This document shows positions 1 through 64,000 of a stretch of 64,000 nucleotides of DNA, in pieces (position 1 is the first letter of the stretch; each line of letters starts with the position of its first letter). Under the pieces are notes generated by a model. It did not search any database. It had not been told where the DNA came from and saw only the letters and a program-made list of their open reading frames with translations. Both the position numbers and the translations under genes were made by a program. This DNA comes from Methanolacinia paynteri (lineage in GTDB: Archaea; Halobacteriota; Methanomicrobia; Methanomicrobiales; Methanomicrobiaceae). The stretch is taken from assembly GCF_000784355.1 (NCBI RefSeq), contig NZ_KN360928.1, forward strand, positions 191,820-255,819. The letters are read 5' to 3'.

Positions 1-278
1 GAAGAGCGGACGAATGCATCAGGCAGTTTCCGAAAAATATCAACGTGGCTATAGCACTCGAACTTGCAACAGGGCATGATGTCGAGGTAGAACTGTGGGC
101 TGACCCGGACCTTCAGAGAAATACGCACGAAATTATCGTCGAAGGGGATTTCGGGAATTTTTACCTGAAGATCGAGAACAAACCCTGTCCGGACAATCCT
201 GCTACAAGTTACCTTGCCGCATTATCGATCATAACACTGCTGAGAAACCTGGAAGAGCCTATAAAGATCGGGACATAA
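1..278 (+). CDS. nadX: L-aspartate dehydrogenase, C-terminal part (partial gene)
   Basis: The open frame runs in from the left edge, so only about the last 91 residues are visible. The fragment has FPKNINVA followed by ADPDLQRNTHEI and a TSYLAALSII ending, the pattern of the C-terminal catalytic/dimer domain of archaeal aspartate dehydrogenase. That enzyme oxidises L-aspartate to iminoaspartate with NAD(P), replacing NadB. The next two genes are nadA and nadC in the same direction with short gaps, which fits the iminoaspartate to quinolinate to nicotinate mononucleotide route. The GTG codon at 45 is internal and not a real start. Identity rests on motif pattern and operon context. Confidence 0.88.
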   Translation, partial: RADECIRQFPKNINVAIALELATGHDVEVELWADPDLQRNTHEIIVEGDFGNFYLKIENKPCPDNPATSYLAALSIITLLRNLEEPIKIGT

Positions 279-296
279 ATAAAAGACAGGATTCCA

Positions 297-1193
297 ATGG
301 GCGTAAAAGAAGATATTGAGAGACTCAAAAAGGAGAAGAAAGCTGTCATTCTGGCTCACAACTACCAGCCTCCCGCAATTCAGGATCTTGCAGATATCAT
401 AGGAGACAGCCTTGAGCTTGCAATAAAGGCAAAAGAGGCAACAGAAGATCTAATCGTCCTTTGCGGAGTTCAGTTCATGGCAGAGACGGCAAAGATTCTC
501 AATCCCGGCAAGAAAGTGATATTGCCCGTAAAGGATGCGGGATGCCCGCTTGCCGACCAGCTTACTCCTGATATGATAAAAGAGGCGAGGAAAAAACATC
601 CCGGGGCAGCAGTGGTCGTCTATGTAAACTCGTCTGCCGAATGCAAGGCCGAAGCGGACGTAGCATGCACCTCTGCAAACGCAGCCGGTGTTGTCAGGTC
701 CCTGGAAGAGACGGAGGTCATATTCGGGCCTGATTCGAACCTCGCCTCGTGGGTTCAGGAGCAGGTTCCCGGGAAAAAGATAATTCCTGTTCCTCCCGAC
801 GGCCACTGCCCGGTCCATGCTGTATTTGAGATCGGGGATACGGAGGAGGCAAAAAAGCTGGGCTACTGTATTGTCTGCCATCCCGAATGCGAAAAGAGCA
901 TCCGGGACACATCCGATTTCGTAGCATCCACAGGCGGTATGATGAAGATCGCTTCCGAAGCCCGGAGATGGGCCGTCCTTACCGAGAAAGATATGACATA
1001 CAGGCTTTCGAAGGAGTACCCCGAAAAGGAATTTCTCGCTTACGAAAAGTCAGTCTGCAAAGATATGAAAAAGATCACGCCCGGAATTCTCAGGAATTCC
1101 CTTGAGACAGAAGAGTACGAGATCGTACTTGACGAAGAGGTAATGAACCGTGCAAGAGGTGCGATCGAGAGGATGATAGCAATAAGGAGTTAG
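297..1193 (+). CDS. nadA: Quinolinate synthase
   Basis: NadA condenses iminoaspartate with dihydroxyacetone phosphate to quinolinate, using a [4Fe-4S] cluster held by three cysteines. At 298 residues this is the short, triplicated-domain archaeal/Thermotoga-type form. The three expected ligands are visible: C83 in AGCPLAD, C171 in DGHCPVH and C254 in SVCKDMKK. Other family motifs are AHNYQ near residue 20 and GDSLELA near 37. The ATG at 297 lies 18 bases after the nadX stop, with only a weak ribosome site. nadC follows 2 bases downstream, so the three genes form one NAD operon. Confidence 0.97.
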   Translation: MGVKEDIERLKKEKKAVILAHNYQPPAIQDLADIIGDSLELAIKAKEATEDLIVLCGVQFMAETAKILNPGKKVILPVKDAGCPLADQLTPDMIKEARKKHPGAAVVVYVNSSAECKAEADVACTSANAAGVVRSLEETEVIFGPDSNLASWVQEQVPGKKIIPVPPDGHCPVHAVFEIGDTEEAKKLGYCIVCHPECEKSIRDTSDFVASTGGMMKIASEARRWAVLTEKDMTYRLSKEYPEKEFLAYEKSVCKDMKKITPGILRNSLETEEYEIVLDEEVMNRARGAIERMIAIRS

Positions 1194-1195
1194 TT

Positions 1196-2056
1196 ATGCA
1201 TATAAACAGGGAGATCCTCACGGGCTATCTTTCGGAAGATACGGAAAGAGGAGATCTGACATCGGATGTTGTTGTCCCGGATATTGAGTCCTACGCCGAG
1301 ATCATCTCAAAGGACGACGGCATCATATGCGGACTTGAAGAGGCGGCATTCCTGTTCGGCTATGCGGGCGCCAAAGCCGTTCTTACCGCATCCGATGGCG
1401 AGAGGGTCTCTGCAGGAAGGAAACTGATGGAGATCAGGGGAAAGGCGAAGGCCATTCTTCTTGTCGAGAGGACCGCCCTGAATATAATAGGAAGGATGAG
1501 CGGAATTGCCACAAAGACCGATATTATAGTCCGGAAGGCGAGATCGGTCAACCCGAAGATCAGAATAGCCGGAACCAGAAAGACATCTCCGGGTGCAAGG
1601 GCGATAGACAAAAAGGCCATTGTTACCGGCGGGGGAGACCCGCACAGGTACGATCTCTCCGACGCATTTCTGATAAAGGACAATCACCTTGCAGTATGCC
1701 CTGCAGCAGAGGCAATAAGAAAAGCAAAGGAATATTCGGCATACAAGAAGATCGAGATCGAGGCCGAATCCCCGGCAGACGCACTTGCCGATGCAAAGGC
1801 AGGTGCAGATATTATTATGCTGGATAATATGAAGCCGGAAAAAGTATCGGAGGCATTAGGGCTCATAACCGACGCAGGACTCCGCGGTAGGGTCTGCATA
1901 GAGATTTCAGGCGGGATCGACGGAAAGAATTTCGAGACCTATGCAAGTCTCGATATCGATGTAATAAGCATGGGTGCGCTTACGCATTCGGTCAAAAACT
2001 TCGATGTCTCCCTGGATATGAAACCGGGCGTTAGGAACTTCACGGTAAAAATCTGA
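1196..2056 (+). CDS. nadC: Nicotinate-nucleotide pyrophosphorylase (quinolinate phosphoribosyltransferase)
   Basis: NadC makes nicotinate mononucleotide and CO2 from quinolinate and PRPP, the third step of de novo NAD synthesis. The 286-residue protein has the N-terminal EDTERGDLTSD motif, AGTRKTSPG (RKT binds the substrate carboxylates), FLIKDNHL, IEIEAES, MLDNM and the IEISGGI phosphate-binding loop, all in family order. The ATG follows an AAGGAG ribosome site at 1184-1189 that lies inside the end of nadA, so translation is probably coupled. The stop is only 3 bases from the stop of the convergent regulator gene. Confidence 0.97.
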   Translation: MHINREILTGYLSEDTERGDLTSDVVVPDIESYAEIISKDDGIICGLEEAAFLFGYAGAKAVLTASDGERVSAGRKLMEIRGKAKAILLVERTALNIIGRMSGIATKTDIIVRKARSVNPKIRIAGTRKTSPGARAIDKKAIVTGGGDPHRYDLSDAFLIKDNHLAVCPAAEAIRKAKEYSAYKKIEIEAESPADALADAKAGADIIMLDNMKPEKVSEALGLITDAGLRGRVCIEISGGIDGKNFETYASLDIDVISMGALTHSVKNFDVSLDMKPGVRNFTVKI

Positions 2057-2059
2057 CTG

Positions 2060-2293
2060 TTATTGTTCAGGATTATCTGCATCATCCCGGATTCCGTCCT
2101 CTTTATCGAATATAAAAACCTCTTCAATGGCGCAGTTAAAAAATTCCGCCAGTTTATGAGCCAGGAGGACGGACGGGTTATATTGTCCTTTTTCAAGAGA
2201 GATTATAGTGCGGGAGGAGACATCCACTTTTTCTGCAAGCTCCTGCTGTGTCACCCCTCTCTCGTTCCTGAGCTCTTTAATGCGATTGTCCAT
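2060..2293 (-). CDS. XRE-family HTH transcriptional regulator
   Basis: This 77-residue protein is little more than one helix-turn-helix: RIKELRNERGVTQQELAEKV then SSRTIISLEKGQYNPSVLLAHKLAEFF. It matches the small cytosolic XRE regulators (YgzD/Cro-like) usually paired with a membrane protein. Its ATG directly follows the TGA of the DUF2178 gene, with an AGGA(TG)-type ribosome site inside that gene's end, so the two are co-transcribed. The twin palindromes at 2728-2757 just upstream of the operon are the obvious binding sites, implying autoregulation (inference). The acidic C-terminal tail is typical of the group. Confidence 0.9.
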   Translation of the reverse strand: MDNRIKELRNERGVTQQELAEKVDVSSRTIISLEKGQYNPSVLLAHKLAEFFNCAIEEVFIFDKEDGIRDDADNPEQ

Positions 2294-2716
2294 TCACATC
2301 CTCTTTTCATAATAGATCAATGAACCTGCCACGAGCGAGGACTGGATAATAATCAGTGATGCTAATAAAATTGTGATATACAGCTCCAGGTTCATAAGTG
2401 CCGATGCGAGTGCGATGAAACAAAGTAAATAGACCATTATGCGGGACGCATTCCACCCGGCTCTCTCCCTGATGCGGATGTTCCTCTCGTCTTTCTCCTC
2501 ACGGAGAGAGAGCTTCTCAATTTCAGGTGTTGCAACAGCCTTTGTCACGTACTTTCCGGCCAGATGCCCGACACCCAGCACAGCAAGTGCCGCACCGATC
2601 CCGATACACAGGCCGTTAATCTGGCTGCTGTCGAATACAGATGATTTGGAGATGAACATGAGCACAATGCCAAGAATCGTCACAACCCATGCTGCAGAGG
2701 TATAGTCTTTAATCAT
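2294..2716 (-). CDS. DUF2178-type membrane protein
   Basis: A 140-residue membrane protein with four likely membrane segments: near residues 7-23 (WVVTILGIVLMFI), 32-50 (GLCIGIGAALAVLGVGHL), 91-107 (MVYLLCFIALASAL) and 112-130. A charged cytosolic loop, LSLREEKDERNIRIRERAGW, lies between the pairs and is characteristic of DUF2178. Such proteins commonly sit in one operon with a small XRE regulator, as here, and are thought to modulate that regulator, although no biochemical role is established. The ATG at 2716 is preceded by the twin palindrome region rather than a strong ribosome site. Confidence 0.8.
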   Translation of the reverse strand: MIKDYTSAAWVVTILGIVLMFISKSSVFDSSQINGLCIGIGAALAVLGVGHLAGKYVTKAVATPEIEKLSLREEKDERNIRIRERAGWNASRIMVYLLCFIALASALMNLELYITILLASLIIIQSSLVAGSLIYYEKRM

Positions 2717-2727
2717 AACATATCATG

Positions 2728-2757
2728 TGAAGTTTATTTCATATGAAGTTTACTTCA
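2728..2757. promoter_or_regulatory. Twin operator palindromes upstream of the DUF2178-XRE operon
   Basis: Two near-identical 14-mers, TGAAGTTTATTTCA (2728-2741) and TGAAGTTTACTTCA (2744-2757), are each imperfect palindromes TGAA-N6-TTCA. Their centres are 16 bp apart, about one and a half helical turns. They lie 12-41 bp upstream of the membrane-protein start on the minus strand, where an archaeal promoter would be. The outer arms also form ATGTGAAGT/ACTTCACAT. This is the expected arrangement for cooperative autorepression by the encoded XRE protein (inference). Confidence 0.65.
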
Positions 2758-2813
2758 CATACATGTGTTACAATCCAAAAGAACAGGAACTGAAAAAAAT
2801 AAATTCCGGTGGA

Positions 2814-4505
2814 TCAGAGGCTTTCGGTATAAATGCCGGAGCCGACAAACCACTCATCATCAACCGGTGAAACATAACAGAGTTTCAGCCGGGCGTCACC
2901 GGTATCCGGATCGAAATACTGGACATATACGAACCCTCCGCCACGTTTTGCAACGGACGACTCCCACCCGAGAATCTTCACCCCGTATGTATCCAGCAGA
3001 TCGAGCCTGTTTGTCCCGATATATTCAGGCTGGTGCGGAAGTGCAAGAGTATTTCCCTCGTAATCATATGCAAATATGTATTTCCCGCCGTCTGCGAAGG
3101 TCCCGTTCAGGTCGTTGAAGTCGGAAACGGCCTTTTCCTTCCCGTTCGCCTGTGCATAGTCACGTGCGTTCTTCACCCTTTTTACAAGCTCGTCCTTCTC
3201 CGAAATATTGAACTCTGCCGGAATTTCAGGCAGATATATCCCCGATCCAACAAACCACTCGTCATCTACTGGCACCACATACGAGAGCTTGAACTCCTTC
3301 TGGAAGTTGTCTTCAGGATTCGGGTAGATGTAATAGATCGAACCGCCGCCGTCCGGAGCGGCGTCGATCAGACCGTCGATGAATTCAACGCCGTTTGAAT
3401 CGGAAATTCCGGTGCGGGCCGTGCCGAGCAGTTCCTGCTGGTACGGCAGTGCAATTACCGTTCCGTTCATCTCGTATGCAAAGATGTATAGTTCGCCGTC
3501 TATGAAAGAACCGTCTACATCATTGAACTCCTTCAATGCGGCCTCTTTCCCGTTTTCTTTTGCATAAGCTGCGGCATTATCGACGAAGGCCGTAAGATTC
3601 TCATAGCGGGAGTCGGTTGAACCTGCCGCTGCCGGGGAAGAAGCGTCTTCTTCTCCTGCGTTATCGCCCGAATAAGTGACGACGACCCTCCATTCGACTC
3701 CGTTTATACCTGCTGTTCTCCAGAAGGCAGTCTTTGTTACATTGCGGTTCCATGTCCTGTCCGAGAAGATGTATTCAGCCGAACCGGATTCCTCCCCTGC
3801 GATACGGGTCAGCACCTCCTGGAGGGAGGCATCGCTGTATATGGAATCAGAGAAGAGATTGTTGCCGATCTCTTCGCTCTTCGTATCATAGATCAAAGTC
3901 CCGTCCGTCTGTGCGACCCACACATCATAAGGCGTTCCTTCGATGACCGGCTCAATCTGCCTGCCGAGGAATGTCTCCGGCTTGTATGTCATATCGGTGT
4001 AGCCGAGATATTCGCCGGAAGCGGAAAATACCGGGTAGCTCTGCGAAATTCCCGTAAAGCCTTCGGCCATAGTGAAGACATCGCTGACAACCGGAACCTT
4101 TTCGCTGTTGGCCTTCTGCACCTGCGCCTGCCAGCTCAGATCCGTTCCTACGATCTCCTCGTAATTTCCGGGCACTGCGGTCACGACAATGCCGTCATTC
4201 GTTATCACGAGCGAAGATATCGCCCACGGAAAATTCAGGAGGTTCTCAGACAGGGCTGCCTTGGCTTCCTCCCCGGTCAGGCCTGTCTTTGAAAGGACTT
4301 CCGAATTGTTTGAAAGTCCCGAATCTATCTCCTCAAGTCCCCCGTTGATCGATATAACAAGTTCTTCTGCGACTGCGTCTATTTCATTCTGTGTTTTCGT
4401 ATCGTTTCCGGACGAAACATTATCGCCGTCCGTGCCTGTGCACCCGGAAAAAGCAGCCAGAACCCCCAGAACGAGCATTATAATCATAAACGAATATTTC
4501 ACCAT
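2814..4505 (-). CDS. Cache-domain extracellular lipoprotein
   Basis: The 563-residue protein begins with a lipoprotein signal (FMIIMLVLGVLAAFSGC, lipobox FSGC) and is otherwise extracellular. The N-terminal half (about 40-270) looks like a double-Cache fold with TDMTYKPETF and WRVVVTYSG. Two further Cache-type units follow, each opening with DYAQANGK/AYAKENGK-like helices and ending with the repeated DEWFVGSGIY. Cache domains bind small extracellular ligands. There is no transmembrane helix, HAMP or kinase part, so it may capture a ligand for a separate receptor. The ATG at 4505 is preferred over 4520 because a GGTGAG site precedes it at the right distance. Confidence 0.8.
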   Translation of the reverse strand: MVKYSFMIIMLVLGVLAAFSGCTGTDGDNVSSGNDTKTQNEIDAVAEELVISINGGLEEIDSGLSNNSEVLSKTGLTGEEAKAALSENLLNFPWAISSLVITNDGIVVTAVPGNYEEIVGTDLSWQAQVQKANSEKVPVVSDVFTMAEGFTGISQSYPVFSASGEYLGYTDMTYKPETFLGRQIEPVIEGTPYDVWVAQTDGTLIYDTKSEEIGNNLFSDSIYSDASLQEVLTRIAGEESGSAEYIFSDRTWNRNVTKTAFWRTAGINGVEWRVVVTYSGDNAGEEDASSPAAAGSTDSRYENLTAFVDNAAAYAKENGKEAALKEFNDVDGSFIDGELYIFAYEMNGTVIALPYQQELLGTARTGISDSNGVEFIDGLIDAAPDGGGSIYYIYPNPEDNFQKEFKLSYVVPVDDEWFVGSGIYLPEIPAEFNISEKDELVKRVKNARDYAQANGKEKAVSDFNDLNGTFADGGKYIFAYDYEGNTLALPHQPEYIGTNRLDLLDTYGVKILGWESSVAKRGGGFVYVQYFDPDTGDARLKLCYVSPVDDEWFVGSGIYTESL

Positions 4506-4629
4506 CAAACCACTCACCATAATGCAGGAATAATGAAATCCTGCCCGGATGCTATGTTAATATTTGAGGGATATAAGGTTAGTGAATTTTCTTTGAGAGA
4601 TTCACAAGAGCTGAATTAAAAAAATATGT

Positions 4630-4787
4630 TCAACAGGCAACCCTTGCGCAAGTCCGCTTCGCGTACACGCCCTGACCTCAGGGCTTTGCGCTATGGCGAT
4701 AGCCCGGCCTTTCGGCCGGGAGAGAACCCGGTTTAGGAAGATAGTGATAGACTTTCGGAGAGCAATAAGAAATATTTCCCGGCCGAG
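4630..4787. other. GC-rich, hairpin-dense intergenic segment
   Basis: Between the lipoprotein start and the 97-nt element lies a GC-rich block in an otherwise AT-rich gap. It holds GCCCTGA/TCAGGGC (4669-4684) and CCCGGCC-tttc-GGCCGGG (4703-4720), the second a strong RNA hairpin. Open frames crossing it are low complexity and not gene-like. It may be the distal part of a longer structured RNA continuing from the 97-nt element on the minus strand. No promoter was identified with confidence. Confidence 0.4.
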
Positions 4788-4884
4788 GCTCCCCGGATGG
4801 GGAGCGTCCAGGCCGGGTTATCATCATTAAGCAAATTTCGCAGAAATTTGCGCCCGGGCTGCCCCGGCAGGGGCTTATGCCCTT
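4788..4884 (-). repeat. 97-nt structured intergenic element, copy A
   Basis: Read on the minus strand it starts AAGGGCATAAGCCCC and contains three hairpins: GCCCC-tgcc-GGGGC (4861-4874), GCAAATTTC-tgc-GAAATTTGC (4831-4851) and GCTCCCC-atcc-GGGGAGC (4788-4805). The same hairpin order and flanking words recur at 46587-46683 on the plus strand, also in 97 nt. Copy A begins 39 nt after the stop of the last gene of the hydrogenase cluster and is in sense with it, so it may end, protect or process that transcript (inference). Confidence 0.7.
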
Positions 4885-4922
4885 TAAAAGAAGATATGAA
4901 ATATAAAGGAAAATGAAAATCT

Positions 4923-5618
4923 TCAGATTTCCCCGAGATCGTGCTTTATCGACTGAATCACAAGCCTTATCAGGCCGAGCTGGCAATCGGTCTCTGCAAG
5001 GATGCAGATGAAGAGATCGCCCACCGGTGATATGATCAGCTTTCCCTGCGGGGTTTCGAGAATGAGCTGGGTTGAAGAGTCCATACCGAGATCTGCGGTG
5101 ATCTGGTTGGCGGACCTGACAAGATCCTCGGACAGTGCCGCGACCTGCTCGAAATCCGCATCTCCTGCCGAATGAAGGGCAAATCCTTCAAAGAAAAGGG
5201 AGACCGCCTTCACTCCCGGCTGTCTAAGGACGTTTTGAAGAGTCTTTTCAGAGAGAATCTCGTCGGAAGAATCTCCTGAAGAAGCCTCTCTTCCCTCTAA
5301 CTCAGATATATCAAAGCTGAAAGATCCCCTGACGAGAATATTCGCCTCGTCGAGTTCGTCATCAGTATATTTTTTCAGTACGCAGTCCAGAGATTCCTTT
5401 TTCAGGAGATTTTTGTATGCCTCCATGCCTGAAAGTTTAAGATCCCCGGCGGCATAACCGGCAGCAACAGGAGTACCTGCATCGGCGAGAACGAACCCCC
5501 TGGAATTATTATATTCGATTACAATGCAGCCTGTAAAATCCCGGCTGAGCTCAAAGAGTTTGTCCAGTGAAACCTCCATGCAGCCCACATGTTCCCCGGC
5601 CGGCAGAGATGCATTCAT
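4923..5618 (-). CDS. DUF2226-like plus roadblock/LC7 fusion protein
   Basis: This 231-residue protein has two parts. Residues 1-100 resemble the DUF2226/DUF4388 type of small sensory domain, with RDFTGCIVIEYNN, a GTPVAAGYAAGDLKLSGMEA segment and KKYTDDELDEANI. The shorter protein at 10810-11382 has the same pattern. Residues 125-231 form a roadblock/LC7 unit (VLRQPGVKAVSLFFEGFALHS, then LILETPQGKLIISPVGD). Roadblock proteins dimerise and regulate small GTPases or P-loop ATPases. The start overlaps the stop of the preceding roadblock gene as ATGA. It closes the hydrogenase cluster, and its partner is unknown. Confidence 0.75.
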   Translation of the reverse strand: MNASLPAGEHVGCMEVSLDKLFELSRDFTGCIVIEYNNSRGFVLADAGTPVAAGYAAGDLKLSGMEAYKNLLKKESLDCVLKKYTDDELDEANILVRGSFSFDISELEGREASSGDSSDEILSEKTLQNVLRQPGVKAVSLFFEGFALHSAGDADFEQVAALSEDLVRSANQITADLGMDSSTQLILETPQGKLIISPVGDLFICILAETDCQLGLIRLVIQSIKHDLGEI

Positions 5619-5962
5619 AAGGCTGCAATGATCCTTTCGCGATTTTTCTTGAGCTCGTACCTGATCCTGCCCACGTTCACATCCTTCTGGGCGACAATTG
5701 CGATCAGTTCGTCCTCGGAGAGAGGAGAGATCAGGATCGGCCCTTCATCGAGCTCGATAATGATCTGGTTCATCTCATTTTTTCCAAGTTCCCTGCCCAT
5801 CGCCTCCGATGTACCAAGACCGGTCGAGGCCATAGCCCCGAGAGCATCTATATCGACGTCTCCCGAGACGGCGCTCTCAATTACAAAACCGTCCCTTCCC
5901 GCAACAACGGCAGCGGACACACCGTCAAGTTTCAGAAATTCGCTGAGTATCTGTTTAAGCAT
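5615..5962 (-). CDS. Roadblock/LC7 domain protein
   Basis: A single-domain 115-residue roadblock/LC7 protein. LDGVSAAVVAGRDGFVIES opens the fold, ALGAMASTGLGTSEAMGREL is the central helix, and IIIELDEGPILISPLSEDELIAIVA gives the following strands. MglB-like members act as homodimeric regulators of P-loop NTPases. Here a MinD-type ATPase lies in the same gene cluster. A strong AAGGAGA ribosome site precedes the ATG, 26 bases after the hydrogenase large subunit. The downstream fusion gene overlaps by four bases, so the two roadblock proteins are probably made together and could heterodimerise (inference). Confidence 0.88.
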   Translation of the reverse strand: MLKQILSEFLKLDGVSAAVVAGRDGFVIESAVSGDVDIDALGAMASTGLGTSEAMGRELGKNEMNQIIIELDEGPILISPLSEDELIAIVAQKDVNVGRIRYELKKNRERIIAAL

Positions 5963-5988
5963 ATATCATCTGTCTCCTTTTCAACTCA

Positions 5989-7365
5989 TTATCTTTCGGG
6001 TTTTCTCCTTACAAGCTCAATATCCACGGGCATCTGGCCAATTGCATGCGTGGCGCAGGAGATGCACGGATCATACGCCCTTATCACCATCTCGATGCGG
6101 TTCGCGGCGCTCTCGGAGAGAGAGCCGCCGGACACCACCTTTCTCGCGACATCCTCCACACCCCTGTCCATACCGAAGTTGTTCTGGCAGGTCGCGACAA
6201 TCAGGTTGCAGTCGGTGATGAAACCCTCCTCGTCAACCGAATAATCGTGGATTAATGTCCCGCGTGGCGCCTCGACAATTCCCACGCCCCGAGATTTGGA
6301 AACGCCGGAGACCGGGGTTCTTACATCCCCGCCGCATATCGACGGATCCGAGAGATATTCAACTGCCTTCTCGCAGCATGACAGAAATTCTATGTACCTT
6401 GCCATATTGTAGGCAAGCGTCGTCTGCGTAAACTCGCCAAAGGTGCTCCTGTACTCCGCAAGCGCCGCATCCGCCTCGGGCGTGCCCATCTCTTTTACAA
6501 TATTCAGCCTCGCAAGCGGCCCGACACGATAGTAATCACCGCCCTTAAGCCTTGAAAACTTGAGATACGACCAGTCCTCAGAGTATTCCTCGATCAGGTT
6601 GAGATAATCGGCACCTGAAAAAGCCGAGACCGGGTTCCCGTCCTTTCCTATGACATTCACTTCGCCGTTGTATGCAGAAAACCTGCCGTTATCGGACATA
6701 CCCATAAAAGCGGTATCAACGGCACCGAACGAGAGATCGGTCTGGTCGAGGATCGTCCTGGCAATATTCCATCCCTCCCTCGCCGTTTCAAGAGATTTTT
6801 TGCTCATCTCAAGAAGCTCCAGCCTCTTTGACTCCGCAAGGGGATACGATACTCCGCCGGGTATGCATGTCGAGGGATGAATCGGCTTGCCGCCGATCGC
6901 CTCCGTCATCCTCTGCCCGAACTTCCGGACTTCGATTGCCTTTTTCGCGATATCAGGAGCTTTTTTGACAAGACCCAGGACGCTTCTCTCGGCTGCAGGT
7001 GCATCATGGCCGATCAGGAAGTCGGGGGCCGCAAGCATGAAGAAGTGAAGCGAGTGGGAATGAATGAACTGCCCGACCATGAGAAGTTCACGCAGCTTTT
7101 TCCCCGTTGCCGGTGGAGCGGCACCGAAGATCTCGTCGCAGGCTTTGGCTGCCGCAATGTGGTGTGCCGTCGGGCAGATGCCGCATATTCGCGGTGTTAT
7201 CCTCGGCGCTTCCTCTACTGCGGCACCGATCATGAACTTTTCAAATCCCCTGAGTTCGACTACCTCGAAATGGGCGTTATCAACGTTCCCGGAATCGTCG
7301 AGATTTATCTTAACCCTCGCATGGCCCTCGATCCTCGTAACGGGGTTTATCGTGATCTCCTTCAT
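5989..7365 (-). CDS. mvhA: [NiFe] hydrogenase large subunit, Mvh-like
   Basis: The catalytic subunit of a group 3-like [NiFe] hydrogenase, 458 residues. The metal site is complete: RICGIC with C61 and C64 near the N-terminus, and DPCISCATH with C434 and C437 near the end. After H440 comes an 18-residue tail of the kind removed by a maturation protease. NPVTRIEGH at the start is the usual N-terminal motif. The frame stays open further upstream, but those residues are a shadow of the small-subunit gene. The true ATG at 7365 overlaps that gene's stop as ATGA. No F420-binding FrhB or MvhD gene is nearby, so the electron acceptor is not defined; the ferredoxin in the cluster is a candidate. Confidence 0.92.
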   Translation of the reverse strand: MKEITINPVTRIEGHARVKINLDDSGNVDNAHFEVVELRGFEKFMIGAAVEEAPRITPRICGICPTAHHIAAAKACDEIFGAAPPATGKKLRELLMVGQFIHSHSLHFFMLAAPDFLIGHDAPAAERSVLGLVKKAPDIAKKAIEVRKFGQRMTEAIGGKPIHPSTCIPGGVSYPLAESKRLELLEMSKKSLETAREGWNIARTILDQTDLSFGAVDTAFMGMSDNGRFSAYNGEVNVIGKDGNPVSAFSGADYLNLIEEYSEDWSYLKFSRLKGGDYYRVGPLARLNIVKEMGTPEADAALAEYRSTFGEFTQTTLAYNMARYIEFLSCCEKAVEYLSDPSICGGDVRTPVSGVSKSRGVGIVEAPRGTLIHDYSVDEEGFITDCNLIVATCQNNFGMDRGVEDVARKVVSGGSLSESAANRIEMVIRAYDPCISCATHAIGQMPVDIELVRRKPER

Positions 7366-8279
7366 AGGCTTCTCTCCTTTACAAGGTCGCGGATCTTGGA
7401 ATTCTCCTTGTCCTCCATGATCAGGCTCCCGATGGTGAACGGGTACATCGTATGGGCAACATCGTACAGCTCTTCCTCGATCTCCTTCTCTTTGTGGTCG
7501 GTGAGATCGGAGATCCTCCTGACCATCATATTGTAGAGATCGCGGCACGGCTCCCTCAGTATATCCAGCGAAGGCCCGTTGCACCCATGGCATGGCACGT
7601 TGTTCTTCGGGCACGAGGCACCGCATCTCCCGAACGTCACCGGCCCGAGGCAAAGATAGCCCTGGCCGAGAAGGCAGTGCTCCCTGTCGGGTACACCTTC
7701 ATAACGGCGCTTAAGCTTCCAGCCTTCAACAGATCCCATCTTCCTGTCGCATTCCGAGCACACCGACTTTCTTGAAAGATCAAGGCTGTCACCTGCAATC
7801 AGGGCAGGAATAATCTCCCTCAAAAAATTCTCTTTCGGCGGGCAGCCGGTGATGTAATAGTCCATCATTGCAAGATCCCCCACTGCAAATGCCCTGTATG
7901 TAAACGGGGGAACACCCGAGGGGATCTTCCCGTCTTCACCCACCGTCGCACCATTACGGTAAACCTTGTTGAAGATCTCAGCGTTGCTGCTCAGCATTGA
8001 GAGGCCCGATACGCCGCCATAGCATGCACATGTCCCGAGAGCCACAAGGACCTTCGATCTCTTCCGGATCATCTTCAGGCGCTCACGGTTCTCCTCGTTC
8101 CTTACCGCACCAGTTACAAACGCAATATCTATTCCCTCGGGAGGCTCCTTAACATCCATGATTACGGGCGAATAGACGATCTCGGCCTTTTCCACAACAT
8201 CGAGAAGCATCTCGTGCAGGTCTAAAACGGCAATCGTGCAGCCGGAGCACCCGGCAAGTTCCTCTATTGCTATCTTCAT
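7362..8279 (-). CDS. mvhG: [NiFe] hydrogenase small subunit, Mvh-like
   Basis: This 305-residue protein passes electrons from the NiFe site through iron-sulfur clusters. Cysteine motifs typical of the family are present: LAGCSGCTIA (C11, C14) and GTCACYGG for the proximal cluster, ITGCPP, and a C-terminal block with RCGASCP and CHGCNGPS for the other clusters. It has no Tat signal, so the enzyme is cytoplasmic. The stop overlaps the start of the large subunit. Upstream, the V4R gene ends 10 bases before this ATG. Symbol assignment by family resemblance; subgroup placement would need a tree. Confidence 0.9.
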   Translation of the reverse strand: MKIAIEELAGCSGCTIAVLDLHEMLLDVVEKAEIVYSPVIMDVKEPPEGIDIAFVTGAVRNEENRERLKMIRKRSKVLVALGTCACYGGVSGLSMLSSNAEIFNKVYRNGATVGEDGKIPSGVPPFTYRAFAVGDLAMMDYYITGCPPKENFLREIIPALIAGDSLDLSRKSVCSECDRKMGSVEGWKLKRRYEGVPDREHCLLGQGYLCLGPVTFGRCGASCPKNNVPCHGCNGPSLDILREPCRDLYNMMVRRISDLTDHKEKEIEEELYDVAHTMYPFTIGSLIMEDKENSKIRDLVKERSL

Positions 8280-8289
8280 TCCCGAAACC

Positions 8290-8853
8290 TCACTTCAGAA
8301 TCAGTTTTTTCAGGCAGGCATTTGGGCCTGTGTGTTTGATCTCCAGCTTCGCACGCTTTCCGGTGATCTCCTCGATCGCCCCCACGACATACCCACAGAG
8401 GGTCTGGCAGAGCGGGCCGGCCTGCTCCTGCCCGTTTCTCCGTAATGTCTGGCGGACGATACAGTCATGAAACACGAGATAGATGAACCTCTCCCCGCCC
8501 TCTTCTATGAGGAACGTATCGCTGTCCGCCGGTTTCCATACCTCAAAAGAGTACTGGCCCTGGAGCAGGTCGGAGAGTTCATGGAGTGCATCCTCGATAT
8601 CTTCCCTCTTCTGGAAATACTTCGCAACCTCGTGGCCGAACTTCTTCCCGGCCCTGAAGGTCACCGCGTTCGCCCCCCTTCCTGCAATCTCTTCAAGAGA
8701 GCGTATAACAAGCCCGTTGAGCTTCATAACCCCGTGAAGGGTGGCCTCCACCTCTTTTACGGGAGGAACGCAGTTAAGCGGGACATCCTCCGACTTGTAG
8801 CTTATGTCAGTACTGAACCTTTCATGCAGTTCGTCTACATAACTTGCGGCCAT
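8290..8853 (-). CDS. V4R-domain (4-vinyl reductase/hydrocarbon-binding type) protein
   Basis: About 187 residues. The C-terminal half shows the V4R signature: GRGANAVTFRAGKKFG, then HDCIVRQTLRRNGQEQAGPLCQ and LCGYVVGAIEEITGK, with conserved cysteines in the DC..LC..LC pattern. V4R domains bind small ligands or metals and appear in regulators and methanogen-specific proteins. The start chosen is ATG at 8853, which forms a TGATG overlap with the ferredoxin stop and follows GGGTGA; a longer start at 8880 is less likely. It sits between ferredoxin and hydrogenase genes, suggesting a sensor or an assembly factor for this hydrogenase (inference). Confidence 0.75.
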   Translation of the reverse strand: MAASYVDELHERFSTDISYKSEDVPLNCVPPVKEVEATLHGVMKLNGLVIRSLEEIAGRGANAVTFRAGKKFGHEVAKYFQKREDIEDALHELSDLLQGQYSFEVWKPADSDTFLIEEGGERFIYLVFHDCIVRQTLRRNGQEQAGPLCQTLCGYVVGAIEEITGKRAKLEIKHTGPNACLKKLILK

Positions 8854-9098
8854 CAGATCACCCGGTTCAACATCTCGCATACGCGGATATCGATATAATG
8901 CCTCTTTGCAGGATATATCCCGCTGTGCTCAAGTGCCTGTGCCGGACATATCTCATGGCATGAAAGACAGCCCATGCAGTCCTGTGGCCTCACCGGAACG
9001 CTATGCTCCTCTTTCAGTTCGAAGACCTTCATCGGACAGTCCTTAACGCAAAGACCGCACCCGACGCAGGATGCCTCGTCAACCTTAATTTCGATCAT
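8853..9098 (-). CDS. 2[4Fe-4S] ferredoxin
   Basis: An 81-residue protein with two complete clusters: CVGCGLCVKDCP (residues 11-22) and CMGCLSCHEICP (about 41-52), each CxxCxxCxxxCP. A C-terminal extension, YPAKRHYIDIRVCEM, goes beyond the minimal ferredoxin. In this cluster it is the only evident electron carrier for the hydrogenase two genes downstream. It is separated from the preceding membrane/coiled-coil gene by 34 bases and overlaps the V4R gene as TGATG, so all three are likely co-translated. Confidence 0.92.
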   Translation of the reverse strand: MIEIKVDEASCVGCGLCVKDCPMKVFELKEEHSVPVRPQDCMGCLSCHEICPAQALEHSGIYPAKRHYIDIRVCEMLNRVI

Positions 9099-9132
9099 AA
9101 TTTCACCAACACCAAAAACCCGGAAATTTCAA

Positions 9133-9336
9133 TTAAAACTTAATACCCCCAAGGCCGCGAATCGCATCCGCAAGCAGATCAACATCGCTGTTGGAGAATT
9201 CCACGTTCCATTTCAATTCCTTCACTTCACGGGACAGCATGTTGATGCGAACCTTCATCAGGATGATTACGAGGATAAAAATCACGTTCACCACAAGCTG
9301 TCCGATTATCATCATTTCATATAGCTCCATCTTCAT
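9133..9336 (-). CDS. Small membrane protein with coiled-coil tail
   Basis: A 67-residue protein. Residues 8-27 (MIIGQLVVNVIFILVIILM) form one membrane helix. Residues 30-48 (INMLSREVKELKWNVEF) have heptad spacing and probably form a short cytosolic coiled coil, ending in a LADAIRGLGGI helix. The ATG overlaps the MinD stop as ATGA, so it is translationally coupled to that ATPase. Small membrane partners of MinD-type ATPases often anchor or stimulate them, so it may tether the complex to the membrane (inference). I do not recognise a named family. Confidence 0.7.
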   Translation of the reverse strand: MKMELYEMMIIGQLVVNVIFILVIILMKVRINMLSREVKELKWNVEFSNSDVDLLADAIRGLGGIKF

Positions 9337-10130
9337 CTGACCCCCGGGAAAAGGGCGCGTGCAAGGCGCTCCACGAATTTTTCTTTCTTCTTGGATTCCA
9401 CCGCCTTATCGGCTTCACTCTCTTTAACACCTGCAATATCCCTCGCCAGCTTCCGGAAGGCCTTTGAAGCACCTGAAGAAGGATATTTAAGAACAACCGG
9501 AGCCCTAGATGCCGATGCACGCCTGACATTGGCGTCCTCGGGGATCATCGCGATGACATTCACACCGAGCATCTTTTCGATCTGCTCCTTTGTCATATCG
9601 TCATCCTCGGAATTTACACGGTTCAGGATCGCACCCCTGATCTTTCCCCCGATCATCTCGGTAAGCATCTTGGTCTTAAGGGCATCCAGAATCGAGGATA
9701 TATCGGGAATTACCACAAGAATAACCTCGTCGGCTACAGCGAGGGGCACTATCCCGTCATGGTTTATCCCCGCCGGAGCATCGATAATCAGTACATCGCA
9801 CTCATCGACGATCTCGTTCATGACATCCCTGAGCCTGTCGGGATTTGCATCCTTAAATCCCTCGAGCGACAGACCGCTGGGTATGACGTTTACTCCGAAA
9901 GGCCCCTCATAAATCGCATCGTGGACATCCGCCTTTCCTGCCAGAACCTCATGAAGCGATACCGGCATCTTCTCAAGACCCAGGACGAGGCCCAGGTTGG
10001 CCATACCCACATCAGCATCGAGGATGTATGTCCTTTTTTTATAATACGCAAGCATCGAACCGAGATTTGACGTAACAGTGGTCTTCCCGGTTCCTCCCTT
10101 GCCCGATGCAATAGTAAATACTATTGTCAT
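9333..10130 (-). CDS. MinD/ParA-type P-loop ATPase
   Basis: A 265-residue member of the SIMIBI class. The deviant Walker A GKGGTGKTT is at residues 10-18, the switch region DADVGMANLG at about 38-47, and DVLIIDAPAG gives Walker B. The C-terminus is a lysine-rich tail with an amphipathic helix (KFVERLARALF), like the membrane-targeting sequence of MinD. Such ATPases dimerise on ATP binding and position or regulate partner complexes. It is encoded with roadblock proteins, which regulate P-loop NTPases in other systems, and with a hydrogenase. It is not HypB, which would carry histidine-rich or GTPase motifs. Confidence 0.88.
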   Translation of the reverse strand: MTIVFTIASGKGGTGKTTVTSNLGSMLAYYKKRTYILDADVGMANLGLVLGLEKMPVSLHEVLAGKADVHDAIYEGPFGVNVIPSGLSLEGFKDANPDRLRDVMNEIVDECDVLIIDAPAGINHDGIVPLAVADEVILVVIPDISSILDALKTKMLTEMIGGKIRGAILNRVNSEDDDMTKEQIEKMLGVNVIAMIPEDANVRRASASRAPVVLKYPSSGASKAFRKLARDIAGVKESEADKAVESKKKEKFVERLARALFPGVR

Positions 10131-10175
10131 ATCTTCTTACCCCATCTAAACAATCCACAACTGATTCCTGGAGAA

Positions 10176-10823
10176 TCAGACTGATTTTCTTAAAATGAAC
10201 CTGATATCACGCTCTATGAATTCAAGCTCCTTTTCTGTAAGCTCATCCTCGGCTTTTACTATGCCGACAACTGTCCCACCCTTGTAGGGAACTCCAATTA
10301 GTTTGACATTCGGCAAGTCCGGCTGCTTTCCCTGCTGGTGCAGGTAGCTGTACCTGGCAGCATCCTCCTCCGGGTCGGGATCGGTCGAACTGATCACAAG
10401 CCCGTCCGATGTCGACATTGTAAACGATTTGAGTTTATAGCGGTCAAAAAGTGCAAGAAGGTTGTCGCGGATTGCATCGGCCGTATAATATTCGGCAGGG
10501 TCTTTCCCCCTCTCCTCTTCAAGATGCCGTCTCTCCTCCTCTCTCTGTCTCCGGACAACCTCCTCGTCAGGTTCTGCGGCAGTATCTCCGGCTGAATACT
10601 CGTCATATGAAAGGAGCTCCTCTTCCGCCGGCTGCAGTAAGAGATCCTCCTGCTCATGTCGGGCAGAAAGTGATTCGGCCATTGTGGAGCCCATCTTCTC
10701 ATAAAGTTTTTTGATGTAAATCTGCTGCCTGATGATGAATATCAGGATTAAAAGCAGGATTACTATCACAACAGCAGCGAACACCAGAATATACGCTGCC
10801 GGATCAATGTCAATGTTTATCAT
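10176..10823 (-). CDS. Membrane-anchored roadblock-like protein
   Basis: About 215 residues. A single N-terminal membrane helix (AYILVFAAVVIVILLLILIF) is followed by a charged, probably disordered linker (residues 50-110, rich in E and R). The C-terminal domain, about 115-215, looks roadblock-like: LKSFTMSTSDGLVISST, then VKLIGVPYKGGTVVGIV. The start used is the third ATG of a cluster, at 10823, because GGAGG lies six bases before it; starts at 10847 and 10829 are possible. The start overlaps the end of the preceding DUF2226-like gene. The topology suggests a membrane receptor or anchor for the MinD ATPase encoded next (inference). Confidence 0.65.
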   Translation of the reverse strand: MINIDIDPAAYILVFAAVVIVILLLILIFIIRQQIYIKKLYEKMGSTMAESLSARHEQEDLLLQPAEEELLSYDEYSAGDTAAEPDEEVVRRQREEERRHLEEERGKDPAEYYTADAIRDNLLALFDRYKLKSFTMSTSDGLVISSTDPDPEEDAARYSYLHQQGKQPDLPNVKLIGVPYKGGTVVGIVKAEDELTEKELEFIERDIRFILRKSV

Positions 10824-11382
10824 CTTCATCCTCCCCGGATTTGTCATTTATAATGAGGTGATCGAGATTTATTCTCTTCAGGAGATCTCTGGCACCGGAA
10901 CGAAAATTGGTGACTATTGACTCAATTTCCGATTCGTCTATGAATATTTCACAGCTGTCTCCCGGTCCGGCTGTATCTTTCATTTCAGGTTCGGGCTCTT
11001 TGACTTTTTTTTCAGCAACCCTCTCAACAGATCTCCTCTTCTCCTGTGTTCCGGGAAAAACAGTCACAGGCACCTCTTTCGTTACAATGCACTTAGGATT
11101 GAACTCACTCGCCAGTTTCAGCTCGGAAGGGGTGTAAAACGACAATTCAGCGGAAAATATACTGCCAGGGTCGGAATTGAACTTATTTACAGCATCCGCT
11201 CCGTTGGTGGAGGAATATTCCGCAAGGATGATGGCTCCGTTATCAAAAACAATCTCAACAACCGATTCTTCTACAGTCCCCGAACATCTCCCGGAATACC
11301 CGGTTTCCCCCAATTCCTTAACAATCCCCGATATTGTCCCATCCTGAACAAAACGGTCGAACCTGCCTCTTGGCAGTTGCAT
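10810..11382 (-). CDS. DUF2226-like domain protein
   Basis: A 190-residue protein opening with MQLPRGRFDRF. The first 100 residues show the same pattern as the N-terminus of the protein at 4923-5618: GYSGRCSG, VVEIVFDNGAIILAEYSSTNGADAV, then LSFYTPSELKLASEFNP. This resembles DUF2226/DUF4388-type domains, which accompany receivers and roadblock proteins in signalling. The rest is charged and ends in EDEDD. No ribosome site precedes the ATG, while a TATA-like TTTTAAAA is centred about 25 bases upstream, which fits a leaderless message. It is the first gene of the compact hydrogenase cluster. Confidence 0.65.
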   Translation of the reverse strand: MQLPRGRFDRFVQDGTISGIVKELGETGYSGRCSGTVEESVVEIVFDNGAIILAEYSSTNGADAVNKFNSDPGSIFSAELSFYTPSELKLASEFNPKCIVTKEVPVTVFPGTQEKRRSVERVAEKKVKEPEPEMKDTAGPGDSCEIFIDESEIESIVTNFRSGARDLLKRINLDHLIINDKSGEDEDDKH

Positions 11383-11390
11383 AAATTAAT

Positions 11391-11410
11391 CTTCGAAGTT
11401 TGTTTTAAAA
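11391..11410 (-). promoter_or_regulatory. Putative leaderless promoter of the hydrogenase cluster
   Basis: On the minus strand TTTTAAAA (11403-11410) lies about 25 bases before the ATG at 11382, the spacing of an archaeal TATA box from a transcription start. No Shine-Dalgarno sequence is present, which fits a leaderless transcript. Between box and start is the palindrome CTTCGAAG (11391-11398), and TCTTCGAAA recurs near 11442-11450; these may be operator half-sites. All of this is inferred from spacing. Confidence 0.4.
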
Positions 11411-11506
11411 AGGAATCTTAAATTTTATCTTACGCGAACTTTCTTCGAAAATCATCAACATGAATGAAATAAATCCGGTTGTTAAGATACTAATAAGAAA
11501 TTTTAT

Positions 11507-11989
11507 TCAATTATCTTTCTCTTCTATTATATCCATGATCAATTCCGCAGCATTTCTGACGCCCTCCATGACCCCGGGATCGATCTTATCTGAATACTCC
11601 GCAATTGCTCCCGCCTCAATACCGACCGCAACGATCTCTGTCCCGGGATTAAGTTCGCGGGCAATATCGATAACCTCGGCCACACCGATATCCTGAAAAG
11701 ACATCCGGGAAGGTTTGTAGGGAGGGGTTTCGGCAAATATACGAATATCTCCTGGATTTTTGCAGATTCCGGTCATTGCATCGGCAATAATCACAAGGTC
11801 TGCACCTTCGATAAGGGGAAGAAGACCGATGCCGCCGGTTCCCCCTTCTATTAATTCCAGCCCGGAGCAGGACTTTTCAAGGATATCCAGTACGCGAAGG
11901 CCTGCTGAATCGTTACCCATCAGCAGGTTCCCGCAGCCGATTACGCGGATGCACCTCTTCCCTGTATTAAGACACCTCTTTTCAGTCAA
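11507..11989 (-). CDS. Hydrogenase maturation protease (HycI/HybD family)
   Basis: A 160-residue endopeptidase family member that trims the C-terminal tail of [NiFe] large subunits after nickel insertion. GCGNLLMGNDSAGLRV matches the N-terminal motif, with D27 at the HybD Glu16 position, and IIADAM places D70 at the Asp62 position. The third nickel ligand, histidine in SPHQLG of HybD, aligns with Q99 in SFQDIG, which is unusual. The TTG start follows a GGAGGAGG site by nine bases. The gene lies 23 bases downstream of feoB and upstream of the hydrogenase cluster, whose large subunit carries an 18-residue tail to cut. Confidence 0.85.
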   Translation of the reverse strand: MTEKRCLNTGKRCIRVIGCGNLLMGNDSAGLRVLDILEKSCSGLELIEGGTGGIGLLPLIEGADLVIIADAMTGICKNPGDIRIFAETPPYKPSRMSFQDIGVAEVIDIARELNPGTEIVAVGIEAGAIAEYSDKIDPGVMEGVRNAAELIMDIIEEKDN

Positions 11990-12012
11990 AGACAGATCCT
12001 CCTCCCGTTACC

Positions 12013-13875
12013 TTACAATATATTGAATACAAAATTCAAAATTGCACCGCAGACCATTCCGAGACAGAGAGTGTAGAATGAAACCATTGCCGCAATCTTA
12101 AGCCCCATCTCCCTGTACAGGACTGCAATCGTGGATACGCACGGGACAAAGAGAACGCTTACAACAGCAAATATATAGAGCTGGGATGCAGCCATAACAG
12201 CCCCGAGATCGGCAGTGCCGGCAAGAACCGCAAGGGTCTCGAAGGCCATCTCCTTCCTGAAAATCCCGAATATGAGCGAGGTGGATGCATAATCGGGAAG
12301 ACCGAGCACCTGCTCCATGAAAGGTGCGAAGATTTTCTGGAATTCCGCCAGGATGCCAAAGAAGTCGAGCATCCCGAGGAATACGCTGCTTACAAGCAGG
12401 AGCGGCATTGCAATGAATAAAAACTCCTTCATGTGAAGCCACGCTCTATTGACCGTCTGGTCTGCACGGGGTTTTCTCAGAGGAGCCATCTCAAGTATCA
12501 TCCCGTACTGCTCCCCCGGAGTGAACCGTGTCAGGACGAAGCCCGTCAGTATTATCAGCAGGAAGACAAGCAAGTATATCGAAAATGCAGCGGCTATTCC
12601 CACGAAAACCGCAACGATACCGGCAATTATCACGGTCCTCGCTGAGCACGGGACCATCGTTATCAGGAATGAGGCGATTACCCTCTCTCTTTTTGAAAGC
12701 TGGCGGATACTCATTATAGCAGGGACATTGCACCCGAAGCCAAGGATAAGCGGGATCAGGGCCTGACCGTGCATCCCGATCCTGTGCATCGCCCTGTCGG
12801 CAAGGAAGGCGCCGCGTGTCATATAACCAGAATCCTCGAGTATTGATACAAGAATATAGAAGGTAAAGACAAACGGAAATGCAATGCCGAGACCTGCTTC
12901 TATTGCAATAAGGAGGGAGAACACCATCTTCTCCCAGAACGGAGACAGACCCAGCGTATACATCGGAGCGATAATCCACGTATCAAAGAATTCGACAATC
13001 AGCTCTTCCAGAAACGAACCGATAATAAACACTGCAAGAAGCGTGACGAAAAGAATTGTGATAAGTATGGGTACACCGGGGATAACTCTTGTCAGAAGGC
13101 TGTCGATATCGAAAGACGGCCTTTTTGATCCGTCTCCCCTGTTTTCGGTAACCTCGGATGCAATCCGTGCAGCCTCGTTGTGGCGGTTCGTCGCAATTAT
13201 CTGGTGAGGGGACATCTGGTGATCCTCCTCAATCTCGGAGGCGATGGTCCCGGCAGCCTCCAGGAGCTCCTTATCCTCACCGATTCCCTGAAGAGCCAGG
13301 AATGCATCCATTCTGCTGCAGCCGGTAAGCTTTACAAGACTGCGGACCCCGGCTTCTATATGCTTTCCATAGGGCACGTAGAGATCGATAACAGCAGCAT
13401 CCTGCATCGCTGCAGGAATTATGAGGTCTATGTTTTTTCCCTCAAGTGCAACTGTAGGAATAACCCTGCAGCCGATAACTGATGAAAGTTTTTCATAGTC
13501 TATGATTGTACCCTTTTTTTCGGCTTCGTCTGCAATATTTACGACCACTATCAGTGGAATTTTGTATTCTGAAGCCTGAATGAGAAGATACAGGTTTCTC
13601 TCAAGTTTGGTCGCGTCAAGAACGACTATGAGTGCGTCGATGTTGTTCGTCCGGAGATAGGATCTGACCTGCTCCTCTTCCTCGGTTTTTCCTTCAAGCG
13701 AATATATTCCGGGAAAGTCGATGAGTTCGAACCTCTCCCTCTGGTAACAGACATTCCCCGAGAGCATATCGATGGTTGTTCCAGGAAAATTTGATATTTC
13801 AACGCCTATTCCCGTCAGCTGGTTGAATATAAGAGATTTGCCCACGTTCGGGTTTCCAATCAGTGCAAACTTCAT
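12013..13875 (-). CDS. feoB: Ferrous iron transporter FeoB
   Basis: A 620-residue Fe(II) transporter of the cytoplasmic membrane. The N-terminal G domain has GNPNVGKS (residues 8-15), FPGTT, DFPGIYSL and NIAD as the guanine-recognition motif. A cytosolic helical segment follows to about 240, then the membrane part with two Gate domains and the FeoB core, including GCNVPAIM and PCSARTVI. It overlaps the upstream DtxR/FeoA-type gene as ATGA. No separate feoA gene is present. The maturation protease for a hydrogenase follows, so iron uptake and FeS/NiFe enzyme assembly may share one transcript (inference). Confidence 0.95.
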   Translation of the reverse strand: MKFALIGNPNVGKSLIFNQLTGIGVEISNFPGTTIDMLSGNVCYQRERFELIDFPGIYSLEGKTEEEEQVRSYLRTNNIDALIVVLDATKLERNLYLLIQASEYKIPLIVVVNIADEAEKKGTIIDYEKLSSVIGCRVIPTVALEGKNIDLIIPAAMQDAAVIDLYVPYGKHIEAGVRSLVKLTGCSRMDAFLALQGIGEDKELLEAAGTIASEIEEDHQMSPHQIIATNRHNEAARIASEVTENRGDGSKRPSFDIDSLLTRVIPGVPILITILFVTLLAVFIIGSFLEELIVEFFDTWIIAPMYTLGLSPFWEKMVFSLLIAIEAGLGIAFPFVFTFYILVSILEDSGYMTRGAFLADRAMHRIGMHGQALIPLILGFGCNVPAIMSIRQLSKRERVIASFLITMVPCSARTVIIAGIVAVFVGIAAAFSIYLLVFLLIILTGFVLTRFTPGEQYGMILEMAPLRKPRADQTVNRAWLHMKEFLFIAMPLLLVSSVFLGMLDFFGILAEFQKIFAPFMEQVLGLPDYASTSLIFGIFRKEMAFETLAVLAGTADLGAVMAASQLYIFAVVSVLFVPCVSTIAVLYREMGLKIAAMVSFYTLCLGMVCGAILNFVFNIL

Positions 13876-14552
13876 AAACTCTCTTTGCCGGAAATTTTTT
13901 CGACAATTACTCGGCCTGCAATCTCCTGGCTTATTGCAACCTCGCTGTCCTTGACCAACACAAGGACGGATCTGCCCGGAAGCCTCCTGATGATCTTAAT
14001 CTCCTCACCTGGGATCATCCCGAGATCGATGAGACGCCGCCCTCCCCCGGGCCCGTGCCTCATACCTAAAACCTTCAGATAATCCCCCTCGTCAAAATCA
14101 TCAAGGACATTCAAATTGCACAATTTCCCCTGGGAGTGCCGTTCTATAAATCCCATACCATGTCTTCTCCCCCTGCATCTTATCCCGCTGCCGGAGAGAA
14201 GGTTTCCGATCTTATCTATGGTATATTCGGAGGCTGAATGCTCCATCTCGCATGCCTCCTTCGAAGCGGTTTCCGCATCCATTCCCAGCATTTCAGTAAA
14301 GAAGCATTCGAGAACCCTGTGTTTTTTCAGGACGGATTCGCCTGTCACCCTGCCTTTTTCGGTAAGGGTGACCGAACCGTCGCTGCCGATCTTCAGGTCG
14401 CCGCTCTCTTCAAGAGCAGCGAGGTCGGCCGCGATTTGATCTTCGGATCTGTCCAGTACTCCTGATAATAAATGGAGAGCCCCGGCTCCATGCCCTTCTG
14501 CAGAATGCATAATTATCGCTTCAAGGTAATCCTCACGGTCAGACTCTTCCAT
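13872..14552 (-). CDS. DtxR-family metal regulator with C-terminal FeoA domain
   Basis: A 226-residue protein. Residues 1-70 form a winged helix (EESDREDYLEAI, LLSGVLDRSEDQIAADLAALEESG), residues 75-130 the DtxR dimerisation and metal-binding part (KKHRVLECFFTEMLGM, MEHSASEYTIDKI), and residues 150-226 a FeoA/SH3 domain (GGGRRLIDLGMIPGEEIKII). This is the IdeR/MntR layout, an iron-sensing repressor. It directly precedes feoB, overlapping by four bases, so it probably controls that gene and itself; its FeoA part may also stand in for the missing FeoA. The ATG at 14552 is chosen because the family N-terminus begins there; the upstream open frame looks non-coding. Confidence 0.85.
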   Translation of the reverse strand: MEESDREDYLEAIIMHSAEGHGAGALHLLSGVLDRSEDQIAADLAALEESGDLKIGSDGSVTLTEKGRVTGESVLKKHRVLECFFTEMLGMDAETASKEACEMEHSASEYTIDKIGNLLSGSGIRCRGRRHGMGFIERHSQGKLCNLNVLDDFDEGDYLKVLGMRHGPGGGRRLIDLGMIPGEEIKIIRRLPGRSVLVLVKDSEVAISQEIAGRVIVEKISGKESL

Positions 14553-14601
14553 AAATCCAAAGAAGATTTGCTCTTTGATTACAAAAATATTAGGATTGTT
14601 C

Positions 14602-14619
14602 GGATTTTCATAAAAATCC
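14602..14619. promoter_or_regulatory. Candidate iron-regulator operator
   Basis: GGATTTT-catA-AAAATCC is an 18-bp inverted repeat with perfect 7-bp arms, 50-67 bp upstream of the DtxR-like start on the minus strand. An AT-rich TATA-like stretch (14585-14592) lies between the palindrome and the start. Position and symmetry suit a binding site for the DtxR-like repressor encoded next (inference). An additional GGATT word (14593-14597) sits beside it. Confidence 0.5.
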
Positions 14620-14751
14620 AAAAACCCTCCTTTACTTAATCGGATAGCAAAAATACCGCAGAGACTCGGACCGGCTTGGGATCGTGTCTGCCAGAGACCC
14701 GGAAATCCCTTCATCCAAAAGAGATAATTTCAGACAGATAGATCTTTATCC

Positions 14752-15948
14752 ATGTATTTAAGGATCTCAGTCAGCGGGTGTACCCTGTTCGCCATGCTGC
14801 AGATCCTGATATGCGTAGCAGTTATTGCTTCTTCCGGATGCCTGAGCACCGGGGAGCCGGTTAATGAAACCCCCGCCGGCGAAACACCTGTTTCAAACGA
14901 AAGCGTTAACGCTTCAAGTGTTAAAATAACGGAATCTGCAACCCCTGCAAACCATCTTCCTGAGATCGTCCCGGCAGAGATCTCAGGAGACCCGTATGAA
15001 GACCGGACCTTCAATGTAAAATTTGAAAAATCGGAATACGAACTGGTTCTTCCTGTCAACCTCTCGGTATATTACGGTGCAAAAAATGCAGATAAATCGA
15101 TAACCGAGGGAACGCTCTGGAAAGAGACGGAGAAGGTATCGAAATATTACAGGTCTTTTTTCGAGGGCGATGCCATTGAAGGATTCTACACGGACATCCT
15201 CAAAAAGATCAGGCACATAAAGATAGCCGAAGGATTTTCCGACGAGGAATACCTTGAATTCCTGATGACTTTCGTCCAGCAGATCCCCTATGATTCGGAA
15301 GCGGAATCGCCGAGATTTCCTGTGGAAGTGGTCTACGACATGAAAGGGGACTGCGATGAAAAGAGCATGCTTCTTATCGGGCTGCTGGCCCGCGAAGGAT
15401 ATGATACGGCCCTCATTATATTCCCGGAATATCACCATGCAACCGCAGGAATCAGGATCATAACAAGCGGCGATACCTCCTTCAGACAGTTCAAATCTGA
15501 GGACGGCAGGAAATACGTTTTCATAGAATCGACCGATTTAAGCTACATCGGGCAGTATCCGGGGTATTACGAGGATGCATACGCCGTCGTAATACCGATC
15601 GGCGACGGGAACAAGACCTTTGAAAGATACAACTATGTCTCGTACATCACCGAGAGCCTTACAAAGATTGCCAACAGGATACTCTTCTTCCAGTCCGAGT
15701 TAAACAGAATGTATGACGAGATAAAAAGTCTCGAATCTGATCTCAACGGGGCAAAGAGCTACGACTCAGACTCGGACTGGCAGAATGACCATACAAGGTA
15801 CATAAACCTGATAGATGATTACTATGAATACGAAGATTTAATCAGCAGAAATATTGAGGTTTACAATTACATCATAGAACATCCCTATGACGTCGCCGGT
15901 GTAAGGAGATATATCTACAACAGCAAAGTGAACGAGATCGAATATTAA
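14752..15948 (+). CDS. Lipoprotein with transglutaminase-like domain
   Basis: A 398-residue exported protein. Residues 15-30 form a signal peptide ending in the lipobox SSGC, followed by a Thr/Ser/Pro-rich linker (to about 75). The central domain carries a transglutaminase-like triad: cysteine in MKGDCDEKSMLL, histidine in EYHHATAGI and aspartate in FIESTD. A C-terminal helical region (about 310-398), rich in D, Y and E, looks coiled coil. The fold could act as a cysteine protease or amidase at the cell surface. The gene stands alone and converges with the PEGA gene 11 bases away. No clear ribosome site was seen. Confidence 0.78.
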   Translation: MYLRISVSGCTLFAMLQILICVAVIASSGCLSTGEPVNETPAGETPVSNESVNASSVKITESATPANHLPEIVPAEISGDPYEDRTFNVKFEKSEYELVLPVNLSVYYGAKNADKSITEGTLWKETEKVSKYYRSFFEGDAIEGFYTDILKKIRHIKIAEGFSDEEYLEFLMTFVQQIPYDSEAESPRFPVEVVYDMKGDCDEKSMLLIGLLAREGYDTALIIFPEYHHATAGIRIITSGDTSFRQFKSEDGRKYVFIESTDLSYIGQYPGYYEDAYAVVIPIGDGNKTFERYNYVSYITESLTKIANRILFFQSELNRMYDEIKSLESDLNGAKSYDSDSDWQNDHTRYINLIDDYYEYEDLISRNIEVYNYIIEHPYDVAGVRRYIYNSKVNEIEY

Positions 15949-15959
15949 AAAAGGTTATA

Positions 15960-17291
15960 TTATCTCTTTTTGGAGACAAAGACGACAAAAGCTGCTCCAA
16001 GTGCAGTCACTACCGTCAGAAGTGTAAAACCGGGAGTCGAAGTGGTCGGCGTCGGTTCAGTCGTTCCCCCCGATGAAGATGACAGACCGACGGTAAGCTG
16101 AGCCGTCTCCCCTGCAGTCACCGTGATTTTGGACATCCCGTCATTATAGCCGCTAAGCCTGAGGGTGACGGTATGCTCCCCCGCAGTGACTCCTGTCAGC
16201 GTATACGGTGTCTGCGCACTCATATAGATATCGTCAAGGTAGATCGTGGCGCCCGACGGAGTCGATGTGATATATATCGATCCTGTCGATCTCGATGGAG
16301 TTCTGCTCATTTCTGCATCGATCTCAACAGGGTCTCCGCCTGAGACAATCGAGACGCTCGTGCTGTAATCAGGATATCCGTCGAGCTGAAGCACCAACGA
16401 ATGTATCCCGACCGAAACACCCGTAATCGGAAATGCCTGATTCTCCATAGTCTCTCCCTGGTACACGCCGTCGAGATAGATCTTTGCTCCTGACGGGTTT
16501 GAGGTCACAAGAATCTCTTGGGTCTGGTCTATCGACTGTAAAACCGCATATAGCGAGATCTGCTCGCCTTCAACTACATTAACGGTTTTCTTCCAGTTGT
16601 AATATCCGTTCATAGTAACCATGAACTCATGGTCTCCGCTCGAAAGGCCGGTAACCACATAAGGAGTCTTCCCGACAAGATTGCCGTTGACATAAACATA
16701 TGCATCGCCAGGGCTCGACTCGACGGAGACGGAACCCGGTGAAACAAGCGTCAGGTAAACGTTCTTTGTAGATCCTGCAGTTACATAAACCGTTGTCTCT
16801 GATGTCTCGTAGCCGTCCATCTCCGCATCGATCGAGTACGATCCGGCCCTAAGACCGCTCAGGGTTATAGGAGATAATCCCTGGTACTGATCGTTTAGGT
16901 GAATTCTTGCTCCGGAAGGGCTTGTTGATACATATAGAGAACCGTATTCGGACTCAGTATCTGTCGGCTTCGGATTAAGTGTCACATATACGTTAGTCGT
17001 TTCACCCGCAGAAGGTGTTGCAGGAAGCGAAGTGGAGGCGGTATAATATCCGTCCATCCGGACCGAGACAGTTTCATAAGGAGTTGCCGTGGTATAGACA
17101 CCTACCGACAGAACCCCGGAATGAATCTGGCCTTTATATTCCCCGTCAAAATAGACGCTTGCACCGTCCACATTGCAGTGGATATCGTACCATCCGACAT
17201 CTCCCCCCACGGCAGATACGGACTGGCAAAAGGAAAAAGCGATGATTAGGACAAACATCGCCTTTATACAGACTTTCACACGACCATTCAT
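15960..17291 (-). CDS. PEGA-repeat surface protein with PGF-CTERM anchor
   Basis: A 443-residue exported protein: signal peptide (VLIIAFSFCQSVSA), five PEGA-type beta repeats of about 70 residues, each with S.PSGA.IYLD...G.TP and later DGY, then a Thr/Pro-rich spacer and a C-terminal TPGFTLLTVVTALGAAFV followed by KKR. That end is the PGF-CTERM sorting signal recognised by archaeosortase A, so the mature protein should be lipid-linked outside the cell. PEGA repeats are common in archaeal surface-layer-associated proteins. The gene converges with the transglutaminase-like lipoprotein. A GC-rich spacer and GTT/ACC-rich codons suggest no recent transfer. Confidence 0.85.
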   Translation of the reverse strand: MNGRVKVCIKAMFVLIIAFSFCQSVSAVGGDVGWYDIHCNVDGASVYFDGEYKGQIHSGVLSVGVYTTATPYETVSVRMDGYYTASTSLPATPSAGETTNVYVTLNPKPTDTESEYGSLYVSTSPSGARIHLNDQYQGLSPITLSGLRAGSYSIDAEMDGYETSETTVYVTAGSTKNVYLTLVSPGSVSVESSPGDAYVYVNGNLVGKTPYVVTGLSSGDHEFMVTMNGYYNWKKTVNVVEGEQISLYAVLQSIDQTQEILVTSNPSGAKIYLDGVYQGETMENQAFPITGVSVGIHSLVLQLDGYPDYSTSVSIVSGGDPVEIDAEMSRTPSRSTGSIYITSTPSGATIYLDDIYMSAQTPYTLTGVTAGEHTVTLRLSGYNDGMSKITVTAGETAQLTVGLSSSSGGTTEPTPTTSTPGFTLLTVVTALGAAFVVFVSKKR

Positions 17292-17409
17292 AGAGAATGG
17301 TTGCCTTTAATTTGTTTAATTCTTTTCAGGTTTTGAACCAGGCATGATGTGAGATTATGGGCAAATCATTTCTATATTACAGAACATATATTTCAAAACA
17401 AGAATATAG

Positions 17410-19182
17410 GTGATTGCAACGCCTGCTCCGGTATTAGGAAATAATGAGAAACTGCTCTTCGAAATTCCAAATATAGAGATAAGAAATATAGAGTTCAGGC
17501 TCTACCTCACAAACAGGAGGCTCTTTCTTTCAGAGGATAATACAAATAAATCGACACCGATAGAGATCCCGCTTCCCGTAATCAGTTCTATAAGAACAGG
17601 TCAGACCGTATCCGATGAACCAACCCTGATTCTCTCAGTAAAAACACCGGATGGTTCGCAAAAAAAGATGACCATTACATTTTCACAGGACTTCTCCGGA
17701 ATGCGGAATATGGAGAGAGATTACCTGAAAAAAGAACTTGAAGGGATGATCTCCGAATATGTACCGGCTACACTCCCCGAAACTCCCCAGCCCGAATATC
17801 CCGATTACCAGCAGGGGGGAAGCACGTATTCCCAAATGCCGCCTGAAAGACCGCCTACGCATGGTGCGACGGTCCCGGGCGGAGTTCTCCTCCAGGCTCA
17901 CAACGTCATTGTCAAATCGCAGGAATTCACGATAGAACTCACATCAAAAGAGATCTCCCTGACCGATCCCAACCACCCCAACAAACCGTCATCAATATCG
18001 CTGAAATCGGTCAGGAACGTTGAGATAACAAAAAATGCCCAGAATGAGCCGGTAATCGTTCTGAATGTCGGGTCTCCCAACGGCGACATAAGGACGATGA
18101 GACTCGCATTCTCCCACTGGCATAACGGAAACAGGTGGCAGGAAAGAGACACGTGGGCTGGGGCTATCAACGATATAATCTCAACAGGAGGAAGTGTATC
18201 CCATATTCCCGGTCTTGGTTCCCGGGCACCAGGCCCTCAATTTTCACCAGAAAACCAGGGATTTTCAGCTAAACCCACGGGTGGCAGTACATTTTGCCCA
18301 CGGTGCGGCGGGCAGGTCCCTCACGGAGCCAAATTCTGCCTCTCATGCGGTTCACCTGTAGGCAGCGGCTCTGAAAGCGAAACCGGTTATGATACAGGAT
18401 CCAAACAGGACTTTGAAGGAGGGATCATCGATGCAGACTACGGTGATGACGACGACTTTTTCTCAGCACAACCTGCAGCAAGGAAGTCGGGGAGGACAAA
18501 AAAGGCGCGTCCTCCCAGGCGCAAAAAGCCTTCCAGAAAAAAGAGCAGCAAAAAAGCCTCACACGGCGATCCCCTGGGACTCGGGGAAAGAAGTTCATAT
18601 TCACCGGACGATTCGATTCTCGGGAGGCTTATAGGATTTATCAGGGCTCCGACTGAAACGTTCAGAATGACAAAGGACCAGGACCCACTCGAAGCCCTCC
18701 CGGTTCTTGTCCTGGCGCTGGCGGTATTCGGGTTCCTGACAGGCATAATATTCCAGCTATACGCGGGATCACTCGACAGCACGACATATCCGGAAATAAC
18801 TGCTCTTCAAGACGCCGGGGCCATGATCTTCTTTGTCATCGAGATTATAATCGTCGGAATAACATATGCAGTTTTAAACGGATTCCTGCTTCATCTCGGG
18901 CTCCTCATAACCGGCAATGCGGAGGATATCCGGGATGACCTGAGAATTTCGGCCTATTCGATGTGCCCGTTTGCAATTGCAGGCATAATCCCTCTGTTCG
19001 GGCTTTTGATAGCTCCTTTATGGGCATTCTTCCTCCAGTTCATAGGAGCGAGGGAGACATACAATCTTGACGGGAGGAGTGCTGCAATAGCAGCGATTGT
19101 TCCGGTCCTGGTCATTATAATGCTGTTCTTATTTTTTACAGGGCAGGGAGAGACAGGATTTACTTTCTTCGGGGGTGCGTAG
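17410..19182 (+). CDS. PH-like, zinc-ribbon and Yip1 membrane protein
   Basis: A 590-residue multi-domain protein. Residues 10-110 and 155-255 are two related beta domains (I..RNIEFRLYLTNRRLFL; VKSQEFTIELTSKEISL) ending in an F......R..ERD.W helix, which look like pleckstrin-homology/GRAM-type units. A zinc ribbon with two CxxC pairs, FCPRCGG and FCLSCGS, follows at about 298-318. A basic RPPRRKKPSRKK stretch follows near 365, and the C-terminal 180 residues are a five-helix Yip1 domain. The start is a GTG. The PKD gene lies 21 bases downstream, so the pair is probably co-transcribed. The protein at 21296-22942 shares the PH-like and zinc-ribbon layout. Confidence 0.75.
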   Translation: MIATPAPVLGNNEKLLFEIPNIEIRNIEFRLYLTNRRLFLSEDNTNKSTPIEIPLPVISSIRTGQTVSDEPTLILSVKTPDGSQKKMTITFSQDFSGMRNMERDYLKKELEGMISEYVPATLPETPQPEYPDYQQGGSTYSQMPPERPPTHGATVPGGVLLQAHNVIVKSQEFTIELTSKEISLTDPNHPNKPSSISLKSVRNVEITKNAQNEPVIVLNVGSPNGDIRTMRLAFSHWHNGNRWQERDTWAGAINDIISTGGSVSHIPGLGSRAPGPQFSPENQGFSAKPTGGSTFCPRCGGQVPHGAKFCLSCGSPVGSGSESETGYDTGSKQDFEGGIIDADYGDDDDFFSAQPAARKSGRTKKARPPRRKKPSRKKSSKKASHGDPLGLGERSSYSPDDSILGRLIGFIRAPTETFRMTKDQDPLEALPVLVLALAVFGFLTGIIFQLYAGSLDSTTYPEITALQDAGAMIFFVIEIIIVGITYAVLNGFLLHLGLLITGNAEDIRDDLRISAYSMCPFAIAGIIPLFGLLIAPLWAFFLQFIGARETYNLDGRSAAIAAIVPVLVIIMLFLFFTGQGETGFTFFGGA

Positions 19183-19203
19183 ATCTCCGAAAGGTCTGTT
19201 TAT

Positions 19204-20490
19204 TTGGGAATAATCCTGATAATTGCGATCTTTTTAACCCTGATTACACATGCATCGGCTTTGACAACGACATTTACGTATAAACAGGGAGACAAGGGTG
19301 ATTACCTCAAGGTCTATTTCTACGGAGAGGTCGGTTCCGGAACTGTCACCTCATGGGAGTGGGACTTTAATTCCGACGGGATCACAGACAATACTTCGCA
19401 AAATCCGGTTTATTCTTTCCCGATAGCAGATACATATACGGTAAAGCTAACCACTACTTTCGATAACGGGGTAACCGAATCAAGGACACTGAATATCATT
19501 ATGAAGGAACCCGAACTTGAGGCAAGTTTTGCTACATCCGTATCCAGTGGAGAGGTTCCACTGCAGGTGAACTTTACCGACCTTACTCTCGGGGTACATG
19601 ACTCACGCTGGGATTTCGGCGATAAATCGCCGAAGATCGCATTGCAGAATCCGACTCACACCTTCACAGAACCGGGCACTTACTGGGTCCTACTCACGGT
19701 AACGGGCATCAACGGTAACACCGACGATTACACAAAAGAAATTGTTGTGAATTATCCCTCCCCTGTTGCGCTTTTTACAGCCGATCAAAAATCAGGAAAA
19801 CCCCCGTTAAGTGTTCAGTTCGCCGATAGTTCGACTATATCCTACGGGAAGATCACAAACTGGAACTGGAACTTCGGAGACGGGACGTCATCTGAAGAAC
19901 AAAACCCGTTGCATGAATATTCGCAGGCGGGCAATTATACGGTCACTCTAAAGGTGACATCCGATTATTCCAGGACAAATACCTCCACGAGGACAGACTT
20001 TATTATAGCTACAAGCGGCATTACGGCATCTTTTAAAGCAGAGGATACAAGCGGCGAGATCCCGTTTATCGCAAAATTCACTAGCAGAATTCCTGCAAAT
20101 ATAGAAGTAAAATCATATCACTGGGACTTTGAAGACGGAACATCGACTGTCGCAAATCCGGTACACACATTCAGGAAGCCGGGAATCTACAACGTCTCCC
20201 TTACTGTAACTGACATCGACGGGGAGTCCTTTACGGTGACAAAAGAAGACTATATCACAGTTGAAAGAAAAGCAGCAGGGAATGAGGTTTGGGTAAATAC
20301 AACTGAAAACACGAATAACAGAATGAACGGAACGGCCGGATTAAATATCCTGGCAGATTCAGGAAATGTAACGAAAATGCTGGATAATCCGGGAACCGAA
20401 TTCATAAGGAATGAATCAGTGCGATTCCAAAATTTCTTCGGAGAATGGCTTCGCCTGATTATGGAAATTTTAGGTCTGAATAAAAATTAA
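19204..20490 (+). CDS. Secreted protein with four PKD domains
   Basis: A 428-residue exported protein beginning at a TTG after an AAAGGT site. A signal peptide (IILIIAIFLTLITHASA) precedes four PKD units of about 80 residues at roughly 22-100, 105-182, 187-268 and 273-352. Each carries the W.WDFGD.....NP.H.F...G.Y.V.LTVT pattern; the second has RWDFGDKSP and the third WNWNFGDGTS. The last 75 residues have no PKD repeat and end in an amphipathic helix (FGEWLRLIMEILGL), with no PGF-CTERM. PKD proteins mediate surface contacts. It follows the PH-like/Yip1 gene closely. Confidence 0.82.
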   Translation: MGIILIIAIFLTLITHASALTTTFTYKQGDKGDYLKVYFYGEVGSGTVTSWEWDFNSDGITDNTSQNPVYSFPIADTYTVKLTTTFDNGVTESRTLNIIMKEPELEASFATSVSSGEVPLQVNFTDLTLGVHDSRWDFGDKSPKIALQNPTHTFTEPGTYWVLLTVTGINGNTDDYTKEIVVNYPSPVALFTADQKSGKPPLSVQFADSSTISYGKITNWNWNFGDGTSSEEQNPLHEYSQAGNYTVTLKVTSDYSRTNTSTRTDFIIATSGITASFKAEDTSGEIPFIAKFTSRIPANIEVKSYHWDFEDGTSTVANPVHTFRKPGIYNVSLTVTDIDGESFTVTKEDYITVERKAAGNEVWVNTTENTNNRMNGTAGLNILADSGNVTKMLDNPGTEFIRNESVRFQNFFGEWLRLIMEILGLNKN

Positions 20491-20529
20491 AATCCCCTCT
20501 TAGGAGGAAGATAGAATTTTCAAAAATAA

Positions 20530-21276
20530 TTATTTTGATTTGCCCTGTTTTTCTACAGATTTTATTGCAGCTTCAATCTCTGCCTGATTGCCAAGATAGT
20601 AATGGCGTATAGGTCTTAGGTTTTCATCAAGTTCATAGACAAGGGGAACTGCCGTGGGTATGTTCAGCTTGGGAATATCATCGTCCGCGATATTATCGAG
20701 ATGCTTGACAAGGGCACGAAGGCTGTTTCCGTGTGCCGCTATAAGAACTCTTTTCCCGGATTTAATCGCAGGAGCAATCTCGTCGTTCCAGTAAGGAAGA
20801 AATCTCGCAACAGTATCCTTCAGGCATTCTGTAAGGGGATATTCCTCCGGCCTGAGATCTCCGTATCTGGGATCTTTTTTTGGGTTTCTCTCATCCTCCT
20901 CGTCGAGAGCAGGTGGAGGGATATCATAACTTCTCCGCCATACAAAAACCTGTTCGTCCCCGTATCTTGCCGCGGTCTCCGATTTGTTAAGTCCCTGCAG
21001 GGCCCCGTAATGACGCTCGTTGAGCCTCCATGATCGCGAAACGGGAATCCACATCAGGTCCATCTCATCAAGGGTTATCCATAATGTACGGATCGCCCTT
21101 TTAAGAACCGAGGTATACGCAACATCGAACGTATAACCTCCGGCTTTAAGCAGTTTTCCGGCATTATGAGCCTCATCAAGCCCTTTTTCCGACAGATCGA
21201 CATCAGTCCATCCGGTGAAACGGTTTTCCCTGTTCCATGTGCTCTCGCCGTGACGGAGCAGTACTAGTTTATACAT
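20530..21276 (-). CDS. gpmA: 2,3-bisphosphoglycerate-dependent phosphoglycerate mutase
   Basis: A 248-residue dPGM that interconverts 3- and 2-phosphoglycerate. [10 protein letters not shown] places the phosphorylated histidine at residue 9, [13 protein letters not shown] follows, [15 protein letters not shown] holds the acid and substrate loop, and [17 protein letters not shown] contains the second histidine. The ATG at 21276 is chosen because a GAGGTGG site precedes it by nine bases; a TTG lies three codons upstream. Methanogens usually use the unrelated cofactor-independent enzyme, so this bacterial-type mutase was probably acquired by transfer (inference). The gene at 21296 ends just upstream in the same direction. 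Confidence 0.95.
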
Positions 21277-21295
21277 CTTTTCCAACCACCTCTGA

Positions 21296-22942
21296 CTACG
21301 GATAAGTCAGCACTGCAGTACCGCTGCCCGATGTCTGCGCACTATCAACTTCCACGCCTTTATCATTGTATAAATAAATTGAAAGCGTACCGCCGGCTCC
21401 ACTGTCGAGTATGCTGGCCGATATCGATACAGTTCCGCTGAATGATCCGAGTCCTTTATCCGGCAGAGTTCCGTAAATCACGCTCTCCCCCGATTCATCC
21501 GTTATTGTGGTAGTTCCGCCGTTAACGGTATAGGTGCCGGACCATTCTCCTGGATAAAATACGCTGAAGTACCAGTTCCCGTATGTCTCAGATGTATTTG
21601 TAGTGCCGGTGCTGACGCCTGCCAGCGGACTTGTACCTGAAGACGAGGGAGACTGGGAGTTTCCTCCGCTTGACACACCGCTGCTGCCGCCGTTGCCTCC
21701 GAACATTCCGCTGGAGAATGCAAAACCGGCAACCGCTATTACAGCGATAACTGCAACAGCAATTATGATGATCTTCGGCTCGGGCATCCTGCTCTCCTTA
21801 TAGCCGTAGGGATCATTATATCCCCTGCCTTTCTGTGCCCTTTTCATTGCCTTCTGCCGTTCTTTCTCGGCACGGGCCTGCTCTTTCATACGAGCTTTAT
21901 CCGCCTTCGCCTGCTCCTTCATCATGGATTTCTGTCCCTTCGGGGACATCGCGCCTCCCTGTCCGTACCCGTATCCACGATCATCTGCAAGGGATATTCC
22001 ACCGTCGCGGGGAGGATATCCGGGCTGCTGCCCGTATCCGGTGTGACCGGAAGATGGCGGAGGAGGACTTACAAATCCCCTGTCTCCAAAATTCTGCTGC
22101 CGCGGTGCAGGCGGAGGTGAAAACTGCTGGCGATCTGCCTGTTGTCTCTGGGGAGGAGCCCCAGAGAAAGACTGCTGGTGCATTGCCTGCTGCTCAACTT
22201 TTCCCCCGCAGGAGGGGCAGAATGCTGACCCGGAAGGAACTTTTGCACCGCAAAAACGGCAGAAGATAGGTTTTTCATCATCTGAAGACGGCCCCTGGCG
22301 ATAAGAATACTGCGGAGAGGCCGGAAGCTGGGAAAAACCCTGCTGCATCTGGTGCCTTTCTTCTGGCGGAATTCCCTGACGCGCCTGGCTACGGAAATCC
22401 TGCTGTCCATAATAGCTGTCTTCGGCAGGAGCAGCAGGAGGCTGGCGAAATTCAGGGGACGGAGGGGCATACGGATTTTCTGAACCCGTATTGAACAGGT
22501 CGGCGTCCCGGTTATTCGCCGACGGCGCAGAAGGCTCTGCTTTAGGGGGCATACCACCCGAAAACTGGTTTTGCCCGCCTGCCGAATTCCGGGGAACCAT
22601 ACCGCGGGACAGGGATTTCAAATCTTCAACCCAGTCGTCCCTTTCTGCATACCTGTAGTCACCTGCCTGAATAAATTTGAGGATGAGGTCGCCTACCTCG
22701 CCCGAGGGTTTTTCTATTGAAAATTTTATGGCAGGTGTTCCCGATTCATCGGAGGAGGGCTGGTAATCTTTGACAAGATTCAGGGGAAAAACAAGCTCCT
22801 TTCTCTCCTGTATTGAATCAGTTTTTTTTACGAAAATTATTCTTTTGCTGGTTAAAAACGCGTCAAAAGGGACATTTTTAACATTTACTCCGGGAGATAT
22901 TTTGACGAGTTCTTCTCCCGGCCTGAGATTAGGTCTGTACAT
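21296..22942 (-). CDS. PH-like and zinc-ribbon membrane protein
   Basis: A 548-residue paralogue of the first half of the protein at 17410. Residues 10-105 are the same PH-like unit ([20 protein letters not shown], ending [12 protein letters not shown]). A long Pro/Gln-rich disordered stretch surrounds a zinc ribbon ([19 protein letters not shown]) at about 228-250. A lysine/alanine-rich helix with KAD and KEQARAEK repeats follows near 340, then one membrane helix ([19 protein letters not shown]). The outside domain of about 130 residues is glycine/serine-rich and beta. The protein thus links a cytosolic PH-like head to an external domain. Function unknown. Confidence 0.72.
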
Positions 22943-23136
22943 ATTATAAATTTATAATTGTATCCCGACATTCATTAATCTAATTCAAAAAGAGGGTTTT
23001 GATCCATAAGGGGTATCCATAACAACGGATGATTTTCCCGGATGACTTCCGGGGGAACAACAAATAAATATTAGTTTTTAGCAATAACCTCCTGTTTATT
23101 TATAACCGGGCGGGGGGATCGGGGTGTTTTATACCT

Positions 23137-24882
23137 ATGGCAGGAAAAGGGGATTCATGGAACTCTTCATCATTCGTTTCGGGCCTTAATGACAAGAAAG
23201 ACTTCCTGATTGCAGCATCGGTTTTAACGGCATTCATCTTAATTGCGGTCTTCTATTCTTTCGGTTATACAACCGTAACCCCTCACCTTATGGACGTCCC
23301 GATAATTCTCTGCGCCTTTTTTTATCCGAAGCGGGGAGTTGCAGCCGCCGTTATTCTTTCGGCAGGATACGTCCTGATGGCTGCACTGCTGACAGGGTTC
23401 TCCGGGATCGAGATAATATATGCCGTGGGAAGAGCGGTTATTTTCATAATGATAGGCACAGTGGTTTCATTCATCTCCGAAGGACTGAACAACGAAAAAA
23501 AGAGATATTCGGATCTTTTCAACAATCTCTCGGATACCACCTATATCACCAGCTGTACAGCGGACGGTGAAATTGGAGAGATAGTTGAATGCAATGAAAC
23601 CACACTTAAGAACACCGGATATAAAAAAGAAGAGCTTATCGGAAAACCTGTCTCTACCCTGATCGGCGGCACCGTTCCTTCCCTAAGGAATACTGGGAAT
23701 GAAACTGACGATACAGAAAAGATCAATGGCGAGGGGATCTATGTCTTTGAAACAGGACACAAAAGAAAAGACAGGCCTTTATGCCCAGTAGAGATGAAAA
23801 TAAGAAGTTCATTATTTGACAAAAAACCCGTTTTCATAATAACCGCCAGGGATATATCCCGGAGAAAGGAGACAGAGGACAAGCTGACGGCGCAGGCGAA
23901 ATTTCTCGAATCACTTATCGAAACCATTCCGATACCGTTCATGTACAAAGATCACGATCTCAGGCATACTATGTGCAATACCCCCCTCCTGAACAGCCTG
24001 TATCTTAAGAAGGAGGATTTTATCGGTAAAACGGTCTATGATGTCCTGCCGGCTGAATGCGCAGATGAGATCAACAAAATGGACCTCGAAACAATCACAT
24101 CCCACCAGCCTGTTTCAAAGACACTCTCTATTCCGTTGAAGAACGGGGGAGAATATGTGACTCTCGTCAACACAATGGCAGTCTTCTCCGAAGAAGAAGA
24201 ATTTTCAGGAATAATTACAATCTCGCAGGACATCTCGAACCTGAAGAAGGTAAAAGAGGACCTCAGGCGATCACTTGAAGAGAAAACCGTCCTGCTGCAG
24301 GAGGTTCACCACAGGGTCAAGAACAACCTTGCAATTATAATAGGATTCCTTTCGATGCAAAAGACGCTTATGGACGATGAGGAGTGTATAGAGGCGATTG
24401 CAGATGCGGGAAACAGGATTTATTCGCTCGCTGCCGTGCATGAATCGATATACCTCTCGGAAAATATATCAGAGATCGATGCCGGAGATCATTTTAAAAA
24501 CCTGATAGGAAGTATTCTTACAACGTGCGCCGAGGATTCGACAATCAGATATTCAATCGATACAGGCGGCTGCAAACTGGATATCAGACAGGCAATTCCT
24601 GCAAGCCTCATAGTAAATGAGATAATCACCAACTCTGTAAAATATGCATTCAGGGACCTTAAATCAGGGAATATATCACTTAAACTGCACAAAGATGAAA
24701 ACGGCCGATTCAGTATGGTGATTTCGGACAATGGTATCGGTCTTCCGGAAGGCTTCGATCAATCAAAATCGCATACTCTCGGAATCAAGGTAATAAACAA
24801 TATCGTCAGGCTTCAGCTTAAAGGAGACGTCAGTCTTATATCAGGATCTTCCGGGACAGCGTGGAATATAAGCTGGAAATAA
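23137..24882 (+). CDS. Sensor histidine kinase with membrane region and two PAS domains
   Basis: A 581-residue kinase. Residues 20-120 hold about four membrane helices with no large outside domain. PAS domain 1 spans about 128-250 (FNNLSDTTYI... NTGYKKEELIGK) and PAS 2 about 262-375 (MYKDHDLRHTMCN). The dimerisation and histidine domain is HisKA_2, with EVHHRVKNNLAIIIGFLSMQ at 389-408 and H392 as probable phosphate acceptor. The ATPase domain has NEIITNSVKYAF (N box) and ISDNGIGLP (G1). No receiver gene is adjacent; the REC-PAS-PAS protein at 58155 is the only receiver in the window. Confidence 0.9.
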   Translation: MAGKGDSWNSSSFVSGLNDKKDFLIAASVLTAFILIAVFYSFGYTTVTPHLMDVPIILCAFFYPKRGVAAAVILSAGYVLMAALLTGFSGIEIIYAVGRAVIFIMIGTVVSFISEGLNNEKKRYSDLFNNLSDTTYITSCTADGEIGEIVECNETTLKNTGYKKEELIGKPVSTLIGGTVPSLRNTGNETDDTEKINGEGIYVFETGHKRKDRPLCPVEMKIRSSLFDKKPVFIITARDISRRKETEDKLTAQAKFLESLIETIPIPFMYKDHDLRHTMCNTPLLNSLYLKKEDFIGKTVYDVLPAECADEINKMDLETITSHQPVSKTLSIPLKNGGEYVTLVNTMAVFSEEEEFSGIITISQDISNLKKVKEDLRRSLEEKTVLLQEVHHRVKNNLAIIIGFLSMQKTLMDDEECIEAIADAGNRIYSLAAVHESIYLSENISEIDAGDHFKNLIGSILTTCAEDSTIRYSIDTGGCKLDIRQAIPASLIVNEIITNSVKYAFRDLKSGNISLKLHKDENGRFSMVISDNGIGLPEGFDQSKSHTLGIKVINNIVRLQLKGDVSLISGSSGTAWNISWK

Positions 24883-24895
24883 AAATTAGGATTTT

Positions 24896-25825
24896 TTATC
24901 TGCGCAGTCTTCCTGCAACCAGACAGAATGCTCCGAAAATTGCAGAAAACGCACAAATAGCTGTAAATCCGGGTGTTGCCGGAGTTGCCGCCGTCGTCGG
25001 GGCAGGTGTCTGGTAATCGGTCTGGACGACGGTTGCAGGCGTTGTCACTGCGGTCATCATGCTGGTCGGTCCTTCCGTCAGGCCTTCGGTTTCGAGGGTT
25101 TCCACTTCATTCAGAATAATCGTGCTTCTCTGGGTGATATAGATAGTAAAGTCTGAGACAGCCTGCGGTCCGGCCATAATCACATCAGATGAACTGCATT
25201 GCGAGGATTCACCTTCACCTGAAACAAAGGTAATCAGCGGGATGTACTGCAGAGTCGCGTTGTCCCACCCGAATACGTGGGTGCTACCGGGGTACATATC
25301 GGCCGATTCGACTTCCAGTCCGTCCCTTTTAACTGTTACCGATGCACCCGATGCCTCACAGATGGTTCCTTCACACAGTTCGCAATCGGATTCGGATATA
25401 TAAGAAATCTCATAATTCTTATAGAACGGAGATACCAGCCTTGTCGGGTCACCGTAACAGGCAATAATCGGTTTGATCGCCAGACCTGTAGAGCCTATCT
25501 TTCCGATGGTGATCCATTCTCCTCCGGGTCCGCCCATTATAGTGACTTCAACCGAGTCACCCTGGCTTAAGTCTTTGAAAACCGAAGGGTTTGAGGTAGT
25601 TCCGGTTACTAAATTATTCTTAAGGCTGCTTTTACCATAAGTTACCCATTCGCCACCCTCATAAACGGAGGCTACATTAACTATAATCCTGTCATATGAG
25701 GGTTCGAGTTTCGAGATCGCGCCCATATACTTTTCCTCAAGAAGTACTGCGGAAGCTGGTGAACAGAAAACAACCGCAAATACGATGATAAGGGCTGCTA
25801 TCAGGGTCATTCTTATATTCTTCAT
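24896..25825 (-). CDS. Secreted protein of unknown function with PGF-CTERM anchor
   Basis: A 309-residue exported protein. The ATG at 25825 follows a GGAGG site (25836-25840) by ten bases, so it is preferred over upstream starts. The signal peptide is MTLIAALIIVFAVVFCSPASA. The middle holds two SH3-like or beta repeats with GGEWVTYGK and GGEWITIGKIGS, and a CELCEGTICEAS cysteine cluster. The C-terminus (TPGFTAICAFSAIFGAFCLV, RLRR) is a PGF-CTERM archaeosortase signal after a Thr/Pro-rich spacer. I do not recognise the extracellular family. It converges with the histidine kinase 13 bases away. Confidence 0.7.
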   Translation of the reverse strand: MKNIRMTLIAALIIVFAVVFCSPASAVLLEEKYMGAISKLEPSYDRIIVNVASVYEGGEWVTYGKSSLKNNLVTGTTSNPSVFKDLSQGDSVEVTIMGGPGGEWITIGKIGSTGLAIKPIIACYGDPTRLVSPFYKNYEISYISESDCELCEGTICEASGASVTVKRDGLEVESADMYPGSTHVFGWDNATLQYIPLITFVSGEGESSQCSSSDVIMAGPQAVSDFTIYITQRSTIILNEVETLETEGLTEGPTSMMTAVTTPATVVQTDYQTPAPTTAATPATPGFTAICAFSAIFGAFCLVAGRLRR

Positions 25826-25942
25826 TTTATCAAATCCTCCTTTGGTCGTGAAAGTCCGAAACAATCCGGACAAAAACCATGTCAATTACTATGGGGTAAC
25901 TGATAAAAAAACCTGTGGTAAATAAAGGAAAAAAAAGAGGAA

Positions 25943-26569
25943 TCAGATAAGGCCTGTGAGCCCCAGGATTCCGCCGATGAATGATGCAATAACAACCGCA
26001 AAGAGGATCATTCCGATCAAAACCAGAACTATCGGAATTAAAACAACAAAAACCGCTTTCCCGGTTGAGAATTCCTGTAATTCACGAATTCCGAGAACTA
26101 AAAGAACAAGCGTCCAGATCCCGGCGATGATGTTGACATAGGGGATCCAGCCCAGGATAAAGTATGGCGTATGTGCATACATTACGGTTTTAATCGTCTG
26201 AACATAGCCATTGCCTCCGTCAAACATTAGGACAAAGCAGTGAAGTATCAGACCGCAGAGAAATATCGAGAAGAGCCCGATGACGAAAGCGGTATAGATC
26301 ACAAACACATCGAAAGAGATCAGGAACGAACTGAACAAGGAGAAGTCAGACACCCACTGCATTCCGGGAACCTGGCTGAGGGCATCGATCGTTGAGCTCA
26401 TGAAGTTCATATCCGTTACAACAGCAACAATTCCGTACAGTATTGTGAAGATCACAAACAGGACAATGTAGTACTGGTAAGCTACACCAAGGCTTTCACC
26501 TTTGTGAGCCTGAAAGGTTTCAACAGGTTTTACAAGGAAACCTTTTAGTTTTTCACTAAAGGATGACAT
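25943..26569 (-). CDS. Yip1-domain membrane protein
   Basis: A 208-residue membrane protein with the Yip1 pattern: an amphipathic N-terminus (FSEKLKGFLVKPVETFQAHK), then five hydrophobic segments. These include YYIVLFVIFTILYGIVAV, a LFSIFLCGLILHCFVLMF segment, and YFILGWIPYVNIIAGIW as the central conserved motif. The C-terminal part VFVVLIPIVLVLIGMIL is hydrophobic. The start at 26569 is preferred because homologous proteins begin with the F.EK.KGF segment; 26587 is an alternative. The 192-residue protein at 27220 is a paralogue, and the C-terminus of the 590-residue protein at 17410 carries the same domain. Confidence 0.82.
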   Translation of the reverse strand: MSSFSEKLKGFLVKPVETFQAHKGESLGVAYQYYIVLFVIFTILYGIVAVVTDMNFMSSTIDALSQVPGMQWVSDFSLFSSFLISFDVFVIYTAFVIGLFSIFLCGLILHCFVLMFDGGNGYVQTIKTVMYAHTPYFILGWIPYVNIIAGIWTLVLLVLGIRELQEFSTGKAVFVVLIPIVLVLIGMILFAVVIASFIGGILGLTGLI

Positions 26570-26810
26570 AAAGAGAAAATAACACACGTTATATAAATAG
26601 TTTCCCGCGAATCCGAAATTCGCACAACCATACGGGCATATTATGCAGAAGAAGTAATAAAAAAAACCGTAAAATTATAACAGGACATCCTGTAAATATT
26701 TCTTAATTCGTTCGGTTATGGATCTAAAGCCGATATTTTTGCCATAGAAGACAAATCCATATATTGTCCGACTGATTATAGGAATTTGTAAATTTAATTT
26801 TGGAGGAATT

Positions 26811-27104
26811 ATGAGCGTAATTAAACGATTTGGTGTCTTATCCGTAGCAAAGATCTTTGCAGCCATAAGCCTTGTCATCGGCCTGATTGCAGGAATATTA
26901 CTGCTTCTGTCCGGAGGACTTATAACACTCTTTATGGGGCCGTATGCGCCCCAGGCGGCAGTTGGTGTAGGGCTTGGTGTTGTGGCAATCATTATCCTGG
27001 CGATTGCCGGTGCCATCGGCGGTTTCATATACGGTGCAGTAGCAGCATTCATTTACAATCTTGCTGCAGGCTGGTTTGGCGGAGTAGAGATGGACCTGGA
27101 GTAA
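26811..27104 (+). CDS. Small membrane protein, family not recognised
   Basis: A 97-residue protein with a strong GGAGG ribosome site upstream of the ATG. It has two or three membrane helices: residues 10-40 (FAAISLVIGLIAGILLLLSGGL) and 50-85 (VGVGLGVVAIIILAIAGAIGGFIYGAVAAF). It ends GWFGGVEMDLE. The layout resembles a DUF3566-like transmembrane family, but the match is by eye only. It lies between two Yip1 genes on the opposite strand, with no partner in its own direction. Confidence 0.6.
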   Translation: MSVIKRFGVLSVAKIFAAISLVIGLIAGILLLLSGGLITLFMGPYAPQAAVGVGLGVVAIIILAIAGAIGGFIYGAVAAFIYNLAAGWFGGVEMDLE

Positions 27105-27219
27105 TTCCGGGGTCCATAAAAACCCATTTTATTGTGATAACATTTCTTTTAAGTTGAATATTCATCCGAAGCTAAAGAAATCGGTCAGATATAAGGTTTT
27201 TTCAGAAAAAAAGAATTGA

Positions 27220-27798
27220 TTAATAATAGCCTGCCGTCGTAACAGCCGCCACAAGGAAGAAACCGATGAGCAGTATGACAAGAACCATTATGATGATTAT
27301 CGGCAGTATAATCGCTAGTACCGCTCTTGCAGTCGACATCTCCTGGATCTCTCTTATAGCAAGAATTTCGAGTATAAATGCCCATATGCCCGCAATTATG
27401 CCTATAATAGGAATCCATCCGAGAAGCATGCTCGGAGTTGAGGCATAGATCATTGCTGCAGTGGTCTTTGTGAATCCCTGCTTTCCGCCAAGAATTGCGA
27501 CGAAGATATGGACGATTATACTCTGTATGAACAGTGCGACTATGCCGATGATAAAAAAGAAGATTATGATACCGATTATCATCCCCAGGCCCATCCCTGC
27601 ACCACCAAATCCTGGAATGCCGGCCATGTTAGATCCCATACCCAGACCGGCGATGAGACCGTAAAGCACCGAGAAGATCAGGAGAAGAACAAGATAATAC
27701 TTGAATGCTTCGCCGAATTCCTCGGACTTATATTTGTTAAAACTCTCAACAGGGCTTAAAATGAATCCTTTTACTCTTTCTACAAAATCCAGTGCCAT
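27220..27798 (-). CDS. Yip1-domain membrane protein (second stand-alone copy)
   Basis: A 192-residue paralogue of the protein at 25943, with the same order: DFVERVKGFILSPVESFNKYK at the N-terminus, five membrane segments, and MLLGWIPIIGIIAGIWAFILE as the conserved block, then EIQEMSTARAVLA. Loops are glycine and methionine rich (GIPGFGGAGMGLGM). Yip1 proteins in eukaryotes act in membrane trafficking; their archaeal role is not known. Two stand-alone Yip1 genes and a fused Yip1 domain within 10 kb suggest local duplication. Confidence 0.82.
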   Translation of the reverse strand: MALDFVERVKGFILSPVESFNKYKSEEFGEAFKYYLVLLLIFSVLYGLIAGLGMGSNMAGIPGFGGAGMGLGMIIGIIIFFFIIGIVALFIQSIIVHIFVAILGGKQGFTKTTAAMIYASTPSMLLGWIPIIGIIAGIWAFILEILAIREIQEMSTARAVLAIILPIIIIMVLVILLIGFFLVAAVTTAGYY

Positions 27799-27905
27799 GA
27801 TATCTAATATCCCGGCAAGTATTTAAAGATAAGACCTGGCAGCGGTTTTTTCCGGATGTTATGCAATTTATCCTGTAAAACCAGAATTTCCACCCGGATA
27901 AAGGA

Positions 27906-28214
27906 TTACTTCTTCAACGCCTTCTCAAAACCCTCGGCAATATCCTCTATGGTTTTATCGATCTTCTCTTCAGCTTTTTTCACTTTTTTTGCAAGATGCT
28001 CTCTTCCTTTCTCCGTAGTGATCAGTGCCTTTCCGACACCGAAGAGATCAGTGAGATTTTTGGATATGGACGATTTGAGTTCTGCAACTTTTTCATCGAA
28101 ATCCTCGATATTTCCGTTGTCCTCATCAGTGCCCTGCCCCGGAGCCGCATCCTCTGAGATCTCCTCGTCCTCCAGCCATTTTCCTTTTTCAAAGTGCCCT
28201 TTCTTTTCGGCCAT
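27906..28214 (-). CDS. Small charged helical protein
   Basis: A 102-residue soluble protein rich in K, E and D. The C-terminal half (about 48-102) is predicted long helix with KVAELKSSISKNLTDL, KGREHLAKKVKKAEEKI and DKTIEDIAEGFEKAL, suggesting coiled coil or bundle packing. The N-terminal half is acidic and probably disordered (EDEEISEDAAPGQGTDEDN). The ATG at 28214 is taken because its spacing from the GAGGAG site is better than that of 28223. No family or partner is recognised, though the small genes near it are membrane proteins. Confidence 0.55.
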   Translation of the reverse strand: MAEKKGHFEKGKWLEDEEISEDAAPGQGTDEDNGNIEDFDEKVAELKSSISKNLTDLFGVGKALITTEKGREHLAKKVKKAEEKIDKTIEDIAEGFEKALKK

Positions 28215-28292
28215 AACTCTCATACTCCTCTGTAAGCTGTGTATATTATCCTGAACTTTACAGGAATAAATACCTTAAGTGCGGACGATCGG

Positions 28293-29087
28293 TCAGGGCA
28301 GAACGAGATCGGTGTTGTTTTCAAGAATATAAAGGAACGAGCGTATCATATAGCACAATTCAGGAATTTCAATAATGTGTCCGATAATATTCCCGTTCTC
28401 TTCTTCAACAACCATGCTTATTCTCCTGTCGAATATGTAAAAGCAACTTGCCCCCTTATGATTTCTGAATCCCCTGTCTTTCATGTAATCATCCTTGATG
28501 TAATCGTCCATATTCTTCAGGAACTCAATGATCCTCTGACTGTTTCTATGCACATCAAGCTTCATCCCGGAAAAGGCCTCAGTATTAAAGGTGTGAACTT
28601 CGATATTGATCCTTTTTCTGACTTTTTGGAGGTCTTCAAGAACCCGTTTTACTGATTTAGGGTCATCGGACAATATCACGATTTCTTTTTCCGCATTCTG
28701 GATCAGCGTCTTTAACCTGTTCTGGACCCCGATCTCGCTCCTAATAGTCCACATCTTTGCCGGCGGCAGCGACTCATACTGGATCTCGGACAGGTAATCC
28801 CCGGCTTCGGATATTCTGCGATCCATCTCCGTTTTCAAAGGACCTAATACATCAAATGGTTTTTCCGCACAATAACTTGCAGGCGTCCCTTCCCCGACGA
28901 AGATATACCCCTTATCCGCAAGAGATCTCAATATTGAATATATCCTCCCGTGCGGTACTCCCGATATGCTGCTGACTTCTCTTGCCGTTGCATTGCCGAG
29001 TCCGATAAGGGCAATATAGGCTCTTGCCTCGTATTCGGTAAATCCTATGCCGGCAAGGGTTTCGACAATCTCCTTCTTGATCTCCAT
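28293..29087 (-). CDS. TrmB-family transcriptional regulator
   Basis: A 264-residue regulator. Residues 1-75 form the TrmB winged helix: GFTEYEARAYIALIGLGNATAREVSSISGVP, then GRIYSILRSLADKGYI. A coiled linker (KTEMDRRISEAGDYLSEI) follows, then a C-terminal effector-type domain with VVILSDDPKSVKR-like strands and a YIFDRRISMVVEEENG core. TrmB proteins usually control transport or metabolism in response to a ligand. The palindrome at 29090-29108 lies directly before its start and also before the divergent small gene and RND exporter at 29166-31906, so it probably controls that pair and itself (inference). Confidence 0.88.
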   Translation of the reverse strand: MEIKKEIVETLAGIGFTEYEARAYIALIGLGNATAREVSSISGVPHGRIYSILRSLADKGYIFVGEGTPASYCAEKPFDVLGPLKTEMDRRISEAGDYLSEIQYESLPPAKMWTIRSEIGVQNRLKTLIQNAEKEIVILSDDPKSVKRVLEDLQKVRKRINIEVHTFNTEAFSGMKLDVHRNSQRIIEFLKNMDDYIKDDYMKDRGFRNHKGASCFYIFDRRISMVVEEENGNIIGHIIEIPELCYMIRSFLYILENNTDLVLP

Positions 29088-29089
29088 AA

Positions 29090-29108
29090 TGCAACTCCAA
29101 AAGTTGCA
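29090..29108. promoter_or_regulatory. Probable TrmB operator
   Basis: TGCAACT-ccaaa-AGTTGCA is a 19-bp inverted repeat with perfect 7-bp arms. It begins three bases before the TrmB ATG (minus strand), so binding there would block transcription or translation initiation of its own gene. It is also 58 bp upstream of the divergent gene at 29166. It lies between regulator and exporter in the way typical of autoregulated TrmB operators (inference). Confidence 0.6.
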
Positions 29109-29165
29109 CTTGATTATTAATAATTTTAACCCATATTAGTACTGAGCAGCGTTAAGGTGGCAAAA

Positions 29166-29579
29166 ATGCCGGAAACAAGTATTAACAAATCCAATTGCCC
29201 AAATCTTGAAACTTCGGCTGTCTGGGAGGAGGCCGGATTCATCCCCCCGGCCTTCTGCCGGACAGTAATCGAATTCCTCCACAGACTTTATAATGATGAT
29301 ATCGAAAATATCTATGACATCGATATCGCCAGAGATCAGATCTGTGATACTGGTGAAAAAACCATCTCAAGCTGCTCGGAATATATTTTTACCGACAGGG
29401 AAAGAATGTATCATTTTGCAGATGAGATGAAAATACCTGCCGGAGAGATGAATGACACTGAGATTGCAGATGAAATTATTTGCAGGCTTATAGATGAATA
29501 CACCGGGGATAAATTTGCCTTTACAGACAGATCAGGGATTATGGAAGTCCTTTATAAAATTTCCACATGCATGGCGTAA
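29166..29579 (+). CDS. Hypothetical protein
   Basis: A 137-residue soluble protein, acidic, rich in D, E, I and C. The ATG at 29166 is preferred to GTG at 29157 because AAGGTGG precedes it at the usual spacing. Five cysteines occur, but no metal motif can be assigned: SNCPNL, FCRTVI, DQICDT, SSCSEY and IICRLI. It lies 38 bases ahead of an RND exporter in the same direction and behind the TrmB operator, so it is probably a co-regulated gene. I do not recognise the family. Confidence 0.6.
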   Translation: MPETSINKSNCPNLETSAVWEEAGFIPPAFCRTVIEFLHRLYNDDIENIYDIDIARDQICDTGEKTISSCSEYIFTDRERMYHFADEMKIPAGEMNDTEIADEIICRLIDEYTGDKFAFTDRSGIMEVLYKISTCMA

Positions 29580-29617
29580 AATTCTGAAAAATACCTGTCA
29601 AACGGAGTGTAGAAGTC

Positions 29618-31906
29618 TTGAAATCGCCTTTTGAGATAATTGCCAATGTCATTAACAGGCATACTTTAATTGTTGCCGGTCTCGTCGTGGGAGTGATGCT
29701 TTTTGCACTATACGGTGCCTCGATGACGACAATGAAGACCGGTACCGACACTTACCTTTATACCGACGAGCCGGTCGGCTCGCTCCTGATTCACTACGAG
29801 GAAGAGTTCGGATCAGACTCGGTCATATTGATAATTGAAGGAAGCGACGTCACATCTCCGGCAGTAGTGAATTACCTGGAAGAACTTGAAGCAGACATTG
29901 CCGATGAACGGTATATCGCAAGTGTAACCGGTCTGCCTGATCTAATAAAAAGCGTAAACAACGGGGTGATCCCCCAGTCCCAGGCAGAAATAGACGCCTG
30001 CATCAGCTTACTGCCCGAGGAATATTCTGAAATGGTTCTGCCTTCAGGGACTATGACACTCATGTCCGTCCCTCTTGAAACAGGCTACCCGGAGGATGCC
30101 GAAGAGAGCATCGTTAATACTATAAATTCGATTATCGATTCGTCAAATCCTCCACCCGGAATTTCCGTATCGGCATCGGGCTCTCCGGCATTCAGTGTAG
30201 AGATGAAAGAGGACATGCAGAAGAACATGGGCACACTCATCGGTCTTGCGATGCTCCTCATGATTGTTGCAATGGCACTGCTTTTCGGCCATGTAAGGTA
30301 CAGGATGCTCCCCGTACTGATTGTATTCTGCGGGATAATACTGACATTCGGCGTTATGGGGCTGGCAGGGATAGCCCTGACTTCAATAGTGATTGCCGCG
30401 TTCCCGGTACTTATCGGAATTGGAATAGATTACGCGATTCAGTTCCAGTCCAGGTTTGACGAAGAGCGGAGGCGCTCTTCTATTACCGATGCGGTAAAGA
30501 CGACTATTACAAGTTCGGGGCCTGCAATCCTCCTCGCGATGATTGCAACAGCCCTCGGATTCGCAGCTCTGTCTCTTCTTGCACCATCTCCGATGGTCTC
30601 CGATTTCGGAACAATCTGTATCGTAGGAATTGCCTGCTGTTACCTCTGCGCAATGATCATAGTACCAACTTTTGCAAAACTGGTAAATTACACACCAAAG
30701 AATACGGGTAGCTCCTCCGATGATCCCGAATCCTGTGTCCTTGAATGGAAAGGCTGCAATGAAGCCGGCAAGGCTCATAAAAGCAGTAAAAATGTTTCAT
30801 TCATGGAGAGGTACGACGAACTGCTGAGCAGGCTTGCGGAAAAGATTGCCAGACACCCGGGACCTATACTGATCATCTTCCTGATGGTCGCAATCGTCGG
30901 GTTCCAGCTCGATTCCAAGGTCATCATCGATACTGACGAAGATTCGATGGTGGACCAGAATATGCCCGCACTTATAACGATGAACAAGGTTACAAGCGTT
31001 ATGGGCTCAACGAGTACAATTACGGCATATGTGAAGGCGGATTCCATACTTGACTATAACACGCTCAAATGGATGGATGATTTCGGGGAATATGCCGTTT
31101 CGAAGCATGATGATCTGACCGGCGCGACAAGCATTGCAACCTACATAAAATCCTACAACAACGGAGTAATCCCCTCCGATAAAAAGACACTGGAAGATGT
31201 CTGGGAGAGCATCCCAGAGAGCACTAAAGAGAGCTATGTCAGCGGAAAAACCGAAGCCGTCATAGAATTCTCGATGGAGGATATCTCAATTCCCGCAACC
31301 CAGGAGCTCATTGCCGATATGGAGGCTGATCTCAACTGGTATACGATGCACCCGGGGATGGATGTGACATTTACGGGCCAGATGTATATGTTCAGCGACC
31401 TGATCAACGGCATCAAAGATACCAAAAACCCGATGACTTATCTCGGTTTTGTCCTGATATTCATATTCCTGCTGCTTGTTTACAGGAAATATACGGCAAT
31501 ATCTCCTCTTGTGCCCATTGTGATGATCGTCGGATGGAACGGCCTGATAATGTATTCTCTCGGCCTCACATATTCCCTGCTTACGGCGACACTGGGGGCA
31601 ATGACAATTGGTGTGGCCTCCGAATACACAATCCTGATCATGGAGAGGTTTGAGGAGGAGAGAGAGAAGGGTGTGGGAACTTATGTAGCAATTCAGACTG
31701 CAATCCAGAAGATTGGAACTGCAATCTCGGTCTCAGGCCTTACAACGGTATTCGGGTTTTCTGCCCTTCTGCTGGCGACATCCCCGATTATCCAGAATTT
31801 CGGAACAGTTACAGTTATCACCGTAGGCTTCTCACTCGTTGGAGCAATAGTGGTAATGCCCGCTGTAATTTCCATATTAGAAAGATTCAGGCCTAAAGAG
31901 GCCTGA
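29618..31906 (+). CDS. RND-superfamily exporter, HAE3-like
   Basis: A 762-residue membrane transporter with the two-fold RND layout: helix 1 near residues 14-32, a large outside domain (35-190), then helices 2-6 (VGLAMLLMIVAMALLFGHV onward), a cytosolic link, helix 7, a second outside domain (about 445-590) and helices 8-12. IGIGIDYAIQFQSRF and ATLGAMTIGVASEYTILIMERFEEE carry the acidic residues in the proton-relay region. It belongs to the archaeal hydrophobe/amphiphile efflux-3 or MmpL-like group. A TTG start is used after a GGAG site. The TrmB operator upstream suggests regulation. The exporter at 36610 is a paralogue. Confidence 0.88.
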   Translation: MKSPFEIIANVINRHTLIVAGLVVGVMLFALYGASMTTMKTGTDTYLYTDEPVGSLLIHYEEEFGSDSVILIIEGSDVTSPAVVNYLEELEADIADERYIASVTGLPDLIKSVNNGVIPQSQAEIDACISLLPEEYSEMVLPSGTMTLMSVPLETGYPEDAEESIVNTINSIIDSSNPPPGISVSASGSPAFSVEMKEDMQKNMGTLIGLAMLLMIVAMALLFGHVRYRMLPVLIVFCGIILTFGVMGLAGIALTSIVIAAFPVLIGIGIDYAIQFQSRFDEERRRSSITDAVKTTITSSGPAILLAMIATALGFAALSLLAPSPMVSDFGTICIVGIACCYLCAMIIVPTFAKLVNYTPKNTGSSSDDPESCVLEWKGCNEAGKAHKSSKNVSFMERYDELLSRLAEKIARHPGPILIIFLMVAIVGFQLDSKVIIDTDEDSMVDQNMPALITMNKVTSVMGSTSTITAYVKADSILDYNTLKWMDDFGEYAVSKHDDLTGATSIATYIKSYNNGVIPSDKKTLEDVWESIPESTKESYVSGKTEAVIEFSMEDISIPATQELIADMEADLNWYTMHPGMDVTFTGQMYMFSDLINGIKDTKNPMTYLGFVLIFIFLLLVYRKYTAISPLVPIVMIVGWNGLIMYSLGLTYSLLTATLGAMTIGVASEYTILIMERFEEEREKGVGTYVAIQTAIQKIGTAISVSGLTTVFGFSALLLATSPIIQNFGTVTVITVGFSLVGAIVVMPAVISILERFRPKEA

Positions 31907-32067
31907 TACTCCAATTAAATCTGTCATCCAAATCCCAAAAAATCCATAATAACGATACTTTTTTGAGAACACTGCCCGGCTGTTTTGCCGAAACATTATT
32001 TTACGGAAACTTATTATAGAACGCTGAAAAATAAACGATCCTTCAAAGGCTAAGGGGGCGCTTCAGG

Positions 32068-33774
32068 ATGACACTCAGGAGAAAACTGCTAACTGCAGCC
32101 ATAATAATTACATTTTTCACAATTCTGTCTGTTTCAATCTTTACACAGTTCATATTCCTCGATCAGGTCAGGGACTTCGAAGAAGAAAGCGCCGGGCAGG
32201 AACTTCAGGGGCTTGCAGGAATTATCAACGAACGGATCAGAAGTGAGGAGATTGCCGCAGCCGGCTGGTCGACCCGCGACGACACTTATGAATTCGTCCG
32301 GGACGGAAATGAAGATTTTATCCGCTCGGCGCTTGGAAATCAAACGTTTCTTAAGGGAAAAGTAAATATAATGCTTTTCCTGGATGAACGCGGAGATGTT
32401 GTCTACGGGCATGCCTTTGATCCAGACGACGACACCATGACCGGGATTCCCGAAGATTTCAAAAAGAGCCTGATCGACCACGGCATTCTCTACAACCACA
32501 CATCAGACTTCGAATCATCGGCAGGCATTATTGTTCTGAACGAATCCGTCATGCTCGTCTCAGAATATCCAATAACCGGCACCGGTGAAGGCCCGGCAAA
32601 GGGCGTCCTTATACGGGGTACATACATTGATTCGGAAGAACTTGCAGAGGAAACAGGATCAAAAGCCGTTTCGTTTACCATCGGAGGAACACACAGTTAT
32701 GCGGCGGGCAGTACTTATTCTCCTGAAGATGATGGAATTATATTCCGCATCGACGAAGGGAGTTCTCCCGGGGACCCTGGCAGAATTCACGCCGCCGCAA
32801 CAACATATGATCTTTATGGTGACCCTGTATTACTTGAAATTGAGATGGAAAGGATCACGTATGTACGGGGATTCACTGCCCTCATCTATACAATACTTGC
32901 AATAATCGTTACCGGGATCGTCTTTGCTGCAGCTTACCTGACAATCATCCGAAAATCCGTTTTCATGCAGGTTGAAAGACTTGGCAGAGATGCCAGTGAA
33001 ATTGCGGAGAACAAAGATCCCGGAAGGAGAATCGATTTTGAAGGCGACCCCGAATTCATGCGGCTCGCCGAATCCATCAATAAAATGCTGTGTTCGCTGG
33101 AGGATGCAACATGCGGGAAGATGGAGAGCGAGATGAAATATGTGGACCTCTTCGATTCGAGCCTTGACGGTATAGTATTAACTGATCTCGAAGGGATAAT
33201 CCTGGATGCAAATCCGGCTTTTTTGAATATGAGCGGAATCGCCGAGGTCTTCAAAGAGAATTCTAATCGATCCGTCTGCTTATTCGGTGTAATTGAAAAA
33301 GAATGCAATCCGGATGCCGTCGAAAGAATGCTGGATCTATGGGAGAAGGAAAATAAGCCCTTTAAATTTGAGACCGGGATTCTGAACCTTAAAACAGGCA
33401 TTCTGCCTGTAGAAATAACATCCTGGCCGCTGAGTGACAAAAACGAAATCATAAAGGGCCTGTGGTGGCTGGTCAGGGATATCAGTGAAAAGAGGGCAAT
33501 CGAAGAGATCAGGAGCAATGCCGTCTCTCGTATCGAAGACAATCTCGAAAAGATGGCAATTCTCAATGATGAGATCAGAAATCCGCTCGCCATAATCGTG
33601 GGACTTGCAGAGATTAAGTGCGGAGCAGCCTCTGAGGAGATCATCAGACAGGTGGAAAAGATCGACCAGATAATCAATCTTTTAGACCGCGGATGGCTGA
33701 GTTCGAAGAAGGTCCATGAATTCCTGAAGAAGCAATATATCCAGGATGAAGAGCTGAAAAGATTCCAAAAATAA
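32068..33774 (+). CDS. CHASE4-HAMP-PAS sensor with degenerate kinase core
   Basis: A 568-residue membrane sensor. It has an N-terminal helix (AAIIITFFTILSVSIFTQF), an outside CHASE4-like domain (40-265) with GWSTRDDTYEF, a second helix (FTALIYTILAIIVTGIVFAA), HAMP (about 300-345) and PAS (355-475). The region then resembles a HisKA dimerisation helix, LNDEIRNPLAIIVGLAE, but position 501 is Asp where the family has the phosphorylated His, and no ATPase domain follows: the protein ends about 60 residues later. It probably cannot autophosphorylate and may act through another kinase (inference). It lies next to the soluble chemoreceptor operon. Confidence 0.82.
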   Translation: MTLRRKLLTAAIIITFFTILSVSIFTQFIFLDQVRDFEEESAGQELQGLAGIINERIRSEEIAAAGWSTRDDTYEFVRDGNEDFIRSALGNQTFLKGKVNIMLFLDERGDVVYGHAFDPDDDTMTGIPEDFKKSLIDHGILYNHTSDFESSAGIIVLNESVMLVSEYPITGTGEGPAKGVLIRGTYIDSEELAEETGSKAVSFTIGGTHSYAAGSTYSPEDDGIIFRIDEGSSPGDPGRIHAAATTYDLYGDPVLLEIEMERITYVRGFTALIYTILAIIVTGIVFAAAYLTIIRKSVFMQVERLGRDASEIAENKDPGRRIDFEGDPEFMRLAESINKMLCSLEDATCGKMESEMKYVDLFDSSLDGIVLTDLEGIILDANPAFLNMSGIAEVFKENSNRSVCLFGVIEKECNPDAVERMLDLWEKENKPFKFETGILNLKTGILPVEITSWPLSDKNEIIKGLWWLVRDISEKRAIEEIRSNAVSRIEDNLEKMAILNDEIRNPLAIIVGLAEIKCGAASEEIIRQVEKIDQIINLLDRGWLSSKKVHEFLKKQYIQDEELKRFQK

Positions 33775-33884
33775 ATCTTTTAAGTCCCGGGAGTCCGGTT
33801 TTTTCATAAGAATTATTTTGCGTGTATTACGGTTTGCTATATACGTTACTATTTTATTCTGAAACTGAGGATAGAGAAAAACCC

Positions 33885-33990
33885 ACGAAAGGGTTGCCAA
33901 AGAAAACAGGACTGAAAGGTTGCCTCCATATGCCTGGGGGGGGATGTATATCTGCCGAATCTTTGGTAAAATTATAATAAGGCAGAATAG
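33885..33990 (+). promoter_or_regulatory. Structured 5' leader of the chemoreceptor gene
   Basis: The 250-base gap before the chemoreceptor contains complementary words: TTGCCAAAG (33893-33901) can pair with CTTTGGTAA (33961-33969), and TCTGCC (33951-33956) with GGCAGA (33981-33986). These two helices overlap in space like a pseudoknot or a switch. An AACCC/GGGTT hairpin and a run of eight Gs (near 33936-33943) also occur. It does not match a riboswitch class I can name. The helix pairings are read directly; function is inference. Confidence 0.4.
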
Positions 33991-34024
33991 GGCATCGACG
34001 CAGCCAGACATGGAGGAAAAAATA

Positions 34025-36049
34025 ATGTCAATCGAAGCATTTGAAAAAACAATTGAGAATGCCGTAGATAAAGGCATCTATGAAAAAATGGATCTGTCGG
34101 GTCTCAAACCCGAATTCAGGCAATTGGGCGGGATGGTAAACGGTCTTCTCGAAAAGCTGGAAGAGTCGGGGGATGCTCTGTCAGCAGCCGGAGACCAGAT
34201 GGCAGATTTTGCTTCAGGAAAATTTACCGTCAGTGAAGAGGTCAGATCAAAGTGCCCTTCTCCTGTGACTGAAAATGCGGACAATCTCGCAATAACCCTG
34301 AAATCTTTCTGTTCGGCCGGAATAAAAAAGAGTGAAATACTCTCAGATGCAGATTTTTCTGCCAGAATGGAATCTTCGGAGTTCAAAGGGGAATTTGCTG
34401 AATTTGCAGACGCCTTTAACATGATACCGGAGAATTTCAGTGAATCGTTCGGGCTTACACTGGATTACCTTGGGATGATTGCAGAAGGAAAGGTCCCGGA
34501 AAAGATAGAAAAGGGCCTAAACGGAGGATTCAGTGTTCTCAGGGATAACTTCAACGACTGTATCAACGGCCTTAACGGACTTAAAGAGGCTGAAAAGATC
34601 CTGAAGATGATGTCGGTCAACGATTACACCGATTCATTCCACGGTGAATACAAGGGGGTCTACGGGGATATCGGAAAAGAGATCAACATCGTCCAGACAA
34701 GACTGAAGAATGTCATAGACGTCTGTGTAAGGACAAGCAACGGAGATCTTTCAAAACTGGGCGAGCTTGAACCGATCGGCAGGAGAAGCGAACATGACGA
34801 GCTTCTCCCCGCACTCATACTCATGATGAAGTCGGTCCAGAAGATTATCGACGACATCGCCCTGCTCAGTGAACATGTTGTCAACGGCAGCCTTGCCGAA
34901 CGGATCGATGCAAATGACCATAAGGGTGCATACAAGGATGTGGTGACGGGCGTCAACGAGGTTTTGAACGCTATTGTGACTCCCCTTAACGAGGCCATCC
35001 GGGTTTCAGACAGCCTTGCAACCGGGGACTTTTCAGAGAGATTCGACAACAGGATCAATACAAGAGGCGACCTCCAGAGATTCAGGGATGCAATCAACAA
35101 TGTCGGGATCTCAGTCTCCAGGGCCATCGATTCTGCGAACGACATCTCCAACCAGGTCGTAATAAGCTCAAACGAGGTCTCGAAAGGTGCCGACGAAGTC
35201 GCAAAGGCCTCTGAAGGAGTAGCAAACACCAGCCAGATCACAGCCAACCTTACAAAAGAGCTGCTTGGAAAGATCGAGGAGATCAATCACCAGATTGCAG
35301 ACCTTTCGGCATCTAACGAGGAGATCGCCAGCACTTCGCAGGAGGTCTTCAATGCAGCGAACGATGTCGTCGAGACAGGAAAGGAAGCACAGAATCTCGG
35401 AAACGACGCCAACAAGAAGATGACGAATGTCGAAGTCATAGCCAAAGAGAGCGTCGTCGAGATCGAGGACCTTAAGGATAAGATCAAAGAAGTATCAAAC
35501 GTAGTAAAGGTCATAAACGATATCACCAGCCAGATCAACCTTCTTGCATTGAACGCAGCAATCGAAGCGGCCCGTGCTGGCGAACACGGACGTGGATTCG
35601 CGGTTGTTGCAGGCGAGGTCAAGAATCTTGCAGGAGAAGCGAGGACTGCGGCAGATTCCATAGGAAACGTCGTTTCGACGGTCTTGACCAGCAGCGAAAA
35701 GACCGCAATTGCAATCAAATCTGCGAACGAGGAGATAATCGAAGGTGTGGGGAGCGTTAACAATGCGATCGAAGCACTGAACACGATCATCAGGAATGCA
35801 AGCCAAGTTTCACATGACATAGGTGAGATCACCAAGGCTATCGAAGACCAGGCGAACATCGCAAACAACGTTGTCCGGATGGCAGATCAGGGCACGGTCA
35901 TGACGAATAAAGTGCAGAAAGAGGCTGAAGAACTCGCAGCTCTCGCAGAGGAGGCAAGTGCGTCGACAGAAGAGATCGGAAGCGCCATTCACGAGGTAAA
36001 TGCGCTCTCCAATCAGCTCAAAGAAGAGATGAGCCATTTCAGGACATAA
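34025..36049 (+). CDS. Soluble methyl-accepting chemotaxis protein (poly-HAMP)
   Basis: A 674-residue receptor with no membrane helix, so cytosolic. The N-terminal 350 residues look like a chain of HAMP-type or helical units with SGDALSAAGDQMADFASGKF and LATGDFSERFDNRIN repeats. The signalling domain (about 400-670) contains the conserved tip QINLLALNAAIEAARAGEHG and RGFAVVAGEV. It has no C-terminal pentapeptide. The ATG at 34025 follows GGAGG and is preferred over upstream starts. CheW follows 22 bases downstream, but no CheA, CheY, CheB or CheR gene is in the window. The structured leader upstream may regulate it. Confidence 0.92.
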   Translation: MSIEAFEKTIENAVDKGIYEKMDLSGLKPEFRQLGGMVNGLLEKLEESGDALSAAGDQMADFASGKFTVSEEVRSKCPSPVTENADNLAITLKSFCSAGIKKSEILSDADFSARMESSEFKGEFAEFADAFNMIPENFSESFGLTLDYLGMIAEGKVPEKIEKGLNGGFSVLRDNFNDCINGLNGLKEAEKILKMMSVNDYTDSFHGEYKGVYGDIGKEINIVQTRLKNVIDVCVRTSNGDLSKLGELEPIGRRSEHDELLPALILMMKSVQKIIDDIALLSEHVVNGSLAERIDANDHKGAYKDVVTGVNEVLNAIVTPLNEAIRVSDSLATGDFSERFDNRINTRGDLQRFRDAINNVGISVSRAIDSANDISNQVVISSNEVSKGADEVAKASEGVANTSQITANLTKELLGKIEEINHQIADLSASNEEIASTSQEVFNAANDVVETGKEAQNLGNDANKKMTNVEVIAKESVVEIEDLKDKIKEVSNVVKVINDITSQINLLALNAAIEAARAGEHGRGFAVVAGEVKNLAGEARTAADSIGNVVSTVLTSSEKTAIAIKSANEEIIEGVGSVNNAIEALNTIIRNASQVSHDIGEITKAIEDQANIANNVVRMADQGTVMTNKVQKEAEELAALAEEASASTEEIGSAIHEVNALSNQLKEEMSHFRT

Positions 36050-36071
36050 CCAAGCAGGAAGTGTGGTAAAT

Positions 36072-36539
36072 ATGACAATAATCGATGTAGTCCAGTTCGA
36101 GATCGGCGGAACAATGTACGCCCTCGACATACAGCTTGCAAGGGAGATCGTGGAGATGATCCCGATAACTCCCATTCCACGGGCGCCGCCTCACATTGCC
36201 GGGATCATCAACCTGAGAGGCGAGATCACAAATATCCTGAACCTTAATTACCTCATGGGCCTTCAAATGAAGGACAACAAGGAAAACCAGAAGATTATCG
36301 TCCTTGTTCCGGAAGCTGCCGGAGGTTCGAATGTCGGCATGATCGTAGACGATGTCAGGAGTGTTCTCCAGATATCCGATGACAATATAGACCAGATGGA
36401 TGCCTCGATGTCAAAAGAAACCTATGTCAAAGGCATTATCAAACTTGGAAACAATGAGAGCGAAAAGAAGGACCTCGTCATCTGGATCGATATTGCCAAG
36501 ATCCTGTCCGACATTCTCGGTACGGCAGTTCCGGCGTAA
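36072..36539 (+). CDS. cheW: CheW chemotaxis coupling protein
   Basis: A 155-residue protein of the CheW fold. It couples receptors to CheA in the cytosolic array. Motifs include VVQFEIGGTMYALDIQLAREI, TPIPRAPPHIAGIINLRGEI (the receptor/kinase contact) and MIVDDVRSVLQI. The ATG at 36072 is three codons inside an open GTG, and GGAAG lies upstream. It follows the soluble chemoreceptor gene directly, so receptor and coupler are probably made together. The extra C-terminal part with NNESEKKDLVIWIDIAKIL is typical of longer archaeal versions. Confidence 0.93.
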   Translation: MTIIDVVQFEIGGTMYALDIQLAREIVEMIPITPIPRAPPHIAGIINLRGEITNILNLNYLMGLQMKDNKENQKIIVLVPEAAGGSNVGMIVDDVRSVLQISDDNIDQMDASMSKETYVKGIIKLGNNESEKKDLVIWIDIAKILSDILGTAVPA

Positions 36540-36609
36540 TAATCAGGACTGATCCTTCTACAGGAACAATCCCTTTTTTCCACATTTTAACAGAAATCAG
36601 TGTAAGAGA

Positions 36610-38778
36610 TCAGACAACTATTTTCTTTCTCTCAAAACGGCCTTCCGCCTTTGCAAGCAACATGAGAATAGCAGGCATTATCACTATTGCACCTATCAGC
36701 GAAAAACCTACGGCGATTACAGTTGAAAGCCCGAATGAAGATACAATCGGGAACGAGGATAGCATAAGTGCTGAAAATCCGCTTGCAGTCACAAGGCCGG
36801 ATACTGTCACGGCAGAGCCTATCTTCTTTACAGCCATCTCGATAGCCCCTGTCCTGTCCCCGGATTTGTCATACTCTTCTGTGTAACGCTCCATGATCAG
36901 GATGGTATATTCGGATGCGACACCAATCGTCATCGAACCGAGACAGGCGCTTATCGGATTGTATTCCATACCGAGAATCAGCATCGCAACGGTATTCCAG
37001 CCGACTATGCAGATGATCGGTACAATTGGCGTTGCAGCAACCACACGCCTGTATGCGACCAGGAGAAACAGCAGGATAAGGATAAAACCTGTAAATGTCA
37101 TCCTGTCCTTGCTGTCCGCGATCATCGTTACAAGATTGGTGTAGAGATCGAAGTCCCCGGTCGGGAAAAGGGCGATGGAAGGCGGAGGATCGAGCCATAA
37201 TACATCGGTCTCTACGGAATCCTTCAGCTCACCCTGTTCATTCATCGTAAGGCTTATCGTCGAGAAAGAGACAATCCCCTCATCGGGCTCCTGGAGATAC
37301 GGAGAGATCTTGTCATCCGGGATCGATGCCAGTATTTCATCGAGATCCTCCTGGTTGTCCGGGATCTCCCCGTTGTTATGTTCACTGATAACCGTAGCTA
37401 TGCTGTCGACGGATGTTACCTCCTGGTGAGCTGAGACAACGAAATCCCCGAACCAGCCTATCCACTGCACCACTTCAACGGAAGACAAATCATCCCCCTT
37501 GATATAGAACGGCATAGGCGTGACCGAACCTGCGACCGCTTCAACCTTGTCGAGCGAGAGCTGTGCGGGGAGATCCGCAGGAGCCATATCCTTTGTGCTT
37601 GTATCGATAGGGATCGTCGGATCGAGCGCTATGCCTGCATAGGCAATGGAGATCGATATGATCAGGATCGGAATGAACACACGGATTATTCTTCTCGCCG
37701 CCTTTCCGAGAGCAAGATCGTAGCTGCGCATGAGGTTCTGCCCGGCTCCCTTTTCTTCAGTCTTAGGGGTATAACCCGTAAGCGTGGCAATGGCAGGAAA
37801 ACCGAAGAGCGATGTCAGGTAGCTGCAGGAGACCCCGATAATTGCAACCAGCCCGAAGGTCCTTATCATCGGGATTGGTGTCAGAAGCATTGCAATGAAT
37901 CCCATGGTCGTTGCGAGCATGGCAAGAAGAACAGCCGGTCCTGTATTCGATACGGTCTCCGAAAGTGCAGCCTGAACGGACAGGTCTTTGCGCCGCTCCT
38001 CGTCGAAACGGGCATGGAACTGGACCGCATAATCTATTCCGAGACCCAGAAGGATCGGAAGAGCGGCGATCGCACCGTTGTTCATGGGAATGCCGAATAA
38101 CCCCATCATTCCGAAGGTATAGACAAGACTGAACATAAGGAGAACAATCGGGAGGTACCAGTACCGCATATTGGAGAAGAGAATTGCAAGAACGATAAAC
38201 ATCAGGATAAATGCACCGGCAACGAGCACCACGCCCGACATAACCATCTCGGTCTGCATCTCCACATTATACGGGGTGTTGCCGGTAATCTCTATGCTCA
38301 CACCCGGAGGAAGGACGGCACTGTCGACAATCGAGGTAACGCCCGGAAGAACGGTAGACGATACGTCTGTCGAGACACCTTCCTCAAGCATCACATATGC
38401 AAGAGCGGTTTCACTATCCGGGACCAGTTCTTTGACGGTATCTCCCGGGAGCATCGCGAGGTATTCGTCTATCAGCTCCTGGTCTCCCGGCAGAACGCCC
38501 CCGTTCATCTCCTTCAAAACGTCGGCAACCGATGTGGCGGACGAGATATAATTGAGTCTTTCGATCTGCTCCTCCATTACGAGGAGATCCTGCATCAACT
38601 CGTAATCAGTCGGGTTTGATGTCTGGATAAGCAGAATATAGGTATCGGAAACAAAATTGTTGTTATATTGATCATAGATTATTCCCTTGGGGGTGGACTT
38701 GTCAAGGTACTGGTCCGACATCGACTGGGACTGGAGACCCGTCATGAAATACATGGCGAAAACAAAGATCACCAGCAT
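36610..38778 (-). CDS. RND-superfamily exporter, N-terminus apparently frameshifted
   Basis: A 722-residue transporter paralogous to the one at 29618, with two outside domains and about twelve helices. GLGIDYAVQFHARFDEE and GSMTIGVASEYTILIMERYTEE match the paralogue. The ATG at 38778 starts inside the first membrane helix. Upstream in the same frame, Y.RHPRTIVAVMLVIFVF aligns with the paralogue's N.RHTLIVAGLVVGVM, but that stretch has no start codon. The only ATG (38865-38867) reads MEVF in another frame. A run of seven As (38854-38860) lies between; one more base would join them. Either a sequencing error or a real frameshift. Confidence 0.85.
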   Translation of the reverse strand: MLVIFVFAMYFMTGLQSQSMSDQYLDKSTPKGIIYDQYNNNFVSDTYILLIQTSNPTDYELMQDLLVMEEQIERLNYISSATSVADVLKEMNGGVLPGDQELIDEYLAMLPGDTVKELVPDSETALAYVMLEEGVSTDVSSTVLPGVTSIVDSAVLPPGVSIEITGNTPYNVEMQTEMVMSGVVLVAGAFILMFIVLAILFSNMRYWYLPIVLLMFSLVYTFGMMGLFGIPMNNGAIAALPILLGLGIDYAVQFHARFDEERRKDLSVQAALSETVSNTGPAVLLAMLATTMGFIAMLLTPIPMIRTFGLVAIIGVSCSYLTSLFGFPAIATLTGYTPKTEEKGAGQNLMRSYDLALGKAARRIIRVFIPILIISISIAYAGIALDPTIPIDTSTKDMAPADLPAQLSLDKVEAVAGSVTPMPFYIKGDDLSSVEVVQWIGWFGDFVVSAHQEVTSVDSIATVISEHNNGEIPDNQEDLDEILASIPDDKISPYLQEPDEGIVSFSTISLTMNEQGELKDSVETDVLWLDPPPSIALFPTGDFDLYTNLVTMIADSKDRMTFTGFILILLFLLVAYRRVVAATPIVPIICIVGWNTVAMLILGMEYNPISACLGSMTIGVASEYTILIMERYTEEYDKSGDRTGAIEMAVKKIGSAVTVSGLVTASGFSALMLSSFPIVSSFGLSTVIAVGFSLIGAIVIMPAILMLLAKAEGRFERKKIVV

Positions 38779-38988
38779 TACGGCGACAATCGTTCTCGGG
38801 TGACGGTAGATGCCCCCTCCGATCTTCCCGTAAGCCGAGTTCAGCCTGCCCGTAAAAAAACCTCCATGTATAATGCCCCGGATATTGGTTTTGATTCTGC
38901 CTTATGCAGAATTCCCTTCATTCGGGGCATCGCTGAATAATGATTCTTGTTAGTACTATAAATGAATGTGCTTTTAAATACCCGGCAC

Positions 38989-39010
38989 TTTACGGCCGTA
39001 AACCATGGTT
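38989..39010. promoter_or_regulatory. Palindromes between divergent RND and COG1361 genes
   Basis: TTTACGGCCGTAAA (38989-39002) is a perfect 14-bp palindrome and AACCATGGTT (39001-39010) a perfect 10-bp palindrome sharing two bases. They lie between the TATA-like ATTTATAGTA of the minus-strand exporter (38954-38963) and the TTTATATG box of the plus-strand COG1361 gene (39022-39029). A shared site controlling both directions is plausible (inference). Confidence 0.5.
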
Positions 39011-39064
39011 CTTTAAAATTGTTTATATGCCATACCGACATAATTTCCAATCGGAATAGATATC

Positions 39065-40354
39065 ATGAAAACGGGAAAAGGTCTGATTTTTTTATTGCTT
39101 ATTCTTGCAACATGCATTGCAGCACCGGCTGCTGCAGGCGATAAATATTATACGAACGGTCCGGACATCTCCGCCGCGATTGAAGGGACAAACGAAATAT
39201 CACCGGGTACGGATACTACAATAGTAATTTACGTCGAAAATCGCGGCCTGATCGACCTGAAACTGGTAGAGACTACGGATATAACACCAGACTATCTCCC
39301 GACGACGGCAAAGGGGTTGACGGCAACTCTTAAAAGCGGCAGTTCTCCGGTAACTGTAAAATCAGATCCGCAGATTGTGGGCGACATCCCCGAGGGCTAT
39401 TACAAACCGGCGCAGTTCTCGATCAATATTCCCCAAGATGCCGAAGAAGGTGATTACGAACTGATACTCCGGGTAGATTATGAATACATGTACAAAACCG
39501 AGCAGACTGGAACCGATGCAATCTCATACAGGTTCAAACAGGTCTCACAAAATATTCCCGTCCTGATAAAGATCAAGCCGTCGGTTCAGCTTGAGATCTC
39601 AGACGTCGATACATCAGGCCTTTATGCAGGCGGCGAAGGCTACATCTCGATGAATATCACAAACAGCGGCTCAGACACCGGAAAAGAGACTGCAATATAT
39701 ATCGATCCTGTAGGAAAGAATCCCGTGACTCCCATTGAAAACAGCATATATGTCGGCGAATTCGAACCGGGCGAAGAGATTAATGCCCGTTTCAAGGTTT
39801 CTGTCTCCAGTGATGCGGATCCGTCTCAGACATATCCTATCGAAGTCTATGCGGGCTATAAGAATTACGAAGGCATAAGCTCCCAGACTGCAACGACATC
39901 CATAGGTGTGGGGTTCACCGGAAAGATCAGCTTCGAATCCGTTGGTGAGCCTTCAGTCGCATATGCAGGAGAAAACTCCCTGATCTATGTTACATACAAG
40001 AACACAGGGGATGCAACCGCATACCAGGCGGAAGGAAGAATCAGCGTAGTTGACCCGTTCTCAAGCGATGACGACAATGTATATCTCGGGGATCTTGCGC
40101 CCGGAGAATCGGCACAGGGAATCTATAAGGTGAAGGTCTCGTCCGACGCCACGATCAAGCAGTATGCACTCGATTCCGAGATCAGGTATAATGATGCGGA
40201 AAACAACAACTACGTTTCAGACACCGTTAAGGTTATTGTGGATGTCCGGAATAACAGCAATACGACAATAATTATTGCCGGGATTATCATCGCCATAGTA
40301 ATCATTGCCGCTGCCTGGTTCATGATAAGCCGCAGGAAAAAGAACAGTGAGTAA
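39065..40354 (+). CDS. COG1361-type S-layer-like protein
   Basis: A 429-residue exported protein. The signal peptide LIFLLLILATCIAAPAAAG precedes three beta domains of CARDB/S-layer type with I..GTDTTIVIYVENRG, DTSGLYAGGEGYISMNITNSG and GENSLIYVTYKNTGDATAY. One membrane helix anchors the C-terminus (TIIIAGIIIAIVIIAAAWFMI), followed by SRRKKNSE. COG1361 proteins are repeatedly found next to RND exporters in archaea. Here the exporter gene is divergent across a shared palindrome, so this may be a surface partner (inference). The next gene is a paralogue 18 bases on. Confidence 0.82.
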   Translation: MKTGKGLIFLLLILATCIAAPAAAGDKYYTNGPDISAAIEGTNEISPGTDTTIVIYVENRGLIDLKLVETTDITPDYLPTTAKGLTATLKSGSSPVTVKSDPQIVGDIPEGYYKPAQFSINIPQDAEEGDYELILRVDYEYMYKTEQTGTDAISYRFKQVSQNIPVLIKIKPSVQLEISDVDTSGLYAGGEGYISMNITNSGSDTGKETAIYIDPVGKNPVTPIENSIYVGEFEPGEEINARFKVSVSSDADPSQTYPIEVYAGYKNYEGISSQTATTSIGVGFTGKISFESVGEPSVAYAGENSLIYVTYKNTGDATAYQAEGRISVVDPFSSDDDNVYLGDLAPGESAQGIYKVKVSSDATIKQYALDSEIRYNDAENNNYVSDTVKVIVDVRNNSNTTIIIAGIIIAIVIIAAAWFMISRRKKNSE

Positions 40355-40372
40355 CCGGATAAGGGTTTTCCA

Positions 40373-41719
40373 ATGAATTGCATGGCTTCAGAAAATAAAA
40401 ACCCGAAGACTGCGGCAATGGGAAAGCCGGCCGTCTTTTTAATCTCCGTAATACTCCTGATGCTCGTCGCAACAGGGCCTGCTACTGCAGGCGAGAAATT
40501 CGTGTGGAGCGAACCCTTCCTCTCCGCGACGATTACAGGATCAAACGAGTTCTACCCGGGAAATAACTACGAGATCGAGATCGTCATAGAGAACATGGCC
40601 GAGGACACGAACGAGATCCTGACCCTTTACCCGAATTTAGTGCCTGTACCTCCCTCGGCTGCTCTCGGAACCGAGGTGACACTTCTCCCGGGAGACTCAA
40701 CAGCAGTGATCAAAAGCGGAAGCTACATGGTCGGGGATATACTCAAAGGTGAGTCCGCGACAGTCAGTTATATCATATATATCCCGGAGGATGCGAATGC
40801 AGGAAACTGCAATCTCTCGCTTGTGACCGATTCGGACTATCTCTCGTACGGTTATCTCATAACGGAATCAGAGATAAAATACGACTACGGAGAATCTGTA
40901 CAGGTGATAGACATCCCCGTAAAGATCAAAGGAAAGATAATTCCCGGGATCGTTTCGGTCGACTACGAGAATCTTGACTCGGGCAAGCAGGGATATATCG
41001 GTTTGACATTCAAAAACGACGGTTATGCATACGGCAAAAATGCCGAGGCTATACTCACGTTTCCCACAGGCAGCCCCGTAACTCTTGAAGAAGGAAGTGT
41101 TTTTATCGGAAACATCTCCCCCGGGGAGACAAAGACCGCACGCTTCAAGGCACAGGTGAATGAAAGCGTTAATTCCGGTGAATATCCTGCAGATTTCATA
41201 ATATCGTATACCGACGAGTACGGGAACCAGGCTGAATCTGACGATGTGACAGTGGGTATAAGCACGGGGGCCGGACCGAAGTTCGAGGTCGTGGCTGAAG
41301 ATATCACCATATCACCGGGAGAGACCAGGAAAATCAGCGTCACCTACAAAAACACCGGAGATGCAACCGCATACGATGCAAGTTCCAGAATAACGGCAAA
41401 TGATCATTTTACAGCAGTATCCGACTCTGCAATGCTCGGCGAGATTGCACCCGGGGAGACCGTGACGGCCGAATATACCATCTCTCTCGACAGGACTGCA
41501 ATAATCAAACCCTACGGCCTGAACACCGAGATAAAATATTACGACAAACTCGACAATCTTTGCCTTTCCGACGAGCTGAAGGTGGAGATTACGGCAGAGG
41601 ACAGGTTCGATATCGTATCCGCAATCACGAATCCTGTCGTTGTTGCAATACTGATGGCAGCAGTTCTCCTGGGGATCTATTATATCTACAGGAAAGAAAG
41701 CAGAGAACACGAGGATTAA
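40373..41719 (+). CDS. COG1361-type S-layer-like protein, second copy
   Basis: A 448-residue paralogue of the preceding gene. The longer N-terminus MNCMASENKNPKTAAMGK may start at a later ATG. A signal segment VFLISVILLMLVATGPATAG precedes three matching beta domains (PGNNYEIEIVIENMA, SGKQGYIGLTFKNDG, ETRKISVTYKNTGDATAY). A C-terminal membrane helix (PVVVAILMAAVLLGIYYIY) is followed by KESREHED. The two genes share strand and spacing, so they form one operon. Tandem duplication with strong divergence outside the beta cores is likely. Confidence 0.8.
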   Translation: MNCMASENKNPKTAAMGKPAVFLISVILLMLVATGPATAGEKFVWSEPFLSATITGSNEFYPGNNYEIEIVIENMAEDTNEILTLYPNLVPVPPSAALGTEVTLLPGDSTAVIKSGSYMVGDILKGESATVSYIIYIPEDANAGNCNLSLVTDSDYLSYGYLITESEIKYDYGESVQVIDIPVKIKGKIIPGIVSVDYENLDSGKQGYIGLTFKNDGYAYGKNAEAILTFPTGSPVTLEEGSVFIGNISPGETKTARFKAQVNESVNSGEYPADFIISYTDEYGNQAESDDVTVGISTGAGPKFEVVAEDITISPGETRKISVTYKNTGDATAYDASSRITANDHFTAVSDSAMLGEIAPGETVTAEYTISLDRTAIIKPYGLNTEIKYYDKLDNLCLSDELKVEITAEDRFDIVSAITNPVVVAILMAAVLLGIYYIYRKESREHED

Positions 41720-42039
41720 TCGATTATCCCCGAAAATTATCTATTTTATTTCCAAACTTTTCAGCAGACGTGATGCCGGGTTCATTGATTTAGAACTGCG
41801 CTACAGACTCCTGCCATTTCCAATTCAGTAAAAAAAACACACACTTGAAAATAATATTTAATTTATTGGATCGCATTTTCCGGCTGAATCCTGTTGCCGG
41901 TGATTGAACCACGAATCGCCAACATACCCCTATAAAATTCCGGGAATTTAACCGAAACCATCAGGATCATTTATATAAGAATCCAAAAAATAGGGAAAGG
42001 ACCTCATAAGAGCATTATTTTTGATTTCAGGAGGTAAAA
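41720..42039. other. Intergenic gap before the MoxR operon, with a TATA box
   Basis: This 320-base gap is AT-rich and holds no gene-like open frame. On the plus strand TTTATATAA (41970-41978) is a good archaeal TATA box about 62 bases before the MoxR ATG, giving a leader of roughly 35 bases with a GGAGG site (42030-42034). Nothing else structured was recognised. Confidence 0.6.
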
Positions 42040-43026
42040 ATGGATTCAGAAATTGAAGAACTAAACAGAAAAGCATCAAAATATTCAGAACAACTCAACA
42101 ATATCAAGAATGAAGTAAAAAAGACAATTGTAGGCCAGGATGAAGTCATCGAAAGGCTTCTTATCGCCCTTTCCGCCGGCGGGCATGTCCTCCTCGAGGG
42201 AGTACCGGGGATTGCGAAAACCCTGACTATCAAGACTCTTTCCGAGTGCATAGATACTGATTTCTCACGTATTCAGTTTACACCCGACCTCCTGCCTTCC
42301 GACATCGTCGGAACCAGAATATACAACCACCAGAACGGAGAGTTCAGTACGGTTAAAGGGCCGATATTTGCCAATTTTATTCTCGCAGACGAGATCAACC
42401 GTGCACCCCCGAAGGTCCAGTCGGCACTCCTCGAAGCCATGCAGGAGTACCAGGTTACAATACAGGGCAGCACGTTTCCGCTGACAAATCCCTTCTTTGT
42501 ACTGGCAACCGAAAACCCGATCGAATCCGAAGGAACATATCCCCTCCCCGAGGCCCAGGTCGACAGGTTCATGCTTAAGGTGATGATGACTTATCCCGGA
42601 CTTGAAGACGAAGTTACCGTGCTCGACAGGTTTACCGGTGGATATACGGTCAGACCTGAAAAAGTAATCTCCGCCGATAAAATAATCGAGATCAGGGGAT
42701 TCGTAAAGGAGATCTACGCAGAATCCGAGATAAAAAAATATTGCGCATCACTGGTCGACGCCACCCGCTACCCCGGGAAGTACGGGATCGATGCTGCGAA
42801 TTACATCTCGTGCGGGGCATCGCCGAGGGCTTCGATCTATCTCGTCCTCGGGGCGAAGGCACATGCACTTCTTATGGGAAGGGGCTATGTAACGCCGCAG
42901 GATGTTAAATTCATAGCACCAGAAGTGCTCAGGCACAGGATCCTCCTCACATACGAAGCGGAAGCCGAAGGAGTCACTTCGGATGACCTGATAGAGAAGA
43001 TACTGCAGTCGGTTACTGTCCCGTGA
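42040..43026 (+). CDS. MoxR-family AAA+ ATPase
   Basis: A 328-residue AAA+ ATPase of the MoxR group. Walker A is GVPGIAKT (residues 52-59), Walker B FILADEINRAPP (about 110-121), followed by the sensor region FVLATENPIES and arginine-finger PEAQVDRFMLKVMM. The C-terminal lid has ISCGASPRASIYL. MoxR ATPases act as chaperones with DUF58 and VWA partners, which are encoded next. A GGAGG site precedes the ATG. It is the first gene of a four-gene operon ending in a BatD-like protein. Confidence 0.95.
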   Translation: MDSEIEELNRKASKYSEQLNNIKNEVKKTIVGQDEVIERLLIALSAGGHVLLEGVPGIAKTLTIKTLSECIDTDFSRIQFTPDLLPSDIVGTRIYNHQNGEFSTVKGPIFANFILADEINRAPPKVQSALLEAMQEYQVTIQGSTFPLTNPFFVLATENPIESEGTYPLPEAQVDRFMLKVMMTYPGLEDEVTVLDRFTGGYTVRPEKVISADKIIEIRGFVKEIYAESEIKKYCASLVDATRYPGKYGIDAANYISCGASPRASIYLVLGAKAHALLMGRGYVTPQDVKFIAPEVLRHRILLTYEAEAEGVTSDDLIEKILQSVTVP

Positions 43027-43056
43027 GGCCGTCCGGGCATCATGGAGGAATAAGGG

Positions 43057-43992
43057 ATGAAACTGAATCTCTTAAACAGTGGCGAAAAGACCCCTGAAGA
43101 AATACCGGCCCGGAGAGGGGACAGCAGGGATCTAATAAAGAAGATCTCAGATATCGAGATCTATACGAAGATCTACGTCGAAGGGCTTCAGGCCGGACAG
43201 CATATGTCCGTATTCAAAGGGCAGGGCATCGAGTTCACCGACATAAGGGAGTATGTCCCGGGAGACGACATCAGGGCGATAGACTGGAATGTAACGGCGA
43301 GGCTCAACCACCCGTACGTAAAGGAGTTCACGGAAGAGAGGGACCAGACCTTCTACATCGCCGCAGACTACTCCGGCTCAGGAAAATTCGGGATGGAAAT
43401 ACCAAAATTCGAGAGGATGATAGAGATCTGCGCCTCAATCGGGTTCGCGGCACTGAAGAACAACGACAGGATCGGTCTTTGCATATTCACCGACAAAGTC
43501 GAAAAGTTCATACCTGCAAGACGCGGGAGAAAGCACCTGATAAGATTGCTGAACACGATGATCTCGTTTACTCCGAAATCCAGGGCAACGGATATCGCCC
43601 CGGCCGTCACATTCCTGTCGAAGGCCATCAAAAGAAGAAGCTCGATAATTATCGTCTCGGATTTTTACACAGACGGTTTCCAGAAACCCCTGAAGATTCT
43701 GAACAACCGCCACGAGGTGATCGCAGTAAGGCTGACAGACCCGAGGGAATCCGAACTCCCTGATGTCGGTCTAATTGAGCTTGAAGACCCCGAAACAGGC
43801 GAACAGATCCTCGTCGACACTTCGGATGAAAAGATCAGGTCCGAATACGGTCGGTGTGTTGCAGAAGAAGGGGAGAAGATATCGTCCTCCTTCAGGAGAT
43901 GCAGGATCGGCTGCGCAGACATAAAGACCTCGGACAGGTACGATATCGTTCTTAAGAAATTCTTCTCGGATGATATCAGGAGGAGGGCCTGA
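43057..43992 (+). CDS. DUF58 domain protein
   Basis: A 311-residue soluble protein of the DUF58 family, which has a VWA-related fold and partners MoxR. GQGIEFTDIREYVPGDDIRAIDWN at about 65-90 is the family signature, followed by NVTARLNHPYVKEFTEERDQ and the MIDAS-like YIAADYSGSG. A GGAGG site precedes the ATG 30 bases after the MoxR stop. The VWA gene follows immediately after an AGGAGGG site. The operon resembles the bacterial BatA/BatD type, tentatively linked to envelope stress or protein assembly. Confidence 0.92.
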   Translation: MKLNLLNSGEKTPEEIPARRGDSRDLIKKISDIEIYTKIYVEGLQAGQHMSVFKGQGIEFTDIREYVPGDDIRAIDWNVTARLNHPYVKEFTEERDQTFYIAADYSGSGKFGMEIPKFERMIEICASIGFAALKNNDRIGLCIFTDKVEKFIPARRGRKHLIRLLNTMISFTPKSRATDIAPAVTFLSKAIKRRSSIIIVSDFYTDGFQKPLKILNNRHEVIAVRLTDPRESELPDVGLIELEDPETGEQILVDTSDEKIRSEYGRCVAEEGEKISSSFRRCRIGCADIKTSDRYDIVLKKFFSDDIRRRA

Positions 43993-43994
43993 TC

Positions 43995-44945
43995 ATGACA
44001 GGATTTTACAGCCCAGAATGGCTCCTGGGACTGCTGATTCTTCCGGTCTGCTGGTATTATATCCGGAACTCCGCAAAGAAGAGAAAACAGGAGGCGATGG
44101 TATTCTCAAGGGTCAGTTTCCTGAAGAGCGCCCTTGGCGACGTCTCAAAATCCAAAAGGCCGAGGATACTGGTGATACTGATCCTTGCAGCAGTCGGTTT
44201 CATTTTCATCGGCCTTGCAGACCCGCATATTCCACTCGAACAGACAAAAGAGGGAGTAAATGTTGTTCTGGTTATCGACGATTCAGGAAGTATGCAGGCG
44301 ACCGACTACTCTCCCAACAGGCTTGAGGCGACGAAAAGTGCGGCTGAAGAGCTCATAAACGATCTTGATCCCAAGGACTATGTAGGAATAGTCGTCTTCG
44401 AATCGGGAGCCTCGACTGCAAGCTACCTGTCCCCTGACAAGGACAGTGTAATCGAGAATCTCGAGAATATAATGGAAAAGGACGGCGCAACCGCCATCGG
44501 TGACGGTCTCTCACTCGGGATAAATATGGCCGATTCGATCCCGAACAGGAAGAAGGTCGTAATCCTGCTCTCGGACGGTGTGAACAATGCAGGAGTGATA
44601 TCTCCGGATGAAGCCATCCAGTTCGCCAAAGACAGCGATATACAGGTATTCACCATTGGTATGGGTTCGGAACAGCCCGTCGTTATGGGATACGACTGGT
44701 TCGGAAACCCGCAGTATGCAGAACTCGATGAGGCGACCCTGAAGGAGATCGCGGACGAAACAGGCGGCAAATATTTCAAATCGGTCGACGACCAGACACT
44801 TAACGAGATCTACTCCAATATCAATTCGGAGATAAAGCGTGAGAAAGAGGACACCAGCATAGCATACCTCTTCTTCATAGGCACACTGGTTCTGCTGCTC
44901 GCAGAGATCTACATAAGATACGGGAGGGGGCGGATCATACAGTGA
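43995..44945 (+). CDS. VWA-domain membrane protein (BatA-like)
   Basis: A 316-residue protein with one N-terminal helix (WLLGLLILPVCWYYI), a second (ILVILILAAVGFIFIGLA), then a VWA domain (about 75-290). The MIDAS motif is complete: DDSGSMQATD, the threonine in KDGATAIGDG and the later LSDGVNNAG. A third helix (IAYLFFIGTLVLLLAEIY) ends the protein, so the VWA faces one side between anchors. The ATG follows the DUF58 stop by two bases. The next gene's start overlaps this stop as GTGA. Confidence 0.92.
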   Translation: MTGFYSPEWLLGLLILPVCWYYIRNSAKKRKQEAMVFSRVSFLKSALGDVSKSKRPRILVILILAAVGFIFIGLADPHIPLEQTKEGVNVVLVIDDSGSMQATDYSPNRLEATKSAAEELINDLDPKDYVGIVVFESGASTASYLSPDKDSVIENLENIMEKDGATAIGDGLSLGINMADSIPNRKKVVILLSDGVNNAGVISPDEAIQFAKDSDIQVFTIGMGSEQPVVMGYDWFGNPQYAELDEATLKEIADETGGKYFKSVDDQTLNEIYSNINSEIKREKEDTSIAYLFFIGTLVLLLAEIYIRYGRGRIIQ

Positions 44946-46522
44946 AAGCAAAAATTCTCCTTTTTTTGCTAATCGCCTCCATGCTGATCGTCGCCCCGGT
45001 TCTCGCGGACGATATCACGTTCACGACAGAACAGAGGGACTACTATTTCAATACAGGAGAGACCGCCGAAATTCCGATAGAATACCTGAATAATCTCGGG
45101 AATTCCGTCTCCGGCCAGATGATCTACACTACCGCCGAAGGAGTAAACTCGGGGGGATTCACGTACTCCAGTTCAAGTACTCACAGCACCTCGCTCACGA
45201 TTCCTTCAGGTACAGGAAACTTCTATCTTACCGGGCTTACATCCGATTCCGAAAAAGTAATCGATCTCGATATTTCATTCCAGTATTCGGAAGGAGGAAG
45301 TTCGAAGACAGTGACCCTCGGAACAATTACGGTTCACTTCACCTCAGATTCCACCGGGATGAACAGCCAGAATCCCCAAACCAGCAAGGAAAGTGCCACA
45401 TCCTCGTCATCCTCATCTTCGCAGTCTTCGGCATCCCAGCAGTACAGCACTACGATAAGCCAGATGATCGGAGGCTCCTCAACACAACAGGCATCATCGT
45501 CCCAGCAGGCACTGCAGAACAACCAGCAGAACTACAACTCCGACGCACTTAAAAGCCAGATGGAGGCAAGATCCAGTGAGATTGCGGAGCAGAAGGAGGC
45601 GCTCTCCGAGGTTCTAAAAAACGACGACCTGCTTAGCAAAGTCGAGGAAAAACTGTCGGAGGAAGGTTTCAAACCTGTGGACGATTCAGAATCGATCAGC
45701 CCCGAAAGCAGTACGGACGGCACATTTACGAAAGAGTACAGAAGCCAGGACGGAAGTTCGGTCACTCTCTCCGGAAATATCGAAAACGGGGAGGTTTCAT
45801 CAGCTGAAACGTCATTTGATCCGACAGAGCAGGAGAGCCTGATCCCCCAGAGCCTCCTGGAGAACACAACGTACCAGGGATACCTCAAATCCCTGACAAA
45901 TGACGGCTTTGCCTCAACATCGGCCTCGATAAATTATACAAAAAGCGAAGCGCTGTTCAACCAGACCTTTGCACCTGCTTCAGGTGAGGACAACGGTGAA
46001 AACAACCCGTTCATAAACGCAACACTAACAAATGACCTGGAGAACGTTACCTCGGTCCAGCTTACCCGCTATGCGGATTATTCGTGGCTTATTCCGGCAT
46101 TCATTATAATACTGGCCGTAGTTCTCTGCGCAGCCGGCTGGTTCGTCTATAACAGGTACTTCCGGAAAAACGAGGTTGAAGAGATCCTGCCTCCGGTTGC
46201 AAGAAAGCCTGCATTCAACTACAGGGAGTATGCAGAAAAGCTGCTCCGGGAGGCTGAAGGCGCCTTCGAAGAAGGAAACTACGTCATCGCATACGGTTTC
46301 GCCGGACAGGCCCTGAGAGTTTATCTTTCCAACCGCTATTACAAAGGAACCGAGATGACGAATGAGGAGATCTTTAAAAAGATTGCATTGAACAACGAAA
46401 CAAGATGGGCGGTAAAAACGATCCTCGACGATTGTGCAATGGTGGAGTTTGCAAAAGGAGCACCGGACACTGACAGATTTGAAGAGATCGTGTCATACAT
46501 AAGGAAGATGATTGCAGAATGA
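44942..46522 (+). CDS. BatD-like membrane protein with C-terminal cytosolic domain
   Basis: A 526-residue protein: signal peptide (LLFLLIASMLIVAPVLA), an outside beta domain (25-140), a long Ser/Gln-rich linker (145-195), a helical region with KEALSEVLKNDDLL and KVEEKLSEEGFKPVDD, then further beta parts. A membrane helix near 380 (LIPAFIIILAVVLCAAGW) precedes a cytosolic domain of about 120 residues with YREYAEKLLREAEGAFEEGNYVIAYGFAGQALRVYL, resembling a DUF4129-like or TPR-like helical unit. It starts at GTG, overlapping the VWA stop. It is the last gene of the operon; copy B of the 97-nt element begins 65 bases after its stop. Confidence 0.75.
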   Translation: MKAKILLFLLIASMLIVAPVLADDITFTTEQRDYYFNTGETAEIPIEYLNNLGNSVSGQMIYTTAEGVNSGGFTYSSSSTHSTSLTIPSGTGNFYLTGLTSDSEKVIDLDISFQYSEGGSSKTVTLGTITVHFTSDSTGMNSQNPQTSKESATSSSSSSSQSSASQQYSTTISQMIGGSSTQQASSSQQALQNNQQNYNSDALKSQMEARSSEIAEQKEALSEVLKNDDLLSKVEEKLSEEGFKPVDDSESISPESSTDGTFTKEYRSQDGSSVTLSGNIENGEVSSAETSFDPTEQESLIPQSLLENTTYQGYLKSLTNDGFASTSASINYTKSEALFNQTFAPASGEDNGENNPFINATLTNDLENVTSVQLTRYADYSWLIPAFIIILAVVLCAAGWFVYNRYFRKNEVEEILPPVARKPAFNYREYAEKLLREAEGAFEEGNYVIAYGFAGQALRVYLSNRYYKGTEMTNEEIFKKIALNNETRWAVKTILDDCAMVEFAKGAPDTDRFEEIVSYIRKMIAE

Positions 46523-46586
46523 GTTTAAAGGCTTTGGAATCCGTCTTTAATACATCAGAACTGTGTAAAAGGAAAGAATCTGATGG

Positions 46587-46683
46587 AGGGCATAAGCCCC
46601 TGCGGGGCAGCCCTATGCTTAATTCGCTACGCGAATTTGCGCAGATGCGGTAAACCGGTTTGGACGCTACCCTCCCGGGTAGC
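46587..46683 (+). repeat. 97-nt structured intergenic element, copy B
   Basis: It starts AGGGCATAAGCCCC and carries three hairpins: GCCCC-tgc-GGGGC (46596-46608), AATTCGC-tac-GCGAATT (46621-46637) and GCTACCC-tccc-GGGTAGC (46666-46683). Compared with copy A (4788-4884, minus strand), the last stem changes one C:G pair to A:T on both sides, a compensatory change. Length is identical (97 nt) and the copy again lies in sense downstream of an operon. Family and function are unknown. Confidence 0.7.
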
Positions 46684-47201
46684 TCTAAAATATATTATTT
46701 TATGAAAAACAGGAGCAGGAGGGATGCCTGTCCATCCCGGCTGCGACCTATAGCTATGAGGGGGAGGGTTACAGGGAGAGGGAATCCTCCCCCTCCCTTC
46801 TGAAGTGAAGTAGCCATATTAATGTAGAATGTAGCCTCGCCCGGGAAAAAATCCAAATAAAATCCATCCTTTTTTCAATCAAAAAAATCCTTCAAAACAG
46901 GCTATAAAAAGGAAGGATAAGCTGGCGGATCACTCCACCGTTCGCCTCCCAAAATGAGAATATATTCTGATTGTTAATAAGTCCTTTTAACGATACAGCG
47001 GACTGGCAGGGAGATCAGTTGAAAATAACTTTTATGTGATACGATGCGAAAACTCTGCAAGTACAAAAGACCCCATTGCAGGTGGATGAATAAAAACGCG
47101 CCACTTATCTTTTCCTGCGCTCTCTTTCACACCGTATGAAAGCCTGAATCAAGGAAATAACGCCATTTATAAATTAACTGCTCAGGAAAAAAAAGAAAAA
47201 A
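46684..47201. other. Long intergenic region, no gene seen
   Basis: About 520 bases between copy B and the pyrophosphatase gene. The first 120 bases are G/C-rich with GGGGGAGG (from 46761) able to pair with CCTCCCCC (about 46787-46794). The rest is AT-rich, without an open frame that looks coding. No tRNA cloverleaf was found. The end of the pyrophosphatase gene is at 47202. Nothing else supported. Confidence 0.4.
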
Positions 47202-49238
47202 TTAGAGTGCAAGGAAGAGCGGTGCAAATACAACAGCCACGATGCTCATGAGCTTGAGCAGGATGTTGATTGCAGGGCCTGATGTGTCCTTGAACGGGTC
47301 GCCGACTGTATCTCCGGTGACTCCGGCCTTGTGTGCGTCAGATCCTTTTCCGCCGTAGTTTCCAAGTTCAATGTACTTCTTTGCATTGTCCCATGCACCG
47401 CCGGCGTTTGCCATTGTGATAGCGAGCATGAAACCGGATACCAGCGAACCTGCAAGAAGTCCGCCAAGTGCTCCAGGACCAAGAAGAAGTCCGACAAAGA
47501 GAGGTGCTGCGATTGCAAGAACACCCGGAGCAATCATTTCCTTTAATGCAGAGTTTGTGGAGATTGCAATACATGAAGCGTAATCCGGTTCGGCTTCGCC
47601 CTCCATGATGCCCTTGATCTCCCTGAACTGTCTCCTGACCTCAACTACAATACCCATGGCTGCCTTTCCGACGGCCATCATCGTCATTGACGAGAAGAGG
47701 AACGGGAGCATTGCACCGATCAGAAGACCGATGAATACGTATGAATTCATTACATCGATGTACTCGAGTCCTACCGCAATACCGTATGACGAGAAGAGTG
47801 CAAGTGCTGTAAGTGCAGCCGATCCGATTGCAAAACCCTTTCCGATTGCAGCTGTTGTGTTTCCTACTGCATCGAGGGTATCGGTGATCTCGCGGACCTC
47901 CTTCTTCTGGTGGGACATCTCCGCAATGCCGCCGGCATTGTCTGCCACAGGGCCGTATGCATCGACTGCGAGTGAGATACCGAGTGTTGCAAGCATACCT
48001 ACCGCGGAGATTGCAATACCGTAGAGGCCTGCAAGCTGGAAGGCGATATAGATCGCAACACCGATGATGATAACCGACCAGACTGTGGATTCCATTCCCT
48101 TTGCGAATCCGGTGATGATGTTTGTCGCCGCACCAGTTTCACAGGATGCCGCGATCGAGAGTGTGGGCTTTCTTTCGTACGAAGTATAATACTCCGTGAC
48201 CTGCCCGATAAGGAAACCGGCGACGAGACCGGCGACTGTTGCAAGGAATACTCCGAAGCCGTACTCCCCGAGGAGCATGTTTGTAACGAAGTACGTGGCG
48301 ATTACGACAAGCACAAGGGCTACGATGAGACCTGTGTTGAACGCCATGTGGATTGCCGAGGACTCGGTCTTCTTCGTGCGCACGAAGAACGTTCCGATAA
48401 TCGATGCCACGATACCGAGTGCCGCGATAACAAGCGGAACAAGGATTGCATTGATGACATCGACACCGGGGAATGTAATCGCTGCTGTCGACGCTGCAAG
48501 GAGCATCGTCGCAAGGATCGAACCTACATATGACTCGTAAAGGTCGGCACCCATTCCCGCGATATCACCGACATTGTCTCCGACGTTGTCTGCGATTGTT
48601 GCCGGGTTCCTGGGGTCGTCCTCGGGGATTCCTGCCTCTACCTTTCCTACAAGGTCGGCACCGACGTCTGCGGCCTTTGTGAATATACCGCCGCCGACAC
48701 GGGCGAAGAGTGCGATCGATGATGCACCGAGAGAGAATCCTGCGAGAGTGTTGACGATTACAGTCATATCAGAACCTGCAAACACGTTTGCAAGAGCGAT
48801 GAAACATACCGAGAGACCGAAGAGACCGAGACCTACAACGCTCATCCCCATTACGGTTCCTGATGCAAAGGAGACCCTGAATGCAGGCCCGATGCCGTTC
48901 GTTGCAGCGTTTGTGGTTCTTCCATTCGCTGATGTGGCTGTAAACATTCCGATGTATCCTGCCGTTGCGGAGAGCACTGCACCGGCGACAAAACACCCGG
49001 CAGTGAGCGCTCCGTTCGGGAGCAGGACTGCAATTACAATTGCAAACACCACGACAAATACAGCAATTGCCCGGTACTGGCGGTTAAGGTAAACCATCGC
49101 ACCGGTGTGGATTGCCGCGGTGATCTTTTTTACGACCTCGTTGCCCTCGCCCTCTTTTTTGACACTCATAAACGAGTATCCTGCAAAGAGAAGAGCGATT
49201 AAGGCACATACAGGTGCAAGATAGATCAACATATCCAT
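47202..49238 (-). CDS. hppA: Membrane-bound, ion-pumping pyrophosphatase
   Basis: A 678-residue protein with about 16 helices that couples pyrophosphate hydrolysis to ion pumping. The catalytic stretch is [20 protein letters not shown] followed by [18 protein letters not shown]; the second acidic region is [16 protein letters not shown], and DNAKKYIE with [22 protein letters not shown] lies near the end. [10 protein letters not shown] carries Ala at the position that marks the potassium-dependent class (Lys in independent ones). Whether it pumps H+ or Na+ cannot be decided by eye. The gene is monocistronic. The palindrome at 49358-49373 lies upstream. Confidence 0.96.
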
Positions 49239-49357
49239 AATACTACCAACTATCCCCTGGAATATTCTGGTGAGATATTCCCGAGTATCATTTCCTATTA
49301 ATTTTGGTTTTTATAATAAAAATAATCCGTTTTTTATCGACCAACCGTTACGGCCCG

Positions 49358-49373
49358 TTCGTCATTTGACGAA
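49358..49373. promoter_or_regulatory. 16-bp palindrome between hppA and the ABC importer
   Basis: TTCGTCA-tt-TGACGAA has perfect 7-bp arms. It is 120 bp upstream of the pyrophosphatase start (minus) and about 143 bp upstream of the substrate-binding gene (plus). It may be an operator for the metal/cobalamin importer or for the pyrophosphatase; the sequence does not decide which (inference). Confidence 0.45.
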
Positions 49374-49515
49374 TATATGATCATCTCAATAATTATAAAA
49401 AGACCAGATCAGAAGTGGGGTCGTGTAAACTAAATTAATTGAACTGTATTGATTTGTTAAAGCTAATTCTAATATACAGTAATAACCAAAATTTACGAAT
49501 ACACAAAAATGGTGA

Positions 49516-50607
49516 TTGAACTTGGTGCTGAAAAATAAAAAGGTGCTATTCTCTCTGGTTTTACTGATCTTTGTGCTTGCAGCGGCTTTTGCTGCAGGAT
49601 GTACATCATCCACATCGCCGGCAGGAGATCAAAACCAGACCCGAACGATTACGGATATGGCAGGAAGGACCGTTGAGGTTCCGGTTGAAATCAACAGTGT
49701 TCTCTGTACATCTCCGCCGTCTACAGAGCTGATCTACCTGATTGCTCCCGACCAACTGGCAGGATGGAATTCAAAACTTTCAGATGTAAACAAGCAGTAC
49801 ATTCCGGAAAAATACCAGACCCTCCCTGTTATCGGAGGATGGTTCGGGACACAGACCGGAAATTATGAGACTTTCATCGAGATGGACCCCGACGTAGTCA
49901 TGGAGGGATTCAATATTGAAGGCAATGTCTCGGATACGATCGTTGAAAGGCAGGAAAAGATGGGAGACATTCCTGTCGTAGGTCTTGAAGACACGACCAA
50001 TGCAGCCGGGTACTCAGATGCCATCAGGTTTGTCGGGGATCTTTTCGGAGAAGAGGAGAGGGCTGACAACCTGATCACTTTCTACGAGGATATTCTCAAT
50101 AAAGTCGAAGCCAGAGTTTCAGTGCTCAACGATTCGGAAAAACCGACAGTATACTATGCCGAAGGACCCGAAGGGCTCCAGACGGACCCCGAGGGATCCC
50201 AGCACTCGCAGCTGATATCGCTCTGCGGCGGAATCAACATCGCAGACTGCCAGATCACACCGGGCTACGGGAGAACTACGGTCTCGATGGAGCAGATAAT
50301 AGAATGGGACCCCGAGATTATTCTTGCAGGCGACCCCGGATTCTATAAATCCGTCTACACCGATCCCAACTGGCAGGAGATCCAGGCCGTAAAGAACGGA
50401 AAGGTCTATCTTATCCCGACAACAGCATTCTGCTGGTTCGACAGGCCGCCGGGAGTAAACAGGATTATCGGAATCGCCTGGACTGCAAAGGTTCTCCACC
50501 CCGAATTGTTCGAGGACTTCGACATGAGGGAGATGGCGCAGTACTTCCATGAGAACTTCATACACCAGGCGCTGACCGAAGAACAGATGGATGAACTCGG
50601 CCTTTAG
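49516..50607 (+). CDS. ABC importer substrate-binding lipoprotein (iron/cobalamin type)
   Basis: A 363-residue binding protein of the BtuF/FepB class. A signal segment (VLFSLVLLIFVLAAAFAAGC) ends in the lipobox AAGC. The core has TITDMAGRTVEVP-like opening (here TRTITDMAGRTVEVPVEI), NSVLCTSPPSTELIYLIAPD, then a second lobe with DPDVVMEGFNIEG, EIILAGDPGFYKS and NGKVYLIPT. The start is uncertain: TTG at 49516 and 49522 or GTG at 49525, after a GGTGAT. The permease and ATPase genes follow directly. Binding specificity (ferric siderophore, heme, cobalamin or similar) cannot be read from the sequence. Confidence 0.9.
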   Translation: MNLVLKNKKVLFSLVLLIFVLAAAFAAGCTSSTSPAGDQNQTRTITDMAGRTVEVPVEINSVLCTSPPSTELIYLIAPDQLAGWNSKLSDVNKQYIPEKYQTLPVIGGWFGTQTGNYETFIEMDPDVVMEGFNIEGNVSDTIVERQEKMGDIPVVGLEDTTNAAGYSDAIRFVGDLFGEEERADNLITFYEDILNKVEARVSVLNDSEKPTVYYAEGPEGLQTDPEGSQHSQLISLCGGINIADCQITPGYGRTTVSMEQIIEWDPEIILAGDPGFYKSVYTDPNWQEIQAVKNGKVYLIPTTAFCWFDRPPGVNRIIGIAWTAKVLHPELFEDFDMREMAQYFHENFIHQALTEEQMDELGL

Positions 50608-50633
50608 GCCACTATTTTTTTGGGAATTGACGG

Positions 50634-51791
50634 ATGAATGAAGAGATAACCCTCGATCATTGCGAAGCCGTGACGGGGAAGGTTCACGAAACAATAAACC
50701 AGCTGGTTAACGGCATACGCAAAAGGGAGACATTTATAAGGTATCTTATATATCTCTCCGTTCCGGTAATCATCGTAATCTCATTATTTATTGGCAGGTA
50801 CCAGATGGATCCCTTCCAGACCATTCAGGTCCTCGTCCTTGGGGTCTCCGATCAGGTTCTCTCCTTCATTCACAATGCCGAACATGCCGTCCTGCCTTCG
50901 GTCTTTACAGGGGAGTTCACGCCCCAGAGCTATGAATTGAAAGGCGAGACCGTCCTCTTCAACATCAGGCTGCCGAGGATACTCGGGGCAGCTCTCGTAG
51001 GCGCCGCCCTCGCGGTTGCGGGTGCGGCATTCCAGGGCCTGTTTAAAAATCCCCTTGTATCACCGGATATTCTCGGTGTCTCATCGGGAGCGGGATTCGG
51101 TGCCGCACTGGCAATTCTGCTTATCGGAAATGCGCTGGCAATCCAGGCATCCGCATTTGCATTCGGAATTGTAGCGGTTGCCTCGACATGTCTTATAGGA
51201 AAGATCTACAAAGGTTCGGGTACCCTCGTCCTGGTGCTCGCAGGAATAATCACGGGTGCATTCTTCTCGGCACTGCTTTCGCTTGTAAAATACATGGCCG
51301 ACCCGTACGACACCCTGCCGGCGATAATATTCTGGCTTATGGGAAGTCTCGGAAGCGTATCGATGGACGACCTCGTCCTTGTATCCCCGGCGATAATTGC
51401 CGGGATTATTGTGATCTACCTGCTCAGGTGGAGGATCAACGTCATGTCCCTCGGAGAAGAGGAGGCGCTTGCACTCGGTGTTGACACGAAGAAGACTATG
51501 AGGGTAATAATCATCTGCGCAACGCTTATGACGGCCTCTGCGGTCTGCATAAGCGGTGTCGTAGGCTGGATCGGTCTCGTAATTCCTCACCTGGGGAGGA
51601 TGCTCACAGGGCCTGACTTCAAGACCCTCGTCCCTGTTTCGGCATTCCTCGGTGCCACCTACCTGATCCTGATCGACGACCTTGCACGAACGGTTGCGAC
51701 AGTCGAGATCCCGCTCGGAGTTCTGACCGCACTGATAGGGGCTCCGTTCTTTGCGTATCTGCTGTCGAAAAAGTCGGTGGGATGGGTATGA
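50634..51791 (+). CDS. FecCD-family ABC permease
   Basis: A 385-residue inner-membrane permease of the FecCD/BtuC type with about ten helices. PRILGAALVGAALAVAGAAFQGLFKNPLVSPD-like sequence near residue 110 is the family signature (read as RLPRILGAALVGAALAVAGA and FQGLFKNPLVSPDILG), followed by ISGVVGWIGLVIPHLGRML. The N-terminal 35 residues are longer than usual. It lies 26 bases after the binding-protein gene. The stop overlaps the ATPase start as ATGA, so the three form one operon. Confidence 0.93.
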   Translation: MNEEITLDHCEAVTGKVHETINQLVNGIRKRETFIRYLIYLSVPVIIVISLFIGRYQMDPFQTIQVLVLGVSDQVLSFIHNAEHAVLPSVFTGEFTPQSYELKGETVLFNIRLPRILGAALVGAALAVAGAAFQGLFKNPLVSPDILGVSSGAGFGAALAILLIGNALAIQASAFAFGIVAVASTCLIGKIYKGSGTLVLVLAGIITGAFFSALLSLVKYMADPYDTLPAIIFWLMGSLGSVSMDDLVLVSPAIIAGIIVIYLLRWRINVMSLGEEEALALGVDTKKTMRVIIICATLMTASAVCISGVVGWIGLVIPHLGRMLTGPDFKTLVPVSAFLGATYLILIDDLARTVATVEIPLGVLTALIGAPFFAYLLSKKSVGWV

Positions 51792-52561
51792 TCCTCGATA
51801 TCGAGAAACTCACATTCTCATACGACAAAAAGAACTACCAGTTTCGCGGCATCTCATTTTCCATAGACAGGGGCGAGGTCTTCTCGATTCTCGGGAGAAA
51901 CGGTACGGGAAAATCGACTCTTATCAAATGCATACTCAATGTGCTTGTGCCTGAAGCAGGCAGAATAACAATCGAAGGACGGGACGTCAGGGGATGGAAG
52001 AGACAGGAGCTTGCATCGAATGTCGCATACGTACCCCAGTCGAAGAACATCGTATTTCCGTTCACGGTATTCGACTATGTCCTGATGGGGAGAACTCCCC
52101 ATGTCCCGTCATTCTCCATACCAAAGGAGAGTGATGTAGAGATAACCGAAGAATGCCTGAAGAAGCTCGGGATATCGCAACTGAAAGAGAAACCCGTATC
52201 CGAGATCAGCGGCGGTGAACACCAGATGGCAGCGATCGCAAGGGCGGTAGCCCAAGAGCCCTCCATAATCATCATGGACGAACCGACCTCACACCTCGAC
52301 CTGGGCAACCAGCAGAAGGTCCTTCGCATGACCGAAAAACTCGGTTCCGAAGGGATCTCTGTCCTGATGACCAGCCATTTCCCGGACCACGGCTTTATAG
52401 TCTCCGACAAGGTGGCAATAATGGAGAACGGGAACCTTATCGCAACAGGCTCCCCGGAGGACGTAATCACGAACGAGAACCTGAAGACCGCATACGGGAT
52501 CGACGTCACTGTCAGTTATGTCCCTGAGGCCGGAAGAAAGGTCTGCATTCCCGCAAAATAG
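51788..52561 (+). CDS. ABC importer ATPase (FepC/BtuD type)
   Basis: A 257-residue ATPase. Walker A is GRNGTGKST (about residues 36-44), the Q loop follows in AYVPQSK, the signature is SEISGGEHQM, Walker B SIIIMDEPTSHLD, and the switch histidine lies in LMTSHFPDH. The ATG at 51788 overlaps the permease stop (ATGA); an in-frame ATG two codons upstream at 51782 is possible. It completes the importer operon and converges with the META lipoprotein gene 13 bases away. Confidence 0.93.
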   Translation: MILDIEKLTFSYDKKNYQFRGISFSIDRGEVFSILGRNGTGKSTLIKCILNVLVPEAGRITIEGRDVRGWKRQELASNVAYVPQSKNIVFPFTVFDYVLMGRTPHVPSFSIPKESDVEITEECLKKLGISQLKEKPVSEISGGEHQMAAIARAVAQEPSIIIMDEPTSHLDLGNQQKVLRMTEKLGSEGISVLMTSHFPDHGFIVSDKVAIMENGNLIATGSPEDVITNENLKTAYGIDVTVSYVPEAGRKVCIPAK

Positions 52562-52574
52562 AGTTTTGAGTTTT

Positions 52575-53819
52575 TTATTCCGAATCTTCACCAACAGACA
52601 GTTCTGAAAAAATCATGATCGTGTTTCCTTCGGAATTCATGAGTTTCAAATTCCCGCCGGCAATCGAATATTCTGCTGTAGTCTCAAGAAGAGACAGGTA
52701 GCGTGATTCGAGATCCATCTTCCCCTCACAGTACATCTCCGTCATCCCGATCATTCCGAAGGTAAGCGATCGGTTTCCGTCAGTTTCGTAATCAGAAAAA
52801 TAGGTGTTGCAGCCGGCATTTCCGCCTGCCTTCCCGTCTTCAAGCTTCAACGTTATTTCCATATCAGCAGGCATGAAGACCGTCGCATTATCCTTATCGT
52901 AATATGACGCCAGGTACCATCCGATGCCTTCAGGGGATCTCCTTTCGAACATGAGGGATTCAGCCCCTAAAAAGTTCAGGAGGTAAAGTTTATCCTCGTT
53001 TACATATGCACCGCCAATAAGTTCAAGATCATCAATATACCTGTATTCAGTCTCAAGCCCCTCCCCGGCCGGGCATATATTCCCTTCCGTTTCGATTTCG
53101 CCTATGGTAAGCCTCCCCTTTTCAAGTGAGTAATCCGTATAATAATTCTTGCACCCTGAATACCCGGAGAGTTCCCCGTCTTCACCGAAAGTCAGTGTTA
53201 CAGTTACGTTTCCGGAATAACCGCTTTGGGGATTCCCGTCAATATCGGGGTAAAGATACCATGTGTACCCGACAACATCTCCGGGATCCGCCATGCGGCC
53301 GTGATTAAGCCTGTCCGGCTCTTTTCCCGAATCTACGAATACAAGCATTTCATTGTCGTCGGAATCGGCGAACACGAGCTTTCCGTCGAGAATATATGCC
53401 CTGCTCGCGTTTGTCAGTCGTTCAAGGAAATGTTTTTCGACCCCCATTACATCGAATTCCATCATATCTTTATCACTGCGTATGCACTCCTTATCCGTAT
53501 GGAAAAGTGATACTATCGAGATACTCCCTTCATCAAGGAAGTATGCAGAAGAATACCCGTTGCAGCCCGCAGAACCTGCAATTAGTCCAGGATTGATACA
53601 TTCGAGATCCACCTCAATGTCATCCGGAACATAGACCCGTCCCTCTTCTGTCAAGTAATATTCCAGATTCCAGACTGCAGACCGGAGATCAGACTGGTTT
53701 GCCGGAACCCACTCAGCGTTGCCCGGAGAGCTCCCGGTACACCCGGAGGCAAATACAAACGCAAGGCCGATCAACAGAACAAAAACCCCTGCCGGCTTTA
53801 ATTTAAAATTTACATGCAA
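52575..53819 (-). CDS. Lipoprotein with three META domains
   Basis: A 414-residue exported protein with a signal segment (VFVLLIGLAFVFASGC, lipobox ASGC). Three META/HslJ-type beta domains of about 110 residues follow, each with a strand, a G..GCN.Y or GCKNYY centre, a later C, and a closing L...G..L.F motif. Examples: IAGSAGCNGYSSAYF, LSGYSGCKNYYTDY and AGGNAGCNTYFSDY. In bacteria META proteins are linked to heat or envelope stress. The start is TTG at 53819, the only in-frame choice, and it lies inside the palindrome at 53813-53839. The gene is probably transcribed alone. Confidence 0.85.
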   Translation of the reverse strand: MHVNFKLKPAGVFVLLIGLAFVFASGCTGSSPGNAEWVPANQSDLRSAVWNLEYYLTEEGRVYVPDDIEVDLECINPGLIAGSAGCNGYSSAYFLDEGSISIVSLFHTDKECIRSDKDMMEFDVMGVEKHFLERLTNASRAYILDGKLVFADSDDNEMLVFVDSGKEPDRLNHGRMADPGDVVGYTWYLYPDIDGNPQSGYSGNVTVTLTFGEDGELSGYSGCKNYYTDYSLEKGRLTIGEIETEGNICPAGEGLETEYRYIDDLELIGGAYVNEDKLYLLNFLGAESLMFERRSPEGIGWYLASYYDKDNATVFMPADMEITLKLEDGKAGGNAGCNTYFSDYETDGNRSLTFGMIGMTEMYCEGKMDLESRYLSLLETTAEYSIAGGNLKLMNSEGNTIMIFSELSVGEDSE

Positions 53820-53839
53820 ATCACTTTGTGATTTACATG
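53813..53839. promoter_or_regulatory. 27-bp inverted repeat over the META lipoprotein start
   Basis: CATGCAAATCAC (53813-53824) and GTGATTTACATG (53828-53839) are inverted around TTT, with one mismatch per 12-bp arm. On the minus strand the TTG start codon (53819-53817) lies within the arm nearer the gene. A protein bound here would cover the start, and as RNA it would form a hairpin hiding it. Either would repress expression (inference). Confidence 0.55.
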
Positions 53840-53949
53840 AAACATTCCATGGAACCTTCGTTTCATAAACGTTTTTGAGAATTATTCCAACCCCCTTTAT
53901 ATTTAGACAGAGGCAGGAATGTATTAAAATATCCCGATCCGATCCGTTT

Positions 53950-54594
53950 TTAATCCGTCTTTTTATCAGGAGAGTAAATCCTCTTCATCAGGACACTAAT
54001 CAGATACATTACTACCGGGATCAGGAGGAAGAGATATGTCGAATTTGATGCCGAAACCAGATTTGCATAGGCTATGATAATTATACTGATAAAAGGAATC
54101 ATCATCCCGCGTGCAATACCGGACATATAAGCCTCCCTTGATACATTCTCAGAAACAAGCCTCCCCTTCCCTGCTATATAGATCCACGAAGCTGTGGTCA
54201 GAAGGCCTATCATGCAGAGGTTTCCTGCATAAAAAGTAACTGCAAGCGGATACTCTGCATATGTTCCGACGAGATCCGTTGTAAACGGTACAAGAGCAAC
54301 AAAAAAGAGTGTCAGAACGTTGAGCCATATAAATACCTTGTCGACATGCGTGATGTAGTTGACCTGCCTGTGGTGAGCCATCCAGAAAGATATCAGCACG
54401 AAAAATGCGATCGCGTAATGAAGGATCTGGGGAAAAGTCACGGCAAGAGAGTCTATGAACCGCCCGTCGGCACCAACAGGGGGGAGTTCATCCACATCGA
54501 TGGTAAGCACTGCAAGCGTAAGTGCAATAGCGTATATTCCGTCCGTTAAAGCCTCAATTCTGTTCTTACCAAGAACTCTTGTCCTTTCACTCAT
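53950..54594 (-). CDS. TMEM175-family (DUF1211) potassium channel homologue
   Basis: A 214-residue membrane protein with six helices, the single-repeat form found in archaea and bacteria. Helix 1 carries the conserved RIEALTDGIYAIALTLAVLTI, corresponding to the family's R..EAFSDG.FAI..TL filter motif, with T in place of S before D. The rest (FFVLISFWMAHHRQVNYI, LFFVALVPFTTDLVG) also matches. These proteins conduct potassium. The gene begins four bases after the stop of the exonuclease-like gene, so the two are co-transcribed. Confidence 0.92.
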   Translation of the reverse strand: MSERTRVLGKNRIEALTDGIYAIALTLAVLTIDVDELPPVGADGRFIDSLAVTFPQILHYAIAFFVLISFWMAHHRQVNYITHVDKVFIWLNVLTLFFVALVPFTTDLVGTYAEYPLAVTFYAGNLCMIGLLTTASWIYIAGKGRLVSENVSREAYMSGIARGMMIPFISIIIIAYANLVSASNSTYLFLLIPVVMYLISVLMKRIYSPDKKTD

Positions 54595-54598
54595 TACC

Positions 54599-55318
54599 TC
54601 ACCTTATATCCCCGCATTTTTTCATATGATCGATCGTCTTTTCGGTAAAGTCCCTGGTATCGTGGAAATATTCGCGGCACAGAAGGAATATTCTGGCGGC
54701 ATCGCCGAGAGCCCTGTGGTTCTTGAACAGGTGCCTTTTTCGTCCCGGTATCTGATACCTGAAATTCGACGAAACAATCTCATTCCCTTCAACTTTAAAA
54801 CTATGCGCCACCGAAAGTTTGTCCAGCGAAGGGAGGGTTCTGATCACCGGACACTCTTTTTTAACTATCCTCTGGAGATCGTTGAGTTCATATCCCGAGA
54901 GATCATATGCGGCATGTTTGAAGATAGACTTCTCCATCGAATCGGAAAAAAACCAGAACGACGATATTTCGAACTCACGTTCAAGATATGCCATATAATC
55001 CTTAACCGATCTGTGCACCTCATTGAATGCGCCGATACTCCTCCTAATCTCACCGGTCCCGGCCCTGTACCTTCTGTCATATTTAATATCGTAAAGATCT
55101 TTTCCCTGGTTGACCACGACCACTGAAAAACCTGTTTTCACACCGTTCCCGTCGACAACATTCTTTCTGACTACGAGATCTATATCGGATAAAAACTTCT
55201 TCTGCCTGTATGATACAATGTCTGTGTCGGGATCGTAAAGGACCACTCCGATCTCGGTCGGGATATTTATCTGCCTCCCTTTGATCCCGTAGACCTGACC
55301 GGCCTCAAAGTCAAGCAT
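54599..55318 (-). CDS. DEDDh exonuclease-like protein
   Basis: A 239-residue protein I assign to the DnaQ-like 3'-5' exonuclease fold from its motifs. D3 and E5 in MLDFEAG form the first DxE, followed by PTEIGVVLYDP; D126 lies in FFSDSMEKSIF, the second Asp site; SLDKLSVAHSF resembles the helix before motif III; and H201 with D206 in HRALGDAARIF is the HxxxxD signature. All catalytic residues seem present. A charged insertion (about 40-110) makes it unlike typical bacterial members. It precedes the TMEM175 gene in one operon. Substrate unknown. Confidence 0.68.
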   Translation of the reverse strand: MLDFEAGQVYGIKGRQINIPTEIGVVLYDPDTDIVSYRQKKFLSDIDLVVRKNVVDGNGVKTGFSVVVVNQGKDLYDIKYDRRYRAGTGEIRRSIGAFNEVHRSVKDYMAYLEREFEISSFWFFSDSMEKSIFKHAAYDLSGYELNDLQRIVKKECPVIRTLPSLDKLSVAHSFKVEGNEIVSSNFRYQIPGRKRHLFKNHRALGDAARIFLLCREYFHDTRDFTEKTIDHMKKCGDIR

Positions 55319-55380
55319 TGCCGAGCAGGCCAGACGAACACCTCATAAATATTTATCGCAGGAAAATGAAAAAAAATCTC

Positions 55381-56181
55381 CTATAGGCCCTCAAGAATAT
55401 CCTGGTAATTTTCTATACTCTGCTGGTAACTTCCGACAATCTTGGATGCAACAAGAGCATATGCAAGAGGATCCAGCTCTACTGCTTTATTATAAGCCTC
55501 AACAGCCTTCATATTCGACTGGTACGCATTGAAGTTGTATTTATTGACCCTCTCGGAAGGGTCCTTGCCGAGATCGGCGTAGAGATCCTTAAGCTGCCCC
55601 TGTTCGTACATCGACTTGAAAAGGTAAGCATCGCCAAGACCGATCCATGACTTCGAACTATTAGGTTCAAGGGCGGTCATCTTCAGGTAACAGTCTATCG
55701 CCTCGTCATACCGCTGAAGCTTTATCAGAACCTGGCCCCGGCTATAGAGAGTATCCGCAGTAGGGTCCTCGATATACATTTGAGTATAATATTCCTCGAG
55801 TTTGCCGTAGGCATCCACCGCTTCGCTCGTATTGCCGGCTTTGATAGTCAGAGAAGCAAGATTCTGCCAGTCCTCCTTCGTGGCCTCTTCAGGTATATCA
55901 TATACTATATACCTCTGGAGTTCCAGCGCCTCATCCTGATTGCCCGTCTCGGTAAGGATCTTTGCCTTGACAGCGAGTGCATCCCTGTTGTCGGGTTCAT
56001 CCTCCAGGACCCATTCGCACATTGACAGTGCAAAATCATACTTTTTGGAATCATGAAAACTCTCGGCGAGACCGACACCGATATCGGTTTTAAGGTCGGA
56101 TTTCCCGAAAATAAAGCCGAACGACAGGAACACCAGAATGACAATTACAGCAATGACCAGAAATATTTGCCATAACTTCAT
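55381..56181 (-). CDS. Membrane-anchored TPR protein
   Basis: A 266-residue protein. An N-terminal helix (FLVIAVIVILVFLSFGFIFG) anchors it, followed by about six tetratricopeptide repeats. Repeats show the A.....A......P pattern, for example DFALSMCEWVLEDEPDNRDALAVKAKIL and YDEAIDCYLKMTALEPNSS, plus YNKAVELDPLAYALV near the end. TPRs mediate protein contacts. It is transcribed away from the divergent pilin-like gene, with 90 bases between the starts. No partner is evident. Confidence 0.88.
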   Translation of the reverse strand: MKLWQIFLVIAVIVILVFLSFGFIFGKSDLKTDIGVGLAESFHDSKKYDFALSMCEWVLEDEPDNRDALAVKAKILTETGNQDEALELQRYIVYDIPEEATKEDWQNLASLTIKAGNTSEAVDAYGKLEEYYTQMYIEDPTADTLYSRGQVLIKLQRYDEAIDCYLKMTALEPNSSKSWIGLGDAYLFKSMYEQGQLKDLYADLGKDPSERVNKYNFNAYQSNMKAVEAYNKAVELDPLAYALVASKIVGSYQQSIENYQDILEGL

Positions 56182-56271
56182 AAGAATAATTTACAATCGG
56201 TATTCTTATTCTGTTCGATATTCGTACATTCAAACAGGAAGATAAAAAAAGAACAAAAATTATCCTTTATT

Positions 56272-56913
56272 ATGAGACGATGCCGCACCACGGAAGGCCT
56301 TACCGGTCTTGAGATTATTATCATCATTGCAGTTCTTCTCATCTTCATGTACATCGCAGCATCGGCGATCACCGGCGCTTACGGAACGACAGAGAAGAAG
56401 GAAGGCGGCATGGTCGTCAATGCGGTCACCCCCGAATCGGAGATCCTTGTTATCGACGGGGAGACGGACGGCATCCAGGACACCGGAGGTGCTGTTATGA
56501 GCGTAAACCTGATCTGCGAAGATTCCGATCCGTCATCGATGGGAAGCTGCCTGATCCCCGTACGGCTTCTTGTCGGGAGCACCGGAAGCATCGATATAAC
56601 GACAGTGAAGGTATTATTTAATCATAATTCTGTTACCGAGACACTTCCGTTTACAGCAGCCGGCACCATAAGCAAACCGGCATGGACCGTAGCCGACAGG
56701 AGCAGCGTTATACCTCTCCTGGATGCGGACGAGGACCTCTCCCTTGAAGCGAACGAGATTTTTACGCTCCTGATCTACCCGGAAAATCCCGTTCCTGCAG
56801 AAGATTTCTTTACAATAACAATATCGGCAGAGAAGATGACTCCGCTTGTACAGGAGTTCAGGGTTCCGCCGTCGATCAGGTCCCAGAGGATTGTTGAACT
56901 ATTTCGGGAATGA
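56272..56913 (+). CDS. Archaellin/type IV pilin-like protein
   Basis: A 213-residue protein with a class III signal: basic MRRCRTTEG directly before LTGLEIIIIIAVLLIFMYIAASA. Cleavage after EG and the TGLE motif recall archaellins and archaeal pilins. The extracellular part is beta-rich with VMSVNLICEDSDPSS and MGSCLIPVRLLVGSTGSIDI, plus two cysteines that could form a disulphide. It is longer and more acidic than a simple pilin. It is followed after three bases by the OB-like gene. No archaellum operon genes (arlCDEFGHIJ) are in the window, so it may be a stand-alone pilin. Confidence 0.7.
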   Translation: MRRCRTTEGLTGLEIIIIIAVLLIFMYIAASAITGAYGTTEKKEGGMVVNAVTPESEILVIDGETDGIQDTGGAVMSVNLICEDSDPSSMGSCLIPVRLLVGSTGSIDITTVKVLFNHNSVTETLPFTAAGTISKPAWTVADRSSVIPLLDADEDLSLEANEIFTLLIYPENPVPAEDFFTITISAEKMTPLVQEFRVPPSIRSQRIVELFRE

Positions 56914-56916
56914 ATT

Positions 56917-57303
56917 ATGAGGATCGTATTCGGGAAAGAGGAAAAGATCGGACTAATGCTTTTGCTCGCGGTAATCGCCATATCCGGTGTGATCTTCATT
57001 GTCCTGGATAACGCAGGAAAAGAGAGCTTCGCATCCGCATACAGCCCTTCCTCGGAGATCGGTGATCTCGTATCATACGACGGTGAGGCGGACGAGATAA
57101 TTTATACGAATACAGGCGGGCACTTAATCGTTAAGTCAGGAAATATAACGATTTTTATCAGGAACGGTGCAGGCCTGGACCCGGAGCCCGGAATGCTGAT
57201 TCACACAGTGGGCACAGTTGATATTTATAACGGGGAGCGGGAGATTTATGTCTCCGAACCGGCAGATGCCGGATTCATCAACAAAACCTCCGGGATTGAA
57301 TAG
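56917..57303 (+). CDS. Membrane-anchored OB-fold-like protein
   Basis: A 128-residue protein. Residues 10-29 (KIGLMLLLAVIAISGVIFIVL) make one membrane helix. The outside part has the strand order of an OB fold: SEIGDLVSYDGEADEIIYT, GGHLIVKSGNITIFIRNG, PGMLIHTVGTVDIY and GEREIYVSEPADAG. OB folds bind nucleic acid or oligosaccharide, and here it faces outside if the helix is an anchor. It starts three bases after the pilin-like gene, so the two form an operon and could act together at the surface (inference). Confidence 0.6.
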   Translation: MRIVFGKEEKIGLMLLLAVIAISGVIFIVLDNAGKESFASAYSPSSEIGDLVSYDGEADEIIYTNTGGHLIVKSGNITIFIRNGAGLDPEPGMLIHTVGTVDIYNGEREIYVSEPADAGFINKTSGIE

Positions 57304-57314
57304 ATTAAAGAAAT

Positions 57315-58079
57315 TCAGCTGAAGAGATCGTCGTCGTCACGCGTGAGTACAGACTGTCTCTTCGGCTTTTCCTCGGTCTTTGCCTTCTCTTCAGGGGCTG
57401 CTTCGGCAGGCTCCGGTTCTTCTTCAGAAGGTTCCTCGTCACTCCACCTTTTCGGGACAAGCTCCTTCTCGGGCATCTCGGGAAGCGTATCTCCTTCCGG
57501 AAAGAGTCCGCCGTCCGCCGGACTGTCCTTTCCTCTCTGGTCGGTATACCCGAAGCCCGTATAGAACGGATCTTTGTCCAGTTTGGAACCCTTTTTCGGT
57601 TCTTTTTCCTGTTCGGGCTCTTTAGAAAATGAACGTTCCGGAGACTCAAAAAGCTCATCCATCTCGTCCGAACCGAATGAGGAGCTTTTTTCAACCTTTT
57701 TCACCGGCCGTGAATATTCATCTCCTCTTTTCCCGGATGAAACCCTGCCGGCAGATACCATCTTTTCACGTTTTTTCTGGGTGGCTGATCCGAATCCCGT
57801 ATCGAATATATCGGAGTCTCCGCCGATGACTGAGCTTTTCTGTGAAACCTTCTCGTCTCTCGGTTTTGCCGACCCGAAACCGGTGTAGAACGGATCGTTG
57901 GATTCTTTTGTTTTGGATCTCTCCTGCCGGGATTCTGCCTTCTCTTCCTTCTTCACGACCTGACCAAAATCGTGTTCTTCCCTTTCCTTTCTGGGAAATT
58001 CGCCGCCCGTTATTTTTTTGCGGTGCCCTTCGACACCGTCACCATCGAAATCTCCTGAGATTATTTTTTCATGCGGCAT
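57315..58079 (-). CDS. Disordered protein with repeated FYTGFG motifs
   Basis: A 254-residue hydrophilic protein, rich in K, E, D, S and P, with no membrane segment and likely little fold. It carries the motif D-P-F-Y-T-G-F-G at 62-69 and 170-177 and D-I-F-D-T-G-F-G at 90-97. Similar acidic-aromatic words occur as DELFESP (141-147) and DDDDLFS at the end. Such repeated short motifs usually bind one partner several times. The partner is unknown. It converges with the OB-like gene 11 bases away. No family recognised. Confidence 0.6.
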   Translation of the reverse strand: MPHEKIISGDFDGDGVEGHRKKITGGEFPRKEREEHDFGQVVKKEEKAESRQERSKTKESNDPFYTGFGSAKPRDEKVSQKSSVIGGDSDIFDTGFGSATQKKREKMVSAGRVSSGKRGDEYSRPVKKVEKSSSFGSDEMDELFESPERSFSKEPEQEKEPKKGSKLDKDPFYTGFGYTDQRGKDSPADGGLFPEGDTLPEMPEKELVPKRWSDEEPSEEEPEPAEAAPEEKAKTEEKPKRQSVLTRDDDDLFS

Positions 58080-58154
58080 ATGGAACAGAGTATGGTTTTT
58101 ATCATCTATAAATTCTCGCGAAGATACTAAAAATGAAATATAAAGGCCCGATTG

Positions 58155-59318
58155 CTACTCTTTACAAAATCTTTCCGTGATTTCGTTGCCCACGGAGACT
58201 ATTCCGCAGAGTTCCCCCGTCCTGTCGAATATGCCGCTGTTGGTCCAGCTTATAAGAACTGTACGGCCGTCTTTTGTTATATTTTCATTTTCGTTGTTTG
58301 TGAACGAACCCGGGTCCCTGGCGATCTGGGCAATCAGCCCACCCAGATCCTTTCCGCTATTATCCCTGGCGGAGACTATGGTGCCAACAAGGTTTCTGCC
58401 CAGCACCTCGGATTTTTCATACCCGAAAAATTTCTCCGCAAAAGAATTGAAATATGTCAGAATCCCGTCAGGAGTCCATTTAATAATTATTGAACTGGCA
58501 TTCTCGATGATCTGGGACAATTCGTCCTCACCGGGACCGCTGCCGGATTCCATAATATTTTTTTCTCCGGGGATTTCGCCGGCCTTAATAAAAAGAGCCA
58601 TATCACCCCTGAATGCTATTCTCCTGATTTTAAAACGCAGTCTTAAGGTGGCTCCGTCAGATCTCACAACCCCGGAATCGACGTAGTTTTCATCTCCCGG
58701 CTGAAGAGAGGCGACAAGCATCAGACGATGTTCATCATCGCCAATTCCTATGTCAGCCAGCATAAGATCATTTTCCCCGGCCTCTTTCAAACCCAGAAGA
58801 GATAGGAATGTCTTGTTTGCAATAACAGACGAGTCAGGGGATTTACCTGTGATGAAGGTGGGCTCCTTCAGCTCTTCAAGCAGAATCCTGTAGGTCTCAT
58901 CCTCATTTTCGATGAAATTCTCCGCCTTTCTCCCCGCAACAGCATGAACTACTTTATGTATCAGTTCCGCGAACTGAACACCGGGATCGCCTCCTTTCTG
59001 GACATAAAAATCGACACCGCTTTTAACAGCTTCAATAAATACCTCTTCCCTTCCCCGTCCGGTGAATATAATAAATGGTATATTGCCGTAGTCTCTCCTT
59101 ACTGCGATAAGCAGTTCCAGGCCGTCCATATCGGGCATCTGGTAATCAGAAATAATTGCATCAAATTTTTCCTCCTTTAAAAGCTCAAGTGCAGTGAAGC
59201 CTGATTCCGCAACCGTGACATTGCAGATACCACTCCTTTCAAGATAGATCTTTCCTATATCCAGAAGAGAAGGCTCATCATCCACATAGAGGACTAAGAG
59301 AGGAGACATTAAACTCAT
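58155..59318 (-). CDS. Response regulator receiver with two PAS domains
   Basis: A 387-residue soluble protein. Residues 1-125 form a receiver: LVLYVDDEPS with D13/D14, D58 in ISDYQMPDMDG as phospho-acceptor, T86 in IFTGRG and K108 in VQKGG. PAS 1 follows (about 145-250) and PAS 2 (about 270-385, ending in GTIVSARDNSGK and LVSIGNEIT-like sequence). It has no DNA-binding or kinase output. The start may instead be the ATG at 59309: a TATA-like ATTTATAG lies about 27 bases before it, as for a leaderless message. It may receive phosphate from the kinase at 23137. Confidence 0.88.
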   Translation of the reverse strand: MSLMSPLLVLYVDDEPSLLDIGKIYLERSGICNVTVAESGFTALELLKEEKFDAIISDYQMPDMDGLELLIAVRRDYGNIPFIIFTGRGREEVFIEAVKSGVDFYVQKGGDPGVQFAELIHKVVHAVAGRKAENFIENEDETYRILLEELKEPTFITGKSPDSSVIANKTFLSLLGLKEAGENDLMLADIGIGDDEHRLMLVASLQPGDENYVDSGVVRSDGATLRLRFKIRRIAFRGDMALFIKAGEIPGEKNIMESGSGPGEDELSQIIENASSIIIKWTPDGILTYFNSFAEKFFGYEKSEVLGRNLVGTIVSARDNSGKDLGGLIAQIARDPGSFTNNENENITKDGRTVLISWTNSGIFDRTGELCGIVSVGNEITERFCKE

Positions 59319-59420
59319 ATTTATTGAAACCGCTATAAATTTTTTTCATTTTTATTCAAAATATGGAAATAGTTTTGATTTTTTTATCTGAAAATCGCCC
59401 GGCCGGAGGCTAAAAAAGTT

Positions 59421-60950
59421 TTATCCGCCTGAGATCACAGGTTCGAAGGCCCACGCAGGCATCTCGACGCCAAAGCCCAAAACCCACATGAATACGGTGA
59501 ACATGAATATTACAAGCAGAATTATTCCAATGATGTTAAGCACCCATCCTGCCTTTATCATGTCTTTTATATTGATATAACCGGACCCGTAGGCAACGGC
59601 ATTCGGGGGCGTTGCAACAGGAAGCATGAACGCCATCGAGCAGGCGAAAGTCGCCGTCAGCATGAGAATATACGGGTGGACCTCCATACTTACTGCCGTA
59701 ATTGCCATTATGGGCATCATAACCCCGGCAATAGCAGTATTTGAAGTGACCTCGGTCAGCAGCGAAACAAGGATCGCGACTATCAGCACTGCAATAACGA
59801 TATGTATGGTGTGTATAAATCCGAGACGCTCGATAATCTCATTGGCCAGTCCGCTTGCTATGAACGCCTTTGAAAGACAGATCCCCCCGCCGAAGAGTAT
59901 CAGAATTCCCCAGGGAATCTTCTTTGCCCATTCCCAGTTCATCGTATAGATCCCCTCCGACCTGCTTACGGGAAGAAGGAAGAGCAGTATGGCGCCGGCT
60001 ATGGCAATGGTCGAATCGCCGACACCGGGAAGAAAAGTATTGATTCCCGGAATTACGATATCGCCGATATTCTTCTGCGACCTTAGAATCCATGCGACAG
60101 CCGTTCCCGTGAATACCAGCAGGGTCCACTTTTCGCCTTTGCTCATGGCCCCGAGTGCCGAGATCTTCTCCTCGATTATGTCTTTTCCGGCCGAGATCTT
60201 CTCGGGAAGGTCCCTGTATGCCCCGTATGTCAGCCATAGCCATCCGATAGGTAAGAATACACAGGAAAGCGGCAGGGCGAAGAGCATCCATGTAGAGAAA
60301 TCAATCGGAGGCGCAGCGGGGAAGATCGCCTGCATCTGAGCTATAAAGAAACCGTTGGGAGGGGTCCCGATGATGGTCGCCATCCCGCCGATTGTTGCGG
60401 CGTAGGCGATCGATATTACGATGCACTCGGAAAAATTTCTCTGTTTCAGGTCCATCTCTTCAAGCTTTGTCTCGATATTCGGGAGTATGGTTGCAATTAT
60501 CGCAATTGCAATCGGGATCATCATCATGGCGGTCGCGGTATTGGAGATCCACATTGACAAAAATGCAGTTGCAATCATAAACCCGAGGATGAGCCTCCGC
60601 GGAGAAGAGCCGGTTTTTCTGATTATATGAAGTGCTATTCGTTCATGCAGACCCCAGCGCTGCATGGACATTGCTATTATAAAACCGCCCATAAACAGAA
60701 AGATGACTTTGTCCCCGTAAGCGCTGCAGGCTTCGGCGGGAGTGAGAACTCCAAGCAGGGGAAAAAGCACGATGGGAATAAGTGCGGTCGCCTGAATCGG
60801 TATCGCCTCGGTTACCCACCATACGATCATAAGGGCTGTAACCGCTGCAGCATATTTTGCCTCAACGGGAAATGCCGAAGGGTCGACAGGATATAATACG
60901 ATGATAATAAAAGCTAGTATCCCGATAATCCGGCCCAGGGTCTTTTTCAT
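59421..60950 (-). CDS. DASS-family anion/dicarboxylate symporter
   Basis: A 509-residue transporter of the divalent anion:sodium symporter family (SLC13-like) with about 12 helices. Family motifs: SMWISNTATAMMMIPIAIAI (the SNT sodium/substrate loop), GGMATIIGTPPNGFF (second hairpin loop), and in the second half TEVTSNTAIAGVMMP and MLPVATPPNAVAYGSG. It could import dicarboxylates, sulfate or phosphate; the sequence does not decide. It is divergent from the methyltransferase gene across a 357-base gap. Confidence 0.93.
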   Translation of the reverse strand: MKKTLGRIIGILAFIIIVLYPVDPSAFPVEAKYAAAVTALMIVWWVTEAIPIQATALIPIVLFPLLGVLTPAEACSAYGDKVIFLFMGGFIIAMSMQRWGLHERIALHIIRKTGSSPRRLILGFMIATAFLSMWISNTATAMMMIPIAIAIIATILPNIETKLEEMDLKQRNFSECIVISIAYAATIGGMATIIGTPPNGFFIAQMQAIFPAAPPIDFSTWMLFALPLSCVFLPIGWLWLTYGAYRDLPEKISAGKDIIEEKISALGAMSKGEKWTLLVFTGTAVAWILRSQKNIGDIVIPGINTFLPGVGDSTIAIAGAILLFLLPVSRSEGIYTMNWEWAKKIPWGILILFGGGICLSKAFIASGLANEIIERLGFIHTIHIVIAVLIVAILVSLLTEVTSNTAIAGVMMPIMAITAVSMEVHPYILMLTATFACSMAFMLPVATPPNAVAYGSGYINIKDMIKAGWVLNIIGIILLVIFMFTVFMWVLGFGVEMPAWAFEPVISGG

Positions 60951-61307
60951 ACTTTAGATCATTGAGTTTAAAATTATAAATAAAGTCCTTTTTACATTAA
61001 AGCAAAATTCAGGACTTTTTTTTAATTTAAAGAATAATTGTCAATAATTTCAATACGATTGCCGGATAATGCCCCAATAATTTACAATAAACAAGAATAA
61101 TCCATGCGATATGGGATTTAACCGATTTTCTCAGTTGTTTCTTATTATTTCCGACCGACTGCATATTGCCGGATACAATGCCCCATTCAATGGTGAATCC
61201 TTAAAATCCGGCCCCTGCATAGAACGGGTGCACCATAACATAAATGCCGTATAGGCAACCAATAATAATCGGTAAAAACCGGATTGAATTCCGGCGGTAG
61301 ATAGCTA
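60951..61307. repeat. Divergent intergenic region with direct repeats
   Basis: This AT-rich 357-base gap separates the symporter (minus) from the methyltransferase (plus). It contains two related words: ATTGCCGGATA-ATGCCCCA at 61058-61076 and the same with a two-base insert (CA) at 61165-61185, 107 bases apart. These may be regulator sites. A further CCGG-rich stretch (61207-61216) and GCCGTATAGGC (61247-61257) follow. No gene-like frame was seen. Confidence 0.45.
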
Positions 61308-62051
61308 ATGAATTTTCAGGATCTTGTAACGATATCGCAGGGGCCCCTGGGCATTATGAATCCTTTTTCACAGGAAAAGGCCCTGCTGGCAGGAGAGATG
61401 GCACGCCTTTCGGAAGGCATGACCGTCATCGACTTCGGATGCGGCAACGGAACACTCCTCGGCATATGGGGGCGTTCGTTCGGAGTCTGCGGGACAGGTA
61501 TTGAGATCAGGGAGGAAGCCTGCTCCAATGCGGGAGAACTCCTTGCAAAGCTCGATCTTTCGGAAAATATTCATGTTTTTCTTGCCGACGCCTCCTTATA
61601 CGATCCTGAAGATGAAACATATAACGTTGCGGTATCATTCGGAGCATCCCAGATCTGGGGCGGGATACCGGATGCAATCTCTTCGATGAAGAGTTTCCTG
61701 AAACCTGACGGGATCATAATCATCGGTGAAAGGTACTGGAAGAAAGACTCGGTTGCAGCCGAATTTTCAAGGGAATGGCCCGAGATCATGACTGAATACG
61801 AGATCCTCCAGTCCGCTAGGGAGAACGGATACGACATCACGAGGGTCATACGATCCAGTGAAGACGAGTGGGACGATTACGAGTCTTCCATATGGGAGAA
61901 CTGCCTCGACTGGATGACTGAAAATCCTGATCATCCTGAAAAAGACGAGGTTTACAATTATTTCCTGAGAATCCAGGATGAATACCTCGCATATGGAAGA
62001 GAATACATCGGCTGGGCGGCATACATCCTGGTGCCATCTCTTTCACCATAA
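61308..62051 (+). CDS. SAM-dependent methyltransferase (class I)
   Basis: A 247-residue protein with the class I methyltransferase fold. TVIDFGCGNGTLLG is motif I (about residues 40-53), GTGIEIREEACSNA the acidic end of strand 2, and IHVFLADASLY motif II; FLKPDGIIIIGERYW gives strand 5. Small-molecule or protein substrates cannot be told apart. The start ATG at 61308 has no strong ribosome site. The ACT-MBL gene begins 11 bases downstream, so the two are co-transcribed. Confidence 0.88.
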   Translation: MNFQDLVTISQGPLGIMNPFSQEKALLAGEMARLSEGMTVIDFGCGNGTLLGIWGRSFGVCGTGIEIREEACSNAGELLAKLDLSENIHVFLADASLYDPEDETYNVAVSFGASQIWGGIPDAISSMKSFLKPDGIIIIGERYWKKDSVAAEFSREWPEIMTEYEILQSARENGYDITRVIRSSEDEWDDYESSIWENCLDWMTENPDHPEKDEVYNYFLRIQDEYLAYGREYIGWAAYILVPSLSP

Positions 62052-62062
62052 GGAGAATTGAT

Positions 62063-63580
62063 ATGAACAGGTTTTCTTTTGTTGCGCACATTCCCGATAC
62101 ACGCCAGTCTTTACAGACAGCATCACAGATTATCTTCGAAAACAACGGCAATATCAACAGAATTCACTACGACAGGCAGATCGATCCGCATACTGCCTTC
62201 ATAGAGGTGACCTGCACATGCGAAGACTACCAGGCAATAAGGGAAAAGCTGGTCTCAAGCGGATTCCTGAGAACCTCGATCAGGAGCCTCCCTTTCCTCA
62301 AGTTCAAGGTGAAAGTCCCGCATAAAAGCGGCTCCCTGCTTGAATTCCTTAAGATTACCTCCGGGTCCGAAGCCGGAATTACATCGATCGACTTCGACGA
62401 TACAGGCAGCATGCCTGACATCGTTTCCGTCAGCCTGATACTGAATGATACCGGGAAAGCCGAGGAACTGATGAACGTCCTGAGAGATACATATCCAATC
62501 GAAATCCTGGAATACGATGTTACCGGGGAATCGCTCGACAGGACGATATTCTATGTCAGGTTCGCCCAGCAGATCAGGAAATATCTCGAAGACGACAAGG
62601 ACGAGGAGCTCCTCATGGACTTCCTGAAGGATATCAACCATACGGTCCAGGAGCTTACACATCTCGGAAACGATCCCGAGGAGGTCTTCGATAATTATTT
62701 GAGATGCGGTGAATACCTGCAGTCTACGACAGGAAACGGATTCTATGCCGATGTCCAGGAGATAAGGCTGTCGGATTCCCTGACGCTTTTCTGCTTCCAG
62801 CTTCCAGGCGGAGGAAGCATATTCCTTTTTGAAAACCCCGACGAGATCGTGATGATAGATACCGGCTATGGGATATATGCAAAGGATGCACGGAAGCTGT
62901 TCGAGTATTACGGCCTTGATATCGACGGGAAGCTGAAATATATCGTCACGACGCACGGAGATGCCGACCACTGTGGTGCGGGAGGGGCATATGAAGTCAC
63001 TGCGTACATGCACCCTGTGACACTCGAGATCATAAGGAGAGGAAACCGTGCATGGGGATCGAAGAGCGAGAATTCGATCCTCGAACGGGTCTATACAACG
63101 ATGATAGCCCTCTTTTCAAGATGGAACCCCCCGAAGGAGGAGAACATCAGGTTGTTTCCGGGATCTTCCGATGAGTTCAGGTCCATATTTCCAATTATAG
63201 GAAGAATGAATATCGCCGGGGTGGACTTCGAAGTTCTCATAAGCGAAGGCGGACACCAGTCGGGCCAGCTTATCCTCTTCAGCCCGGATAAGGGACTGCT
63301 GTTCACCGCCGACAGCCTGATGAACTTCCACAGCTTTTCAAAAGACAGGAGAACCTACAACTCCATCGCGGACTTCCTTGTTACGTCGGTTAACGTAGAC
63401 AGCGATCTTGCAAGAAACGAGAGAAAGGCGCTTTTGGAGATAGCATCGGAATTCGAGAAGGATACAGGTATGAAATGCCTTGTCTGCGGCGGCCACGGCA
63501 CTATCTCCGTTTTAAATGAGGAAGGAAAGCTCGAAACATACGAGGAGCCCGAGCACTACACGCATAATCTCGTCCAGTGA
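62063..63580 (+). CDS. Metallo-beta-lactamase-fold hydrolase with two ACT domains
   Basis: A 505-residue fusion. Residues 1-75 and 80-150 look like two ACT or ACT-like regulatory units (FSFVAHIPDTRQSL; FKVKVPHKSGSLLEFLKI). After a helical linker (155-225) the MBL domain begins with DEIVMIDTGYG. The metal motif is THGDADH (H298, D300, D302, H303); the usual second His is Asp, as in the ComEC-type HxDxDH variant. Later ligands are H in SEGGHQSG, D in LLFTADSL and H in CGGHGT. A GGAG-type site precedes the ATG. ACT units suggest control by an amino acid (inference). Confidence 0.82.
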   Translation: MNRFSFVAHIPDTRQSLQTASQIIFENNGNINRIHYDRQIDPHTAFIEVTCTCEDYQAIREKLVSSGFLRTSIRSLPFLKFKVKVPHKSGSLLEFLKITSGSEAGITSIDFDDTGSMPDIVSVSLILNDTGKAEELMNVLRDTYPIEILEYDVTGESLDRTIFYVRFAQQIRKYLEDDKDEELLMDFLKDINHTVQELTHLGNDPEEVFDNYLRCGEYLQSTTGNGFYADVQEIRLSDSLTLFCFQLPGGGSIFLFENPDEIVMIDTGYGIYAKDARKLFEYYGLDIDGKLKYIVTTHGDADHCGAGGAYEVTAYMHPVTLEIIRRGNRAWGSKSENSILERVYTTMIALFSRWNPPKEENIRLFPGSSDEFRSIFPIIGRMNIAGVDFEVLISEGGHQSGQLILFSPDKGLLFTADSLMNFHSFSKDRRTYNSIADFLVTSVNVDSDLARNERKALLEIASEFEKDTGMKCLVCGGHGTISVLNEEGKLETYEEPEHYTHNLVQ

Positions 63581-63697
63581 TAACATGGTACTCTAAATTG
63601 GTTTTTGGATCTTTGAATGGGTAGAAGATTAGATACCCCCCACAATAGTGTGCGTTTTCCGGCCGCAGGCCGGCTATCACAAGGCGCAAATCCCTAA

Positions 63698-64000
63698 TTA
63701 TTCCCCGATATAATCGGATATTTTCGTAAGAACATATGTATACACCCACTCCTGGAGAGACTGCTCGTCGAGAGGAGATGATTTTAGTGCAACTGCATAG
63801 CAAAGAGCCAGTGCGTTGTCGAGGTTGTATTCTTCAGGAACTTTAATCTCATCCTGTGGAAGTACCAGGGCAAGATACTCCTCATCTTCGGGTGCGAAGT
63901 CACATTCAATAATCTCGGCATCCCCGATACTTCCGACACCACCGGCGGCCCGGCCTTCCCAGGTATAACTTGAGCTCATGCTCTTCTGCATCGGTGCAAG
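63698..64000 (-). CDS. Unrecognised protein, probably partial at right edge
   Basis: The minus-strand frame runs from the right edge to a stop at 63700-63698. An ATG at 63991 is possible (97 residues), but it has no visible ribosome site and the frame is open to the window end, so the gene may continue beyond. The visible part includes WEGRAAGGVGSIGDAEIIEC, an acidic EDEEYLALVLPQDE, and a C-terminal helix LQEWVYTYVLTKISDYIG. No family recognised. Confidence 0.5.
   Translation of the reverse strand, partial: LAPMQKSMSSSYTWEGRAAGGVGSIGDAEIIECDFAPEDEEYLALVLPQDEIKVPEEYNLDNALALCYAVALKSSPLDEQSLQEWVYTYVLTKISDYIGE

Follow-up and report, generated by a model that had tools for sequence, protein, structure and literature searches.

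What kind of element is the short structured sequence at positions 4788-4884, which recurs some 42 kb away behind an unrelated operon? The window analysed here, a stretch of 64,000 nucleotides from Methanolacinia paynteri, holds the two copies, A and B, for which the initial annotation described an RNA element of exactly 97 nt with three hairpins, possibly a terminator, a processing site, a stability element or a small mobile repeat. The genome of the window (G000; 2.79 Mb, window on contig C29) was compared with those of two congeners, G001 (2,843,290 bp, one contig), whose flanks align to the window's genome at 90-97%, and the MAG G002.

Copies A and B and the halves that face them

Both copies are indeed present at the positions and in the sense described, each following the final gene of an operon. 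They lie close behind the gene, at 38 and 64 nt from the stop codons (4923; 46522) and not at 39 and 65 nt. The three hairpins of each copy fold better than shuffled sequences (z = -4.0 for A and -2.9 for B), and the compensatory pair reported for the last stem is there, with GCTCCCC/GGGGAGC in A and GCTACCC/GGGTAGC in B. However, 97 nt is not a natural length. Copy A extends through the closing arm CTCGGCCGGG and truly spans 4778-4882, about 105 nt, whereas copy B lacks that arm: its X hairpin loses the closing arm after GGGTAGC and has CTCTAAAATA in its place. The equal length of A and B is a boundary accident, because A had been cut short and the last arm of B is gone. Each copy is faced by a partner half that runs in the opposite direction (4636-4720 for A, 46712-46799 for B). 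Both copies represent the left half of a larger unit in damaged or mosaic form, and the operons upstream of them are not special. The features are as follows.

4778-4883, minus strand: copy A, the a-X half of a unit (covariance-model match 4778-4882, 99.4 bits)
4856-4882, minus strand: hairpin 1 of copy A (module a), GGGC-ATAA-GCCCC...GGGGC-A-GCCC (alignment and covariation)
4831-4851, minus strand: hairpin 2 of copy A, GCAAATTTC-TGC-GAAATTTGC (fold)
4818-4822, minus strand: GATAA junction box of copy A at the foot of hairpin X; in aligned halves GATAR lies between outer modules and hairpins and is the crossover point of module swaps
4778-4817, minus strand: hairpin X of copy A, CCCGGCC-TG-GA-C-GCTCCCC/GGGGAGC-C-TC-GGCCGGG (fold and covariation, helices 4-6)
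4636-4720, plus strand: partner half facing copy A, with module b, a GATAG box (4698-4702) and a short X hairpin, CCCGGCCTTTCGGCCGGG (4703-4720) (sequence and module scan)
46588-46690, plus strand: copy B, an a-X half (covariance-model match of 79.5 bits, sequence)
46712-46799, minus strand: partner half of copy B, with hairpin Y, a GATA-type box (here TATAGG) and module c (cY model match from 46713; G000:C29:238531-238617)
46760-46782, plus strand: G-quadruplex motif in module c', GGGGGAGGGTTACAGGGAGAGGG (pattern scan)
4923-5618, minus strand: gene upstream of copy A, 231 aa, Roadblock/LC7 domain
44942-46522, plus strand: gene upstream of copy B, of 526 aa and without a family assignment, at the end of an AAA/VWA operon

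A composite unit with many copies in the genus

The full unit has about 235-300 bp and reads (module a or b)-GATAR-hairpin X - AT-rich spacer - hairpin Y'-YTATC-(module c'). It consists of two facing hairpin halves, of X and Y type, with a GATAR box at each 5' foot, at which the outer modules a, b or c are joined; X or Y is sometimes lengthened by optional Z/W hairpins. The order a/b-X...Y'-c' is constant at most loci in module scans of the three Methanolacinia species, with modules called by mismatch-tolerant patterns. According to the gene calls made in this analysis, these inverted palindrome pairs with their spacer are intergenic. A conserved reading frame in the units is unlikely, because loops and spacers vary in length.

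Hairpin X retains a two-base TG bulge and a C/C mismatch in nearly all copies, and in hairpin Y one pair covaries between T-A, C-G and G-C with zero mismatches in 47 parsed copies. Module c, GGGAGGGGG-loop-CCCCCTCCC-NNNN-CCCTCCCCC, is a hairpin followed by a mirror repeat. On its complementary strand 44 of the 57 c-bearing units carry a G-quadruplex motif; by comparison, the sampled 464 kb contain six such motifs in all, and two of the six are themselves inside units. This motif and the mirror-repeat/triplex geometry (for example at 46760-46782 of the window) are conserved across several genera of the family.

A genome-wide search for further copies gave at least 42 matches to the a-X half in the genome of the window and similar sets in the two congeners, while the cY half has 37-40 matches, among the matches listed, in each of the three Methanolacinia genomes. 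There are at least 40-45 loci per genome, and about 40 gene-end gaps are occupied in each. A covariance model built from 23 copies was run against 232 genomes of the order and found many matches in the three Methanolacinia only; G009 has one strong match, and the matches in G014 and G017 are weak. In several further genera of the family, module b and the c-Y half are present one to three times per genome, and the loci inspected there have the same architecture; beyond these sister genera, no relatives were found among the 232 genomes. A pattern scan of public genomes, from which records of or near the window's own genome were possibly left out, returned only the congener MAG Zod_Metabat.358. 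Rfam gave zero matches in the window at the gathering threshold and zero over units at E ≤ 0.5 (five loci), and a literature search that covered few subscription journals found no paper on such repeats in Methanolacinia.

Of the outer modules, b (in the window at 4636-4720; about 65 nt) is conserved best, with further occurrences in G007, G012, G014, G019 and G011. G009, which belongs to another genus of the family, carries only one unit (L103, 6729-6930), and its spacer as well as neighbouring intergenic and gene sequence match the Methanolacinia locus L010, a similarity that suggests recent horizontal transfer.

Pairing, gene ends and a possible role in the cell

The initial annotation saw selection on RNA structure rather than protein. 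Among 91 distinct copies, 28 of the 29 modelled pairs are changed on both sides, and double-changed cells number 106 compared with 21.7 ± 3.8 in shuffles and are also far above slid controls, in an alignment fitted to the modelled structure, which favours that structure. Pairing is kept through dozens of double changes, and in this respect selection on structure rather than protein holds. The sense strand is another matter. In helices 1, 2, 4, 5 and 6 it has 27 G.U wobbles against 59 A.C mismatches (43 without column 4), and since these cells are not independent we claim only the absence of a sense G.U excess. Helix 3 was omitted because the register of hairpin 2 is poor in model R1 (43% paired). 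Selection on a sense RNA predicts the opposite and is not indicated.

The gene context was assessed against baselines from the 464 kb sampled. In the genome of the window 19 units are in convergent, 11 in tandem and 1 in divergent gaps (n = 31), whereas the 409 gaps of the sample divide into 65, 277 and 67. This convergent excess (19/31 vs 65/409) has a Fisher p of 7e-8, and of 1e-7 against gaps longer than 150 bp. The trend is the same, though weaker, in G001 (12 convergent, 7 tandem, 4 divergent) and G002 (6, 9 and 1). The unit begins at a median of 57 nt behind the stop codon, and the facing gene end has a run of at least five T before the unit in 64 of 93 cases, compared with 74/165 (45%) behind other genes (p = 3e-4).

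A 3'-end RNA element in sense with the upstream gene, be it a terminator, an RNase processing site or a stability hairpin, was the main idea of the initial annotation. Strong hairpins, covariation and the short distance to stop codons are in line with it, the convergent preference often puts each half in sense with a gene, and bacterial REPs are able to work in this way (PMC3733652). However, hairpin X is followed by purines and not by T; a run of T≥5 follows within 15 nt in only 2 of 101 X hairpins, and a pattern scan found no intrinsic-terminator pattern at copy A or copy B. The purine tails rule out an intrinsic terminator. Archaeal termination, moreover, has been described as relying on a U-tract and aCPSF1, with no need of a hairpin (PMC8716108). 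The unit shares with these terminators the location at gene 3' ends, but it usually lies beyond the T-tract that most of the facing genes have of their own. With sense G.U not above A.C and with the orientation reversed at seven orthologous sites (see below), we consider such an RNA element unlikely. Among the options listed at the outset the small mobile repeat is best supported, and terminator, processing site and stability element less so.

The unit could also be a retained topological insulator, whose putative gyrase- or protein-binding, BIME-like palindromes and G-quadruplex arm would absorb positive supercoils between converging polymerases. The strong bias for convergent genes would be expected of it, as would the G-quadruplex motifs in most c-bearing units against six in the sample, the conservation of module c across genera, the presence of a gyrase A (GyrA) gene in the genus and the persistence of a unit at orthologous sites while copy and orientation change. 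Yet in the 464 kb sample the majority of convergent gaps are without a unit, and the same bias is expected if insertions elsewhere are purged, as was argued for pneumococcal repeats (PMC3049150). A role as insulator is, on balance, improbable. It is tempting to go further and to think of a BIME-like system of its own, in which pairs of GATAR-foot palindromes with a G-quadruplex/mirror-repeat arm would be replaced and re-oriented at fixed convergent sites by a non-Y1 trans-acting enzyme and kept as a topological or transcriptional barrier, but we give this little credence.

Exchange of units and relation to known repeats

Where both flanks are orthologous, G001 nearly always holds a unit too (about 24 sites). 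At about 17 of these the two units point the same way, and in most cases the true orthologue comes out at rank 1-3 of 23; these units are mostly inherited. At seven sites (copy B, L011, L027, L033, L034, L042 and L043) the two units point in opposite directions and the orthologue is found at ranks 4-17 of 23, no closer than unrelated copies, and therefore the copy was replaced and not merely inverted. A site-specifically invertible cassette that flips in place between two GATAR/YTATC boxes, as copy B and L011 had suggested, would account for the seven opposite orientations, for the outer module kept and core reversed at L011/L119 and L029/L097 and for CCTATAGC, common to copy B in both orientations, but it is very improbable: simple in-place inversion is ruled out by the similarity ranking, outer modules change as well, and the c-X product predicted by an in-place flip was not seen.

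Copy A has orthologues in both congeners, one at 97% in G001 and a degenerate copy in G002. It is retained in all three species, with b as partner half in two and c-Y in the third (G002). Sites exchange modules as well as entire units. Between L011 and L119 the outer a' module hardly differs but all sequence past the GATAR box does, so that module swaps break at this box; at L022/L148 a deletion fuses the GGGG of module a to the GGGG of c'. If a unit is absent in a congener, there is usually a rearranged flank or a leftover remnant, and the ortholog comparisons gave no clean empty site, target-site duplication or plain terminal inverted repeats.

From the observed family, its anatomy, its convergent bias and the replacement of copies, we conclude, with a probability of about two in three, that the feature is one half of a BIME/REPIN-like mosaic repeat that is non-autonomous and found throughout the genus, and whose units act at the DNA level. 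Palindromic single strands, as cruciforms or lagging-strand hairpins, would then be the form that is recognised and copied, with the GATAR/hairpin foot as the probable point of recognition and exchange. A trans-acting enzyme, or repair or recombination at palindromes, would move, replace or convert the units. They may be tolerated, rather than used, in 3' gaps, and would build up there because promoters are spared. The moderate copy number counts against this reading, as do the ortholog comparisons that gave neither a clean empty site nor a target duplication and the fact that no mobilising enzyme was found, and the retention of a unit through three species at some sites, as for copy A, would also fit a retained function.

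Bacterial REP/BIME and REPIN sequences with their RAYT are likewise intergenic imperfect palindromes whose 5' foot bears a short conserved box; they are arranged in inverted pairs about a spacer that is less conserved, form mosaics with additional motifs and are preferentially found in convergent and 3' gaps (PMC3116915, PMC3733652). In contrast, the Methanolacinia unit is archaeal, its hairpin foot is GATA followed by A or G and not the REP-type tetranucleotide GTAG/GGAG, and its halves are two different hairpins with long outer modules a, b and c. REP/BIME and REPIN usually exceed 100 copies, compared with the 40-45 or more loci seen here, and they are tied to RAYT, whereas Methanolacinia has no Y1 transposase gene: a search for PF01797 (Y1, RAYT/TnpA-REP) found none in G000, G001 and G002, with positive controls and two in G007. 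We did not file the unit as REP, because the GTAG-type foot and the RAYT gene are both absent. The absence of PF01797 in the genus also led us to reject a RAYT/IS200 origin; in a survey of HUH enzymes, the IS200 type was the only subclass found in archaea (PMC6006769). A TnpB-like gene (about 278 aa) that is not accompanied by TnpA occurs once in each of the three Methanolacinia species (L190, L191; G000:C29:394064-394255, G001:C1:72652-72843). It is possibly domesticated, and the surroundings of the two copies inspected hold no unit modules.

BOX elements of Streptococcus pneumoniae resemble the unit in interchangeable modules, tens of copies, convergent preference and variable size (PMC3049150), but they have terminal repeats common to an IS and tandem boxB arrays, in place of two facing palindromic halves, and are unrelated in sequence. 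Archaeal and bacterial MITEs are also short, non-coding, dispersed repeats that were probably moved in trans; the Methanolacinia unit differs by its modular palindromes, and plain terminal inverted repeats or target duplications were not found. The unit is a further variety of composite-palindrome repeats.

REP/BIME-type repeats have been described from bacteria, and their spread is linked to RAYT transposases. If a methanogen that has no Y1 transposase carries a comparable composite, this would imply another mobilising enzyme or a repair-driven spread of palindromes. The mechanism of exchange is testable, since the three species offer about two dozen natural before/after comparisons of sites. 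The repeats also have practical weight, because units are found at contig ends and at breaks of synteny in Methanolacinia genomes. Several contigs of the window's genome end inside units (C26:3-91, C8:2-72, C40:1-79, C5:45724-45810), and the repeats therefore probably broke the assembly. Synteny breaks between G000 and G001 are often located at units as well, as at L009/L134, L107/L184, L122/L186 and L113/L181.
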